This document shows, one piece after another, positions 1-56,929 of a stretch of 56,929 bases of DNA (the stretch's first letter is position 1; each line of letters begins with the position of its first letter). The DNA is from an uncultured Erysipelotrichaceae bacterium (GTDB lineage Bacteria; Bacillota_I; Bacilli_A; Erysipelotrichales; Erysipelotrichaceae): NCBI GenBank assembly GCA_949744505.1, contig CATJXY010000059.1:1-56929 (forward strand). Reading direction: 5' to 3'. Position numbers and translations under genes: made by a program. Under the pieces are notes generated by a model. That model saw only the letters and a program-made list of their open reading frames with translations, was not told where the DNA came from and made no database searches.

Positions 1-38
1 AAAAAAACAGATGAGAAATAAAAGTACCTTTCTCATCT
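1..38 (-). terminator. Rho-independent terminator of the VanY-like gene
   Basis: On the minus strand AGATGAGAAA (positions 38-29) pairs with TTTCTCATCT (18-9) and is followed by GTTTTTTT to the window edge. It lies about 40 bases after the stop codon of the minus-strand peptidase gene, so it most likely ends that transcript. Confidence 0.75.
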
Positions 39-75
39 ATTTAACCTATCACAAATTCTTTTCTACTATATGTCG

Positions 76-819
76 TTAATCCATATAATCGTAATATTCT
101 TCTAATGTAAGACCTGATTCATGGACAAGATACGCTTGTTCCAATCCGATATAACGGAAATGCCATGGTTCATAGATATAACCGGTAACTTCTTCTTTCT
201 CTTCAGGATAACGCAGAACAAATCCGAAAAGATATGAATTTTCTGCTAACCACTTTCCTGCTTCCGTATCCTTAAAACATCCCATTAATAAACATGCCTG
301 ATCACTTGTTCCTAAATCAGCTGCCAATCCGGTTTGATGTTCACTTTGTCCGGGTCTGGCACTATATCTATTCGCAGCTTCTTCACCATCTCTTGCAACA
401 TAATTATCAAATAATCCTTTTTGATAAGAATAAGAGCGATATCCACTTACTAACATAAGATCCAAACCATCCTTTGCAGCCGCCTCAAACATTTCCTTCA
501 ATGCCTGTGCTGCCTCTTCTCTCATTGGACAAGATTCTCTTATTTTTTTGACTTCCGGCTCAACAAGATCTTCCGGTTCATAATCTTCAGGAAGTTCATG
601 TTTTTTATTTATAATCACGTGAATGCTGTTAAAATCCTCAAAATCAAGAATCTCTGCCGGAATTTCCTCACTTTTCTCTTCATCAACGACTTGCGTCGTT
701 TCACTCATTTCACTTTCTTCTTCCTTATTTATATCCTCTTTACTTTCATCGTGAGATTCCGTTTTTGTCCCACACCCAATTAACATAATGCTCAATAAAA
801 TCAACAAAAATTTTTTCAT
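76..819 (-). CDS. VanY-like D-alanyl-D-alanine carboxypeptidase lipoprotein
   Basis: Predicted zinc carboxypeptidase of the M15B (VanY/DdcY) family, which trims the terminal D-Ala from peptidoglycan stem peptides outside the membrane. The 247-residue protein starts with a lipoprotein signal peptide ending in the lipobox LIGC, then an acidic Glu/Ser linker to about residue 60. The catalytic domain shows SGYRSYSYQ, the zinc motif SEHQTGLAADLG (His and Asp ligands), and EPWHFRYIG carrying the catalytic Glu and third zinc His. The start has a strong AGGAGG about 6 bases upstream. It is transcribed away from dnaA, where many Firmicutes instead carry rpmH-rnpA. Family call is firm; the exact substrate is inferred. 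Confidence 0.9.
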   Translation of the reverse strand: MKKFLLILLSIMLIGCGTKTESHDESKEDINKEEESEMSETTQVVDEEKSEEIPAEILDFEDFNSIHVIINKKHELPEDYEPEDLVEPEVKKIRESCPMREEAAQALKEMFEAAAKDGLDLMLVSGYRSYSYQKGLFDNYVARDGEEAANRYSARPGQSEHQTGLAADLGTSDQACLLMGCFKDTEAGKWLAENSYLFGFVLRYPEEKEEVTGYIYEPWHFRYIGLEQAYLVHESGLTLEEYYDYMD

Positions 820-1288
820 AAATCCTCCTAATTACTCTTTAATTATTTTATCCCAATTTACTATTTTTTCTACACTTATTTCTATCAATTACTAAAAAAT
901 GAAAGTAACCTACATTCTATCCTGATTTTCTCACAATAATTCCACACTCCACAATTGATATTTATCCACAATTTGTGGATAAGTTGAAAACTATTAATAA
1001 TTCTTTATTTATCCTATTTTTTTATGTGGGAATTGATGTTGAAATCATTTATTCAATAAATATTCTCCACACTTCTCAACAAATTGTGGATTGTTGATTA
1101 AATTTTCCACAAAATTAACATTTGAAAAAGATGTGGATAAATGTGGAAAACTATTGAAAAACCTTTATTTCTATATCTTATTATTGTTTTTATATGTGGA
1201 TTTTAATGTGGATAAAAAATTAATGGTAGAATCTACTTGAAGGCTGTGATAAACTTTATATGATCACATAAAAAAAGAGGTTTTAAGA
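820..1288. other. oriC: Replication origin, DnaA-box cluster upstream of dnaA
   Basis: No gene lies in these 469 bases. Perfect DnaA boxes TTATCCACA occur at 962-970 (plus), 974-982 (minus), 1132-1140 (minus) and 1207-1215 (minus). Weaker matches lie at 1085-1093, 1103-1111, 1142-1150 and 1195-1203. The first two face each other across three bases. The surrounding sequence is strongly AT-rich. The layout matches the upstream half of bipartite Firmicutes origins; the boxes also overlap the dnaA promoter region, as expected for autoregulation. Confidence 0.9.
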
Positions 1289-2656
1289 ATGACGACACTA
1301 GAACTATATCAAGAAGATATATGGAATAAAACCTGTGACTTAATAAAAGAATCGATCGATCAAAATATTTATAACACATTTTTCAATGGTTCAAAAATAG
1401 TCGATATTTCAGATGAACAATGTATTATAACCGTACCCTTTATATTTAATAAAAATATACTCAATGACAAATTAGAATTGATTGAAGAGAAACTTGAAAT
1501 GGTCATGGATCGAAAAATTCCATGTAAGATCCTTTTAGAAGGAGAAATGAAATATGGAAAATCTCCATTAGAAACAATTCATGAAAATCAGCAATCACAG
1601 TCTATTTTCATGAAAGATAAAATTTTACCTCAATATACCTTTGATAATTTTGTAGTTGGGCAAAGCAACAGAGAGAGTCATGCCGCTGCGTTGGCTTGTG
1701 CTTATAATCCCGGAAAATACTACAACCCACTCTTTATTTACGGTAATTCGGGATTAGGAAAAACTCATCTTTTAAATGCTATCGGAAATTACTTAAAACA
1801 AAATTCTCCGGGAACAAAAGTATATTATACAAACAGTTCTGATTTTGTAAGTTCGGTTGTTAAATCAATTAAAGATGGGACAATTGAACAATTCAAAGAA
1901 GAAATGAATGAAGTTGATGTTCTATTGATGGATGATATTCAATTTTTGGCAGGAAAAGAAAAAAGTCATGAAATCTTCTTCCATATCTTTAATGAGCTGG
2001 TCAACAATCGCAAACAGATCATTCTTACAAGCGACCGTCAACCAAACGAGATAAAAGGGTTAGAAGAAAGACTTATTTCACGATTCTCTTCCGGATTATC
2101 CGTCGGTGTCGATTCTCCGGAATTCGAAACAGCACTGGCAATTCTTGAAAAGAAAATGGATGATCATAAACTTGAAAAAGGAATGTTGACAGAAGAGGTT
2201 CTTCCATATATTGCCAGTAATTTCGCAACCGATGTTCGAAGCTTGGAAGGAGCATTAAATCGTTTATTATTCTATTCCATCAATTTTGCATCAGGAAACG
2301 ATGGAACAATTGACTTAAATATGGCACTTTCTGCCTTTAAAGGTTCTTCTTCCGGTTCAGAAAAAAAAGAATTAACACCGAAAACAATTAAACGTGTTGT
2401 ATCTGATTATTACGGATTAACTTCAAAACAGATTGAATCAAAATCTCGTACTAAAAATATTGCCAATGCTCGTGCTATTTGTATGTATTTGTGCAGAAAA
2501 TGTTTGGATTTGCCTTATGTAAAGATTGGAGAAGAGTTTGGAAAAAGAGATCACTCTACGGTAATGAATGCTTGTGAGAGAGTCGAGAAAAATTCACGTA
2601 CAGATATATCTTACAAACAAGCTTTAGGTGAAATAGAAAAATTACTTAACCACTAA
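1289..2656 (+). CDS. dnaA: Chromosomal replication initiator DnaA
   Basis: AAA+ ATPase that binds DnaA boxes, oligomerises at oriC and opens the duplex. The 455-residue length is typical. Domain I covers roughly residues 1-85. Domain III carries Walker A GNSGLGKTH near residue 152 and Walker B LLMDDIQFL near residue 210. Domain IV carries the DNA-binding signature near the C-terminus, including GKRDHSTVMNACERV. AGAGG sits 8 bases before the ATG. It is flanked on both sides by DnaA-box clusters and followed by dnaN, the standard origin arrangement, so autorepression by DnaA is likely. Confidence 0.98.
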   Translation: MTTLELYQEDIWNKTCDLIKESIDQNIYNTFFNGSKIVDISDEQCIITVPFIFNKNILNDKLELIEEKLEMVMDRKIPCKILLEGEMKYGKSPLETIHENQQSQSIFMKDKILPQYTFDNFVVGQSNRESHAAALACAYNPGKYYNPLFIYGNSGLGKTHLLNAIGNYLKQNSPGTKVYYTNSSDFVSSVVKSIKDGTIEQFKEEMNEVDVLLMDDIQFLAGKEKSHEIFFHIFNELVNNRKQIILTSDRQPNEIKGLEERLISRFSSGLSVGVDSPEFETALAILEKKMDDHKLEKGMLTEEVLPYIASNFATDVRSLEGALNRLLFYSINFASGNDGTIDLNMALSAFKGSSSGSEKKELTPKTIKRVVSDYYGLTSKQIESKSRTKNIANARAICMYLCRKCLDLPYVKIGEEFGKRDHSTVMNACERVEKNSRTDISYKQALGEIEKLLNH

Positions 2657-2811
2657 ATAAAAAAGTTATTCACAGAAATCAACTTTCAATCTACAATGAA
2701 AAATGTTAAAATAAAGGCAATGTTAAGGCTTTTTTGAAAAGTTTTCCACTTTTCCACAGTCTTAATAATAATTATTCTAAAATATAGTTTATTATAAAAG
2801 GAGGCTTCGCC
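2657..2811. other. dnaA-dnaN spacer: second origin half with candidate unwinding element
   Basis: The spacer has DnaA-box-like sequences TTATTCACA at 2666-2674, TTTTCCACT at 2742-2750 and TTTTCCACA at 2750-2758. A few bases after the last box, TAATAATAA at 2763-2771 gives three consecutive T-A-purine triplets, the pattern described as DnaA-trios in Bacillus, and the following 30 bases are almost all A/T. By analogy this is where strand opening would occur; that part is inference. Confidence 0.65.
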
Positions 2812-3933
2812 ATGAATTTCAAAATATCAAAAAGAATTTTCTATAATGCTTTGCAAACTGTAGCAAGAGCGATTAGTCCAAACAGTCCTCTTCCTGCATT
2901 ATCCGGAATAAAAATCGAAGTGGATCAGGAATCTATTACTTTAACAGGAAGTGATGCAGATACATCTATTTGTAAAACTTTAAATAGTACAGATGAAGAT
3001 CTTCATTTATTTGTAAAAGAAACCGGTTCTATTATATTAGAGTCTCGATATATTTTAGAGATTGTTCGTAAAATTGATGCAGAGGATGTTGAAATAGAAA
3101 TTATTGACGGATCATTAACTAGAATTTCCGGTTATCAAGCTGAATTTAAAATTAATGGTATGAGAGGAAATGATTATCCATCAATTGATTTCTCTAAGCC
3201 GAATGTACAATTCACAATGGATTCTGCTTTGTTATCTAAAATCATTACACAAACAATTTTTGCCACAAGTGATAAAGAAATTCGTCCTGTTTTGACCGGT
3301 GTTAACTTTAAAGCGACAGGAAATCGATTAGAATGTGTTGCGACTGATAGTTATCGTCTTGCGAAGAAAATCGTTACACTTGAAAATGAATTGAATTTCA
3401 ATATTACAATTCCAAGCAAAAGTTTAAGTGAAGTATTGAAAGTATTAGATGAAAAAGAAGAAGTAGCGATTGCCTTGAATGATAAAAAAGTTCAATTCTA
3501 TGTTGGGGATACCATCATTCAAAATCGTTTAATTGATGGTGCTTATCCGGAAACAGGAAGATTGATTCCAACTGACTTTGATTATGTTTTAGATATTGAC
3601 AGTTCCAGCTTATTAAGTGCAATCGATCGAGCAAGTTTTATTAAAAATGAGGGTATTTCAATCATTAAATTAAGTATGGATGAAAATGAAGTTATCATTT
3701 CCAGCAAATCTCAAGAAGTGGGTAGCTGTACAGAAACATTAGTTCCTCAATCTTATAAAGGACCTCATTTGGATATTTCATTTAGTGGAAAATATGTTTA
3801 TGATGCTATTCGTGCTTTGGGTGAAAGCGATGTAACAATCAGTTTCTCAGGAGAAATGAAACCGTTTATTATTAAGAGCGAAAAAGATGATTCTATCTTA
3901 CAATTAATTTTACCTGTAAGAACTTATAATTAA
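2812..3933 (+). CDS. dnaN: DNA polymerase III beta sliding clamp
   Basis: Processivity clamp that encircles DNA as a dimer and tethers the replicative polymerase. The 373-residue length and three-domain pattern fit the family. Recognisable are the N-terminal KISKRIFYNALQTVARAISP, the middle ATDSYRLA block that helps form the hydrophobic partner-binding cleft, and the conserved C-terminal ILPVRTYN. AAAGGAGG precedes the ATG by 7 bases. It follows dnaA by 155 bases and ends at a strong bidirectional terminator, so dnaA-dnaN probably form one unit. Confidence 0.97.
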   Translation: MNFKISKRIFYNALQTVARAISPNSPLPALSGIKIEVDQESITLTGSDADTSICKTLNSTDEDLHLFVKETGSIILESRYILEIVRKIDAEDVEIEIIDGSLTRISGYQAEFKINGMRGNDYPSIDFSKPNVQFTMDSALLSKIITQTIFATSDKEIRPVLTGVNFKATGNRLECVATDSYRLAKKIVTLENELNFNITIPSKSLSEVLKVLDEKEEVAIALNDKKVQFYVGDTIIQNRLIDGAYPETGRLIPTDFDYVLDIDSSSLLSAIDRASFIKNEGISIIKLSMDENEVIISSKSQEVGSCTETLVPQSYKGPHLDISFSGKYVYDAIRALGESDVTISFSGEMKPFIIKSEKDDSILQLILPVRTYN

Positions 3934-3956
3934 GTTATAAATGAATCTATTAAAAA

Positions 3957-3993
3957 AATAACAATTCTTAAATCTCAGAATTGTTATTTTTGT
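3957..3993. terminator. Bidirectional terminator between dnaN and the PHP gene
   Basis: AATAACAATTCT (3957-3968) pairs perfectly with AGAATTGTTATT (3977-3988) over an 8-base loop. Runs of T follow on the plus strand, and A-rich sequence precedes it to serve the minus strand. It separates convergent genes. Confidence 0.85.
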
Positions 3994-4703
3994 TTATAAT
4001 TTATGGTAGAGAGGTTTCATCTGATCGAACGTACAATATTCAGTAAATCCAATCTTTTTGAGGTAATCTTTCGATTCTTCGATATAAGCTCCCAGATGAT
4101 CCGGCTTATGACTGTCACTTCCAATTGTTATGATTTTTCCACCTAATTGATGATAAAGTTTTAAAATATCATAAGAAGGGGTACTATCAGATAAACCATA
4201 ACGGTGATAGGATGTATTTAATTCAATTCCTTTTCCATCTTCAATTACTGTTTTTAGAATTTCAGTGATGATTGGTTTTATCTGATTAAATTTAAGTGGA
4301 GTCTTTCCATTTCCGACATCATATCTAGCTACTAGATCCAAATGTCCAAGTACACTATAATTTTTATAATTCTTTGCAACTTTCAACAATTCTTCATATT
4401 GGGAAATAGTATGACTTTGTATACCGAATTCTAATCCTGTTTTAATTGAAATCCTATCTTTATATATATTTTTTAATTCATTGATCTCTTTTATGTATTC
4501 AGGATAATTCACATTTCGAGTCGGAACGCCTTTATGATATTTTGTTTCTTTTTTATTATCCCAATCTTCTTCGATACCGTTATCATATGATTCGTGAAAC
4601 AAATCTCTTTTATTCTCATATTGATTGTGTCTTCAATTACTTGCTTCATCAGATAATCTGAATCATCACTGTATTCTGTATGAACATGATGATCAATTAA
4701 CAT
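3994..4703 (-). pseudogene. Histidinol-phosphatase-like PHP phosphoesterase, broken by one frameshift
   Basis: Two overlapping minus-strand frames together make one PHP-family phosphoesterase resembling histidinol phosphatase (HisK/HisJ type). The N-terminal part (4703 down to about 4586) holds the metal motif HHVHTEYSDD and ends in ICFTNH. The rest (about 4590 down to 3994) continues with YDNGIEEDWDN and holds GLEFGI, GHLDLVARYD, ELNTSYHRYG and IGSDSHKPDHLGAY. The frames join if one base is missing near 4583-4590. The joined product would be about 236 residues, a normal family length. AGAAGG precedes the ATG. No other his genes are nearby, so the histidinol-phosphate substrate is not certain. 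It may be a real pseudogene or a sequencing error. Confidence 0.8.
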
Positions 4704-4718
4704 AATTTACCTTCTAAC

Positions 4719-4734
4719 AGATATAATTATATCT
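4719..4734. promoter_or_regulatory. 16-bp perfect palindrome upstream of the PHP gene
   Basis: AGATATAATTATATCT is a perfect inverted repeat just upstream of the ribosome-binding site of the PHP gene. It lies within the 56-base gap after the LysR stop. A further AGATATAA occurs about 10 bases beyond it. It could be an operator or overlap a promoter; the binding protein is unknown. Confidence 0.4.
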
Positions 4735-4759
4735 AAATAATTATTTTATATCTGCTCAT

Positions 4760-5635
4760 TTAATATTCAAGGGATAGTTCCTGTTGATGATGAATCATAT
4801 AATGATAAAATTCATGAATACTTTTTGACTGGTTTGACTGATGAATTGAAATACTTAATTTCCATTTATTTTTATCACGCATCGGAATTTTTATAAATCC
4901 ATTTATATTCAGATTATATTGAGGATTAATAAGAGTTACTGCTTGTTTAATTTTCATTGCTTCTTCCATAGCTGAAAGACTGGATGCATTAAAAATAATT
5001 TTTGGAGAACAAGACATACCACGCATATGTGTCGTATAACAGTCATGAATTTTATGTTCATCGTTCATAATGATAAATGGTTCATTTTTTATATCTTCAA
5101 ATGAAACAGACGATTTATCTGATAAAGGATGATTTTGAGATACGAGAAGGTAATCTTCCTTTTCCGCTAAGATATGGGATTGTAAGTCACGAGAAAAAAT
5201 GGGACCACTAATAAAAGCACAATCAACTTTTTGATAGGTTAATTTTTCTTCTGCAATTTTATCCGGATATTCTGTGATAATTAATAGATGATTTGGATGT
5301 TCCAACTGATATTTTTCAATTAAATTTGAAACCATTTTATAAGTATAAGAAGAAACCGCAATCTTGATTTTATCATTTCCTTTAGTTTTTATTTCTTCAT
5401 TTGCACGGTTTATTTCACTCACAAGATCTTTTATTTTTGTATAGTAAAGAAGTCCTTCTTGTGTCAATTCGATTTTTCCTTTATTAAAACTGAGAAGATT
5501 TACATCTAATTCTTGTTGAAGACTTTTTAAACTGCGACTTAACCCTTGAGGTGAAATATAAAACTTTTGGGAACTGATTGTCATATTCAAAGTTTCAGCT
5601 ACATCAATAAAGTATTTTAATTGTTCTAAGGTCAT
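4760..5635 (-). CDS. LysR-family transcriptional regulator, divergent from an FMN-binding lipoprotein
   Basis: The 291-residue length and domain order are typical of LysR proteins: an N-terminal winged helix-turn-helix (residues 1-60, MTLEQLKYFIDVAETLNMT...) followed by a periplasmic-binding-like effector domain. AAAGGAG lies 7 bases before the ATG. It is transcribed divergently from the FMN-binding lipoprotein at 5806, and the shared gap holds a 9-16-9 inverted repeat suited to LysR binding. It probably activates that neighbour in response to an unknown small ligand and represses itself. The family is certain; target and ligand are inferred. Confidence 0.9.
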   Translation of the reverse strand: MTLEQLKYFIDVAETLNMTISSQKFYISPQGLSRSLKSLQQELDVNLLSFNKGKIELTQEGLLYYTKIKDLVSEINRANEEIKTKGNDKIKIAVSSYTYKMVSNLIEKYQLEHPNHLLIITEYPDKIAEEKLTYQKVDCAFISGPIFSRDLQSHILAEKEDYLLVSQNHPLSDKSSVSFEDIKNEPFIIMNDEHKIHDCYTTHMRGMSCSPKIIFNASSLSAMEEAMKIKQAVTLINPQYNLNINGFIKIPMRDKNKWKLSISIHQSNQSKSIHEFYHYMIHHQQELSLEY

Positions 5636-5679
5636 AGTTTATCTCCTTTCAATTTTATTTATACATTTTAACATAATCT

Positions 5680-5713
5680 GATAATCTAAAATAGCTTGTG
5701 TTTATAGATTATC
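5680..5713. promoter_or_regulatory. Candidate LysR operator (9-bp inverted repeat)
   Basis: GATAATCTA (5680-5688) and TAGATTATC (5705-5713) are exact inverse complements 16 bases apart in the divergent gap between a LysR gene and an FMN-binding lipoprotein gene. An extra ATAATCT half-site lies directly upstream (5673-5679). Position and dyad symmetry fit a LysR activation site. Confidence 0.6.
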
Positions 5714-5805
5714 CTTTAAACAAATTGTTGAAAGATTCTTCAATATTTTATTGATTCCAAGTCATAATATTCAATTATATAATCAAACTTAGGAGGAAAA
5801 GAAAT

Positions 5806-6684
5806 ATGAAAAAAATTTTGAAAGGATTATTAGCAGTTTTGATTGGTGTCTCTTTGTGTGCTTGTTCTAATAATAAAACATCAAATGAAGAAAGCAGTGA
5901 GGAACAATCTTCCGGTGAAGTTGAAACATCCGTAACTTTAAAGGATGGTACTTATGATGGATATGATCCTCAACCTACTTATCTTGCCAGAGCTTTGATT
6001 ACAGTTGAAAATGGTGTTTTATCTAGTTATGAATATGAAGAATGTCATCTTCCTAATTTCTGGTCAACTTTTACTGAAGAAGAAGCAGCACAAATGCCGG
6101 AAAGTGAAGTTTTGGTAATAGAAGGATCAAGAGGAAATACATATTATGCTCGTCATGCCGTTATCGGTGAGGGAGAGGAAGCCATTCATTTGACAGCTAA
6201 TGAGGATCAAAAAGAAGCTCCAAACGGTTCAAGTTATGTATCTTATGGAAATGACGAGATTGAAGATTTCAGTGAATATGTTAAAGATGAAAAGAATGCT
6301 GCATGGTATTATGATCAAATTTTGAACGGAAGTTATTGGGTGGAAGATGCAGAAGGAAATAAACTGGAAGATCTTGCGGTTTATGAGACAACATTAAAAG
6401 ATGGTACAGTTTTAAATAAAGTTGATTCCCGTTTGAAAACGAAAGTTAAACATTGGACTGCTGTCGGAACCGGTGTCGGAACTGAAGTAGGGGAAAATGG
6501 ATGGTCCGGAAACTTAGATATTATCGGAGATACTTTATTTGAATTAGGTTTCCCTGAAGGAGAAATCACAAAAGACGAAAACAATCATGTCATTATTGCG
6601 GATACACTTACTTCTGCAACGATACAAGAATATCAAGGATATGTAAAAATGTTCTATGATGCATACAATAAAGCAAAACAGTAA
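5806..6684 (+). CDS. Predicted FMN-binding lipoprotein with a variant flavinylation motif
   Basis: A 292-residue exported lipoprotein with lipobox LCAC at about residues 17-20, a short Ser/Glu linker and a beta-rich body starting VTLKDGTYDGYDPQPTYLARALITVENG. That start resembles the 'dGtY.G' opening of FMN_bind domains. Near the C-terminus DTLTSATI (residues 266-273) resembles the ApbE flavinylation motif D-x-x-S/T-G-A-T, with Ser replacing Gly; Thr272 would carry the flavin. AGGAGG precedes the ATG. It is divergent from a LysR gene and ends at its own terminator. A role as extracytoplasmic electron carrier or flavoenzyme partner is inferred. The diverged motif makes covalent FMN less certain than in the lipoproteins at 39066 and 45775. 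Confidence 0.65.
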   Translation: MKKILKGLLAVLIGVSLCACSNNKTSNEESSEEQSSGEVETSVTLKDGTYDGYDPQPTYLARALITVENGVLSSYEYEECHLPNFWSTFTEEEAAQMPESEVLVIEGSRGNTYYARHAVIGEGEEAIHLTANEDQKEAPNGSSYVSYGNDEIEDFSEYVKDEKNAAWYYDQILNGSYWVEDAEGNKLEDLAVYETTLKDGTVLNKVDSRLKTKVKHWTAVGTGVGTEVGENGWSGNLDIIGDTLFELGFPEGEITKDENNHVIIADTLTSATIQEYQGYVKMFYDAYNKAKQ

Positions 6685-6716
6685 CTTGATAAAATTATTT
6701 TAAATAGAGAAAAGGT

Positions 6717-6748
6717 GATGAAATCGACAAGATTCGTCATCTTTTTTT
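6717..6748 (+). terminator. Terminator after the FMN-binding lipoprotein gene
   Basis: GATGAAATC (6717-6725) pairs with GATTCGTCATC (6731-6741) with a two-base internal bulge, followed by seven T residues. It ends the transcript of the lipoprotein gene. Confidence 0.75.
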
Positions 6749-6919
6749 ATTTAAATGAAATTTAAACAAATGTAATAAATTGGTATTTCATTTTATAGAT
6801 AAAAGTATGTTTTGTTATTGTTAAAGAAATTTGAAGTGATATAATTAATGTGAGTAAAAATGCATTTCAATGAATGATTATGCTTATTATAAAAAGTTTA
6901 GAATGATTGGAGGATCTTT

Positions 6920-9900
6920 ATGAAAAGAAAGTTATCTCGTATGAGTATATTTATACTCAGTTTATTAATGATGATCAGTTCATTTTCTATTACCCCTGTT
7001 TTTGCGGAAGAAGAGGAAATTTTGGACGATACAGAAGAAATTACTGAGGTAAGTGAGATTGAAGAAACAGAAAATTCAGAGGAAAGTTCGATTGAAGAAT
7101 CTGAGTTAGAGAATGAAGTGGAAGAATCAAGTGAAGATGAACTGATGAATATTTCTCACAATGATGAAATTGAAGTTTATGCTTCTTCAGAGGATGATAA
7201 AACTCCGTATGTCGAGTATGACTTTAATAACAACTTAACAGATTTGCAAGGTCATGCAGTCTTAACAGCTTGGAGTTCTGTTGGAAGTGATAATCGTAGT
7301 AATAGTTCAACTTCTTTTGGATCGGATAAAACAAATGGTTCTTATTGGCAATGGCATTCCAATACCGCAAGAGGTGGAGGATTTTATATTGATATCGATA
7401 AGAATATCGGTGATGAATACACGATTGGTTTGAAATTTTCTTTTGAAGTTATAGATGGTAGTTGGAAAAAAATTATTGATTATAAGAATTCTACATCAGA
7501 TACCGGATTCTATTTTTATACCGGAAATCATTTAAATTTCTATAACTATGGTGTAAATGGGGCAAGTGTTACCAATTCAAATCAAGTTGTTGATATGATT
7601 GTTCGAAGAAACAGAACAACCAAAGAATTTGAGGCATATATTGTTAATAATGGAACAGCATATTTGGATATGAGTGTTTCTGATAGTGGAGATCAAGGAG
7701 TTCCTGCTGTTATTAACGGAAAAACACGATTGGGTTTCTTCTTTGATGATATTGCTACAACATCGGAAGCAACTCCGGGTGGAAAAGTTTATAATCTAAA
7801 GATTTGGGATAGTTACATGGACCCGAAAGATGTAATTGAAGCACTTAAACCGGGAGGAACGGTAATTGCACATTATATTGATGAAGATGGGGATGAGGTA
7901 TTACCTGATGTTAAAGTCAGTGGATTTATCGGGGATACATATGAAGTAAAATCACAAGAAGTTTATGGATATGAATATTTAAGATCAGAAGGAGCTGCAA
8001 CATCGGGAACATTGCCTGATAATGGTTCAATTACTGTTAAATTCATTTATAAATGTTTAATTCCTTATACGGTAACGGCAAGATATGTCGATGAGAGCGG
8101 AAATAAGCTGTGTGAGGATATCCTATATAAAGGAGAAGAAGGAAAAACATATCAACTTCATCAGTTAGAAATTGAAGACTATGATTTTGTCAGGGTTGAA
8201 GGAGATGAAACCGGAACTTATACAAAAAAACCTAAGTTAGTCACTTATGTTTATAAGAAAGAAGAAATTCCGCCGGTTTTAGAGGAAAGTACTGTTTATG
8301 CTTCTTATGTTGATGAAGAAGGAAATCAGTTAATTTCAGATGCAATCTACAAAGGATATATTGATAATCCATACCAAACATCTCAACTTACGATTCCGGG
8401 GTATGAAATCAAGCAAGTAAACGGAAGTGCAGTCGGAGTTTATATGAAGGATCCGATTCAAGTTGAATATGTTTATACGAAAAAGGAAACAGAAGAAGAT
8501 TTAGGTGGAACTGTCTTAGTTCATTACAAAGATACACAAGGATATACAATCAGTGCCGATGCTTTATTTGAGGGTCAGATTGGGGATCTCTATGCAGCAG
8601 AGAAAAAGGAATTTACCAAATATAAATTTGATAAGGTCATCGGATCTGAAAAAGGAGAAATTAAGCAGGAAATTCAAGTTGTTACAATCGTTTATGCTCC
8701 TTTAGCAAGTAATGTCTTGGCAAGATATGTGGATGAAAATGATCTGACAATAGCGGATGCGGAAGTTTACTCCGGTGGAATCGGGCATCAATACAGTACA
8801 CAGAAAAAAGAGATTGATGGATATAAATTGATTAAGATAGAAGGAAATGAAAAAGGAGTTTTCAGCGAACATGTTCAAGTAGTGAAATATGTTTATGGAC
8901 AAATCGGAAATATTCATGTGAATTATTTAGACTTGGATGGTAAAAAGATTCATGAATCAAATAATTATACTGATTTTGTAGGAAAGGACTACAAAACAAA
9001 AGCTTTGGATATTTACAGTTATGAATTAGTCAGAGTTGAAGGAAATGAAGAAGGAAAATACCAAGTAGGTGATCAAACAATCAATTATATCTATGAAAAA
9101 ATAATTGTCGGTGATGTGAATGTTCATTATTTGGATGAATCCGGAAATAAAATTGAAGAGGATAAACTACTCTTTGGACGACTCAATAGTCCTTATCAAG
9201 TAGAAATACCACAATTCCATGGATATGAACTGATTAAGACAGAAGGAAATCTTAGTGGAAATTATGCTGAAAAGGCACAGGAAGTAACTTTGATTTATCG
9301 TTTAACAATGCCAAAAACAGTAACGGCAAGATATGTGGATGAAGATGGTAATTTGTTATGTTCTGATATAGTTTACAAAGGAAATTTGGGAACATTGTAT
9401 AAGACATCCCAATTGGAAATTAAGAATTATGATTTTGTTGAAGTAATCGGAAATGTAAGTGGATTCTTCACAAGAGAGCCTCAGCTTGTTACGTATGTTT
9501 ATAAGAAAAAAGAGAATCAAGTTGAAATCGGAAAAGTCTTGGCAAAGTATGTCGATGTAGACGGAGTGGAACTTCACAGTGATTTAGTTTATAAAGGACA
9601 AATCGGGAATTCTTATAAAACATCACCTCTTACGATGCCGGGATATGAATTGAAAGAAGTAGTGGGAATAGAACAGTCTACATTTAAGAGTGAAGAACAA
9701 ATCGTCACTTATATCTATGAGGAAAAAGAAAATGTTGATCCGATAGGAGGGACAGTCCTTGTAAAGTATGAAACAGAAGAAGGAATAACAATTCATGAGG
9801 ATAATATCATTAATGGATTGATTGGAGATCCTTATCAAGTAGAACAGTTAGAACTATCCGGCTATACATTTAAGAGAATGGAAGGTCCGTTCTATGATCA

Positions 9901-10540
9901 TGCATTCTTCCGTTTAGCACGAAATATTGAATCTGAAGGTGAAATTGAAGAGTTTATTAAAGTGATTCATTTAATTTATGAACCTGTTGATAAAGAGAAA
10001 GTACCGGCAACAACAGTCATTGCCAAATATGTGGATAAAGATGGTAATTTAATTCATTTTGATCAAATTTATAATGGTCTTGTCGGGGATGAATATAAAA
10101 CTGAGCAGGTTGCGATTGACGGATATGAGCTTGTAAGAGTAGAGGGGGAAGAAAGCGGATATTTTAATGAAGAAGTACAGCTTGTTACTTATGTTTATGG
10201 TAAGCTTGGAAAAGTAGTGATTACAATTACCGATGAAGAGGGAAATGTAATTAAGGAAGTAATTATTACCGGTGTTATCGGTGAAGAAATTAAAGTAGAT
10301 GATATTGAGATTGATGGTTATGAACACATTCGTGGAGAAATCAACGGAGTATTCTCTGAGGATCAAAAAGAAGTTACATTTGTGTATAAGGATCTTAATA
10401 AGAAACAAGAAAGTACGGATAATTCCTCAGTTCCGGTAGTTAATACAGCAGATGAAAGCAATCGTTTGTTCTACTTTGGGTGGATGCTTATTTCATTTAT
10501 CACCATGATTGAATTAAAAAGAAGATTAAAAAGTCGTTAA
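6920..10540 (+). CDS. Large surface protein with lectin-like domain and twelve MucBP-type repeats
   Basis: A 1206-residue cell-surface protein. It has a signal peptide ending around TPVFAEEEE (residue 30), a very acidic Glu/Ser stretch to about residue 92, and a concanavalin/LamG-like beta domain (about 95-305). Twelve repeats of about 62 residues follow (about 313-1160). Each begins like VxARYVDEDGN, has GxxGxxYxTxxLxIxGYEL and ends like GxYxxxxQxVTYVYK, which is the MucBP (mucin-binding) pattern. The tail has VVNTADESN, a hydrophobic helix and a basic KRRLKSR end. That resembles a sorting signal, but without canonical LPxTG. GGAGG precedes the ATG. A role in adhesion to mucus or host glycans is inferred from domain content. 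Confidence 0.88.
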   Translation: MKRKLSRMSIFILSLLMMISSFSITPVFAEEEEILDDTEEITEVSEIEETENSEESSIEESELENEVEESSEDELMNISHNDEIEVYASSEDDKTPYVEYDFNNNLTDLQGHAVLTAWSSVGSDNRSNSSTSFGSDKTNGSYWQWHSNTARGGGFYIDIDKNIGDEYTIGLKFSFEVIDGSWKKIIDYKNSTSDTGFYFYTGNHLNFYNYGVNGASVTNSNQVVDMIVRRNRTTKEFEAYIVNNGTAYLDMSVSDSGDQGVPAVINGKTRLGFFFDDIATTSEATPGGKVYNLKIWDSYMDPKDVIEALKPGGTVIAHYIDEDGDEVLPDVKVSGFIGDTYEVKSQEVYGYEYLRSEGAATSGTLPDNGSITVKFIYKCLIPYTVTARYVDESGNKLCEDILYKGEEGKTYQLHQLEIEDYDFVRVEGDETGTYTKKPKLVTYVYKKEEIPPVLEESTVYASYVDEEGNQLISDAIYKGYIDNPYQTSQLTIPGYEIKQVNGSAVGVYMKDPIQVEYVYTKKETEEDLGGTVLVHYKDTQGYTISADALFEGQIGDLYAAEKKEFTKYKFDKVIGSEKGEIKQEIQVVTIVYAPLASNVLARYVDENDLTIADAEVYSGGIGHQYSTQKKEIDGYKLIKIEGNEKGVFSEHVQVVKYVYGQIGNIHVNYLDLDGKKIHESNNYTDFVGKDYKTKALDIYSYELVRVEGNEEGKYQVGDQTINYIYEKIIVGDVNVHYLDESGNKIEEDKLLFGRLNSPYQVEIPQFHGYELIKTEGNLSGNYAEKAQEVTLIYRLTMPKTVTARYVDEDGNLLCSDIVYKGNLGTLYKTSQLEIKNYDFVEVIGNVSGFFTREPQLVTYVYKKKENQVEIGKVLAKYVDVDGVELHSDLVYKGQIGNSYKTSPLTMPGYELKEVVGIEQSTFKSEEQIVTYIYEEKENVDPIGGTVLVKYETEEGITIHEDNIINGLIGDPYQVEQLELSGYTFKRMEGPFYDHAFFRLARNIESEGEIEEFIKVIHLIYEPVDKEKVPATTVIAKYVDKDGNLIHFDQIYNGLVGDEYKTEQVAIDGYELVRVEGEESGYFNEEVQLVTYVYGKLGKVVITITDEEGNVIKEVIITGVIGEEIKVDDIEIDGYEHIRGEINGVFSEDQKEVTFVYKDLNKKQESTDNSSVPVVNTADESNRLFYFGWMLISFITMIELKRRLKSR

Positions 10541-10556
10541 AGTTTTAAATTAAAAG

Positions 10557-10582
10557 AGAAGTGATCGAATCACTTCTTTTTT
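10557..10582 (+). terminator. Terminator after the MucBP surface protein
   Basis: AGAAGTGAT (10557-10565), loop CGA, ATCACTTCT (10569-10577), then a T run. A perfect nine-base-pair stem. Confidence 0.88.
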
Positions 10583-10750
10583 ATATAGTTATTTAACAAT
10601 CTTCAATGAAAATCTTAAAGAATCAAGTTTAACAACGAAATCAACTGATAGTTGGATTAAAAACAACTGAGAATTGAATTATTCAACGAATAGATGATGG
10701 AAAATCAGGCTAAGATGAAATAAAATGAGAGTATCAAGGAGGAATTAATT

Positions 10751-11245
10751 ATGAATACATTAGGAAATAAAATCAGTCAATATCGTAAAATGAAAGGAAT
10801 GACACAAGAAGATTTAGCAATCAAGATGAATGTTTCATCACAAGCTGTTTCAAAGTGGGAGAATGATTTGAGTATTCCCGATCTTCCGATACTCATAGAA
10901 CTTGCGGATTGTTTTCATATCTCATTGGATGAATTGGTTAGACAAAAAGAGGATTTACATCTTCCGCAAATTGTGGATGAACAACAAAGGAAACCATTGG
11001 ATCAAATGTTATTCAGAATAGTTGTTTTGAGTTCTGATGGAGATAAGGTAAAGGTGAATTTACCGATGACTTTAGTCAAGGCGGGAATTGAAATGGGGAT
11101 GAACATGCCGGAATTCAATGGTAAAGAAGTGTTGAAAAATATTGATATCGAACAAATTTTAATGTTGGTAGAAAAAGGGGTTATGGGAAAACTCGTTGAA
11201 GTAGACAGTGCTGATGGCGATCATGTGGAGATTTTTGTTGAATGA
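10751..11245 (+). CDS. Xre-family transcriptional regulator with C-terminal sensing domain
   Basis: The first 65 residues form a Cro/CI-type helix-turn-helix (MTQEDLAIKMNVSSQAVSKW, then DLPILIELADCFHISLDEL). The rest to residue 164 is a small alpha/beta domain with the phrases VKVNLPMTLVKAGIEMG and KLVEVDSADGDHVEIFVE, seen at the ends of many Firmicutes Xre regulators. AAGGAGG precedes the ATG. Its stop overlaps the start of the next gene (ATGA), which carries a free-standing copy of the same C-terminal domain, and an ABC exporter pair follows. It probably controls that exporter; the signal is unknown. Confidence 0.85.
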   Translation: MNTLGNKISQYRKMKGMTQEDLAIKMNVSSQAVSKWENDLSIPDLPILIELADCFHISLDELVRQKEDLHLPQIVDEQQRKPLDQMLFRIVVLSSDGDKVKVNLPMTLVKAGIEMGMNMPEFNGKEVLKNIDIEQILMLVEKGVMGKLVEVDSADGDHVEIFVE

Positions 11246-11493
11246 AGATATATGTACGATCAGACAACACAAATATAAAGTTTTGGATTCCCAATAGTCT
11301 TATATTTTCAGGATTGGTACGCAAACAACTTATTACTCAAATTTATAGGTCATCCAAAGGAAATATTCCTTTTCCGCCTGCTGTAATGAATACTTTGTTT
11401 CTTAATATGAAAAATATTGCGAATGAGTATAAGGGATTAAATTTAGTTGAAGTAGAATGTGCTGATGGAACTAAGGTTTTGATATGCCTTTAA
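11242..11493 (+). CDS. Small protein related to the C-terminal domain of the upstream Xre regulator
   Basis: An 83-residue protein translationally coupled to the Xre gene by an ATGA overlap. It has no DNA-binding domain. Its layout (IKFWIPNSLIFSGLVRKQLI in the first half, LVEVECADGTKVLICL at the end) mirrors the last 80 residues of the upstream regulator (VKVNLPMTLVKAGIEMG, then LVEVDSADGDHVEIFVE). It is therefore likely a stand-alone version of that domain. It could form mixed oligomers with the regulator or bind the same signal. No characterised homologue is recognised. Confidence 0.7.
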   Translation: MKIYVRSDNTNIKFWIPNSLIFSGLVRKQLITQIYRSSKGNIPFPPAVMNTLFLNMKNIANEYKGLNLVEVECADGTKVLICL

Positions 11494-11579
11494 TGAAAAC
11501 TAACCCATTGGTTGAACAAACCAGATTCAACTACTAAGTGAGTGAAAATCAAACAAAGAATAATTAAAATAGAAATAGT

Positions 11580-11599
11580 TTTAGATAGGGTTATCTAAA
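11580..11599. promoter_or_regulatory. 8-4-8 inverted repeat before the ABC exporter genes
   Basis: TTTAGATA (11580-11587) and TATCTAAA (11592-11599) are exact inverse complements, four bases apart, 20 bases before the first exporter ATG. It may be the operator of the upstream Xre regulator or a leader hairpin next to the ribosome-binding site AGAAGG. Confidence 0.45.
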
Positions 11600-11618
11600 T
11601 CTGAAAGAAGGAAAAAAT

Positions 11619-13418
11619 ATGGGGAATACAAGTGTTTTTAGTGCGCTCAAAAAGCAGTGGATTTTGATTAAGGAAGGAAAGTTTTCATATTTATATCTAT
11701 GTTATTTCATCATGGCCTGTTTCGGTGGAATCATTCCGGTTATTTCAGTTTTCTATACAAAGTTGATTGTGGAAGGGATTCAATCTTCACAAAGTAGAGA
11801 AACTCTGATTTTTAGAATTTTATTTTTGAGTTGTTGTTGCATTGTTTGTTTTGTACTCAGTAATTTAGCTTCTGCTTATGCGGATGGCATGATGATGAGT
11901 TTGCGTCAAAATGAATTTAATCGCTGTGCAAAGATGATGAGGAATGTGGATTATCATTATATTGAAGATCCTAAGTTTCAAGATAAAATTCAAGTAGGGT
12001 TTAATGCTTTACAAAGTGATGGTAGAGGATTTCAAAAAGTATATAAACTATTGGGAAGTCTTTTTACTAAAGGAATTACATTGGTATTGTTTTTTATGAT
12101 CTTAGCTGCTTTTGATGTGAAAATGTTGATTGTTTGTGTTGTGTGCACGATATTAATCAGTTTTATACGTTGTAAGGCTTCTGATTATGAACATTCCAAG
12201 GAGGAAGAGGAGGCAAAGGCGGCAAGACAAGTATATAAGTTAAATGATAACTGTTCAGATTTTGCTTATGGAAAAGATATTCGTATCTTTGATTACAAAA
12301 AACATTTATCTGGATTGATAAAAGAGAAAATCGAGAAGTTGTTTGAAGTGATATCGGATGTAGAGAACATGAAATATAAATACAGCCTGTTTGAAATCCC
12401 CATTTTCTTGATACAAGATGGGTATGCGTTATATAGGATCTTAAATGGATATTATAGTGGTAGGTTTGATTTATCGGAAGTAACACTTGCTTTGTCTGTT
12501 ATGACATTTTTAAGTAGTATAATAAAAGAATTTTCTGTGGACTTTTCTTCCATGATGACGGATTTGAAGTTAAGTTGTACTTATTTCGATATGATTGAAG
12601 ACAATTCTTTTTATACAAAGGATATAGGGAAATTAGCATTCGATCAAATTGAACCGATTGAAATAGAATTTAAGAATGTCTGGTTTCGCTATCCGAATTC
12701 TGAGAAATATATTTTAAAGGATTTCAATTTCAAAATTAAAGCGAAGGAAAAGCTTGCAATCGTAGGGACGAACGGTGCCGGAAAGACAACGATTATTAAG
12801 TTGCTTTGTGGTTTATTTGATTGTGAGCGTGGGCAAATCTTGATGAATGGAATTGATATTAAAGAATTCAGCAAGAGTGAACTTTATAAAATGTTTGGGA
12901 CTGTATTTCAGGATTTTGAAATTTTCCCTTGTTCGATTCTGGAAAATGTAATCGGAAAGGAGAAGACAGAATCATCTAGGGCAAAAGGGTTGGATGTTTT
13001 ATATCGGGTCGGATTAAAAGAAAAGATAGAGGAACTCCCTTTTGGGGCAAATACGTTATGTGTGAAAGTCGTCAATGAAGAAGGAATTGATTTATCCGGT
13101 GGACAAAAACAGAAGATTGCGATTGCCCGAGCTTTGTATAAGAATGCAAATGTTGTAATTCTAGATGAACCGACCAGTGCTTTGGATGCTTTGGCAGAAG
13201 CAGAAATCTATCAATCCTTTAATGATCTTGTTGAGAATAAAACCACTATCTATATTTCTCATCGACTTTCTTCGACAAAGTTTTGTGATCGAATTGCCTT
13301 CTTTGATCAAGATGGATTAAAGGAAGTCGGTACACATGAAGAATTAATGGCTCTTCATAAAGGATATTACCACATGTTTAAAGTTCAAGGACAGTATTAT
13401 CAAAGTGAGGTGGAGTAA
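11619..13418 (+). CDS. ABC exporter subunit (fused membrane and ATPase domains), first of a pair
   Basis: A 599-residue half-transporter. About six membrane segments occupy residues 20-310. The nucleotide-binding domain follows with Walker A GTNGAGKTT near residue 387, Q-loop in TVFQDFEIFP, signature LSGGQKQ, Walker B VVILDEPTSALD and H-loop ISHRLSS. Both catalytic residues (Walker B Glu and H-loop His) are present. The stop codon is directly followed by the ATG of the next ABC gene, so the two subunits likely form a heterodimer. There is no C39 leader-peptidase domain, so it is not a classical bacteriocin-maturing exporter. Substrate is unknown; peptide or drug export is the usual role of this type. 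Confidence 0.9.
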   Translation: MGNTSVFSALKKQWILIKEGKFSYLYLCYFIMACFGGIIPVISVFYTKLIVEGIQSSQSRETLIFRILFLSCCCIVCFVLSNLASAYADGMMMSLRQNEFNRCAKMMRNVDYHYIEDPKFQDKIQVGFNALQSDGRGFQKVYKLLGSLFTKGITLVLFFMILAAFDVKMLIVCVVCTILISFIRCKASDYEHSKEEEEAKAARQVYKLNDNCSDFAYGKDIRIFDYKKHLSGLIKEKIEKLFEVISDVENMKYKYSLFEIPIFLIQDGYALYRILNGYYSGRFDLSEVTLALSVMTFLSSIIKEFSVDFSSMMTDLKLSCTYFDMIEDNSFYTKDIGKLAFDQIEPIEIEFKNVWFRYPNSEKYILKDFNFKIKAKEKLAIVGTNGAGKTTIIKLLCGLFDCERGQILMNGIDIKEFSKSELYKMFGTVFQDFEIFPCSILENVIGKEKTESSRAKGLDVLYRVGLKEKIEELPFGANTLCVKVVNEEGIDLSGGQKQKIAIARALYKNANVVILDEPTSALDALAEAEIYQSFNDLVENKTTIYISHRLSSTKFCDRIAFFDQDGLKEVGTHEELMALHKGYYHMFKVQGQYYQSEVE

Positions 13419-15158
13419 ATGAGAACACTTTGGAAATTTATTTGGTTTGCGTATAAATCTTATCGACAATATTTTCATGTCATAATTCTATCTTCGATTA
13501 TAAAATTAGGAACTACTTTATTTTCGGCAATTACCTTATCTCTTTTTTTAGGAAGTGTTGAAAGAGGAGAAGGAGAGTCACTCAAAATACTTCTTCTTGT
13601 TTTAGTAGTCACAGCTGTTCTCTCTTACTTGAATAAAAGGATGGAAATGAAAGAGCGAATTCATCTTGAAGGGATGAATGAAACGATTAAGTTGAAGATT
13701 TCAGAGAAAATTATGTCACTTCCGTTTTCTTATTTAGAAGATTCCACAACCATGGAATTAAAAAAGAATGCAGAGATGGGGGTGAATAATATGGGAGCGA
13801 TTTGGGATCTTTGTAATAGCTTTTTTACAATTTTGACGAATATTTGTACATTATTGGGGCTTGGATTGATCATATTCAGCTTTGATCCCATGCTAATTTT
13901 ATTATTAATAATCGGAATCATTATTAATATTGTGCTGATATGTTGCCAAATGAAGGCACAAATACAGTTCTTTCAGGACCTTCTACCGATTAATTATAAG
14001 TATGGATACTATTTGAATACGATTTTAGATGAAAAGAATGGGAAAGATTTCAGATTGTATTCCAATTATGAGTTACTTTATGATCAATTTGTTTTTTTCG
14101 CTAAAGAAGTAGAAAGTTATTTCAAAAAACTGAATATCAAACAATCGTTTTATAGTTCTTTGATTTCAACGGTTCGGTATGTTCAAATGGGATTACTTTA
14201 TTCTTTGGTTGGAATAAAGGCACTTACTCAAGAGTTTACACTTTCACAGTTTTCATTGGTTGTTTCTTCTGCAATTACGTTCTCTGAATGTATTACTAAA
14301 ATTATTGAGGCAAGCGGAAGATTTATTCGAGCCGTGGAATATGTATCACCTTTAATAGAGTTATTGGAAATTGAATCAGATAAAGATGAAGGTACGGTCA
14401 TAGTTGATGAAATAGAAAGCATTACATTTGACCATGTCAGTTTCGCTTATCCGCATACAAATAAAAAAGTTTTAGATGATGTATCTTTTACGATTCATAA
14501 AAATGAGAAAATCTCTCTTGTTGGGGTGAACGGTGCCGGGAAGACAACAATCGTTAAATTGATTTGTCGTTTGTATGATCCGGATGAGGGACAGATTTTG
14601 ATTAATGGAATACCGCTTGCACAATTAAATCGTCAATCAACGATGAAACAAATCAGTACGGTTTTCCAAGATTACAAATTATTTGCGATGTCGGTAAAAG
14701 AAAATATTTCATTAAATCATTCTTTAGATGAAATCAAGAAAATTTCCAAAGAGGTAGGGATTTCTGATATTATTGAAGGATTACCGTATCAATGGGATTC
14801 CGTTTTAGTGAAAGCTTATAATGAAAGAGGGGTTGCTTTGTCCGGTGGACAATTGCAGAAGATTGCTATTACAAGAGCTTTGGCAAAACCGGCTGACCTT
14901 TTGATTTTAGATGAACCGACCAGTGCATTAGATCCTTTAGCAGAAGCAGAAGTTTATAGGAATTTTAATGAATTATCAAAAAACAGGACTTCACTCTACA
15001 TTTCACATCGAATGTCATCTTCGGTTTTCTGCGATAAAATTCTTGTTTTAGAAAATGGAAAAAATGTTGATTTTGATTCCCATGAGAATTTAATGAAAAA
15101 AACTGACAGTTTATACTATCAGTTATTCCATACACAAGCTAGAAATTATACTCTTTAA
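13419..15158 (+). CDS. ABC exporter subunit, second of a pair
   Basis: A 579-residue half-transporter similar to its upstream neighbour: an N-terminal membrane domain (about residues 15-310), then Walker A GVNGAGKTT, Q-loop TVFQDYKLFA, signature LSGGQLQ, Walker B LLILDEPTSALD and H-loop ISHRMSS. Its ATG directly abuts the previous stop with no spacer. Translation therefore probably relies on coupling, with GAGGTGGAG inside the end of the upstream gene. Both nucleotide sites look catalytically intact, unlike exporters where one site is degenerate. Operon context with an Xre regulator suggests inducible export. Confidence 0.9.
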   Translation: MRTLWKFIWFAYKSYRQYFHVIILSSIIKLGTTLFSAITLSLFLGSVERGEGESLKILLLVLVVTAVLSYLNKRMEMKERIHLEGMNETIKLKISEKIMSLPFSYLEDSTTMELKKNAEMGVNNMGAIWDLCNSFFTILTNICTLLGLGLIIFSFDPMLILLLIIGIIINIVLICCQMKAQIQFFQDLLPINYKYGYYLNTILDEKNGKDFRLYSNYELLYDQFVFFAKEVESYFKKLNIKQSFYSSLISTVRYVQMGLLYSLVGIKALTQEFTLSQFSLVVSSAITFSECITKIIEASGRFIRAVEYVSPLIELLEIESDKDEGTVIVDEIESITFDHVSFAYPHTNKKVLDDVSFTIHKNEKISLVGVNGAGKTTIVKLICRLYDPDEGQILINGIPLAQLNRQSTMKQISTVFQDYKLFAMSVKENISLNHSLDEIKKISKEVGISDIIEGLPYQWDSVLVKAYNERGVALSGGQLQKIAITRALAKPADLLILDEPTSALDPLAEAEVYRNFNELSKNRTSLYISHRMSSSVFCDKILVLENGKNVDFDSHENLMKKTDSLYYQLFHTQARNYTL

Positions 15159-15190
15159 TTTTCACTCTATGGTAAACATAGAGATTGTCA

Positions 15191-15246
15191 AACACTCTAA
15201 ATTCTATACAGCCCCTCCAATGGACTGAGTTTTGAGTGTTTTTTTT
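15191..15246 (+). terminator. Probable terminator after the ABC exporter operon
   Basis: AACACTC (15191-15197) pairs with GAGTGTT (15234-15240), enclosing a smaller hairpin, followed by six T residues. The loop is long, so confidence is moderate. It separates convergent transcripts. Confidence 0.55.
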
Positions 15247-15265
15247 GTGAAGTTAGCTCCATGTT

Positions 15266-16144
15266 TTAGAGTGATTCAGGATATTTTTCTTTGAAAAAGT
15301 TGCAGAGTTCTATTAATAATTCGAGATGTTTATAATCTTTCCTTGCTAAAAGTCCAATAAACCATTGATATCGTGAAAAAGGAGTAGAAGAAATACTCGG
15401 AAGTTTAATTTTGTCAATTTGTAAATCAAATATAACACCTTCATTTTTTGAAATCTTGTAGAATGTTTCTATTGCCTCAGGGACACTTTCATAATTTAAA
15501 GAATATTGATTTTCTTTTAAATCTTTAACAAGCGGAGGATAGGTGTTTTCAATTTTGCCCATTCCTAAAAAAGTATAATTTAATATATCTTCAAGGTCTA
15601 ATGTCTCTTTATGAAAATGGAGCTTGTTGCAATAATCTAAGTAAACCTCTTTTTTAGCGATGGGATAGGCTAAGTATGGAGAATCTGTATCTTCAAGTTG
15701 AAAGATATAAATACAGTCAACAAGGTTTTTTTGTAATGAATCAAAGCATTCATCTAGAGTCATAAAACTTATTATGATTTTAATATCTTGATCTAATTCG
15801 AATTTTTTCAGGTCTTCTTCATTTATATCATATTGAAACGGAATCATGGAGGAGCAGATAGCTAAACGAATATCTCTTTTTTTAGAAGTTAGATCTTTCA
15901 TTTTTTGTTGAAGATCTGAAAAGTCTTGGATTAGTTTTTTTGAATTTTCCAATAAAATTTTTCCAGCTAAAGTTAACGATAAATGATTATGATTGTTTTC
16001 AAAGAGAACTACTTGCAGTTCTGTTTCCAGATTTTGTATTTGTTGGCGTAAAGCTTGTCTTGATACATAACATTCTTCTGCTGCTTTTGAAAAATTCAAA
16101 TGTTTTGCGGCTGAGACAAAATAAGTAAGTGATTTTATGTCCAT
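15266..16144 (-). CDS. LysR-family regulator, divergent from exported flavoprotein reductase
   Basis: A 292-residue LysR protein: helix-turn-helix in MDIKSLTYFVSAAKHLNFSKAAEECYVSRQALRQ, then an effector-binding domain. TTAGGAGAG precedes the ATG. It faces away from the Tat-lipoprotein flavoprotein at 16267, and the 122-base gap holds a small dyad at 16159-16173. The pairing suggests that it switches the reductase gene on when its electron acceptor is present. That pattern is common for respiratory flavoprotein reductases and is inferred here. Confidence 0.9.
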   Translation of the reverse strand: MDIKSLTYFVSAAKHLNFSKAAEECYVSRQALRQQIQNLETELQVVLFENNHNHLSLTLAGKILLENSKKLIQDFSDLQQKMKDLTSKKRDIRLAICSSMIPFQYDINEEDLKKFELDQDIKIIISFMTLDECFDSLQKNLVDCIYIFQLEDTDSPYLAYPIAKKEVYLDYCNKLHFHKETLDLEDILNYTFLGMGKIENTYPPLVKDLKENQYSLNYESVPEAIETFYKISKNEGVIFDLQIDKIKLPSISSTPFSRYQWFIGLLARKDYKHLELLIELCNFFKEKYPESL

Positions 16145-16158
16145 GGCACTCTCCTAAT

Positions 16159-16173
16159 GCAAGATTTTCTTGC
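16159..16173. promoter_or_regulatory. Dyad in LysR/flavoprotein divergent promoter region
   Basis: GCAAGA (16159-16164) and TCTTGC (16168-16173) form a perfect 6-3-6 inverted repeat between divergent genes. It is a plausible LysR contact site, close to the LysR start codon. Confidence 0.45.
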
Positions 16174-16266
16174 GTTTATGGTATGATTATAACTCCTTTT
16201 TTTAAAAACCACCAGATGTTATACTTCAATTAGCTTAAAATTTCACAAGAAGAGGAGGAAAGAATT

Positions 16267-17949
16267 ATGAAAGTTGTATCTCGTCGTGATTTTTTAAAGG
16301 GAGCAGTTGCTTCTGCTGCCGCTGTTGCTACTGCCGGATTGTTAGGTGGTTGTAGTAATGAAACATCAACAAATTGTGAACCATGCGAACCATGTGAAAC
16401 TACTTCATCAAAAGACTGGCTTGGTAAAGCACCACAAATCAATGAATCAGATTTAGTTAAGACAATTGAAGCCGATGTTGTCGTAGTCGGTGCCGGAAAC
16501 GGTGGTATGTTTGCTGCCTGTGCTGCTGTTGAAGAGGGTGCAAAAACAGTTTTGATCGAAAAGTTTGCGGAAGACTTCGGTGGATCGGGAATTCGTGATA
16601 CATTGGGAGCTTTAAACTCTAAACAACAGATTGAAAACAAGGATAATCCCGATCGTTTGGATGTAATTACAGAACTTTATCGTGTCTCAAATGGTTATGG
16701 GGATATGAGACTTTATAACACTTGGGCAGATCATTCCGGAGAAATGGTTGACTGGTTTACAGAGAGATTAGCTGAAAAGGGATGGGCGTTCAAGCATGAA
16801 ATTGACGATCATTCAAAAGATGTACGCTATCCGATATTTGATATCGGGCATACTCTTCAATTAGGGGAAAATGCATATGATCCAAACAATTCTTCCAGAG
16901 TATTAAAAGAATATGCAACAAATTTGGGGTTGGAAATCCATTATGAAACAAAAATGGAATGCTTGGTTAAGGAAAATGAGAAGGTAACAGGACTGATCGC
17001 TTCTACTGCTGAAGGAATGGTAAAGTATGTTGCAAAGAAAGGCGTTATCGTTTGTACAGGTGGATATAGCTTAAATAAAGAAATGTTGGAAGCTTTACAA
17101 CCTGAGACATTGCTTTATGATAACAACAACAGTTCTTTCCCGGGATCTACAGGAGAAGGAATCAAGGCAATGCTTTGGGCAGGAGCGAAAATGGATGATG
17201 TGCATGGGTCTGTTGTATTTGATAGAGGAGCTATTAAACCGGATGCAGTGGGAAATGAAAAAGGATATATGTTCTGGATGGGATCTCAACCTTTCTTGAA
17301 AGTTGATTTGGAAGGAAAGAGATTTACAAATGAGAGTGGATTCTACGATCATATCTTACATGATTCATTGAATCTTCCATATCACACATATTGTATGGTA
17401 TGGGATGCTGACTTTGTAGAAGATATTCGTCGTTTTGATACACATGGATGTTCAAGAATGTATCCACATGAAAATGGAACAGAGCCGGTTATGCCAATCG
17501 AATATATTGCCGGTATGGTTATTCCGCAAGCACGTGAAGACGGTTATGTAGTCAGTGCTGATACGATTGAGGAATTGGCTGAAAAATTAGGTTTACCGAA
17601 AGATAATTTTGCCGCAACAATTGATCGTTATAATGAACTTTATGATAATCAAAACGATCCGGATTATGGTAAAGAAGCTTATCGTTTATCACAAATGAGA
17701 AAAGCACCATTTGAAGGTGTACGGATGAGTGGTGGATATTTCATTAATACTTTTGATGGTGTTAAGATCAATACGGATATGAATGTATTGGACGAAAACG
17801 GAAAACCAATTGAGGGCTTGTATGCCGCAGGAGATTGCACCGGAGGATATTTTGCGACAAGCTATCCGAACTTGTTGGCCGGTGCAGCTGCCGGAAGAAC
17901 CGCAACATTCGGTCGTCTTGCCGGAAAGAATGCAGCTAAAAAAGCATAA
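16267..17949 (+). CDS. Tat-exported lipoprotein FAD-dependent reductase (fumarate/urocanate reductase superfamily)
   Basis: A 560-residue extracytoplasmic flavoprotein. The N-terminus has a twin-arginine motif SRRDFLKG, an Ala-rich core and lipobox LGGC, then a Cys-rich linker NCEPCEPCE. The FAD site starts ADVVVVGAGNGGMFAACAA, and GKRFTNES and GLYAAGDCTGGY mark the FAD_binding_2 family. The fumarate-reductase substrate motif HGxNRLGGN is replaced by FATSYPNLLAGAAAGR, so the acceptor is probably not fumarate. No FMN-binding domain is fused, so electrons must come from a separate carrier such as the FMN-lipoproteins nearby. AGAGGAGG precedes the ATG. It is regulated by the divergent LysR (inferred) and ends at a strong terminator. 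Confidence 0.88.
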   Translation: MKVVSRRDFLKGAVASAAAVATAGLLGGCSNETSTNCEPCEPCETTSSKDWLGKAPQINESDLVKTIEADVVVVGAGNGGMFAACAAVEEGAKTVLIEKFAEDFGGSGIRDTLGALNSKQQIENKDNPDRLDVITELYRVSNGYGDMRLYNTWADHSGEMVDWFTERLAEKGWAFKHEIDDHSKDVRYPIFDIGHTLQLGENAYDPNNSSRVLKEYATNLGLEIHYETKMECLVKENEKVTGLIASTAEGMVKYVAKKGVIVCTGGYSLNKEMLEALQPETLLYDNNNSSFPGSTGEGIKAMLWAGAKMDDVHGSVVFDRGAIKPDAVGNEKGYMFWMGSQPFLKVDLEGKRFTNESGFYDHILHDSLNLPYHTYCMVWDADFVEDIRRFDTHGCSRMYPHENGTEPVMPIEYIAGMVIPQAREDGYVVSADTIEELAEKLGLPKDNFAATIDRYNELYDNQNDPDYGKEAYRLSQMRKAPFEGVRMSGGYFINTFDGVKINTDMNVLDENGKPIEGLYAAGDCTGGYFATSYPNLLAGAAAGRTATFGRLAGKNAAKKA

Positions 17950-17974
17950 TTTAAATTAATTGTTACAATTTAAG

Positions 17975-18014
17975 CCACAATGAAAATAGTTAAAATTTCA
18001 TTGTGGTTTTTTTT
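17975..18014 (+). terminator. Terminator after the first flavoprotein gene
   Basis: CCACAATGAAA (17975-17985) pairs with TTTCATTGTGG (17996-18006) and is followed by eight T residues. Confidence 0.92.
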
Positions 18015-18087
18015 CGATTTTTTACATTAAAATAGTGGAGAATAGTTAAAAACTATTAAATAAATGGGTTATTTCAATTATATATAA

Positions 18088-18102
18088 TGATAATCAATAT
18101 TG
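18088..18102. promoter_or_regulatory. Fur-box-like motif, copy 1
   Basis: TGATAATCAATATTG matches the Fur-type 7-1-7 consensus TGATAATNATTATCA at 12 positions. It lies in the 379-base gap before the yaaA-recF-gyrB-gyrA genes, about 240 bases upstream of the first start. The rest of the gap holds the previous gene's terminator and AT-rich sequence with several TATAAT-like hexamers (for example 18287-18292 and 18302-18307). Confidence 0.4.
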
Positions 18103-18328
18103 ATATATAGGCTAAAACATTAAAATTATTCGGTTTATTCGGGTAGAGTAACTCATTGTGAGAAGAGGAGGAATGTTATTCCTATATACTCATTAAATTG
18201 ACGATTTGATTGATCATATATCAAGAAAACACTCAAAAATGGTGATTTAAGAGTACTTTACCCTCGTAAATATAGATGATTTATGATATAATTAGATACG
18301 GTATAATGCCTTGAAAGAGGGAAATGCG

Positions 18329-18525
18329 ATGATACAAATCAAAACAGAGTATATTACATTGGGTCAGGTTTTAAAACTGACCGATTGGATTTCCACCGGT
18401 GGTGAAGCAAAGATTGCGGTTAAGCAATTGAGTATTTTTGTTAACGGTGAGAAAGAAGATCGTCGAGGTCGTAAACTTTATCCCGGTGATAAGATTTTGA
18501 TTGAAGGAAATGAATACGAGATTGC

Positions 18526-18529
<4 letters not shown>
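18329..18529 (+). CDS. yaaA: S4-domain RNA-binding protein YaaA-like
   Basis: A 66-residue protein made almost entirely of one S4 RNA-binding domain (LGQVLKLTDWISTGGEAK, then VFVNGE-like IFVNGEKEDRRGRKLYPGDKI). Small S4 proteins sit between dnaN and recF in many Firmicutes and are thought to act in ribosome assembly or RNA binding. I choose the ATG at 18329 because AGAGGG lies 8 bases before it; an upstream TTG at 18311 is less well placed. It overlaps recF by ATGA, so translation is coupled. Confidence 0.88.
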
Positions 18530-21554
<3,025 letters not shown>

Positions 21555-21572
21555 TAAGGAGGAACACAGTAC

Positions 21573-24095
21573 ATGGAAGATCAGGAATTAGATCCCCGAA
21601 CGTTTAATCACGGGAAAATGGAAGAGATTGATATTTCAAAGACAATGCGCGAGTGTTTCCTTGAATATTCAATGTCTGTAATTATCGACCGTGCTTTACC
21701 GGATGTAAAGGATGGTTTGAAACCGGTTCATCGTCGAATTTTATATTCTATGAATGAACAGGGTATTACTTCTGCAAAGCCACATGTGAAATCAGCACGT
21801 ATTGTCGGTGATGTTATGGGTAAATATCATCCACATGGTGATTCAGCTATCTATGAGTCTATGGTAAGAATGGCTCAGGATTTTAGTTATCGTTATATGC
21901 TTGTGGATGGACATGGAAACTTTGGCTCTATTGATGGTGATGGAGCTGCGGCGATGCGTTATACAGAGGCTCGCTTATCAAAAATAGCGGATGAATTGTT
22001 GAGAGATATCGATAAAGAAACAATTGATTGGCGTGATAACTATGATGGTTCATTGAAAGAACCTGTTGTATTGCCGGCACGTTTTCCATCTTTGTTGGTA
22101 AATGGTTCAATGGGAATTGCGGTTGGTATGGCGACGAATATTCCGACACACAATTTAGGTGAAACGATTGATGCGGCAATTGCAGTGATGGAGAATCCGG
22201 AGATTTCGGTTCTTGAATTGATGGAAAATTATATTGCCGGTCCAGATTTCCCGACAGGGGGATATATTTTAGGAAGGGCCGGTATTAAACAGGCTTATGA
22301 AACCGGACGAGGTTCAATTCTTTGTCGTGCAAAAATTGATGTTGAAGAGATGTCCAATGGTAAAAAGCGATTGATAGTCAGAGAAATCCCGTACAATGTA
22401 AACAAGGCGATGCTTGTTGAAAAGATTGCGAATCTTGTAAGGGAAAAGGCGATTGAGGGAATAACAGACCTTCGTGATGAATCAAATTTGAAGGGAATTC
22501 GTATCGTTATTGAACTAAGAAAAGACATTCAGGCTGAAGTTTTATTGAATCAATTGTATCATTTGACTTCATTGCAGTCTTCTTTCGGTGTCAATATGGT
22601 CGTACTTGTAAACAATGTGCCGAAGTTATTGGGATTGAAAGATATTCTGAAGCTTTATGTAGAACATCAGGCAGATGTTATTACGAGAAGAACGCAGTTT
22701 GATTTGAAAAAAGCAGAGGATCGTGCTCATATTTTAATGGGTCTAAAAATTGCATTAGATCATATTGATGAAGTTATTCATACGATTCGAAGTGCAAAGG
22801 ATAACAATGAAGCTTTACTTCAATTGATGGAGAAGTTTGGGTTGGATGAAATTCAAGCTCGTGCCATTTTGGATATGCAACTTCGTAGATTAAGTGGTTT
22901 GGAACGTCAAAAAATCGATGACGAATATGATGCTTTGATGATTCAAATTACTGATTTGAAAGATATTTTGGCAAATTACAGTCGAATTCTTGATATTATA
23001 AAAACAGAAATGCTTGAAATCAAAGAAAAATATAGTGATGAGAGAAGATCTGAAATTTTGGATAGTGGTTTCGATATGGAAGATGAAGATTTGATTCCTC
23101 AGGAAGATATCGTCATTACGAAAACGGTAAATGGTTATATCAAGCGTATTCCAATTGATACATATCATATTCAAAATCGTGGTGGTAAAGGGATCAAGGG
23201 AATGAATGTCAATGAAGATGATGTTATTGATGAGATGATTACCATGAATACACATGATTATTTAATGGCATTTACGAACTTTGGTAAGGTATATCGAATT
23301 AAAGGATATCGTATTCCGGCAAGTGGTAGGACGTCAAAGGGAATTCCAATCGTCAATTTGTTGAATTTGGACAAAGATGAAAAGGTTTGTGCTTTACTTC
23401 CGACTAAGATGGAAAAAGATGATATGAGTTATTTGTTCTTTGTTACAGCAAACGGACTTGTTAAGAGAACGGCTGTGTCTGAATTTGAGAGTGTTCGTCA
23501 AAGTGGTAAGATTGCGATTACACTCAGAGAAGATGATGAACTTGTTGCTGTAAAACATACAACCGGAGATAATGAAATTGTTATTGCCGGAAGCAATGGT
23601 AAAGCGGTTCGCTTTAATGAAAATGATGTTCGTCCAATGGGTAGAAATGCATCCGGTGTTAAAGGATTTAATGTTGATGGTAGCAAAGTTGTCGGAATGG
23701 CAACGGATAATGAGGGTGAATATATCCTTGCGGTAACGAAGAATGGATTCGGAAAGAAGTCGGCATTAGATGAATATCGTTTGACAAATCGAGGAACAAA
23801 AGGAGTTAAGACAGTTCAGATTACTGAAAAGAATGGCCCGCTTGTATGTGTTCGAGCAGTAAATGGGGATGAAGACTGCTTGATCATGACCAACGAAGGA
23901 ATTGTTATCAGAATTTCATTGGAATCTTTAGCTATTCGCGGAAGAAATACGATGGGTGTTCGATTGATTAAGTTTGGTGAGGATGCATTCGTATCAAATG
24001 TAGCAATCGTCGAAAAATCGGATAGTGCAGAGAAAACTGAAATTGAAAATGAGGATGAATCTGAACAAGTGCTTGACAAAGAATCGGCTGAATGA
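21573..24095 (+). CDS. gyrA: DNA gyrase subunit A
   Basis: Breakage-reunion subunit of gyrase. The 840 residues include the quinolone-pocket sequence [19 protein letters not shown] (Ser and Glu at the usual resistance positions, so unmutated for a Gram-positive), the active Tyr in [11 protein letters not shown], the GyrA box QRGGKGIKG-like stretch [10 protein letters not shown], and six C-terminal beta-pinwheel repeats. The tail is acidic. AAGGAGG precedes the ATG. Its last codons contain the -35 element of the serS promoter, an economical overlap. Confidence 0.98.
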
Positions 24096-24101
24096 TATAA
24101 A
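24073..24101 (+). promoter_or_regulatory. Sigma-A promoter of serS, -35 inside gyrA
   Basis: TTGACA (24073-24078) and TATAAA (24096-24101) are separated by exactly 17 bases. The -35 element is within the gyrA coding sequence and the -10 begins directly after the gyrA stop (24093-24095). Transcription would start about 24108, at the beginning of the T-box leader. Confidence 0.8.
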
Positions 24102-24107
24102 ATGTCA

Positions 24108-24332
24108 TATAAAGAAATCGATGATGGGGCTAAGTAAATAGATTGCTTAACAAGAGATGTAGTGGTTGGTGCGAACTGCAAAGGAATCTATTGAAATCTA
24201 CCTCTGAGAGAAATTAATACTTTCCGGTAGCAGCCGTTATGTGCATCGAGTGGTAAATGTTTCACGTGAAACATTTACAAAAAGGGTGGCAACACGAGGT
24301 ATCGTCCCTTTATGGGCGATACCTTTTATTTT
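24108..24332 (+). ncRNA. Serine T-box riboswitch in the serS leader
   Basis: A tRNA-sensing leader that lets serS be read when uncharged tRNA-Ser accumulates. The T-box core AGGGTGGCAACACGAGG lies at 24283-24299. Its UGGC would pair with a tRNA end GCCA, matching the G discriminator of tRNA-Ser. A candidate specifier UCU (Ser codon, 24197-24199) lies in the usual GAA-codon-ACC setting on the 3' side of stem I. The competing terminator is GGTATCG-T-CCC (24298-24308) with GGG-CGATACC (24314-24323) and a T-rich tail. Stem III appears to be the parS palindrome at 24253-24278. Confidence 0.9.
24253..24278. other. parS: parS site 1, a 26-bp perfect palindrome inside the T-box leader
   Basis: The core TGTTTCACGTGAAACA (24258-24273) is identical to the ParB/Spo0J-binding consensus of Firmicutes. 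The flanks extend the dyad to 26 bp. As RNA it would fold into an 11-base-pair hairpin with loop ACGU, in the place where T-box stem III is expected. No parA or parB gene is present in the window. Confidence 0.9.
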
Positions 24333-24356
24333 GTCTGGATAGTAAGGAGGATTTAT

Positions 24357-25643
24357 ATGCTAGACATTAATTTGTTGAGAACAAACAAAGAATTAGTTAA
24401 AGAAAATATCAAAAAGAAGTTCCAAGATGCAAAACTTCCTTTGGTTGATGAAGTTGTTGAATTGGATAAGAAGTTCAGAGAAGCTAAGACAGAAGCGGAT
24501 AATCTTCGTGCCCAAAGAAACAAAGTCAGCAAAGAAATTGGCGGATTGATGAAACAAGGATTAAAAGAAAAGGCAGAAGAAGCAAAGAAAGAAGTACAAG
24601 AAATCGGACAGAGAATAGTAGATTTGGAAGCTCTTGAAGAAAAGTTGAGTGCAGATATTAAAAAAATCATGCTTGTTATTCCAAATATTATCGATCAATC
24701 TGTTCCAATTGGAAAAGATGATAGCGAGAACGTTGAAATCGAAAAATACGGAGATCCAATTGTTCCTGAATACGAAATTCCTTATCACGTCGATATTATG
24801 GAAAGTTTTGACGGAATTGATTTGGATGCTGCAAGAAGAGTGAGTGGTAATGGATTCTATTATTTAAGAGGAGATATTGCTCGTCTTCATTCTTCAATAC
24901 TTAGTTATGCCAGAGATTTCATGATTGATCATGGATTTACTTATTATATTCCACCATTTATGATTCATGGTGATGTAGTAACAGGGGTTATGAGTTTCGC
25001 TGAAATGGAAAATATGATGTATAAAATTGAAGGAGAAGATTTGTATTTGATTGGAACTTCTGAACATTCAATGATCGGAAAATTCATCAATCAAATCTTG
25101 GATGAGAAGGACTTGCCTCAAAAATTGACAAGCTATTCTCCTTGTTTCAGAAAAGAAGTCGGAGCACATGGAATTGAAGAAAGAGGTGTTTACCGTATCC
25201 ACCAATTTGAAAAGCAAGAAATGGTGGTAGTATGTAAGCCGGAAGATTCTATGAAATTCTATGATTTATTATGGCAAACTTCTGTTGATTTCTTTAGAAG
25301 CTTAGATATTCCTGTGAGAACATTGGAATGTTGCTCAGGTGATTTGGCAGATCTTAAAGTGAAAAGTTGTGATGTAGAGGCTTGGTCTCCTCGTCAAAAT
25401 AAATATTTTGAAGTGGGTTCATGTTCAAACTTGGGTGACGCTCAAGCTAGAAGATTGGGTATTCGTATCAAAGGAGAAAACGGCAATTATTATGCCCACA
25501 CATTAAACAACACCGTTGTTGCACCGCCACGTATGTTGATTGCATTCTTAGAAAACAATTTGAATGCAGATGGAACTGTTAATATCCCGGAACCATTGAG
25601 AATGTATATGGGTGGTAAAGATAAATTAATCCCAAAGAAGTAA
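24357..25643 (+). CDS. serS: Seryl-tRNA synthetase
   Basis: Class II synthetase that charges tRNA-Ser. The 428 residues have an N-terminal antiparallel coiled-coil arm (about 30-105, rich in Lys/Glu) that grips the tRNA variable arm. The class II motifs follow, including TSEHSMIGKF, SPCFRKEVGAHGIEERGVYRIHQF and the C-terminal NNTVVAPPRMLIAFLENN. The start is the ATG at 24357, 8 bases after AAGGAGG; an upstream in-frame ATG at 24312 lies inside the T-box terminator and is not used. It is regulated by the serine T-box directly upstream. Confidence 0.97.
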   Translation: MLDINLLRTNKELVKENIKKKFQDAKLPLVDEVVELDKKFREAKTEADNLRAQRNKVSKEIGGLMKQGLKEKAEEAKKEVQEIGQRIVDLEALEEKLSADIKKIMLVIPNIIDQSVPIGKDDSENVEIEKYGDPIVPEYEIPYHVDIMESFDGIDLDAARRVSGNGFYYLRGDIARLHSSILSYARDFMIDHGFTYYIPPFMIHGDVVTGVMSFAEMENMMYKIEGEDLYLIGTSEHSMIGKFINQILDEKDLPQKLTSYSPCFRKEVGAHGIEERGVYRIHQFEKQEMVVVCKPEDSMKFYDLLWQTSVDFFRSLDIPVRTLECCSGDLADLKVKSCDVEAWSPRQNKYFEVGSCSNLGDAQARRLGIRIKGENGNYYAHTLNNTVVAPPRMLIAFLENNLNADGTVNIPEPLRMYMGGKDKLIPKK

Positions 25644-25649
25644 GATTCA

Positions 25650-25677
25650 GACATCCTTTATAAAAGGGTGTCTTTTT
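25650..25677 (+). terminator. Terminator after serS
   Basis: GACATCCTTT (25650-25659) pairs with AAAGGGTGTC (25663-25672) over a three-base loop, followed by TTTTT. Confidence 0.9.
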
Positions 25678-25696
25678 AATTCTATTCATTAAAATA

Positions 25697-25712
25697 TGTT
25701 TCACGTGAAACA
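25697..25712. other. parS: parS site 2
   Basis: TGTTTCACGTGAAACA is a perfect 16-bp palindrome matching the ParB consensus. It lies in the serS-downstream gap, 20 bases after the serS terminator, so it is intergenic and not part of a riboswitch. Confidence 0.9.
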
Positions 25713-25869
25713 AGGTAGGAAACACTTTTTCTAAACTGTTCGTTGAAGTTATTGGACTCAACGATTAAGTTATAGGAAATTTTTATTTAAAAAGATAAAA
25801 TGTTCCTGTCAGATGGAGGGATTAATCCGGTTTAACTGGGTAATCTAACTTTATCACTAGGAGGAAAAT

Positions 25870-26022
25870 ATGAAAGAAAAAGAAAACAACTTATTAACGT
25901 TTAACGGAAATTGGACATTGGACTGGGCAGGAACTTCGATCTATGATGTGGTTTATGATAAAACCTTGGCAGATAGAGCAATAACTGATAATATTATCAA
26001 TGGAATAAAAAGAGGATATTGA
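25870..26022 (+). CDS. Small protein of 50 residues, unknown function
   Basis: An open frame with a strong TAGGAGG six bases before its ATG. It encodes MKEKENNLLTFNGNWTLDWA followed by about 30 residues ending in KRGY. It overlaps the -7 codon extension of the GNAT gene and ends 18 bases before that gene's ATG, so the two are probably co-transcribed. It has no signal peptide or membrane segment. The 150-base gap before it holds a short dyad (CGTTGA...TCAACG) of unknown meaning. I recognise no family. Confidence 0.6.
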   Translation: MKEKENNLLTFNGNWTLDWAGTSIYDVVYDKTLADRAITDNIINGIKRGY

Positions 26023-26039
26023 ATAAAAGGGGATTTAAA

Positions 26040-26507
26040 ATGATTGAAATTAGAGAGGCAAGAGTTGAAGATTGTGGTCAAGTTTTGAATTTATTAACAC
26101 AATTACAAAATATACATACAGAGAAAAGATCGGATATCTTTAGATCCGGACAAGTGGCAATGAACAAAGAGGAGTTTTTGGCTGAATTGGGAAAAGAAAA
26201 TGAAAAGACAATTGTTGCCGAAACAGAAGGAAAAATTATTGGAATGATTGTTTTAAAGATAATAAAAGTGAATAATCCGATATTGCAGAGTCGTGTTGTA
26301 GGTCTTATCGATGATTTTATTGTGGATCCTACGTATAGAAAAAAGGGTGTAGGGAAAGAATTGTTGGATACAGCAAGAAGAATTGCGATTGAAAAGAAAG
26401 TAGAATCACTTGAGTTAAATGTTTGGGGATTTAATGAGAGTTCTATCCACTTTTATATGCAAAATGGATTGAAAGTCCAAAGAATTACATTAGAACAAAA
26501 ACTCTAA
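26040..26507 (+). CDS. GNAT-family N-acetyltransferase
   Basis: A 155-residue acetyl-CoA-dependent acetyltransferase. It shows the usual order: IREARVEDCGQVLNLL at the start, a central beta region EGKIIGMIVLKI, the acetyl-CoA loop in DPTYRKKGVGKELLD, and the C-terminal LELNVWGFNESSIHFYMQNGL, typical of GNATs acting on small molecules or peptides. The ATG at 26040 is preferred because AAAAGGGG lies 8 bases before it. Substrate cannot be told from sequence. Confidence 0.88.
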   Translation: MIEIREARVEDCGQVLNLLTQLQNIHTEKRSDIFRSGQVAMNKEEFLAELGKENEKTIVAETEGKIIGMIVLKIIKVNNPILQSRVVGLIDDFIVDPTYRKKGVGKELLDTARRIAIEKKVESLELNVWGFNESSIHFYMQNGLKVQRITLEQKL

Positions 26508-26516
26508 ATACAAAAA

Positions 26517-26532
26517 TGTTTCACATGAAACA
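26517..26532. other. parS: parS-like site 3 with one central change
   Basis: TGTTTCACATGAAACA differs from the perfect parS only in the central base (CACATG for CACGTG). The flanks extend the dyad to AAAATGTTTCA / TGAAACATTTT (26514-26535 core). It is 9 bases after the GNAT stop and 13 bases before the SRP RNA promoter. Confidence 0.7.
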
Positions 26533-26544
26533 TTTTAAGTATAC

Positions 26545-26573
26545 TTGCCAAAATCTATGGTTTTGAGTATAAT
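26545..26573 (+). promoter_or_regulatory. Sigma-A promoter of the SRP RNA gene
   Basis: TTGCCA (26545-26550) and TATAAT (26568-26573) with a 17-base spacer lie immediately before the 5' end of the SRP RNA, 8 bases upstream. Confidence 0.88.
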
Positions 26574-26580
26574 AATAAAC

Positions 26581-26653
26581 GGTACAACATTCATATTCGA
26601 ATCGAGTCAGGACCGGAAGGTAGCAGCTATAAGAATCACTGTTTGTGTGTACC
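26581..26653 (+). ncRNA. ffs: Signal recognition particle RNA, small (4.5S-like) type
   Basis: RNA core of the signal recognition particle, which binds Ffh and targets nascent membrane proteins. The diagnostic apical loop GTCAGGACCGGAAGGTAGCA lies at 26606-26625. GGTACA (26581-26586) pairs with TGTACC (26648-26653) to close a single hairpin of about 73 bases. It is therefore the short form without an Alu domain, unlike the long Bacillus scRNA. T-rich sequence follows. Position next to tadA and dnaX matches other Firmicutes. Confidence 0.93.
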
Positions 26654-26681
26654 TTTTATTTTATATTTGAGGTAAAAGAAT

Positions 26682-27140
26682 ATGAAAAGTCATGAATACT
26701 ACATGAGAGAAGCACTGAAAGAAGCAAAAAAAGCGGAGACGATTGATGAAGTTCCGATTGGTGCTGTTATTGTAAAAGAAAACAAAATTATTGCACGAGG
26801 ACATAACCTTCGTGAAAAAAAACAAAGCGCAACAGCTCATGCAGAAATTGTGGCTATAGAAAAAGCGTGTAAAAAATTAGGGACATGGAGATTAGAAGGA
26901 TGCACGCTATATGTGAGTTTGGAACCATGTCCAATGTGTGCCGGAGCCTGTATCCAAAGTAGAATTGAGACAATTATTTATGGGGCATCCGATCCCAAAG
27001 GAGGAAGTATTGGGACCTGTGTGGATCTGACAAAAGTAAAAGAATATAACCACCATCCGAATGTGATAAAGGGGATATTAGAAGAAGAATGCAGTTCAAT
27101 ACTCAAACAGTATTTTAAAATGAAGAGAAAACAAAAATAA
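26682..27140 (+). CDS. tadA: tRNA-specific adenosine deaminase
   Basis: Zinc deaminase that converts A34 to inosine in tRNA-Arg(ACG). The 152 residues carry the zinc and proton-shuttle motif HAEIVAIEKA and the second zinc motif PCPMCAGAC, plus the family phrase EVPIGAVIVKENKIIARGHN. GAGGTAAAAGAAT precedes the ATG. It sits between the SRP RNA and dnaX, a conserved neighbourhood. Confidence 0.95.
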   Translation: MKSHEYYMREALKEAKKAETIDEVPIGAVIVKENKIIARGHNLREKKQSATAHAEIVAIEKACKKLGTWRLEGCTLYVSLEPCPMCAGACIQSRIETIIYGASDPKGGSIGTCVDLTKVKEYNHHPNVIKGILEEECSSILKQYFKMKRKQK

Positions 27141-27211
27141 GTTATAGAATTCTTCTTATAATAGTTAAAAAATGATATAATAAAAACGATTTTTGAAAGG
27201 AGAGGATGTCT

Positions 27212-29032
27212 ATGGCATATAAGGCTTTATATAGAACATATCGTCCTAATACATTTGATGAAGTGGTAGGACAACAACATATTGTCAAAACTCTCCAAAA
27301 TGCGGTACATCAAAATAAAGTCGCTCATGCATATCTCTTTTGCGGTCCACGTGGAACAGGAAAAACAACGATTGCCAAATTGTTGGCTAAGGCAGTGAAT
27401 TGTGAAGCAAAAGAGAATAGACCTTGTGAACAATGTGCAAATTGTTTGGCAATAAAAAACGGAAGCCATCCGGATGTGGTTGAAATTGATGCTGCCAGCA
27501 ATAATGGTGTTGATGAGATAAGAAATATAATCGAAAAAGTAAAATACAGTCCGATACAAGGAAAATATAAAGTTTATATCATTGATGAGGTACATATGCT
27601 TTCGACAGGAGCTTTCAATGCTTTATTGAAAACATTGGAAGAACCTCCGGCGCATGTAATATTCGTATTAGCAACGACAGAACCGCATAAAGTTTTGCCT
27701 ACAATTATCTCAAGATGTCAAAGATATGATTTTACAAAAGTATCGAGTCAAGAAATGACTGAGAGGTTAAAAGATGTTTTGGTACATGAAGGGATTGAAT
27801 ATGAAGAAGAAGTCCTTTCTCTGATTTGTACGCTTGCAGATGGTGGAATGCGAGATGCACTCAGCATTTTAGATCAGGCGATAGCATATACAAATCAAAA
27901 ACTAACAGTAGATGCAATTAATGAAATATACGGAATAACAACTATTTCTGAAAAAATATCCTTGATTAAGTCAGTATTTATTAAAGATGTAAAAACGGTT
28001 TTAGAAAAAGTCAGAACATATAGTGAAAGCGGAATTGATATTGTTCGATTGACCTCGGATTTAATAGATTTGATAAAAGAAATTGTAATATATAGCTATA
28101 CAAATGAGGGAAGCTTTTTGAAGAAATGCGATATCAATCAAGCAGAAGAAATATTAAGCTATAAGCGAACTCATGAGTTGTTGAGAAGTTTAGATTTGTT
28201 GATGGAAACATTGGAAAAATATAAAAATGCATCCAATGTGGTCAGTTATTTTGAAGTATGCCTTTTAAAGATGATGACAGATACGGAAGAAACTAAGGTT
28301 GAAATTCCAAGCACTACACTTAGTGATTCAGGTATTAAAGCCGTACAAACTGTTCGACCTGAAATAGTTACAGAGTTTAAACCATCCAATAACATAGAAG
28401 AAACAAAAGAACTTCCGATAGAGAAAGAAAAAGAAGAGTCTAAATCTTATGTGACTGAACCAATAAAGAAGATATCTGAAATTTTAGAAACTGAGGAAAA
28501 GAAAGAAGTTAAGCAAAAACCAACAATTCATCAATCAGTATCCAGAAAAGAAACGGATTTAGAATTTTATTTATCTTTAGTTGTTGGAGCTAATAAAAAT
28601 GAAAAAGAAGCAGATCGTAAAAAATGGGATGATCTTGGCAAGAAGATGAATGTTTTGAAATATGCCAAAATAACCAATTTACTTCGTAACAGCAATATCT
28701 TGGCAAGTGGTAAAGAATTCTTTATTTTATCGGCAGATTATCAGGCATTAGCAAATCAAATTGAAGATGAAATGGAAGGTATTTGCGATTTCTGTAAGAA
28801 TGAGTTGAATTTGGATAAGCGAATATTTGTAATTACTCCGGATAATTTTAAGAAAGTAACACAAATGTTTTTAGATAGACGAAATAGTAATACGCTTCCT
28901 GAACCATTTGATTTTTCTAAAAAAGAAGAACCGGCAGGGATAGAGGAATTACAAAAAGAAGATGGAGTATTGAAGAAATTAGAAGAAATATTCGGAATAG
29001 AAAATATTGAAATATCAGAGGAGGACAATTAA
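27212..29032 (+). CDS. dnaX: DNA polymerase III subunit gamma/tau
   Basis: Clamp-loader ATPase. The 606 residues start MAYKALYRTYRP, the family hallmark. Walker A is CGPRGTGKTT, a zinc module follows (CEANRP-like C...CEQCANC), Walker B IIDEVHMLS, then the arginine-finger motif TTEPHKVLPTIISRCQRYDF. The region after residue 370 is a charged linker and a tau-like tail. I prefer the ATG at 27212 over 27206 because AAAGGAG is 9 rather than 3 bases away. No convincing in-frame slippery heptamer for gamma production is seen. It leads the dnaX-ybaB-recR operon. Confidence 0.97.
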   Translation: MAYKALYRTYRPNTFDEVVGQQHIVKTLQNAVHQNKVAHAYLFCGPRGTGKTTIAKLLAKAVNCEAKENRPCEQCANCLAIKNGSHPDVVEIDAASNNGVDEIRNIIEKVKYSPIQGKYKVYIIDEVHMLSTGAFNALLKTLEEPPAHVIFVLATTEPHKVLPTIISRCQRYDFTKVSSQEMTERLKDVLVHEGIEYEEEVLSLICTLADGGMRDALSILDQAIAYTNQKLTVDAINEIYGITTISEKISLIKSVFIKDVKTVLEKVRTYSESGIDIVRLTSDLIDLIKEIVIYSYTNEGSFLKKCDINQAEEILSYKRTHELLRSLDLLMETLEKYKNASNVVSYFEVCLLKMMTDTEETKVEIPSTTLSDSGIKAVQTVRPEIVTEFKPSNNIEETKELPIEKEKEESKSYVTEPIKKISEILETEEKKEVKQKPTIHQSVSRKETDLEFYLSLVVGANKNEKEADRKKWDDLGKKMNVLKYAKITNLLRNSNILASGKEFFILSADYQALANQIEDEMEGICDFCKNELNLDKRIFVITPDNFKKVTQMFLDRRNSNTLPEPFDFSKKEEPAGIEELQKEDGVLKKLEEIFGIENIEISEEDN

Positions 29033-29033
29033 T

Positions 29034-29342
29034 ATGGATATTAACTTTTTGATGAAACAAGCAAAGCAAATGCAAAATCAAATCAGCAAGATTGAGGCTG
29101 AAATCAATGAAATGGAATATGAGGGAACAGCCGGTGGTGCAAGTGTTAAAGCAACTATAAAAGGGAACATGGAGTTAACTTCATTGTCTATTGATGAAGA
29201 ACTTTTAGAAAAAGATAATCGTGAAATGCTCGAAGAACTCGTATTAGTCGCAGTAAATTCAGCTATTAAAGCTGCGACAGAAGATAAAAATGAGAAAATG
29301 GGGGCATTGACACAAGGTGTTAAATTCCCGGGGTTGTTTTAA
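29034..29342 (+). CDS. ybaB: YbaB/EbfC nucleoid-associated protein
   Basis: Small dimeric DNA-binding protein of 102 residues encoded between dnaX and recR in most bacteria. It shows the N-terminal helix FLMKQAKQMQNQISKIEAEI, the strand block VKATIKGNMELTSLSIDEELL and the C-terminal helix ending PGLF. GAGGAGG lies before the ATG at 29034, just one base after the dnaX stop. An upstream in-frame start inside dnaX is unlikely. Confidence 0.93.
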   Translation: MDINFLMKQAKQMQNQISKIEAEINEMEYEGTAGGASVKATIKGNMELTSLSIDEELLEKDNREMLEELVLVAVNSAIKAATEDKNEKMGALTQGVKFPGLF

Positions 29343-29345
29343 TTT

Positions 29346-29939
29346 ATGTATCCAAAATCATTGGAGAACTTGATTCAATGCTTTAAAACACTTCCGGGTG
29401 TCGGCGCAAAAACTGCGGAACGATATGCTTTTTCGATATTGGATTCTACAGAGGAAGAAGCAGAGTTCTTTATGAAAAGTATTTTAGATGTAAAAAGTAA
29501 AATTAAGCATTGTAGTTGTTGTGGAAATATAAGTGAAGAAGAACTATGTGAAATATGTGCAGATGCTAACCGGGATAAGAGCATGATTTGCGTAGTACAA
29601 GAATCAAAAGATATCTTGGCTATGGAAAAGATGAAAGAATATACCGGTGTATATCATGTATTGAATGGTGCACTTTCATCCACAAAAGGAATCATGCCGG
29701 AAGATTTGAATATAGATAATCTATTAAAGCGTATCGATGAAAATATAAAAGAGGTTATCTTAGCAACAAACCCAACCATGGAGGGAGAAACCACTGCATT
29801 GTATTTAGACAAACTTTTAAAATCAAAAGATGTTTATGTAACAAGAATTGCGCATGGTCTGCCAATGGGGGGACATTTAGACTATGCAGATGAATTAACC
29901 TTAGTAAAAGCCTTTGAAGGTAGAAAAAAGATAGTATAA
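29346..29939 (+). CDS. recR: Recombination mediator RecR
   Basis: Tetrameric clamp protein working with RecO and RecF to load RecA. The 197 residues have the helix-hairpin-helix LPGVGAKTAERYAF, a four-Cys zinc finger (CSCCGNISEEELCEIC) and a Toprim domain starting MICVVQESKDILAME, with GLPMGGHLDYADELTLVKAF at the end. It starts three bases after ybaB and precedes fhs by 13 bases. Confidence 0.97.
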   Translation: MYPKSLENLIQCFKTLPGVGAKTAERYAFSILDSTEEEAEFFMKSILDVKSKIKHCSCCGNISEEELCEICADANRDKSMICVVQESKDILAMEKMKEYTGVYHVLNGALSSTKGIMPEDLNIDNLLKRIDENIKEVILATNPTMEGETTALYLDKLLKSKDVYVTRIAHGLPMGGHLDYADELTLVKAFEGRKKIV

Positions 29940-29952
29940 AGGAGGTTAAACC

Positions 29953-31620
29953 ATGAAAACAGATTTGGAAATTGCACAGGAAACACAAATAGAAAATATT
30001 GAAATTATTGCAAAAAAAGCGAGAATTGATTCAGAATATTTAGAGTTATATGGAAAATCAAAAGCGAAAGTAAATCTTAAGATTATGGATAAGCTTTCTA
30101 CAAAGCAAGATGGAAAGTTAATTCTGGTAACCGCCATTAATCCGACAAAAGCCGGTGAGGGGAAATCCACAACGACAATTGGGTTATGTGATGGATTCTC
30201 TCGACTCAATAAAATGGTAATCGGATGTCTGCGTGAGCCAAGTTTAGGACCTGTATTCGGTCTAAAAGGAGGCGCAACAGGGGGAGGATATTCACAGGTT
30301 CTTCCAATGGAGGAAATTAATTTGCATTTTACCGGCGATATGCATGCGATTACCACTGCAAACAACCTTGTTTCTGCTTGTCTTGATAATTCAATTTATC
30401 AAGGAAATCCTTTAAATATTGATCCTGAGAAAGTCGTATGGAAAAGATGTTTGGATATGAATGATCGTACATTAAGAGAAATTACGATTGGTCAGGGATC
30501 TAAGGTAAATGGAATAGAAAGAAAAGATGGCTTTGTGATTACTGTGGCCACCGAAATAATGGCAATTTTATGCCTTTCAGTTTCTTTGAAAGATTTTGAA
30601 GAAAAAGTAAGTAGAGCCGTTGTCGCCTATACATTTGATAATGAGCCTGTGACTATCGGTGATTTAAAAATACAGGGTGCACTTAGTCTTATCATGAAAG
30701 AAGCAATTAAACCAAATCTTGTTCAAACGCTGGAACATACTCCGGTCTTAATTCATGGAGGACCCTTTGCGAACATTGCGCATGGCTGTAATAGCTTAAT
30801 CGCAACAAAAATGGCTTTAAAATTATCTGATTATGTTGTAACTGAAGCCGGATTCGGTGCAGATCTAGGAGCAGAGAAATTTTTAGATATAAAATGCAGA
30901 CTAGGGAATTTAAAACCAAATGCAGTTGTATTGGTTGCGACAATACGAGCATTAAAAATGCATGGAGGTGTTGAAGCAGAGAATCTTGCCGAGGAAAACA
31001 TAGATGCATTAATGAATGGAGTTCAAAATCTTCAAAAACATATTGAATCTATCAAAGAGTATGGTATCCCATATATTATTGCGATCAACCGTTTTGCTAA
31101 AGATACACAGAAAGAATTGAATGCATTAATGAATTGGTGCAAGGAACAGGGACATCCTGTAGAAATCAGTGATGGTTGGGCAAATGGCGGAAAAGGAATG
31201 GAAGACCTAGCACAAGCCGTTGTTCATTTGTGTGAAAATCCGTCAAATTATCATCCGATTTATGATGTGAATGCATCTATTGAAGAAAAAATTAAAGCAA
31301 TTGTAACGAAAATCTATGGTGGAAGTGATGTTGAGTATACCCAGGAAGCGATAGAACAAATTGCGAAGATGAAGAAACATGGATGGGATAAATTGCCAAT
31401 TTGTATGGCAAAGACTCCATCATCCTTGACCGATGATGCAAAAATTGTTGGGCGACCTGAAGGATTCAAAATTCATGTCAGAGAAGTTAAAGTTTCTGCC
31501 GGTGCCGGATTCTTAGTTGTTATGACCGGAAATGTTTTGACAATGCCGGGATTACCTAAGGTTCCTGCTGCAAACGGTATGGGCGTGGAAGAAAACGGAA
31601 CTAGTTACGGATTGTTTTAA
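29953..31620 (+). CDS. fhs: Formate-tetrahydrofolate ligase
   Basis: ATP-dependent enzyme that makes 10-formyl-tetrahydrofolate from formate, feeding purine synthesis or the methyl branch of anaerobic C1 metabolism. The 555-residue length is exact for the family. It shows the P-loop TKAGEGKSTTTIGL and the conserved REPSLGPVFGLKGGATGGGY, plus FTGDMHAI and TMPGLPKVPAA near the end. AAAGGAGG precedes the ATG. It lies 13 bases after recR, so it may be read from the dnaX operon, and it ends at its own terminator. Confidence 0.97.
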   Translation: MKTDLEIAQETQIENIEIIAKKARIDSEYLELYGKSKAKVNLKIMDKLSTKQDGKLILVTAINPTKAGEGKSTTTIGLCDGFSRLNKMVIGCLREPSLGPVFGLKGGATGGGYSQVLPMEEINLHFTGDMHAITTANNLVSACLDNSIYQGNPLNIDPEKVVWKRCLDMNDRTLREITIGQGSKVNGIERKDGFVITVATEIMAILCLSVSLKDFEEKVSRAVVAYTFDNEPVTIGDLKIQGALSLIMKEAIKPNLVQTLEHTPVLIHGGPFANIAHGCNSLIATKMALKLSDYVVTEAGFGADLGAEKFLDIKCRLGNLKPNAVVLVATIRALKMHGGVEAENLAEENIDALMNGVQNLQKHIESIKEYGIPYIIAINRFAKDTQKELNALMNWCKEQGHPVEISDGWANGGKGMEDLAQAVVHLCENPSNYHPIYDVNASIEEKIKAIVTKIYGGSDVEYTQEAIEQIAKMKKHGWDKLPICMAKTPSSLTDDAKIVGRPEGFKIHVREVKVSAGAGFLVVMTGNVLTMPGLPKVPAANGMGVEENGTSYGLF

Positions 31621-31639
31621 GCGTAAAATATTCTGATAA

Positions 31640-31668
31640 GTCAAGAGATAAAATCTTTTGGCTTTTTT
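31640..31668 (+). terminator. Terminator after fhs
   Basis: GTCAAGAGAT (31640-31649) pairs with ATCTTTTGGC (31653-31662), allowing two G-T pairs, followed by six T residues. Confidence 0.8.
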
Positions 31669-31724
31669 ATTATTTGATTTCTCATAAACATAATAGATAA
31701 GGCATATTTTGATAATATTAATGA

Positions 31725-31739
31725 TGATAATCATTATTG
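31725..31739. promoter_or_regulatory. Fur-box-like motif, copy 2, in a convergent gap
   Basis: TGATAATCATTATTG matches the Fur-type 15-mer at 13 positions. It lies in the 301-base gap between the converging fhs and flavoprotein genes, where no promoter of an annotated gene is expected. The gap otherwise holds the two terminators and AT-rich sequence. Confidence 0.4.
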
Positions 31740-31836
31740 AATTATAGGGTATAATTCGATTATTTATGTATCATTGATTCATTTTCGTTGGATTTGATCA
31801 TAAAAAAATAACCAATTTTTTTATATTGGAAACAAT

Positions 31837-31878
31837 AAAAAAGGAAATGAATATATCATATTCAATTTCCTTTTTTTG
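31837..31878. terminator. Terminator of the second flavoprotein gene, bidirectional
   Basis: GGAAATGAATAT and ATATTCAATTTCC pair with one bulged base, flanked by A and T runs on both sides. It can stop the minus-strand flavoprotein transcript and read-through from fhs. Confidence 0.85.
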
Positions 31879-31921
31879 TGATTAATTTTAAATTTTAATA
31901 TAAAGAAGTGGTTTGTTATAA

Positions 31922-33580
31922 TTAGTTGTTTTTAATGAAATCACTGACAGCTTCACCGACAAAACGACCGGTGTTTACAGAATAGCCCATAGTGTTACCG
32001 GGAAGCAAAAACATATAACTATCACCGTATACGGTACATGAATCTGTACCGGCTGAATATAAACCTTGAATGACTGTATCATTTGTGTCCAATACCTCTA
32101 GATCAGAATTAACTTTAATACCACCTAAAGTACCATAACTGCTTGGGAAATACTGAGCTGCATAGTAAGGAGCTGTTGTAATTGGTTTTAAATATTGAGC
32201 AGGTTTGCCAAGTGGATCTTTACCGGTATTGCAAAGTTGGTTATATTCATCTACAGTAGCAAGAAGATTTTCTTTATCAATTCCCATTTTTTCAGCTAAT
32301 TCTTCTAATGAGTCAGCTTTAATAATTGCCGTATATCCGGATTCTGCCATTTTTGCAAAGCTTTCATCGAAATGACTGAAATCGTCACAATTCCATACTC
32401 GACTTGTAAAGTCTACGGCATTAGCTGTAACATATTCGTTTTTGATCGCTTCATCAAGAATCATAAATCCGGTATGATTAGTTTGGTTACAAAGAGAATT
32501 TCCCATATAAGTTGTATTTTGAACTTGTTCTTCATTAAAGAAACGTTTTCCTTGTTGATTAACAAGTAAATTTGGTTGTTGCATGATAAGTTTGATATCA
32601 CTGCTATAAGAACCTTTACTGTTAGGTTGGAAAATATCAAAGATCATTTCTTCAATCATATCTGACTTCTTTACACCGGCATTCCAAGCCATGTTGACAC
32701 CATCACCCTCATGTCCGGCAAAGCGCATACCAAAGAAATCTTCACCTAATTTTAAACCAAATTGTGACTGTACCATTTCAGCATTATTTCCGAATCCCCC
32801 TGTTGCCAACAAAGCAGTTTTACAATTAAAATGATAACCTTTGCTTTCATCATTGCTGTAAGCACAAACACCGCTTATTTTACCGTTTTCTATTTCAAGT
32901 TTGCAGGCGGTTGTTTCCATCAAAAATTCTACACCTAATTCTTTGGCCTTTTCTTCAAGCGCATCTGTCATTGTTTTTGCCTGGCCTCCACCAACAGTTC
33001 CATCTTTAGAACGAACAATATGCCATGTTGGATATGATTTCTCAAAATAACGAGCAGCTTCTTCAAATTCAACTCCCAAATCTTCGATCCAATTCAAAGT
33101 TGTCTTTGATTCTTCAAAATATTTCCGCATTAAAACACAGTCTGTGCGATAATGAGTATATTCAGTAAACATATTATACATTTCATCAAGATCCAAAACA
33201 TCCCCTTGTTGTTGCTGAAGGTCTGTACCGATAGCTAAAATACCCATACCAAATTTTGCACATCCACCGGTTGCAGCCGTTTTCTCAATCACTGTGACAT
33301 GAACACCTGCTTCAGCAGCTTTAAGGGCAGCACACAATCCAGCCGGACCGGCACCGATTACTACAAAATCAGTTTCCTTTTCCTCAATTGCCTCTTTGCT
33401 TAATGAATGATAAGGGGCTTCTAATGCATTTACAGCTTCTTTATTATCTAAAGATTGTGAAGATTGTTCATCTGAAGATGAACTTGAATTGGAAGAACAT
33501 GCTGATAAAAGACCCAATGCAGATACACTGGCAGCGGCAGCTAAGCTTCCTTTTAAAAATTCTCTACGTGAATATTTCAT
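31922..33580 (-). CDS. Tat-exported lipoprotein FAD-dependent reductase, MerR-controlled
   Basis: A 552-residue exported flavoprotein with twin-arginine motif SRREFLKG, lipobox SAC within LGLLSACSS, a Ser-rich linker, then the FAD fold ETDFVVIGAGPAGLCAALKAA. GKRFFNEEQ and GLYSAGTDSC place it in the FAD_binding_2 group. The substrate-site segment YGDSYMFLLPGNTMGYSVNTGR resembles urocanate-reductase-type and other non-fumarate enzymes. No heme or FMN domain is fused. GGAGG precedes the ATG. It lies directly downstream of a MerR gene, with a textbook 19-bp-spacer MerR promoter in the 66-base gap, so expression is probably switched on by a specific ligand. Substrate unknown. Confidence 0.88.
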   Translation of the reverse strand: MKYSRREFLKGSLAAAASVSALGLLSACSSNSSSSSDEQSSQSLDNKEAVNALEAPYHSLSKEAIEEKETDFVVIGAGPAGLCAALKAAEAGVHVTVIEKTAATGGCAKFGMGILAIGTDLQQQQGDVLDLDEMYNMFTEYTHYRTDCVLMRKYFEESKTTLNWIEDLGVEFEEAARYFEKSYPTWHIVRSKDGTVGGGQAKTMTDALEEKAKELGVEFLMETTACKLEIENGKISGVCAYSNDESKGYHFNCKTALLATGGFGNNAEMVQSQFGLKLGEDFFGMRFAGHEGDGVNMAWNAGVKKSDMIEEMIFDIFQPNSKGSYSSDIKLIMQQPNLLVNQQGKRFFNEEQVQNTTYMGNSLCNQTNHTGFMILDEAIKNEYVTANAVDFTSRVWNCDDFSHFDESFAKMAESGYTAIIKADSLEELAEKMGIDKENLLATVDEYNQLCNTGKDPLGKPAQYLKPITTAPYYAAQYFPSSYGTLGGIKVNSDLEVLDTNDTVIQGLYSAGTDSCTVYGDSYMFLLPGNTMGYSVNTGRFVGEAVSDFIKNN

Positions 33581-33610
33581 TTATATAAATCCTCCATGTT
33601 CACGTAAGAC

Positions 33611-33641
33611 ATTGTAAAGTATACAGTACCTGTATATGCAA
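33611..33641 (-). promoter_or_regulatory. MerR-type promoter with 19-bp spacer and palindromic operator
   Basis: Read on the minus strand: -35 TTGCAT (33641-33636), a 19-base spacer, and -10 TACAAT (33616-33611). The spacer contains most of the palindrome TATACAG-GTA-CTGTATA (33620-33636). The overlong spacer with a centred dyad is the hallmark of promoters that need MerR-induced DNA untwisting. It starts transcription into the flavoprotein gene at 33580. Confidence 0.85.
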
Positions 33642-33646
33642 GAGGT

Positions 33647-34459
33647 TTATGATATTTTTTTCACAGGAATATATATTCGATAATATTCAACAGGTATACC
33701 GTTTTCGTTATGAACTAAAATCAAACTACTACATAGATAAGGAAACGGAGTATACCCTAAGTCTAAACACCGTTGTTTTAATTCTTTGATATGTTGTATA
33801 AGTTCATTATGATAATGCTCGGCATTTACTCTTACCACTTTTGTAACAGCATAGGCTGCCGGAAAAAGAATTGCTTTGGGATGAAGGACAATTCCTTTTT
33901 GTATTGCCATAGAGCTTTCAATAGAGATACAGGTTTTAAAAATAAAATCTTCATCATTTTCAATGATATTACAATTTACTTTTGAATAGGGCATAGCTTG
34001 AATTAATTTCTTTAGTTGATCTAAGTTATCATGAAAAATTTCATCAAAATCATCACTTTGAAAACTTATATATTCCGGACATTCAATAAATTGTATTTGA
34101 GAGAGATTACATTGTGACAGAGTTTTAGTATAATGCTCAAGTTGTTCCTTCTTTTGAATAAGTAAACTTATTTCTTTTTCAATGTTCCTTTTTGTGTCTT
34201 CCAATTTAGATAAAATATCATCAATAGAAGAAGTGGATTCTCTTAAAAAGTATTCATTAATATCCTGAAAAGTCAATGACATACAAGTGTATCTTCTTAA
34301 ATAAAATAGTTGAAATAAATCATCTTTATCATAATATCTAAATCCATTTCCATCTCTTTTAGGATTAACCAGTCCTTTCTCTTCGTAAAAACGAATAGCA
34401 CCTCTTGTATTATCAAATAGATCAGATATTTCTTTTATAGTAAATTTACTTTCTTTCAT
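33647..34459 (-). CDS. MerR-family transcriptional activator
   Basis: A 270-residue regulator. The N-terminal winged helix-turn-helix reads KFTIKEISDLFDNTRGAIRF followed by YEEKGLV. A long coiled-coil linker (about 85-125, rich in Lys/Glu) leads to a C-terminal domain of about 150 residues that resembles GyrI-like ligand-binding folds rather than a short metal loop. The ATG at 34459 is chosen because GGAG lies 8 bases upstream; a start at 34483 lacks one. Its stop is six bases from the -35 of a MerR-type promoter that serves the adjacent flavoprotein gene, its likely target. Confidence 0.88.
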   Translation of the reverse strand: MKESKFTIKEISDLFDNTRGAIRFYEEKGLVNPKRDGNGFRYYDKDDLFQLFYLRRYTCMSLTFQDINEYFLRESTSSIDDILSKLEDTKRNIEKEISLLIQKKEQLEHYTKTLSQCNLSQIQFIECPEYISFQSDDFDEIFHDNLDQLKKLIQAMPYSKVNCNIIENDEDFIFKTCISIESSMAIQKGIVLHPKAILFPAAYAVTKVVRVNAEHYHNELIQHIKELKQRCLDLGYTPFPYLCSSLILVHNENGIPVEYYRIYIPVKKIS

Positions 34460-34588
34460 AACATATCTCCATAATAACGACATTTTATCATAATCTGAGA
34501 GTAGAAGGAAAAATAGTTTAAAATGAACAAGTAAAAATTCTAAATTAAAGAAAGTATTTTATACTTTTTATGAAAAAACAAGATATAT

Positions 34589-34609
34589 AAATAATGATTA
34601 TCATTATTT
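34589..34609. promoter_or_regulatory. Fur-box-like perfect palindrome, copy 3
   Basis: AATAATGAT-T-ATCATTATT (34590-34608) is a perfect 9-1-9 dyad that matches the classical 19-bp Fur box at 17 positions; one more base pair extends each side. It lies in the divergent gap between the MerR gene and the mnmG-containing unit. A TGGTATTAT extended -10 (34654-34662) follows about 45 bases later for the rightward genes. Confidence 0.6.
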
Positions 34610-34685
34610 TAATTATCATAAATCATGTAATACTTTAAATATATGTGAAAAAGTGGTATTATAATAACGAATTGAGGTGAGAAAA

Positions 34686-35618
34686 ATGGCATCAATCGCA
34701 TATGTAACAGATGGGAATATGATTGAATTTCATCGTTTAAACGGACATCGTACAATGAACTTTTGGCGACCGACAACAAATAAGAAATTCGCTGATTTTA
34801 ATCAGGGAGATGTGCTTTTCTTTTTGGCTAAAGGCACAGAACGAGGGCGTAAAAGAGAAAAAGGGCTTGTCGGTTTTGGAAGGTTTGCTCAAGCACATTC
34901 CATGAGTTTTTCAAAAATGTGGAATACATATGGGATTGAAAACGGATATGCAAGCAAAGAAGAATTATATGATGCCATTTTAAAAGTATCAAAAAGCGGG
35001 AAAATGCCGAAATTGATGAATTGCCTCTATTTAGTGGATGTTGCCTTTTTCCAAGTTCCGATTTATTTAAGTGAAATCGGGATGAGTATTTCAAATCGAA
35101 TTGAAAGCTATATTTATTTAGATAAGGAAGATCCGAATGTTACGGCAAGAATATTGAAAATTGCGAATGAGAACAGCGGTTTGGATATGTGGACCATGGC
35201 AATGAGCGAAGAGAACAGTCAGGATATTTTCATGAAAGAGGAAATACGACATCAGCTTTCAATTATCGCGCAACAATGCTCGATTCCTCTTCATGGTGAA
35301 AAAGAAAAGAGAACAGTTCAAAAAATTCATAAGAACTATTTAATGAGTCATGATGAGGTTGAAAGAATTAAAGGCAGTAAGGAAGAAATGGTTCATATTG
35401 AAGAGGAATCCATTACTGTAATTTTTCCGTTTGTTACGTCCAACAAAGATTTTGAAAAGAAAAGACAACTTCTGATTGGGCATATATGGTCATTTAATGA
35501 GCGCATTAAAGAATGTGATTTACCTTTAATTGTTAATTATAAGATCTGTATGGAAGATGAATTTAAAGATGTAGAAGTTAAATTAAATCAAGAGATCGCA
35601 AAAATAAGATCAAAATAA
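34686..35618 (+). CDS. Unknown protein co-transcribed with mnmG, possible PUA/EVE-like N-terminus
   Basis: A 310-residue cytoplasmic protein with no signal peptide or membrane helix. The first 70 residues (IAYVTDGNMIEFHRLNGHR, then NFWRP and DVLFFLAKG, KGLVGFGRF) resemble the beta-barrel pattern of PUA/EVE-like domains that bind modified bases, but this is only a pattern match. The C-terminal part is mixed alpha/beta with no known motif. GAGGTGAG precedes the ATG at 34686; a GTG at 34677 is the alternative. mnmG starts 11 bases after its stop, so a tRNA- or nucleic-acid-linked role is possible. I recognise no named family. Confidence 0.75.
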   Translation: MASIAYVTDGNMIEFHRLNGHRTMNFWRPTTNKKFADFNQGDVLFFLAKGTERGRKREKGLVGFGRFAQAHSMSFSKMWNTYGIENGYASKEELYDAILKVSKSGKMPKLMNCLYLVDVAFFQVPIYLSEIGMSISNRIESYIYLDKEDPNVTARILKIANENSGLDMWTMAMSEENSQDIFMKEEIRHQLSIIAQQCSIPLHGEKEKRTVQKIHKNYLMSHDEVERIKGSKEEMVHIEEESITVIFPFVTSNKDFEKKRQLLIGHIWSFNERIKECDLPLIVNYKICMEDEFKDVEVKLNQEIAKIRSK

Positions 35619-35628
35619 GGAGAATACA

Positions 35629-37509
35629 ATGTACGATATAATTGTTGTAGGAGCGGGACATGCCGGAATCGAAGCAGCGCTTGCGAGTGCCAGATTGAAA
35701 ATGAAAACCGCTTTGATTACCTATAAAAAAGAATCCATCGGTAAAATGCCATGCAATCCCTCAGTAGGAGGTCCCGCTAAGGGAATCGTGGTTCGTGAAA
35801 TTGATGCGTTAGGTGGACAAATGCCGAGAACAGCGGATGCAACCGCACTACAATTTAAAATGTTAAATACGACAAAAGGGCCGGGAGTGCAGTCTCTTCG
35901 TGTACAGTCAGATAAAGTAGCATACAGTAAGATGATGATTGATGTGATTGAGCATCAAGAAAATTTGGATTTGCTTATTGCCCAGGTAAACCAAGTCAAG
36001 ATAGAAGATCAAAAGGCAAAAGGAGTTCTGTTGGAAGATGGAACTTTCTTAGAATCTAAAATTGTCATTTTGACCACAGGAACCTATATGTCCTCACTTG
36101 TTATGATCAGTTCTGATGTGACTCCAAGTGGACCGGATGGAGAGCCAACGACAAATGAACTTTCCGAAAGTTTAAAGCGAGCCGGATTGAAAACATTCCG
36201 TCTAAAAACAGGAACACCGGCACGAGTGTTAACAAACTCAGTTGACTTTTCAAAAGTACAGTTAGAACCGGGGACGAAAGATTTCTACAGTTTCTCTACG
36301 GAAACAAAGGAAATTCTTCCTTTTGAAAAACAAGTACCTTGCTATCTAACATATACAACAGCAGAAACACATGAAATTATTAAACAAAATTTGCATCGCT
36401 CCAGTATGTATTCCGGTGTAGTAAAGGGAGTAGGACCCCGTTACTGTCCGTCTATTGAAGATAAAATCGTACGGTTTGCCGATAAAGAGAGACACCAAAT
36501 CTTCTTAGAACCTGAAAGTTTATCAATGGATACAACCTACATTCAAGGCTTTTCCACAAGCTTACCGAAAGAAGTACAGGAAAAGATGGTACACAGTTTA
36601 CCGGGATTAGAAAATGCAATTATCAAAAAATATGCTTATGCGATTGAGTATGATGCGATAGATCCGGTTCAATTAAAGCCGACTTTAGAAACAAAAACAG
36701 TTGAAAATTTATTTTGTGCCGGTCAAATTAACGGGACAAGCGGATATGAAGAAGCAGCAGGACAGGGAATCATAGCCGGAATCAATGCAAGTTTAAAGTT
36801 ACAAGGGAAAGAAGGGCTTGTACTTAGAAGAGATGAAGCCTACATTGGAGTCATGATTGATGACTTGGTGACAAAAGGAACCTTGGAGCCATATCGACTT
36901 TTAACTTCTCGTGCTGAATTTCGTTTGTTATTAAGACATGATAATGCCGACCAAAGATTGATGAAGAAAGCGTATGAAATTGGACTTGTCAGTGAAGAGC
37001 GTTATCAAAAGCTTCAAGTAAGAAATCAAGAAGTGGAAGGGTTGAAAGAACATCTTCAGCAAATTCGTTTTACGATGAAGGATTCTGTCAATCAGTATTT
37101 GAATTCATTGGATTACGGAACGCTCAATGAAGGAATCAGTGCTTATGATTTGTTGAAAAGACCTCATGTGAGCATCGAAGGGTTAAAACCTTATCTATCA
37201 ATTGACTTTGTTAAAGAAGTAGGAAGACAAGTTGAAATTGAGATTAAATATGAAGGATATATCACAAAAGCGAAAAAAGAAGCGGAACGATTGATGGCAA
37301 TGGAAAAGTTGCTTTTACCGGAAGATATTGATTATGAGGATGTAATTCAACTTTCGCTTGAAGGAAGACAGAAGTTAATTAAGTATAAACCTCGAACAAT
37401 TGGGCAAGCTTCCAGAATCTCAGGAGTGAACCCTGCGGATATCAGTGTTTTAGCAATTTATTTGGAACAAAGACGTCGAATGAAAAAGTCTGAGACACTA
37501 AACAGTTAG
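35629..37509 (+). CDS. mnmG: tRNA uridine-5-carboxymethylaminomethyl modification enzyme MnmG (GidA)
   Basis: FAD-dependent partner of MnmE that modifies wobble U34 of several tRNAs. The 626-residue length is normal. It shows the FAD site YDIIVVGAGHAGIEAALASAR, the conserved MPCNPSVGGPAKGIVVREID, TGTPAR, CAGQINGTSGYEEAAGQG and the C-terminal PRTIGQASRISGVNPADISV. AAGGAG precedes the ATG. In many Firmicutes mnmG lies with mnmE, rsmG, parA and parB near the origin. Here none of these accompany it; instead an unknown gene is 11 bases upstream. Confidence 0.97.
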   Translation: MYDIIVVGAGHAGIEAALASARLKMKTALITYKKESIGKMPCNPSVGGPAKGIVVREIDALGGQMPRTADATALQFKMLNTTKGPGVQSLRVQSDKVAYSKMMIDVIEHQENLDLLIAQVNQVKIEDQKAKGVLLEDGTFLESKIVILTTGTYMSSLVMISSDVTPSGPDGEPTTNELSESLKRAGLKTFRLKTGTPARVLTNSVDFSKVQLEPGTKDFYSFSTETKEILPFEKQVPCYLTYTTAETHEIIKQNLHRSSMYSGVVKGVGPRYCPSIEDKIVRFADKERHQIFLEPESLSMDTTYIQGFSTSLPKEVQEKMVHSLPGLENAIIKKYAYAIEYDAIDPVQLKPTLETKTVENLFCAGQINGTSGYEEAAGQGIIAGINASLKLQGKEGLVLRRDEAYIGVMIDDLVTKGTLEPYRLLTSRAEFRLLLRHDNADQRLMKKAYEIGLVSEERYQKLQVRNQEVEGLKEHLQQIRFTMKDSVNQYLNSLDYGTLNEGISAYDLLKRPHVSIEGLKPYLSIDFVKEVGRQVEIEIKYEGYITKAKKEAERLMAMEKLLLPEDIDYEDVIQLSLEGRQKLIKYKPRTIGQASRISGVNPADISVLAIYLEQRRRMKKSETLNS

Positions 37510-37603
37510 TTGAATAAGCAAATTCAACTGCTGATTTATAGTAATCATATGGAAAGATGATATACTGAATTCAAGCAAAAGCTTGGAAAGTGAGGAAAAG
37601 CAA

Positions 37604-38932
37604 ATGAATGAATTAGGAGCTTTTATTACAAGACTCAGAAAAGATAAAAATATGACACAAGCACAGGTTGCAGAAAAATTAGATGTAACTTATCAGGCAG
37701 TCAGCAAGTGGGAAAGAGGAGAATCCATGCCGGATATCACACTTTTACCTGCCATTGCCGATTTGTTTGATGTATCAATTGATGAATTAGTGCGTGGAGC
37801 TTTTCATGAAAAGGAACAAGATAAAATCGAATTTGTAAAAGAACTGGCGCAAGAAGAAGTCAAAGAAGAAAAGGTTAAGGATGAAGAACCAAATAAAGAA
37901 GAGGAAAAAGAAGAAAATTATTTTAATAACTTTGAATTTGATGGTTCCTTTGTAGATTTAATCGATAAAATCTCACCCATTATCAAACCGATGAAATTAG
38001 AGAAAGTTTTGCGTGATGTTGTGGATCGGGTCAATAAAAGTACAGAAGAAGTCAAACAACAGTGGAAAGCACAATCAAAACGGTTTTATCCATACTTTTC
38101 CCCAGAAGACTTAACCAAAATGGTACTTAGTGATTATATAGATGATTATGATGAAATGATTCCTTTTTTGAACTCGGAACAAAAAGATCAAGTTCTTGAT
38201 AAGATAATCAGAGAAGAGTCATTCAGTAATATTGATTCCTTTCTTCCTTTTTTCAATAGTGTGCAAAAAGAAAGAGTTGTTGATGTATTGATAGAAAAGA
38301 AGCAAATAGAGTATTTAGAAGATATTATTCCATTATTGAGTAGCAATGCAAAAAATAAAGCAATCTACTATTTAATAGAGAATGATAAATATGATTTAGA
38401 CAATACACCACTTCTAAACAGTGAACAAAAGGAATGGCTCATCAATCATCTTATAGAAAAAGAAAATTATGATGAAATAGAAGAAATATTTCCATTTTTG
38501 AATACAAATCAAAAGAATAGACTCATTCAAGCGGCAATAAATTCCGGAAATGGAGAAAATCTTGACTTTGAAGAGTTATTTCCATACTTAGGAAGTGAAT
38601 CTAAAGATCTTGTAATTCAATGCTTGAGTCAAAAAGGTGGAGTTGACTTCATAGATTTTGTTCCTTATTTGAATCAAAATCAAAAAGATCAAGTTGTAAA
38701 ATATGTACTTAGAGAAGATCCTGAAAGTATTGGAGAATATTGCCCATTTTTGAATAGTTCTCAGATGGCGGAAATAGTTGAATCCTATATGACAGCTCCA
38801 TTTGATGGAATAGAAGATACTTTCTGTTATTTGGATAAGCAACAGCTAAATCAGCTTGCGCAATTTTTTATCCAAAATGAAATGATTGATGAATTAACTG
38901 ATTTGTGGCAATATACCAAGAAGAATCGTTAA
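37604..38932 (+). CDS. Xre-type regulator with a long helical-repeat tail
   Basis: A 442-residue protein. Residues 1-65 are a clear Xre helix-turn-helix (MTQAQVAEKLDVTYQAVSKW, then MPDITLLPAIADLFDVSIDEL). A Glu/Lys-rich linker follows (about 75-110). From about residue 165 come nine or so repeats of roughly 28 residues with the core pattern PFLNSxQKDxVxxxLIxx (for example IPFLNSEQKDQVLDKII, FPFLNTNQKNRLIQAAI, VPYLNQNQKDQVVKYVL). This suggests a HEAT-like solenoid. The ATG at 37604 follows GTGAGG; an upstream in-frame start is poorly supported. It ends at its own terminator. Function and target are unknown. Confidence 0.85.
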   Translation: MNELGAFITRLRKDKNMTQAQVAEKLDVTYQAVSKWERGESMPDITLLPAIADLFDVSIDELVRGAFHEKEQDKIEFVKELAQEEVKEEKVKDEEPNKEEEKEENYFNNFEFDGSFVDLIDKISPIIKPMKLEKVLRDVVDRVNKSTEEVKQQWKAQSKRFYPYFSPEDLTKMVLSDYIDDYDEMIPFLNSEQKDQVLDKIIREESFSNIDSFLPFFNSVQKERVVDVLIEKKQIEYLEDIIPLLSSNAKNKAIYYLIENDKYDLDNTPLLNSEQKEWLINHLIEKENYDEIEEIFPFLNTNQKNRLIQAAINSGNGENLDFEELFPYLGSESKDLVIQCLSQKGGVDFIDFVPYLNQNQKDQVVKYVLREDPESIGEYCPFLNSSQMAEIVESYMTAPFDGIEDTFCYLDKQQLNQLAQFFIQNEMIDELTDLWQYTKKNR

Positions 38933-38941
38933 ATATAAAAG

Positions 38942-38979
38942 ACATGAAGCGAAACATAAAGTTTACTTCATGTTTTTTT
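38942..38979 (+). terminator. Terminator after the repeat-containing Xre gene
   Basis: ACATGAAG (38942-38949) pairs with CTTCATGT (38966-38973) with an inner AAAC/GTTT, followed by a T run. Confidence 0.88.
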
Positions 38980-39065
38980 GTTGAGATTTATTTTAGTTAG
39001 TAATAAAAATTTAATAGTAATATTAGGATTATAATAAAGATGTTTTTCTTAAAGGAGGAAAAGAA

Positions 39066-40304
39066 ATGAAAAAATGGTTATCAATGGTGCTTTGCATAGG
39101 AACAATTTTTAGTTTATGTGCTTGTGCTACATCACCTGCATCAACAGAAGAACAAAAAGAAGAAACAAGTGATCAAACTGAAAGGTCTGAACAACAAGAG
39201 GAAGTCAAGAGATACGAGGCACCTTATGAGAGAATTGCCGGATATAGTATGGATGGAGAATTACCGATAGCTGTTTGGGTTGACTTTGATCCAAAGACAG
39301 ATCAAGTTATGAAGGTTCAATTAGTCGGTTATGGAAACCCGATAATCATGGACAAGTTCAAAGAAGATATGATCGAATTGAATTCTAAAAAGGATCAATT
39401 TGTAGGAAAAAAAGCTAATGAAATTGAAGCCAATGAAAATCCACTTGACAAGGCAATTGCTTCTGCGACTGATTCATATTTAAAAGCTAAAGACAAATTT
39501 ATCATCCGACCATATCAAAGTATGATGACAGAAAGATATATGGCGAATAATCCTTATATCTTATCTGATTCATTATCCGGTAATATAGAAGTAAAGACAC
39601 AGATTTTAGCACAATATCCGACAGATGCAGGTGCATTAGTAAATGAAGATGTAGTATTCAATGAGAAAGTAACTTATCCAAATGGATCATCTGTTGCAAC
39701 ATTCACGAATGAAAAGGGCGAGTTCAGCATTACATCACAAGTGATTTATGCGAATCATCCGGGAATTATAATCTTGTCTTATGAAGTTGATGGAATAACA
39801 TTGATTGATGCTTTGGATGTATATGAAAACTTTACGACAGAACTTAGCGGTTCTGATGCATATGGACAAGTTGTTAATGTGATTGATGAAAATGAAGAAA
39901 AGATAACTTATCGTGTATTGGGAGATAAGGCAATGAACTTCCCAGGTGGAACATGTGGATCAACGGTTATTGATGTAACTATTTCAAAAACAGATGATAC
40001 GATATCAAAAGTAGACATCGTAGAGCATTCAGACTCAACATATCTTGCGTATGCGTGGGAATATAACGGAGCATTTGAAGCAACAGGAGATTTCATTTAT
40101 CATATTGAAAAATTCACGGATAAGTTTATCGGATTAAGCGCAAACACATTGATTAATCCTTATGAATTAACTACCAAAGAAAATCCGAATGGTGGAAAGG
40201 TAATCGATGGGGGTATTGATATGGTTGTAACCGGAGCAACAAGAACACCAAATGCGATCATTCGTGCTGTGAATGCAGCAATTGAGAAATATTCAAGTCG
40301 ATAA
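39066..40304 (+). CDS. FMN-binding lipoprotein
   Basis: A 412-residue exported lipoprotein with lipobox LCAC (about residues 18-21) and an acidic linker. The C-terminal half is an FMN_bind domain ending DMVVTGATRTPNAIIRAVNA. TGAT holds the Thr (about residue 392) to which ApbE would attach FMN, although the usual motif Asp is one position off. The first half (YERIAGYSMDGELPIAVWVD) may be a second, degenerate copy that includes IASATDSYLKA. AAAGGAGG precedes the ATG; a TATAAT lies at 39030-39035. It is monocistronic and a likely extracytoplasmic electron carrier for the Tat flavoproteins. No ApbE is encoded in the window. Confidence 0.85.
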   Translation: MKKWLSMVLCIGTIFSLCACATSPASTEEQKEETSDQTERSEQQEEVKRYEAPYERIAGYSMDGELPIAVWVDFDPKTDQVMKVQLVGYGNPIIMDKFKEDMIELNSKKDQFVGKKANEIEANENPLDKAIASATDSYLKAKDKFIIRPYQSMMTERYMANNPYILSDSLSGNIEVKTQILAQYPTDAGALVNEDVVFNEKVTYPNGSSVATFTNEKGEFSITSQVIYANHPGIIILSYEVDGITLIDALDVYENFTTELSGSDAYGQVVNVIDENEEKITYRVLGDKAMNFPGGTCGSTVIDVTISKTDDTISKVDIVEHSDSTYLAYAWEYNGAFEATGDFIYHIEKFTDKFIGLSANTLINPYELTTKENPNGGKVIDGGIDMVVTGATRTPNAIIRAVNAAIEKYSSR

Positions 40305-40323
40305 GGATTTATATTTAATTAAA

Positions 40324-40360
40324 AGAATCTGATCTAATAATGATAGGCAGATTCTTTTTT
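40324..40360 (+). terminator. Terminator after the FMN-binding lipoprotein gene at 39066
   Basis: AGAATCTG (40324-40331) pairs with CAGATTCT (40348-40355), followed by a T run. Confidence 0.85.
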
Positions 40361-40416
40361 GTGACAGGGTGAATAAAACATGATATAATCATGAAAGTGA
40401 ATTTGGAGGAAAACAA

Positions 40417-41586
40417 ATGACAGATTTATTAATTCGTATCTTTATTAAAGACCCGGATAACTTTACTAATGAAAAGGTTAGGGGACAATATGGGACACTT
40501 TCCAGTATAACGGGGATATGTTGTAATATTATTCTTTTTCTTATCAAGTTTATGATGGGAACATTAAGTAATTCTGTTGCGATCGTCAGTGATGCATTTA
40601 ATAATCTTTCAGATTGTTTTAGTTGCTTGATAACGTTAGCGGGATATAAGCTTGCATCTCAACCGGCAGATAAAGACCATCCATTCGGACATGGACGATT
40701 GGAATATTTATCAAGTTTAGTTATTGCAGTTATCATTGTCTTTGTCGGATTGGAATTTTTGAAAACTTCCGTAGATAAATTGTTGAATCCTGAACCGGTT
40801 GTCTTCAGATGGATAGCAGTGTTCGCTTTGAGTGCATCGATTGCTTTGAAAGTTTGGATGTATTTCTTCAATACGAAACTAGGAAAGAAAATAGGTTCTT
40901 CTACAATGTTAGCAACGGCAACAGATAGTTTAAGTGACTCGATTACAACAGCCGTCACATTAATCTCGTTATTTTCAGCATTAATAACAGATTTCCCGGT
41001 AGACGGAATTATTGGAATCTTAGTAAGCTTTTTAATTTTAAAAGCGGCATGGGAAATCATGAAAGATACTGTGGATACCTTGCTTGGAAAACCGGCTGAT
41101 GAAAAAACGGTTCAAGATATGATGGATATCATTTATTCTTTTGATGAAATCTTGGGAGTTCACGACTTGATCGTTCATAATTATGGACCGGGTAAAATGA
41201 TGGCATCTCTTCATGCTGAAGTCAGTTCGGACCAAGATATTTTAGTTGCCCATGACAAAATTGACTTGATTGAAAAGAAAATTTATGAAGACCTCCATAT
41301 TATGACAGTAATTCATATGGATCCAATTGAAACAAATAACGAAGTTTTAAATAGAAATCAAGATTTGATCAGAACCATTTTAGATGGTATCGATGAAAAT
41401 TTAAGTATGCATGATTTTCGAATGGTATCAGGAGATTCTCATACCAATTTAATTTTTGATATCGTTGTTCCTTACGGGTTTAAGCTTTCAAATAATCAAC
41501 TCAAAAAAGAAATAGATAAACAACTTCATGAAAATAATCCTAATTTATATACGGTTATAACATTTGATACAAAATATTACGAATAA
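40417..41586 (+). CDS. Cation diffusion facilitator metal exporter
   Basis: A 389-residue CDF transporter with about six membrane helices in residues 25-215 and a cytosolic C-terminal domain. Metal-site residues are visible in helix 2 (VSDAFNNLSDCF) and helix 5 (ATDSLSDS); DHPFGHGRLEY is the family loop. The helix 5 site is Asp-x-x-x-Asp rather than His-x-x-x-Asp, which in CDFs hints at manganese or iron rather than zinc. The length is longer than typical (about 300), with an extended C-terminal region. TTGGAGG precedes the ATG. It precedes a Fur-box-like motif and the cysteine-synthase-like gene. Confidence 0.9.
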   Translation: MTDLLIRIFIKDPDNFTNEKVRGQYGTLSSITGICCNIILFLIKFMMGTLSNSVAIVSDAFNNLSDCFSCLITLAGYKLASQPADKDHPFGHGRLEYLSSLVIAVIIVFVGLEFLKTSVDKLLNPEPVVFRWIAVFALSASIALKVWMYFFNTKLGKKIGSSTMLATATDSLSDSITTAVTLISLFSALITDFPVDGIIGILVSFLILKAAWEIMKDTVDTLLGKPADEKTVQDMMDIIYSFDEILGVHDLIVHNYGPGKMMASLHAEVSSDQDILVAHDKIDLIEKKIYEDLHIMTVIHMDPIETNNEVLNRNQDLIRTILDGIDENLSMHDFRMVSGDSHTNLIFDIVVPYGFKLSNNQLKKEIDKQLHENNPNLYTVITFDTKYYE

Positions 41587-41606
41587 TACTAAAAAGCACT
41601 ATATAA

Positions 41607-41621
41607 TAATAGTGATTATCA
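41607..41621. promoter_or_regulatory. Fur-box-like motif, copy 4
   Basis: On the minus strand TGATAATCACTATTA matches the same 15-mer found in other gaps of this window. It lies about 80 bases before the cysteine-synthase-like ATG and just after the CDF metal exporter. Confidence 0.45.
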
Positions 41622-41697
41622 TTTTAAATATTGGTGATTTAACCTTTTATTAAAGGATTATAAATGAATAAAATAGAATAGTGTGAGGTAAATTGAA

Positions 41698-42627
41698 ATG
41701 ATTTATAAAAATATTCTTGAAGCAATTGGAAATACACCTATGATCCGTCTGAATCAAATGACAAGTGAAGAAGATGCGGAAATTCTGGTTAAATTTGAAG
41801 GATTAAATGTTGGTGGATCAATCAAGACGAGGACAGCGGCTCGTATGATTGAAGAAGCAGAAATTTCCGGACAGCTCAATTCTGATACATTGATTGTTGA
41901 AGCAACCAGCGGCAATCAAGGAATTGGTTTATCCTTGGTGGCAGCGGTCAAGGGATATAAAGTATGTATCGTTATGCCGGATTCTGTCAGCGAAGAAAGG
42001 CGGAAGTTGATTCGTCATTATGGAGCAGAGGTTGTATTGGTGCATGATGATGGAAATATCGGAGAGTGTATTGAAGAGTGTCTTCGTGTAGTAGATCAAA
42101 TAAAAGAAGAGAGAGGAAATGTATTTGTTCCCCGACAATTTGAGAATAAAGCAAACGTTGCAGTGCATAAAGAAAATACGGCAAAAGAAATTTTGGAGCA
42201 AGTTCAAAAACCGATTCATGGATTTTGTTCAGGCATTGGAACCGGAGGAACAATAACCGGAATTGCCGAAGCTTTGAAAGAAGTCTATCCGAATATAGAA
42301 GTTTGGGCAGTAGAACCGGAAAATGCAGCAATCCTTTCCAATAAAGAAATCAAGACTCATATTCAAATGGGAATCGGAGATGGGATTATACCTGATATCC
42401 TCAATCAAGAGATTATTGATGAGTGCTGCATGATTTCTGATGAAGAGGCAGTTGCGACTGCACGAGAACTTGCCTTAAAAGAAGGAATTCTCTGTGGAAT
42501 ATCAAGCGGAACGAATGTTGCGGCAGCAAGAAAGTTGGCTAAAAAGCTTGGTAAAGGAAAGACTGTCGTAACAATCCTTCCGGATACAGCAGAAAGATAT
42601 TTTTCTACCCCATTATTTGAAGAATAA
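41698..42627 (+). CDS. cysK: Cysteine-synthase-like PLP enzyme
   Basis: A 309-residue fold-type II PLP enzyme, close in length to O-acetylserine sulfhydrylases (CysK/CysM). The phosphate-binding loop GTGGTITG, substrate loop TSGNQG and C-terminal GISSGTNVAAA are standard. The active-site lysine motif reads NVGGSIKTRTA instead of the usual NPGGSVKDRIA. That divergence allows a related activity such as cystathionine beta-synthase-like or cysteine desulfhydrase chemistry. GTGAGG precedes the ATG. It is preceded by a Fur-like motif and ends at a bidirectional terminator. No cysE is nearby. Confidence 0.85.
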   Translation: MIYKNILEAIGNTPMIRLNQMTSEEDAEILVKFEGLNVGGSIKTRTAARMIEEAEISGQLNSDTLIVEATSGNQGIGLSLVAAVKGYKVCIVMPDSVSEERRKLIRHYGAEVVLVHDDGNIGECIEECLRVVDQIKEERGNVFVPRQFENKANVAVHKENTAKEILEQVQKPIHGFCSGIGTGGTITGIAEALKEVYPNIEVWAVEPENAAILSNKEIKTHIQMGIGDGIIPDILNQEIIDECCMISDEEAVATARELALKEGILCGISSGTNVAAARKLAKKLGKGKTVVTILPDTAERYFSTPLFEE

Positions 42628-42655
42628 AAAAACATAGATTTAACTCTATGTTTTT
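42628..42655. terminator. Bidirectional terminator between cysK-like and nitroreductase genes
   Basis: AAAAACATAGA (42628-42638) pairs with TCTATGTTTTT (42645-42655); both flanks give T runs for the two converging transcripts. Confidence 0.88.
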
Positions 42656-42668
42656 ATTTGGTGTTTAT

Positions 42669-43172
42669 TTAGTGATAGTAGGTGACTTTTTCAGGGTCAT
42701 AACGATTATTTGGTTCTTTTACTTCATCAGGATAGCCGATTGCCACAATGGCAACAGGATAGAAATTATCAGGTAAATTTAGAAGTTGCTTTGTTTTAGA
42801 TACGCGATCCTCATTATCGGCAAGTCCGCACCAACAACAACCGAGCTCAAGTTCCACTGCACAGAGTAACATGTTTTCAATAGCTGCTGCACAATCGACA
42901 CAGATGTACTCTTTTGATGGTGTTACATGAAGATCTCCTGAAACGACAATGGCATAAGAGGCATCTTTTACCATAGAAGTATAAGGGGATACCTCTGTTG
43001 CAAAACGAGTTAAAAGCTCTTTGTCGGAAATGACCGCAAATCGCCATTCTTGTCTGTTCTTTGCGGTTGGGGCATTCATTGCAGCTTTGAGTAAAGAAAT
43101 GATTTTTTCTTCTTCAACAGGTTGGTTTAAATATTTACGAATGGATCTTCTTTTATTTATTATATCGATCAT
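42669..43172 (-). CDS. Nitroreductase-family FMN oxidoreductase
   Basis: A 167-residue member of the nitroreductase fold, at the short end of the family. It shows the N-terminal INKRRSIRKYLNQPVEEEKI, the FMN-contact stretch MNAPTAKNRQEWRFAVI and the C-terminal LGCCWCGL, NFYPVAIVAIGYPDE. It has four cysteines in CVDCAAA and CCWC. The ATG at 43172 is chosen because AGGAGG lies 8 bases upstream; the longer frame has none. Substrate (quinones, nitro compounds or flavins) is unknown. Confidence 0.9.
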   Translation of the reverse strand: MIDIINKRRSIRKYLNQPVEEEKIISLLKAAMNAPTAKNRQEWRFAVISDKELLTRFATEVSPYTSMVKDASYAIVVSGDLHVTPSKEYICVDCAAAIENMLLCAVELELGCCWCGLADNEDRVSKTKQLLNLPDNFYPVAIVAIGYPDEVKEPNNRYDPEKVTYYH

Positions 43173-43281
43173 AAGTTTTCCTCCTGTGAATATTATATCA
43201 AACAATTCAAAATTTGCGTGAATTTAATGAAAAAATTCTATTTTCGTGCTAATATTAATAAGGAAATGAGGAGGAAAAAAT

Positions 43282-44853
43282 ATGAGTAAAAAACCCGTAG
43301 TTTTAGTTGTAATGGATGGTGTCGGGATGACTGAAAAAGATAACGGAAATGCTGTCATGCATGCATATACACCTAATTTGGATAACTACTTGGAAAATTA
43401 TCCGCATACAGTAATCAAGGCTCACGGAAGTGCGGTAGGATTGCCTACGGATGATGATATGGGAAATTCAGAAGTAGGACATAATGCTTTAGGATGTGGA
43501 CAGATTTACAGTCAAGGGGCTAAATTGGTAAATGAATCCATTGATTCTAAATCAATTTATGATTCTGAAACGTGGAAAGAACTTGTTAAAAATGCAGAAG
43601 GACATACATTACACTTTTTAGGTCTATTGTCTGATGGGAATGTACACAGTCACATTCGTCATTTGTTGGCGATGCTGACAGAAGCGAAAGAAGAAGGGGT
43701 AAAAAATGTTCGTATCCATGTATTGATGGATGGAAGAGATGTACCGGAAACATCCGGATTGATTTATATTGATCAGTTGGAAGAGAAACTTGCAGAATTA
43801 AATGATGAAAATTTCTGTGCGAAGATTGCCAGTGGTGGTGGACGTATGCAAATTACAATGGACCGCTATGAAGCTGACTGGGCAATGGTTGAAAGAGGAT
43901 GGAAGATTCATGTATTAGGTGAAGGTAGACAATTCACTTCTGCAAAAGAAGCGATTGAAACCTATCGTGCTGAGCTAGGTGTGAATGATCAAAATCTTCC
44001 TGGATTCGTTATTGCGGAAGAGGGTAAACCGGTTGGAACAATTGAAGACGGAGACAGCGTTATTCTATTTAACTTCCGTGGAGACCGTGCATTAGAAATT
44101 TCACGTGCATTTGAAACTGAAAACTTCGATAAATTCGATCGTGTTCGTTTCCCACATGTAACCTATGCGGGAATGTTGCAATATGATGGAGATTTGAAGA
44201 TTCCAACAAAATATTTGGTAAGCCCTCCGCATATTACAAATACGATGTCAGAGTACTTCGTATCAAAAGGATTAAGACAATATGCGATTTCTGAAACACA
44301 GAAGTTTGGACATGTTACGTATTTCTGGAATGGAAACAGAAGTGAAAAATTCTCAGAAGAATTGGAAACTTGGGTGGAAGTTCAATCCGATGTTGTTCCA
44401 TTCGATGAGCGTCCATGGATGAAAGCCGCTGAGGTAACAGATGAATTGGTTGCAGCACTTGAAGCAAATGAATATGATTTCTATCGTGTAAATTTCCCTA
44501 ACGGAGATATGGTTGGACATACAGGAAATTATGAGGCAACAATTATCGGTGTAGAAACAGTTGATTTGTGCTTAAAGAGAATCAAAGATGCATGTGATAA
44601 GATCGGTGCAATTTTATTGGTTACTGCCGATCACGGAAATGCCGATGAAATGCTTGAAAAGAAAAAGAAACCAACTGATCCAAATAAACCTAAGACCTCT
44701 CACACATTGAATAAAGTTCCATTTATCATCATCAATGCAGATGTTCAAATGAAAGAAGGAGAGTTCGGTTTAAGTAATGTTGCAGCAACAGTTGCAGAGT
44801 TACTTGGTGTTGAAGTTCCTTCTTGTTGGAATGAAAGCTTAATTACAAAATAA
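43282..44853 (+). CDS. gpmI: 2,3-bisphosphoglycerate-independent phosphoglycerate mutase
   Basis: Manganese-dependent glycolytic enzyme that interconverts 3- and 2-phosphoglycerate through a phosphoserine. The 523 residues show VLVVMDGVGM (metal Asp), the active Ser in DMGNSEVGHNALGCG, HVLMDGRDVPETSG, NFRGDRALEISRA and the metal cluster VTADHGNADEM with SHTLNKVPF. GAGGAGG precedes the ATG. It stands alone rather than in a gap-pgk-tpi-eno operon and ends at a bidirectional terminator. Confidence 0.97.
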   Translation: MSKKPVVLVVMDGVGMTEKDNGNAVMHAYTPNLDNYLENYPHTVIKAHGSAVGLPTDDDMGNSEVGHNALGCGQIYSQGAKLVNESIDSKSIYDSETWKELVKNAEGHTLHFLGLLSDGNVHSHIRHLLAMLTEAKEEGVKNVRIHVLMDGRDVPETSGLIYIDQLEEKLAELNDENFCAKIASGGGRMQITMDRYEADWAMVERGWKIHVLGEGRQFTSAKEAIETYRAELGVNDQNLPGFVIAEEGKPVGTIEDGDSVILFNFRGDRALEISRAFETENFDKFDRVRFPHVTYAGMLQYDGDLKIPTKYLVSPPHITNTMSEYFVSKGLRQYAISETQKFGHVTYFWNGNRSEKFSEELETWVEVQSDVVPFDERPWMKAAEVTDELVAALEANEYDFYRVNFPNGDMVGHTGNYEATIIGVETVDLCLKRIKDACDKIGAILLVTADHGNADEMLEKKKKPTDPNKPKTSHTLNKVPFIIINADVQMKEGEFGLSNVAATVAELLGVEVPSCWNESLITK

Positions 44854-44925
44854 GAGAATCAACATTAATGTAAACTCAACTCCATGTTTTTGGCTTGGGA
44901 TTGAGATAATCAATCGATATATATA

Positions 44926-44953
44926 AAAAAGGGCTTCAATAGAAGCTCTTTTT
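44926..44953. terminator. Bidirectional terminator between gpmI and queT
   Basis: AAAAAGGGCTTC (44926-44937) pairs with GAAGCTCTTTTT (44942-44953) over AATA. A further Fur-like half motif GATAATCAATCGATAT lies just upstream at 44905-44920. Confidence 0.88.
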
Positions 44954-44982
44954 GCAATCCTAATAATTAATTTTTATAGTTT

Positions 44983-45522
44983 TTATTTCTTAATATATTC
45001 AATTAATTTATTAAATGTAGCACTATGTTCTAAGTGAATTGTTAATGGGATACCAAGAATAAAGCATGCAGCAAATTCTCCGATTCCTACTTGTGCTCCC
45101 ATTAAAAACCATCCTGAAATCAAAGTATCAGGGAAAAGCAACCAAGCTAATTCAAGACCAATTATAACAGCATTGAATAAAACCGGCATCAAAGCGGATA
45201 AGAATGGAATATTTTTGATTCGAATATTTCGCAGTTGATAGGTTGACATTGCAGCCAATAAAGTCGCTGCGGTTCCAAAGAAGATGTCGATAATTCCAAT
45301 ACCGTTTAAACCATAAAGAACTCCGACAAGGTTCGCAATAAAGCAGCCTAATGTGACTCCCCAAATTGCACTTGGAAACAGAATCGGAAGCAAGGTTAAT
45401 GCTTCGGAAATTCTGATTTGAATTTCCCTAAAAGAAAGAGGGGCGAGAGCTAAGGTCAATGCCGCATAAATCGCAGCAATCATCGAAATGATACATAGCT
45501 CAACTAATTTTTTGTTTCTCAT
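44983..45522 (-). CDS. queT: Queuosine precursor ECF transporter substrate subunit QueT
   Basis: A 179-residue membrane protein with about five to six helices and the QueT (COG4708) signature ALTLALAPLSFREIQIRISE followed by ALTLLPILFP. It is the substrate-binding subunit of an energy-coupling-factor transporter for preQ1 or a related queuosine precursor; the shared ATPase and EcfT subunits would be encoded elsewhere. A preQ1-I riboswitch precedes it, which agrees with the function. AAAGGAA lies about 10 bases before the ATG. Import would feed tRNA-guanine transglycosylase. Confidence 0.93.
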   Translation of the reverse strand: MRNKKLVELCIISMIAAIYAALTLALAPLSFREIQIRISEALTLLPILFPSAIWGVTLGCFIANLVGVLYGLNGIGIIDIFFGTAATLLAAMSTYQLRNIRIKNIPFLSALMPVLFNAVIIGLELAWLLFPDTLISGWFLMGAQVGIGEFAACFILGIPLTIHLEHSATFNKLIEYIKK

Positions 45523-45532
45523 TCGTAATAAA

Positions 45533-45578
45533 TTCCTTTCGTGTTTTGTTTAATCGGTCAGGGGATTGCGACTGACCG
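45533..45578 (-). ncRNA. preQ1-I riboswitch upstream of queT
   Basis: On the minus strand the stem CGGTCAG / CTGACCG (45578-45572 and 45561-45555) encloses TCGCAATCCC. The tail ATTAAACAAAACAC (45554-45541) follows, then the ribosome-binding site GAAAGGAA. Loop UCGCA with C-rich 3' side and the UUAACAAAACA-like tail closely match the Thermoanaerobacter preQ1-I aptamer. The tail would fold into the loop as a pseudoknot when ligand binds and mask the adjacent ribosome-binding site, lowering QueT translation when preQ1 is plentiful. A small hairpin (45579-45596) lies upstream. Confidence 0.85.
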
Positions 45579-45601
45579 TGTTTCCTTTAGAAACAGATAC
45601 C

Positions 45602-45629
45602 ATTATACATCCATTTTCAATGATTTCAA
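45602..45629 (-). promoter_or_regulatory. Sigma-A promoter of queT
   Basis: On the minus strand TTGAAA (45629-45624) and TATAAT (45607-45602) are 16 bases apart, placing the start just before the preQ1 riboswitch. Confidence 0.75.
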
Positions 45630-45714
45630 GAGTTTAATTTTTAATCAGGTATAAAAATATAAGAAGAACATTCTTAAGATTATATTACGACTTTACTTTT
45701 CAAAAAAAAGTATG

Positions 45715-45743
45715 TTGAAATCATAAGTGAAATAGGTTATACT
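45715..45743 (+). promoter_or_regulatory. Sigma-A promoter of the small FMN-binding lipoprotein gene
   Basis: TTGAAA (45715-45720) and TATACT (45738-45743) are separated by 17 bases and lie about 30 bases before the GTG start. Confidence 0.75.
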
Positions 45744-45774
45744 GATAATGCAATTTAGAATGGAGGAAGAAATT

Positions 45775-46161
45775 GTGAAAAAGTTAATGATGATTGCAGC
45801 AGCATTGCTATTAGTTGTTTCTGCCGCAGCATGTGGATCAAAAGACAAAGATAGCGAAAGCGAAGTAAAAGATGATGCAAAATACACAGACGGTACATTT
45901 GAAGGAACTTCTACAGAAAATGGTTTCCACGGAGCACCTCTTAATGTTACTGTAACTGTTGCTGATGGAAAGATCACAGCTGTTGAAGTTGGTGAAAACG
46001 AAGAAACAGAGGCTATCGGTGGCGCTGCTATGGAAACTCTTTCAGGCAAAGTTGTTGAAGCTCAAGGAACAGAAGGCGTTGATGCAGTTGCAGGTGCAAC
46101 TTACAGCTCTAATGCATTCTTGGAAGCAGTTAATGATGCTTTGACAAAGGCTGCTAAATAA
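45775..46161 (+). CDS. Small flavinylated FMN-binding lipoprotein
   Basis: A 128-residue lipoprotein that is little more than one FMN_bind domain. The signal peptide ends at lipobox SAAAC, then a charged linker and YTDGTFEGTSTENGFHGAPL. The flavinylation motif DAVAGATYSS has Asp103 and acceptor Thr109 (numbering from the GTG). ApbE attaches FMN to this Thr in related proteins. I choose GTG at 45775 since TGGAGGAAG lies 8 bases before it; the upstream ATG frame would spoil the signal peptide. Codon choice is richer in GC than neighbours, suggesting high expression. It probably shuttles electrons to extracytoplasmic reductases. Confidence 0.9.
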   Translation: MKKLMMIAAALLLVVSAAACGSKDKDSESEVKDDAKYTDGTFEGTSTENGFHGAPLNVTVTVADGKITAVEVGENEETEAIGGAAMETLSGKVVEAQGTEGVDAVAGATYSSNAFLEAVNDALTKAAK

Positions 46162-46181
46162 GTTTAGTTTCATTTTAAATT

Positions 46182-46216
46182 AAAAAGTCATTTCTGAAAT
46201 TCAGATATGACTTTTT
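46182..46216. terminator. Bidirectional terminator after the small FMN lipoprotein
   Basis: AAAAAGTCATTTCTGAA pairs with TTCAGATATGACTTTTTT with a single mismatch, giving a very stable hairpin for both converging genes. Confidence 0.92.
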
Positions 46217-46668
46217 TAATTATTATCTTTTTCCATGACATAATTAACAAGGAGTATACCTTTACGAATGACTTCTTGTTTTTTTACGACATGATAACCT
46301 CTTTTCTCAAAAAAGGGCTTTGCGGTAATTGAAGCATGGGTTGTAATCTTACCGGTGATAGATTTTTCTAATTCATTGCAGAGTGCCGTGGCGATTCCAT
46401 GTTTTTGATAATCTTTGTGAACATACAATCTGTCTAAATATCCACTGGAATCGATATCTCCAAATCCGACAAGAATATCATTTTCTATGGCAACAATACT
46501 GTAATGATTCAAAAAGGATTGATTCCATTGACTTATATCTATTGATTTAGATGCCCAAGCATCTAATTGCGTTTTTGTATAATCTTGAGCATTAATTGTA
46601 TGAACGGTGTTATAAAAAAGATCAACGATTTCATTACAATCATCCGGGCAATAATTACGTATTTTCAT
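46216..46668 (-). CDS. GNAT-family N-acetyltransferase
   Basis: A 150-residue acetyltransferase. It begins MKIRNYCPDDCNEIVDLFYNTVHTINAQDY and contains LDRLYVHKDYQKHGIATALC, the acetyl-CoA binding loop, and FFEKRGYHVVKKQEV near the end. These place it in the YafP-like subgroup often found next to mobile or stress genes. GGAG lies 8 bases before the ATG. The substrate is not evident. Confidence 0.9.
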   Translation of the reverse strand: MKIRNYCPDDCNEIVDLFYNTVHTINAQDYTKTQLDAWASKSIDISQWNQSFLNHYSIVAIENDILVGFGDIDSSGYLDRLYVHKDYQKHGIATALCNELEKSITGKITTHASITAKPFFEKRGYHVVKKQEVIRKGILLVNYVMEKDNN

Positions 46669-47060
46669 TTATACAATCTCCATTTTGTTAACAGAAAAAA
46701 TTTTAACATATCAACAATTATTTTTCTATATATTGTTATTTGATTTTAAAAGATAAAACAATTGATAAGGCAAAGTCACGCTTTGTTTTTTTATGGGATT
46801 AATTAAAGATAAATGAACTAATTTGTAAGATTTCTGTGTAAATTACGAATATATTTTAATAAGAGGAAGTATAAATGTTAAGATATAGAATATAAATTTA
46901 TATATAACAATTGTGATAATCATTATTATGAATAATAAATTATTGATATTTAGAACAAAAGAATTAAAAATGAACTAAAAAGATTGAAAAATAATAAAAA
47001 ATAGTTGATACTATAAGTAATATTATAGAGTTTATAGCACGAGTGGTGCGGGAGGAGAAA
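46669..47060. other. Non-coding gap with orphan hairpin
   Basis: A very AT-rich 392-base gap. A short hairpin CAAAG-TCACG-CTTTG followed by seven T residues (46771-46792) looks like a terminator, but no gene precedes it on the plus strand. A Fur-box-like motif follows at 46914-46928. The ribosome-binding site GGAGGAG (47051-47057) belongs to the next gene. I see no open frame of note. Confidence 0.4.
46914..46928. promoter_or_regulatory. Fur-box-like motif, copy 5
   Basis: TGATAATCATTATTA matches the Fur-type 15-mer TGATAATNATTATCA at 14 of 15 positions if N is free and one C-to-T change is counted. It lies about 135 bases before the histidine phosphatase start. Confidence 0.5.
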
Positions 47061-47831
47061 ATGAGAATATTAATCATACGACATGCGGAACCGGATTATG
47101 CTCATGATTCATTGACTGAGAACGGAATTTTAGAGGCAAAGGCATTAGCAGAATACTCAGAAAAGTTAAATATTGATGATTGCTATGTTTCTCCTCTTGG
47201 TCGTGCTCAAAAGACAGCTTCTTATACTTTGGAAAAGTTGGGGAAAAAAGCGGAAACAAAGGAATGGTTACAAGAATTTATTTCTTATGTGGATTTGAGT
47301 AAATATAAGGATATAGAAGAAGCATACCATAAACAGGTAGAGGAAGAGGAACTTAAACATCGTCATGCAGTATGGGATATTGTTCCATCTTATTTTTACA
47401 AGCATCCTGAGTATTTAGAATGGAAAGGATGGCGTGAAGCCGATATCGTGCGTTACTCAGATACTGCTGAACGTTATGATCAAGTAACACAAGAATTGGA
47501 TAAACTTTTAGAAACATATGGATATAAAAGAGAAAATAATCATTATGTGGTTGAAAAAGCAAGTGAGAAGACAATTGCTTTGTTCTGTCATTTAGGAGTT
47601 GGATTCGTACTTCTTTCTCACTTATTGAATATTTCTCCGTTTGCTTTATGGCAAGGATGTTGTATGCTTCCATCAGCAGTAACGGAAATTGTAACAGAAG
47701 AAAGAGAGGAAGGAATTGCAAGTTTTAGAATGCTTCATATGGGTGATACATCTCATTTAGCGCTTGCATACATCAAGCCTTCGTTCTTTGGACGTTATTG
47801 CGAAACATTTGATAGTCCAGAGAAGCACTAA
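47061..47831 (+). CDS. Histidine phosphatase superfamily protein
   Basis: A 256-residue enzyme of the phosphoglycerate-mutase-like branch. The catalytic RHAEPDY motif (phosphohistidine) stands near the start, CYVSPLGRAQKTA supplies the second phosphate-binding Arg, and FCHLGVGFVLLSHLL near residue 180 the second active His. GGAGGAG is 4 bases before the ATG at 47061; the longer frame from 47043 has no such site. Substrate unknown. It stands alone between AT-rich gaps. Confidence 0.88.
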   Translation: MRILIIRHAEPDYAHDSLTENGILEAKALAEYSEKLNIDDCYVSPLGRAQKTASYTLEKLGKKAETKEWLQEFISYVDLSKYKDIEEAYHKQVEEEELKHRHAVWDIVPSYFYKHPEYLEWKGWREADIVRYSDTAERYDQVTQELDKLLETYGYKRENNHYVVEKASEKTIALFCHLGVGFVLLSHLLNISPFALWQGCCMLPSAVTEIVTEEREEGIASFRMLHMGDTSHLALAYIKPSFFGRYCETFDSPEKH

Positions 47832-48081
47832 TTAAAAATATTGTTCAAATATGTGAATGAAAAGAAATTAAGAGAAAAAGTAATTGATTTCTTGGATAAC
47901 GACATTAAAAATATTGCGTTTATCTAAAGAATTATTTATAATGAAAAATTATCTTTTAGAAATATAAATTCTTATTGAACCATTCGACAAGAATAGAAAA
48001 ATCATATAAAAGATAAATAAAGCTTAAAGTAAGATTTTGAATATAAATCATTTTAAAGAATTCTTTTATAAATTAAAATAA

Positions 48082-48110
48082 TTGACATAATATAGATAGA
48101 TTTTTATAAA
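48082..48110 (+). promoter_or_regulatory. Sigma-A promoter of the AT-hook protein gene
   Basis: TTGACA (48082-48087) and TATAAA (48105-48110) have a 17-base spacer. The leader of about 95 bases contains a hairpin TGATTC-TTGACA-GAATCA (48127-48144). The rest of the 380-base gap 47832-48211 is AT-rich with no gene; no clear terminator for the previous gene is seen. Confidence 0.7.
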
Positions 48111-48211
48111 AAAATTAAAAAAAATTTGATTCTTGACAGAATCAGCTAGATTTCGACAAAGAGATACTCTTACAATGTAAACATAATAAATCAGGAAGAG
48201 AGGTAATTATT

Positions 48212-48901
48212 GTGAAAGGTCCAGGAATTAAAACTTATATTTCAGAGTTAGAAAAGAAAAAACAAGAAGCAGCAAATCAAGGCTTAGAATTTATTGAACT
48301 TTCATCAAAGGAGATTCATGCTGAGATTTCACCGAATCATGCTACGATGCCAACATGTTGTCAAGCAATGTACAAACTTTTATTAGAGGGAGACGAAATC
48401 ATTCGTAAACCAAAAGGACAGACCGGGTTTGGATCACGCCTTGTCGTGAGATACAAATTAAATGATATGAATGAGAGAAATCCGATGTTCCCGGCAAAGA
48501 AAAGAGGAAGACCGGCAAAAAGTGAAGAAGAAAAGAGAGTAAGTCGTTTGATGAAAACAAATCGATCCACTCAAGATTTGGTTAATGTGATTAATGCATG
48601 GTTGAATGAGCGTGGTTGGGAAACGACAATTAATGACAATAAAATTGAGGCAACTCAAAATGGATTCAAGTGGATCATTGATGTGCACGGATCTAAAAGA
48701 GGTAGAAAGCAACCTTTGCCGGTAAAGCTAAATGCTATCTTAAATGAAATTAATGATGAAAATGCTCATTACAGTGTTGCGTTTAATGATTCAACTCAAT
48801 ATCGTAAACAATGGAGCGAGGTTCCGAAGGTTCTTAAAACTCGTTTAAATGTCAGTGTTATTTTGGCAGATAAGAGCGGTAAGATTCAAGAAGTAAAATA
48901 G
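48212..48901 (+). CDS. Winged-helix/AT-hook protein with a nuclease-like C-terminal domain
   Basis: A 229-residue basic protein. Residues 1-85 look like a winged-helix fold (ELSSKEIHAEISPNHATMPT, CCQAMYKLLLEGDEIIRK). At about 93-105 is an AT-hook, AKKRGRPAKSEEEK, which binds the minor groove of AT-rich DNA. The last 110 residues (IEATQNGFKWIIDVHGSK, then HYSVAFNDSTQYRKQW and VSVILADKSGKIQEV) follow the order of a restriction-endonuclease-like fold, but catalytic residues are not certain. It starts with GTG; AGAGAGG lies 8 bases upstream. It has its own promoter and terminator. Function unknown; nucleoid or DNA-damage roles are possible. Confidence 0.75.
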   Translation: MKGPGIKTYISELEKKKQEAANQGLEFIELSSKEIHAEISPNHATMPTCCQAMYKLLLEGDEIIRKPKGQTGFGSRLVVRYKLNDMNERNPMFPAKKRGRPAKSEEEKRVSRLMKTNRSTQDLVNVINAWLNERGWETTINDNKIEATQNGFKWIIDVHGSKRGRKQPLPVKLNAILNEINDENAHYSVAFNDSTQYRKQWSEVPKVLKTRLNVSVILADKSGKIQEVK

Positions 48902-48908
48902 CAAAATA

Positions 48909-48945
48909 AAAGTACAGATAAAAATAAAAATCTGTACTTTTTCAT
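48909..48945. terminator. Bidirectional terminator between AT-hook and YigZ genes
   Basis: AAAGTACAGAT pairs with ATCTGTACTTT over an A-rich loop, with T runs on both outer sides. Confidence 0.85.
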
Positions 48946-48950
48946 TTGAA

Positions 48951-49574
48951 TTAATCTAGATCTTCTTGACTGAATTCTTTATCAACAAAAAATGCTCCTA
49001 AAAATTCGCAAGGGATTTTACCTTTTCCGAGTTCACTGATTTCTTTTGGGATATCCGTTTTTTCAGTTTGAAAAATATAAGACACTTTTTCTTCATAGCA
49101 TTTATCAAGAATCTCTGCTTTTTCTTTTAAGAAATAATCGATTCTTCCGATTAAATCATATTCAAAGGTAATCTGATATCGATAAACAGTGACCGTTTTT
49201 AATTTCGGCGCAATTTTTAAAGTTTCCGATACACTTTTTGAAAATGCTCGAATCAATCCGCCTGCTCCTAATTTAATACCACCGAAATATCGTACTGTGA
49301 CAGCACAAATGTTTTGAACATGACTGTTTTTTAAGCATTCTAACATTGGGACACCGGCTGTGCCACTAGGCTCTCCTCCATCATTAGAACGCTGTAATTC
49401 ATTATTTTCTCCGGCAATATATGCATATGCAATCGTTGATGCATCCGGATGAAGTTTCCGAATAGAGAGAATATAATCTTTTGCCGATTGTTCATTATCA
49501 ATCCGATTAACATAACAGATAAATCGACTCTTATTGATCACAATTTCATGAGAAGTTTCATTTTTTAGATGCAT
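48951..49574 (-). CDS. yigZ: YigZ/IMPACT-family protein
   Basis: A 207-residue protein of the widespread UPF0029/IMPACT family. It has the hallmark stretch RSNDGGEPSGTAGVPMLE, followed by VTVRYFGGIKLGAGGLIRAFS, and a C-terminal ferredoxin-like domain. The biochemical role in bacteria is not settled; links to translation factors have been proposed for the eukaryotic IMPACT branch. CGGAGG precedes the ATG. Confidence 0.93.
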   Translation of the reverse strand: MHLKNETSHEIVINKSRFICYVNRIDNEQSAKDYILSIRKLHPDASTIAYAYIAGENNELQRSNDGGEPSGTAGVPMLECLKNSHVQNICAVTVRYFGGIKLGAGGLIRAFSKSVSETLKIAPKLKTVTVYRYQITFEYDLIGRIDYFLKEKAEILDKCYEEKVSYIFQTEKTDIPKEISELGKGKIPCEFLGAFFVDKEFSQEDLD

Positions 49575-50015
49575 GATTTAAACCTCCGTATTCATTTTAT
49601 AATAGAATGATTATATAAAAAAGAGTTTTTATTATTTTTTAATAGAAAAAGGTAAAGAAACAAATAGGATAACTAAAAAAATGTATAAGTTAAAGGATAA
49701 ATCAGATATAAAAATAATGAGAATCTTTATCGTTATTTATAATAAAATAGGAAGAATATTAGAATAATTTCTTTGATTTGAAAATTAAAAACAGGTAATC
49801 CTATATATGAAGAACAGAGGATAGCTTAATTTAATTGTTGTATGGGGTTTAAATCAAAATAAGTGAAGCTCATGCAAAATTTTTCAGAGAAACTGTATAA
49901 ATTATTCATAAAAGTGAGAAGATTTTGCAAATATTGGATAAAACAGTTGTGAATGCTCTTTAAAATCTGTTCGGATACAAGTATAATAAAGATTAAATAT
50001 AAGGAGGAAATTTGA
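49575..50015. other. Non-coding gap with Fur-like motif and nagA promoter
   Basis: This 441-base AT-rich gap carries a diverged Fur-like motif TGAGAATCTTTATCG (49718-49732). A promoter for the nagA operon follows: TTTAAA (49959-49964), 17 bases, TATAAT (49982-49987). AAGGAGG at 50001-50007 is the ribosome-binding site. I see no open frame that looks real. Confidence 0.55.
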
Positions 50016-51152
50016 ATGATCATTCAAAGTAAAAGAGTCTGGGTTTCCAGTCAATTTATGGAAGCACAGGTTGAAATCAACGACGGGAAGATTTGTGCTA
50101 TCTACCCATATGGAAGCAAAGAAGTAGATAAAGATTATGGAGAAGATAGAATTATTCCGGGAATTATCGATGTTCACTGTCATGGTGGATGGGGATTTGA
50201 TACAAATGATGCGAATCCGGAAGGATTACGCAATTGGTGCAAAGAGTTAGTTAAAGAAGGAATTACAGGTTTCTGTCCAACAACTGTTACACAGAGTGAG
50301 ACAGTTTTGACAAATGCATTGAAGAATGTTGCCAATGTGGTCGAAGAAGGATATGAAGGCGCTGAAATTTTAGGTGTTCATTTTGAAGGACCTTATCTAA
50401 ATGTTTTGAATAAAGGAGCTCAACCGGAACAATATTGCGTTACTCCGAATTTAGAGCAATTTAAGAAATACCAAGAAGCAGCTAAAGGTTTGATTAAAGT
50501 TATGACAATGGCTTGTGAGTTAGATCCAAATCATGAACTTACTCGTTATGCTTCCGAAAACGGTGTTGTTGTATCAATCGGACACTCTCATGCAACATAT
50601 GCGGAAGCAATGCTTGCTATCGCTAATGGTGCAACAAGTATGACTCATGTATTTAACGGTATGACCGCTTTGACACACCGTGAGGCTAATTTGGCTGGTG
50701 CAGCAATGAGATGCAGAGATACTTATGGTGAAATTATTTGTGATGGAAACCATGTTAACTGGGAAGCAATGAATATTTTTATTACTTCTAAGGGAAGAGA
50801 TTATTGTGTCATGATTGACGATGCTTTATGTGCAAAGGGTTGTGAGCCTGGATATCATGAACTAGGTGGACAACAAATTGAAATCAGAGCAAATGGTTCT
50901 GCTTATCTTGCCGGAACAAATACATTGGCAGGCGGAACGCAGAAATTGAACTACGGTATCAAGAATTTAGTAGAAAAGGCATTGATTCCTGTTGACTGGG
51001 CAATCAACATGTCAAGTTTGAACCCTGCAAGAATGTTGGGTATTGATGATCATAAAGGAAAAATCTGTGCCGGTTATGATGCTGATATGGTAGTTTTGGC
51101 GGATGATTATTCAGTTGTTCAAACATTCTGTGCCGGAAAAGCAATGCTTTAA
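50016..51152 (+). CDS. nagA: N-acetylglucosamine-6-phosphate deacetylase, first copy
   Basis: Metal-dependent amidohydrolase of amino-sugar breakdown that removes acetyl from GlcNAc-6-P. The 378 residues have the HxH site DVHCHGGWGF, the metal Glu in HFEGPYL, His in GHSHATY and THVFNGMTALTHREA, and a catalytic-Asp segment VMIDDALCAKG that differs from the usual TDAM type. The loop GTNTLAGG replaces the common GTLAGS. AAGGAGG precedes the ATG, with a clear upstream promoter. A second nagA follows after 31 bases. No nagB or PTS gene is present. Confidence 0.9.
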   Translation: MIIQSKRVWVSSQFMEAQVEINDGKICAIYPYGSKEVDKDYGEDRIIPGIIDVHCHGGWGFDTNDANPEGLRNWCKELVKEGITGFCPTTVTQSETVLTNALKNVANVVEEGYEGAEILGVHFEGPYLNVLNKGAQPEQYCVTPNLEQFKKYQEAAKGLIKVMTMACELDPNHELTRYASENGVVVSIGHSHATYAEAMLAIANGATSMTHVFNGMTALTHREANLAGAAMRCRDTYGEIICDGNHVNWEAMNIFITSKGRDYCVMIDDALCAKGCEPGYHELGGQQIEIRANGSAYLAGTNTLAGGTQKLNYGIKNLVEKALIPVDWAINMSSLNPARMLGIDDHKGKICAGYDADMVVLADDYSVVQTFCAGKAML

Positions 51153-51183
51153 TTTAATCTGATAATTAAGAGAGAGGAAAAAT

Positions 51184-52317
51184 ATGAAAATTAAGAGTAC
51201 TCGAGTGTGGATTGATGAACAGTTCAAAGAAGCTACACTCGAACTTTCAGAGGGGGTTATCGTCAATATTGATGAAAGCAACACACTTAAAGCAGATATC
51301 GATTATGGCGATAAGAGAATTTTACCGGGATTAGTAGATATTCATAATCATGGATATAATGGTTATGATGCCAATGATCTGACAAAGGAACAGCTTCAAG
51401 AGTGGTGTGACTATTTAACAACGGAAGGTGTAACAAGCTTCCTTGCGACAACAAGTAGTTCCGATACAGAGAAAATGCTTGAATCGATGCATACGATCGG
51501 TGACTATATGAAAGAGGAACATCACGGTGCAAAAGTGCTCGGAGTATATTCGGAAGGTCCGCTTATTTCTCATGAATTTAAAGGAGGTCAAAATCCGATT
51601 TATTTGAAAAAGCCGACAAGAGCTATGATTGACCAATATCGTGAAGCTTGCCAAGGGCAATTGAAATATGTTTGTATTGCCCCGGAATGTGATGAAAATC
51701 ATGAAGCTATCAAAGCTTGTGTTGAATATGGAATTCCGGTTGCGTTAGGTCATACAGCGGCAACCTATGATGAGTGCTCAAAAGCACTTGCGGATGGAGC
51801 GGTGGCCTTTACTCATACATTTAATGGGATGAAAGGACTTCATCATCGTGAAGCCGGTGTGGTCGGAGCAGCTATGAATCATCCTACAGCTTACTGTGAG
51901 TTGATTGGGGATGGAGTTCATGTCAGTTATCCTGCTTGCTCTATCCTTGCTCAAATCAAAGGGAAAGATAAATTGATTTTGGTTACGGATTCAGTTAAAA
52001 CGAAAGGCTTGAAAGCCGGAGTTTATATGAAACAAGGTAGAGCGGTAACCGTTGATGAAGAAGGATATGCACGCTTGGAAAACGGAACATTGACCGGAAG
52101 TGGAAATAAAATGAATGTTCTTTTGAAAAAGATGATTGAAATTGTTAAAGCAGATCCTGTTACAGTCATCAATGCAGCAACGTGCAATCCACTAAAACTT
52201 TTAAATTTAGATCTTCGTAAAGGTTATATCAAAAAAGGTTATGATGCAGATTTGTGTGTGTTAAATGATGACTATACTGTTGCTCAAACTTGGATCAATG
52301 GAGAGGAAATGCTTTAA
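51184..52317 (+). CDS. nagA: N-acetylglucosamine-6-phosphate deacetylase, second copy
   Basis: A tandem paralogue of the preceding gene (377 residues). Metal and catalytic motifs are DIHNHGYNGYD, YSEGPLISHEF, GHTAATYDE, THTFNGMKGLHHREAGVVG, LVTDSVKTKG and GTLTGSG. The last two are nearer to the classical NagA pattern than those of the first copy. GAGAGG precedes the ATG. Its stop overlaps the start of the HAD gene by one base, so the three genes form one operon. The two copies may act on different N-acetyl sugars, for example GlcNAc-6-P and GalNAc-6-P; this is inference. Confidence 0.9.
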   Translation: MKIKSTRVWIDEQFKEATLELSEGVIVNIDESNTLKADIDYGDKRILPGLVDIHNHGYNGYDANDLTKEQLQEWCDYLTTEGVTSFLATTSSSDTEKMLESMHTIGDYMKEEHHGAKVLGVYSEGPLISHEFKGGQNPIYLKKPTRAMIDQYREACQGQLKYVCIAPECDENHEAIKACVEYGIPVALGHTAATYDECSKALADGAVAFTHTFNGMKGLHHREAGVVGAAMNHPTAYCELIGDGVHVSYPACSILAQIKGKDKLILVTDSVKTKGLKAGVYMKQGRAVTVDEEGYARLENGTLTGSGNKMNVLLKKMIEIVKADPVTVINAATCNPLKLLNLDLRKGYIKKGYDADLCVLNDDYTVAQTWINGEEML

Positions 52318-53105
52318 TGAGTTCTAATATTAAAGCAGTATTCTTCGATGTTGATGGTACGACTTATCAACATAACATTCATGCAGTACCAAATTCAACA
52401 ATGGAAGCTCTTCGCAAGTTGAAAGAAAAAGGAATCAAACTTGCAATTTGCACAAGCCGTGCTGAGGGAGAAATGATTCATCTTCCAAAAGAATATCTTG
52501 AAATGATGGATGCCATTATCAGCAGTGGTGGCGCTTTGACAAAAGTCAACGGAGAAATCCTAGAAGAGCATGAAATTGATAAAACAGATGCTGAAACTTT
52601 AATGCAATACTGTGATGAGCATCATATTACCTGTCGCTGGGCAGATGATGAAGGTGCCTGTTCTTTTGATCACTGGCATCAAAAAGAAGAGGAAGACTTA
52701 TTCTATTATTTGTATTTGATGGTTCCGAATGAACAATCCTACCAGAATGAAAGATTGATTCATTTGTTATTCTATCCGAATGATGAACAGTTTGAAGAAA
52801 TCTGTAGTTTACTCCACAATTCTCATTTGATTAAATTGAGAAAGTCATGTGAATGTACTGCGTTAAATGTTCATAAAGCTTCAGGACTTCGTCGTTTGGC
52901 AGAACATTGGGGAATTTCCATTGAAGACACAATGGCTTTTGGAGATGGTACGAATGATCTACCAATGCTGAAAGAGGCAGGTATTGGCGTAGCAATGGGA
53001 AATGCTTATGCTGATGCTGTAAGGGAAGCAGCAGATTATATCACAACTTCAATTGAAGAAGATGGAGTTTATAATGCATTGGTGCATTATGGTATAATTG
53101 ATTAA
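52317..53105 (+). CDS. Cof-type HAD-superfamily phosphatase
   Basis: A 262-residue HAD hydrolase. Motif I is VFFDVDGTTY, motif II CTSRAEG, motif III the Lys before LNVHKASGLRRLAEHWG, and motif IV MAFGDGTNDLPML followed by AGIGVAMGNA, with a type IIB cap. Such enzymes dephosphorylate sugar phosphates or flavin mononucleotide. The ATG at 52317 shares a base with the nagA stop and follows GGAGAGG, so it is translationally coupled. A sugar-phosphate role is suggested by the operon. Confidence 0.92.
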   Translation: MSSNIKAVFFDVDGTTYQHNIHAVPNSTMEALRKLKEKGIKLAICTSRAEGEMIHLPKEYLEMMDAIISSGGALTKVNGEILEEHEIDKTDAETLMQYCDEHHITCRWADDEGACSFDHWHQKEEEDLFYYLYLMVPNEQSYQNERLIHLLFYPNDEQFEEICSLLHNSHLIKLRKSCECTALNVHKASGLRRLAEHWGISIEDTMAFGDGTNDLPMLKEAGIGVAMGNAYADAVREAADYITTSIEEDGVYNALVHYGIID

Positions 53106-53118
53106 TTGAATTTTAAAG

Positions 53119-53155
53119 ACTGTCACTTTGTAGTATAATAAAGTGGCAGTTTTTA
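53119..53155 (+). terminator. Terminator after the nagA-nagA-HAD operon
   Basis: ACTGTCACTTT (53119-53129) pairs with AAAGTGGCAGT (53140-53150), one G-T pair, followed by TTTTT. Confidence 0.9.
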
Positions 53156-53183
53156 TATACGCTGTTAATAATTGAGGTTGGAT

Positions 53184-53804
53184 ATGGAAGATAAAATAAG
53201 TATCAAAAGAATCGATACATATAAGGATAAAAGATTCACACAGAAAATACTCAATCAACATGGTTGTTTTTTGGTTAACGATATTCCGGTAGAGATTGAG
53301 ATTATTTCAGAATTTGAAGCGATTATTCATGGAGTTGACTCCATGTTTTATTCTGAGTTGATTGAAGAATTTAGATTTTATACACCTCATATCACATGTT
53401 TTTATGATGAGAAGGGGTATAAAATAAAGGAATATTCACGAAATCAGATCATTACATTGAAATTAAATGACATACAACCATCACAATTTTATGTTGATGA
53501 GGATAAAGTGGCTGCAATTGACAAGTTTATTCAAAAGCCGGAGGATATCATCATTCCTGTTTTACCATATAAGGAAAGATATATTTCACTTGATGGACAC
53601 ACAAGATTGTATTATGCGGTTTCAATGGGGTGGGATCATATTCGAGCTGTAATCGATTCTTCAAATGAATGGGTATATAAATTTGCCGATGAAGCAATTA
53701 AACGGGGTATCACAGTACCAAGTGATTTAATTCTTGTCGATCACGATGAATATGAAGAAAAGTGGAATCAATTCTGTGATGATTTTTTTAAGGAATTTGA
53801 GTAA
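53184..53804 (+). CDS. ParB/sulfiredoxin-fold protein
   Basis: A 206-residue protein whose central part matches the ParB N-terminal (ParB/Srx) fold: QPSQFYVDEDKVAAIDKFI, then IIIPVLPYKERYISLDGHTR and LYYAVSMGWDHIRAVI. The DGHTR-like loop is where ParB proteins bind CTP or ATP. There is no helix-turn-helix after it, so it is not the chromosome-segregation ParB itself. The family occurs as stand-alone cytosolic proteins of unknown role. ATG at 53184 follows GAGGTTGG. It marks the start of the accessory tail of the window. Confidence 0.78.
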   Translation: MEDKISIKRIDTYKDKRFTQKILNQHGCFLVNDIPVEIEIISEFEAIIHGVDSMFYSELIEEFRFYTPHITCFYDEKGYKIKEYSRNQIITLKLNDIQPSQFYVDEDKVAAIDKFIQKPEDIIIPVLPYKERYISLDGHTRLYYAVSMGWDHIRAVIDSSNEWVYKFADEAIKRGITVPSDLILVDHDEYEEKWNQFCDDFFKEFE

Positions 53805-54480
53805 AGATATAAAGAAAAAATCACTTCTTTGCATAGACTAAGATTTGTTATAATTCGATATAAATAATACTTTTTAAATATGCATAAAAAATTACACTCA
53901 ATTATAAGAGTATCAGAAAATAATTTGAAAGTTTTATTTTTCGGAATATTTAATAAAAAAAGTTTTGAAATAAAAGATTTATACAAGATTTATACAAATA
54001 ATTATTATTCATATCTATTCTCGAAAATTGAGAAAATATGAAATTCTCAGTTTTTGAGAATTATTTTAGTACAAAAAATGTAAATAATTATATAAAAGCT
54101 TAAAAATAATACAAATATTTCTTGTGCTAATACCAGACCTTTAAATCATAATTAATACTATGATAAGGATTAATTTGAAAAGCACTAGAATTATAGATCA
54201 TTATATGTTTCTATCCTATTTCTGTTTAATAATAAAAAATTGTATTCATCATATTTTTTATTCATTACAAGAAAAATAATCAATACTTTGCTAAGGTTAT
54301 AACAAATGATAAAACGTGAAATCATGCAATATATTCTCTCTTCTTATATAATAACATAGAGAAAAATAAAAAGATAGAACTATCTTATAATCGCTGTGAT
54401 GGCTATAATATAGTTAAGAAAAAGTATAGATAAACAATAATAGATAAAGACCAATACACAATTATAATTTTGAGACAAAG
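53805..54480. other. Long AT-rich non-coding stretch
   Basis: Nearly 680 bases without a credible gene. It holds hairpins TATTCTC/GAGAAAATA (54017-54039) and AATTCTCA-GTTTT-TGAGAATT (54042-54062). A near copy of the second lies at 54685-54707. A perfect 7-2-7 repeat AAGATAG-AA-CTATCTT (54371-54386) is followed by a TATAAT-containing segment. Base composition is more AT-rich than the core genes. It may be a decayed remnant of earlier genes. Confidence 0.4.
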
Positions 54481-54544
54481 TTTTGTTATATATAACACAT
54501 TAGATTAGTTTTTAGAACATGTAGAATTTAGATTATTAGATTAA
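54481..54544 (+). pseudogene. C-terminal remnant of a lipoprotein gene
   Basis: The last 15 codons read LD-stop-FLEHVEFRLLD-stop and match the end of the lipoprotein gene at 54828 (LDEFLEHAEFRLLD), with a TAG at 54506-54508 replacing the Glu codon. The similarity extends upstream to 54481 (FVIYNTLD versus LVTYDTLD) and downstream through the leader. Sequence further upstream is too degraded to read. It shows that a paralogue once stood here. Confidence 0.75.
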
Positions 54545-54669
54545 AGCTCTGCATTAAAGTATTATAATAGAAAGGGGAAAATGATATAAAACTATATCAT
54601 TGAGTTAGTGCAATGATTGGTAGGTATAAAAACGGAGATAGTCTTCGATAAATTAAATTAATTATCAAT
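54481..54669 (+). repeat. Direct repeat copy 1 (gene end plus leader)
   Basis: These 189 bases align without gaps to 55457-55645, exactly 976 bases downstream. They cover the end of a lipoprotein reading frame, a promoter-like TATTATAATAG (54561-54570 region), a hairpin ATGATATA-AAAC-TATATCAT (54580-54600) and a conserved leader up to ATTATCAAT. The copy precedes the intact lipoprotein gene. Confidence 0.85.
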
Positions 54670-54827
54670 AATTGAGAAAAGAAAGAATTCTCAGAAAATG
54701 AGAAATTTAGTTCTAAATATATTCGTACCTAATTTTTTGACAGTTCACATCAAGAATATAGACAGTAAAAAATAGCTGTTATAACACAATGAACAGATCA
54801 ATCTCAAAAATAATGAAAGGAGGATTT

Positions 54828-55520
54828 TTGACTATCAATTATATAGGTAAATTTTCTAAGATAATGTTATCAATCTCTTGTATGTTTCTATTTATTAGTT
54901 TACTGGGTGGCTGCACAAAATTGTCTGAGAATACAGAGATAAGTAGTGAAGAAACATCTATAGAAGAATTATCCGAAGTAGTTGAAGAAGTTGAAAGCTG
55001 GGAAAGTTGTTATGCCATTATGGAAACATCATACGGACTGGAACCATTTTTAAATTGTCGTATAAAAATACCGGAAAGAGACTTTATGGCAATAGTTGGA
55101 ACAATTATTGAACCTGAGATTGCAGATGGAAAATATCACTATACTTATCAAGAGAGTGGATTTGAAATGATTTTGGATTATCCTTTTACAGAGCATATCT
55201 ATGTTATTGAAAGAATTCTTCCGGATAATCGACCAGAAGGAATGATTTATGCATATGAAAATACAGGTAAAGATATATATTTGGAAAGTATCTTTTACTT
55301 TCATTTAATGAGTAAAGAAGAGGTTGAAAAAGAATTAAATGAAGATCCTTGCTGGATTAATGTGATTACTCAAATTAATGAAGATGCATTCTTGGTTTCA
55401 GAAAGAACGTTATCATATGGCGGAACAGAAAATATGATGAATCTATTAAAAGAAAATCTTGTAACCTATGATACGTTAGATGAGTTTTTAGAACATGCAG
55501 AATTTAGATTATTAGATTAA
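54828..55520 (+). CDS. Lipoprotein of unknown function, TTG start
   Basis: A 230-residue predicted lipoprotein. The signal peptide ends in the lipobox LLGGC followed by TKLSENTEISSEE, an acidic Ser/Glu linker, then a mixed alpha/beta domain (ESWESCYAIMETSYGLEPFL, RILPDNRPEGMIYAYENTG) with no motif I recognise. The start is decided by AAAGGAGG at 54815-54822, five bases before TTG at 54828. A longer frame from 54789 would put non-signal residues first. It is preceded by repeat copy 1 and followed by repeat copy 2, then by a secreted peptidase. It could be an inhibitor or substrate-binding partner of that peptidase, which is speculation. Confidence 0.75.
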   Translation: MTINYIGKFSKIMLSISCMFLFISLLGGCTKLSENTEISSEETSIEELSEVVEEVESWESCYAIMETSYGLEPFLNCRIKIPERDFMAIVGTIIEPEIADGKYHYTYQESGFEMILDYPFTEHIYVIERILPDNRPEGMIYAYENTGKDIYLESIFYFHLMSKEEVEKELNEDPCWINVITQINEDAFLVSERTLSYGGTENMMNLLKENLVTYDTLDEFLEHAEFRLLD

Positions 55521-55645
55521 AGCTCTATGTTAAAGTATTATAATAGAAAGGGGAAAATGATATAAACCCATATCACTGAATGAATACAATGATTGGAAGG
55601 TATAAGAATGGAGATAATCTTCGATAAATTGAATTAATTATCAAT
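55457..55645 (+). repeat. Direct repeat copy 2 (gene end plus leader)
   Basis: Ungapped counterpart of 54481-54669. It begins inside the last codons of the intact lipoprotein gene and runs through the 139-base gap to just before the ribosome-binding site of the peptidase gene. The promoter-like TATTATAATAG is retained; the hairpin keeps a six-base stem (TGATAT/ATATCA) with changes on both sides. Confidence 0.85.
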
Positions 55646-55662
55646 TTAAAAGGAGGGCTATG

Positions 55663-56778
55663 ATGAAAAAGATAATTATAAAGAGTATTGCATTTGTTAT
55701 GTTAATTTCTTGTTTTTTCTCAAATACTGTACTCGCAAAAGAAATTGAGCAAAATGATTATGTTGAAATGGCAAAAATAATTGCTCTACAGTATTATGAA
55801 GAAATAAAAGGAACGCTCGAAAATAATGATTTAGAAATTATCAAAGCTAAAGAAATTTACAATTTTGATGATTCATTAAGAGGATTTGTTTTCTTGATGG
55901 AAGATAACTCCGGAAATCAAGGATATATCAACGTGTCTTCGTTACATGGAGAAAATCGAGTTGTAGAAGCTAGTTTTGAATATTATCCGGAAATTTTTAA
56001 AATGGAAGATAAATTATATTATAATGGATATTTTGCTTATTATGTAAAAAGAGGTGTGCATTTTGTTGATGAAACAGGTAAAGAGGTTCAAATATCTGAG
56101 CCTAATTCTACTTTATATGAAAAATTCAATACTTCCAATGTTGTATCGCCACATGTTCAAATACAAGGAGATTTCTATTATTATAAGTTAACAGGAAGTA
56201 TGCCGGTAATTTTACAAGGAGTTTCCGGAAAATGCGTGCCAACTTCAGTTGCAATGCTATTAAGTTATTATAAAGCTGAAAGAGGATTTACGGATTTAGT
56301 AAGTTCTAGTGGAACAACATTGAGAGATAATTATTATAATCGTCTGGTATCTTATAAAGGAACAAGTGGCGGATTTGATTTTCCGGATGTTGCTAATACA
56401 CTGCCATCCTTTGTTGCATCAAATTATTCGGTTTCTGTTTCTTATTACAGATCAATATTAAGTAACTATACATTGACCGATTCTCATATTAATACAGTTA
56501 TTTCGAATATCAGTGCAAATAAGCCTGTATTAGTTATTGTTGGAAGTGATGGATATGCAAATGACTCTGATAATGTTATTTATAAGCAAAAGACATTACA
56601 TGCATTAGTAGTAAAAGCGGTTAGAGCACGATATCAAGGAGAAGGGGATAGTTATCTGGTTGCAGTGGATCCGGTTAATGGTAGAACGGTAGATCTTATT
56701 TGGAATACTGAAAATTCTATACCAAGAAAATATTATGCAATCTATGGTATTGGATTAGTGACGATTAATAGACGATGA
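55663..56778 (+). CDS. Secreted C39-like cysteine peptidase
   Basis: A 371-residue exported protein. It has a signal peptide (cleavage near NTVLAKE), a propeptide-like N-terminal region (to about residue 170), then a papain-fold domain of the Peptidase_C39_2/SpeB-like type. The catalytic Cys is in VSGKCVPTSVAMLLSYY, the His in KTLHALVVKAV, and the Asn/Asp in VAVDPVNG. AAAGGAGG is placed better for the second of two adjacent ATGs (55663). It overlaps the next lipoprotein gene by ATGA. It may be an autoprocessed secreted protease or a peptide-processing enzyme; the target is unknown. Confidence 0.85.
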   Translation: MKKIIIKSIAFVMLISCFFSNTVLAKEIEQNDYVEMAKIIALQYYEEIKGTLENNDLEIIKAKEIYNFDDSLRGFVFLMEDNSGNQGYINVSSLHGENRVVEASFEYYPEIFKMEDKLYYNGYFAYYVKRGVHFVDETGKEVQISEPNSTLYEKFNTSNVVSPHVQIQGDFYYYKLTGSMPVILQGVSGKCVPTSVAMLLSYYKAERGFTDLVSSSGTTLRDNYYNRLVSYKGTSGGFDFPDVANTLPSFVASNYSVSVSYYRSILSNYTLTDSHINTVISNISANKPVLVIVGSDGYANDSDNVIYKQKTLHALVVKAVRARYQGEGDSYLVAVDPVNGRTVDLIWNTENSIPRKYYAIYGIGLVTINRR

Positions 56779-56929
56779 AGAAATATGCAGTAGTTTTTAT
56801 GGCAATCTTTTTAAGTGGTTGCCATCATACTGAACAAGTAGATTATTCTAAGATACCAATGCTCTATAATAACTATAAGAATGGATATTATGAATATACG
56901 GATGAACTTCCCCATATGGATGTTTTGGC
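56775..56929 (+). CDS. Partial lipoprotein gene, continues beyond the window
   Basis: The first 51 residues are visible: MKKYAVVFMAIFLSGCHHTE is a lipoprotein signal with lipobox LSGC, followed by an acidic, Tyr-rich stretch. Its ATG overlaps the stop of the peptidase gene (ATGA), so the two are translationally coupled and likely act together at the cell surface. The family cannot be told from this fragment. Confidence 0.8.
   Translation, partial: MKKYAVVFMAIFLSGCHHTEQVDYSKIPMLYNNYKNGYYEYTDELPHMDVL

Follow-up and report, generated by a model that had tools for sequence, protein, structure and literature searches.

The serS T-box leader and its parS palindrome

The window, the whole 56,929-nucleotide stretch of DNA from an uncultured Erysipelotrichaceae bacterium that we analyzed, carries dnaA (1289–2656, + strand; TIGR00362), which marks the oriC region and adjoins a sign change of the GC skew, followed in gene order by dnaN, recF, gyrB, gyrA, and then the T-box leader of serS and serS itself (24357–25643, + strand), encoding a 428-aa serine-tRNA ligase (TIGR00414, 408 bits against a cutoff of 302). 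A 1206-aa open reading frame near dnaA (6920–10540) resembles an internalin model in part, at a score under the model cutoff. The leader (24112–24312, + strand) matches the RF00230 covariance model over its full length and above the gathering score (cmscan, 117.5 bits versus a gathering cutoff of 93, E = 2e-25). Its specifier triplet, placed at 24197–24199 (+ strand) by the specifier-loop column of the Rfam alignment, is UCU (serine), which agrees with the downstream gene; by a rough pattern match, the serS leaders of relatives use various Ser codons as specifier. Further 3′, we found the T-box sequence GGGTGGCAACACG of the antiterminator (24284–24296, + strand; sequence and Rfam match) and an intrinsic terminator hairpin with a U-rich tail (24297–24333, + strand; inverted repeat 24297–24307/24314–24324, fold). 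The presence of both predicts a terminator/antiterminator switch, and we infer that the leader probably functions as a riboswitch.

Stem III of this leader is a perfect 26-nt dyad (24253–24278, + strand) with 13-nt arms, and the Rfam stem III pairs are exactly those arms. In the predicted RNA fold, 11 bp close an ACGU loop (−12.2 kcal/mol, z = −5.0), with 0 of 200 shuffles folding equally well. The stem is preceded by GAGUG (24248–24252, + strand) and followed by AA, in agreement with the RRRxG–stem III–AA motif that forms part of the T-box discriminator (PMC7583486); across leaders, RRRxG is present in 94 of 106 and AA in 104 of 106. Within stem III, at 24258–24273, lies parS1, TGTTTCACGTGAAACA, with no mismatch to the 16-bp palindromic consensus. 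The preliminary description of this DNA had reported a perfect parS in the position of stem III with a dyad extending to 26 bp, and all three observations hold.

Pattern searches located two more sites, a perfect parS2 directly 3′ of serS (25697–25712), a position common in the family, and parS3 (26517–26532), which has one mismatch (TGTTTCACATGAAACA). The latter precedes the SRP RNA gene (26571–26666) by 38 bp, an arrangement similar to that in locus L229. At up to three mismatches, the window holds 3 parS-like sites versus 0.42 expected, and pattern searches at up to two mismatches found only these three (at 24258, 25697, and 26517) in the 1.85-Mb genome. They thus form a cluster of few copies close to oriC, all within 2.3 kb and with parS1 ~22 kb from dnaA. 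The window count, the genome total, and the recurrence of the site in more than 100 related genomes together exclude chance.

A separate contig of the same genome carries rsmG-noc-soj-parB, encoding Noc, Soj, and ParB. The ParB matches Spo0J structures (6sdk, E 1e-61) and has R and G, within GKSR and SMGHAR, at the equivalents of Caulobacter positions 173 and 201 (R173/G201), while the genome's Noc has Q and R at these two specificity positions; R/G is diagnostic for parS-binding ParB, and Q/R marks Noc (compare PMC7383237). The genome therefore encodes a cognate ParB with parS-type specificity residues, and we infer that ParB would bind the stem III parS in vivo.

parS in stem III across the Erysipelotrichaceae

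We scanned genome contigs for the 14-bp parS core with a T-box sequence no more than 32 nt 3′ of it, which returned at least 118 stretches, nearly all from Erysipelotrichaceae. Among the matches listed, serS lies directly downstream in 103, and the remainder are unrelated or are ended by a contig edge. We excluded matches from Actinomycetota, Pandoraea, Falsiroseomonas, and Chloroflexi, as no serS was found downstream and no T-box-like context was seen by eye. By pattern, 104 of 273 family genomes have the exact core in stem III, or 103 after removal of one genome (G127, locus L113) whose parS is upstream of the expected stem III position; there, the core falls in the apparent stem II region of a differently built serS leader. 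When counting good-quality family genomes, the core is found in 68 of 152, and it is present in 19 of 60 genera. A reversed control pattern gave no matches among the 273 family genomes. One- or two-base parS variants in stem III add ~13 family genomes, for ~116 of 273 with parS or near-parS at this position.

Beyond the family, two more genomes of the order match, as do seven from a sample of other orders in the class, and the trait extends to further families of Bacilli, Natribacillus (Bacillaceae) among them. In Natribacillus halophilus, the leader lies in the Bacillus gene order pdxS-pdxT-leader-serS and contains parS; its T-box (L065) scores 114 bits, and the downstream reading frame starts with MLDIKYIRQNEGEV, the start of SerS. 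On an unrooted SerS tree, the trait requires at least 5 changes, compared with ~30 when labels are shuffled. The stem III parS is therefore mostly inherited, with a few gains or losses, the two being indistinguishable on an unrooted count.

Of the 273 family genomes, 223 have a perfect parS, typically with about two copies in each. At the loci examined, most second sites lie directly behind serS, 1.37–1.47 kb away from the T-box copy, and a parS is found behind serS also in genomes whose T-box is without one. parS beside serS is thus a habit of the family; the T-box copy is additional, often placing parS on both sides of serS, and is sometimes the sole site, as in G167, whose 2.2 Mb hold no other parS-like site (up to two mismatches).

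Separate constraints on the DNA core and the RNA arms

Upstream of stem III, the serS leaders are only ~55% identical, yet the parS core recurs, and sister lineages without parS keep a stem III hairpin of unrelated sequence. These two observations indicate that T-box function alone does not dictate the parS bases. The main match sets were chosen on the exact core, and our evidence for core conservation is accordingly drawn from the family tally and from near-parS leaders. The latter include those with the stem TGTTCCACGTGGAACA, present in four genomes that belong to genus group g24 (read as Erysipelothrix-like), and that of G178, in which all three parS sites, the T-box copy included, read TGTTACACGTGTAACA with the same altered half-site. 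This shared variant is as expected if the T-box copy tracks the preference of the genome's ParB.

Outside parS, the stem arms vary in sequence but keep pairing. Arm positions are paired in 447 of 551 cells versus 330 ± 9 with shuffled partners (0/2000), and with one leader per SerS cluster (<80% identity), 130 of 150 are paired versus 94 ± 5 in shuffles. In this SerS-thinned set, A·C cells are depleted (0 versus 5.9). The flanks of 117 other parS sites behave differently, with 41–54% paired at positions 4–7 versus 67–85% in the T-box arms. An asymmetry between G·U and A·C (raw 63 to 17) was dropped because shuffled partners already give ~2 to 1 from composition; of these data, we used only the depletion of A·C and other mismatches as evidence.

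Within the core, pairing is not absolute, since the near-parS variants of G205 and G271 each break one stem pair. We also considered symmetric core changes as proof of selection on the RNA and rejected them, as they occur at non-T-box parS sites too. Symmetric double changes at T-box versus other parS sites differ by site counts (p = 0.017) and not significantly by clade counts (p = 0.62), leaving compensatory change within the core only suggestive of RNA selection.

Probable dual use of the palindrome

The conserved core, the pairing of the outer arms, the clustering of sites near oriC, and the cognate ParB all support dual use. On this comparative sequence evidence, one set of bases appears to be maintained both as a ParB loading site in DNA and as T-box stem III in RNA, a reading to which we assign a probability of about 0.86. 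As double-stranded DNA, the palindrome would be an oriC-proximal parS at which ParB-CTP loads, marking and segregating the origin region. As a transcribed strand, it would form stem III, a variable but necessary helix of the discriminator that senses aminoacylation. Stem III requires a helix, of whatever sequence, between the RRRxG string and AA, so that parS, as a perfect palindrome, can sit there without cost to the RNA. Selection by ParB would hold the 16-bp core and, within it, the ACGT that the RNA uses merely as a loop, and selection on the T-box would hold the pairing of arms that reach beyond the core.

The hairpin could instead be an accident of parS symmetry, the palindrome merely lying in the leader and serving only as parS; any transcribed parS forms a hairpin, and the 14-nt core is enough for a stem. 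We consider this improbable, and it was already disfavoured by the position of the palindrome, exactly between the RRRxG and AA motifs, by arms that pair far more beyond parS than at other parS sites, and by parS-negative relatives that have a non-parS hairpin at the same place. The opposite reading, in which the sequence is kept for T-box reasons and is unused by ParB, draws on the usual proximity of a second parS, which would make loss of the T-box copy tolerable. Stem III sequence is, however, variable in T-boxes generally (PMC7583486) and in the sister lineages, and a conserved ACGT loop would not be expected from RNA function. Neither would a T-box copy with the same altered half-site as the other parS sites in its genome, as in G178, or one that, as in G167, has no other parS-like site (up to two mismatches) beside it, and we judge this reading very improbable.

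The dual role proposed in the preliminary description is thus strengthened by comparative evidence, with the qualification that many relatives keep stem III without parS, so that the hairpin does not need parS. The condition that it named as refuting, relatives keeping the hairpin but losing the parS bases, has a mixed though informative outcome: the parS or near-parS leaders tallied above have co-varying arms, and other relatives keep the hairpin without parS.

Relation to known parS sites and T-boxes

In its consensus (TGTTTCACGTGAAACA), few copies, location near oriC, and noc-soj-parB genes, the system resembles chromosomal ParABS of the B. subtilis Spo0J/parS type, from which parS1 differs in also being the helix of a regulatory RNA, with a dyad extended beyond 16 bp by RNA pairing. 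The leader likewise resembles serS T-boxes (RF00230) in its stem I with a Ser specifier, RRRxG–stem III–AA, T-box sequence, and terminator; unlike in usual T-boxes, where stem III is variable, the stem here has a set sequence, that of parS, and its ACGU loop is self-complementary. A further parallel is with parS3 and parS4 of Pseudomonas aeruginosa, which also lie beside a gene start and may influence expression; their effect is that of ParB on DNA, without an RNA element, whereas the window site has one (PMC7022226). We found no described case of a parS overlapping a T-box or riboswitch in the open-access literature, a search that could miss a description in a subscription journal, and to that extent the overlap is undescribed, as the preliminary description had it. 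The parS and the T-box are each ordinary members of their families; the novelty, by the open-access literature, lies in their sharing one set of bases, an overlap maintained across many genera. Dual use would provide a natural case of one stretch of bases that encodes both protein recognition of DNA for chromosome segregation and RNA folding for gene control, and would show that the variable stem III sequence is open to reuse for another purpose.

Possible crosstalk between ParB and serS

Dual use might extend to coupling, as the preliminary description suggested, in which ParB bound at the stem III parS, or loaded from it, alters serS elongation, for example as a roadblock near the stem III pause site. 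Conversely, transcription of serS could remove ParB or restrict its loading. For glyQS, pausing has been reported at stem III (PMC6197855), ParB at the intergenic parS3 and parS4 represses adjacent genes in P. aeruginosa (PMC7022226), and parS often flanks serS on both sides. Against this, many relatives have a parS directly downstream of serS instead and none in the T-box. In B. subtilis, parS sites lie inside transcribed DNA without known regulation, which we also count against coupling. We regard coupling in either direction as a speculative possibility, and on the unlikely side. Rather doubtful is a full centromere-riboswitch fusion, in which ParB occupancy would modulate elongation at the T-box pause site, serS transcription would modulate ParB loading, and segregation would thereby be coupled to serine supply. 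The locus would nonetheless be a tractable spot for studying encounters of RNA polymerase with an RNA hairpin and a ParB clamp on the same base pairs, most of all in species where no parS-like site other than the T-box copy was found.

Several other sites also deserve mention. At L190:404, L207, L025:6907, L038, L215:1996, L221, and L200, the parS dyad is extended by 6–10 bp and followed by a T-run, so that parS is apparently the stem of an intrinsic terminator, at some of these loci directly behind serS. At L235:1695, there is a further TGTTCCACGTGAAACA, separated from the T-box parS by ~400 bp and apparently within the coding sequence of serS, and G257, G260, G261, and G262 have an extra site at a similar offset. 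Finally, a glmS ribozyme match lies upstream of serS at L131:212-363, on the strand opposite to serS.
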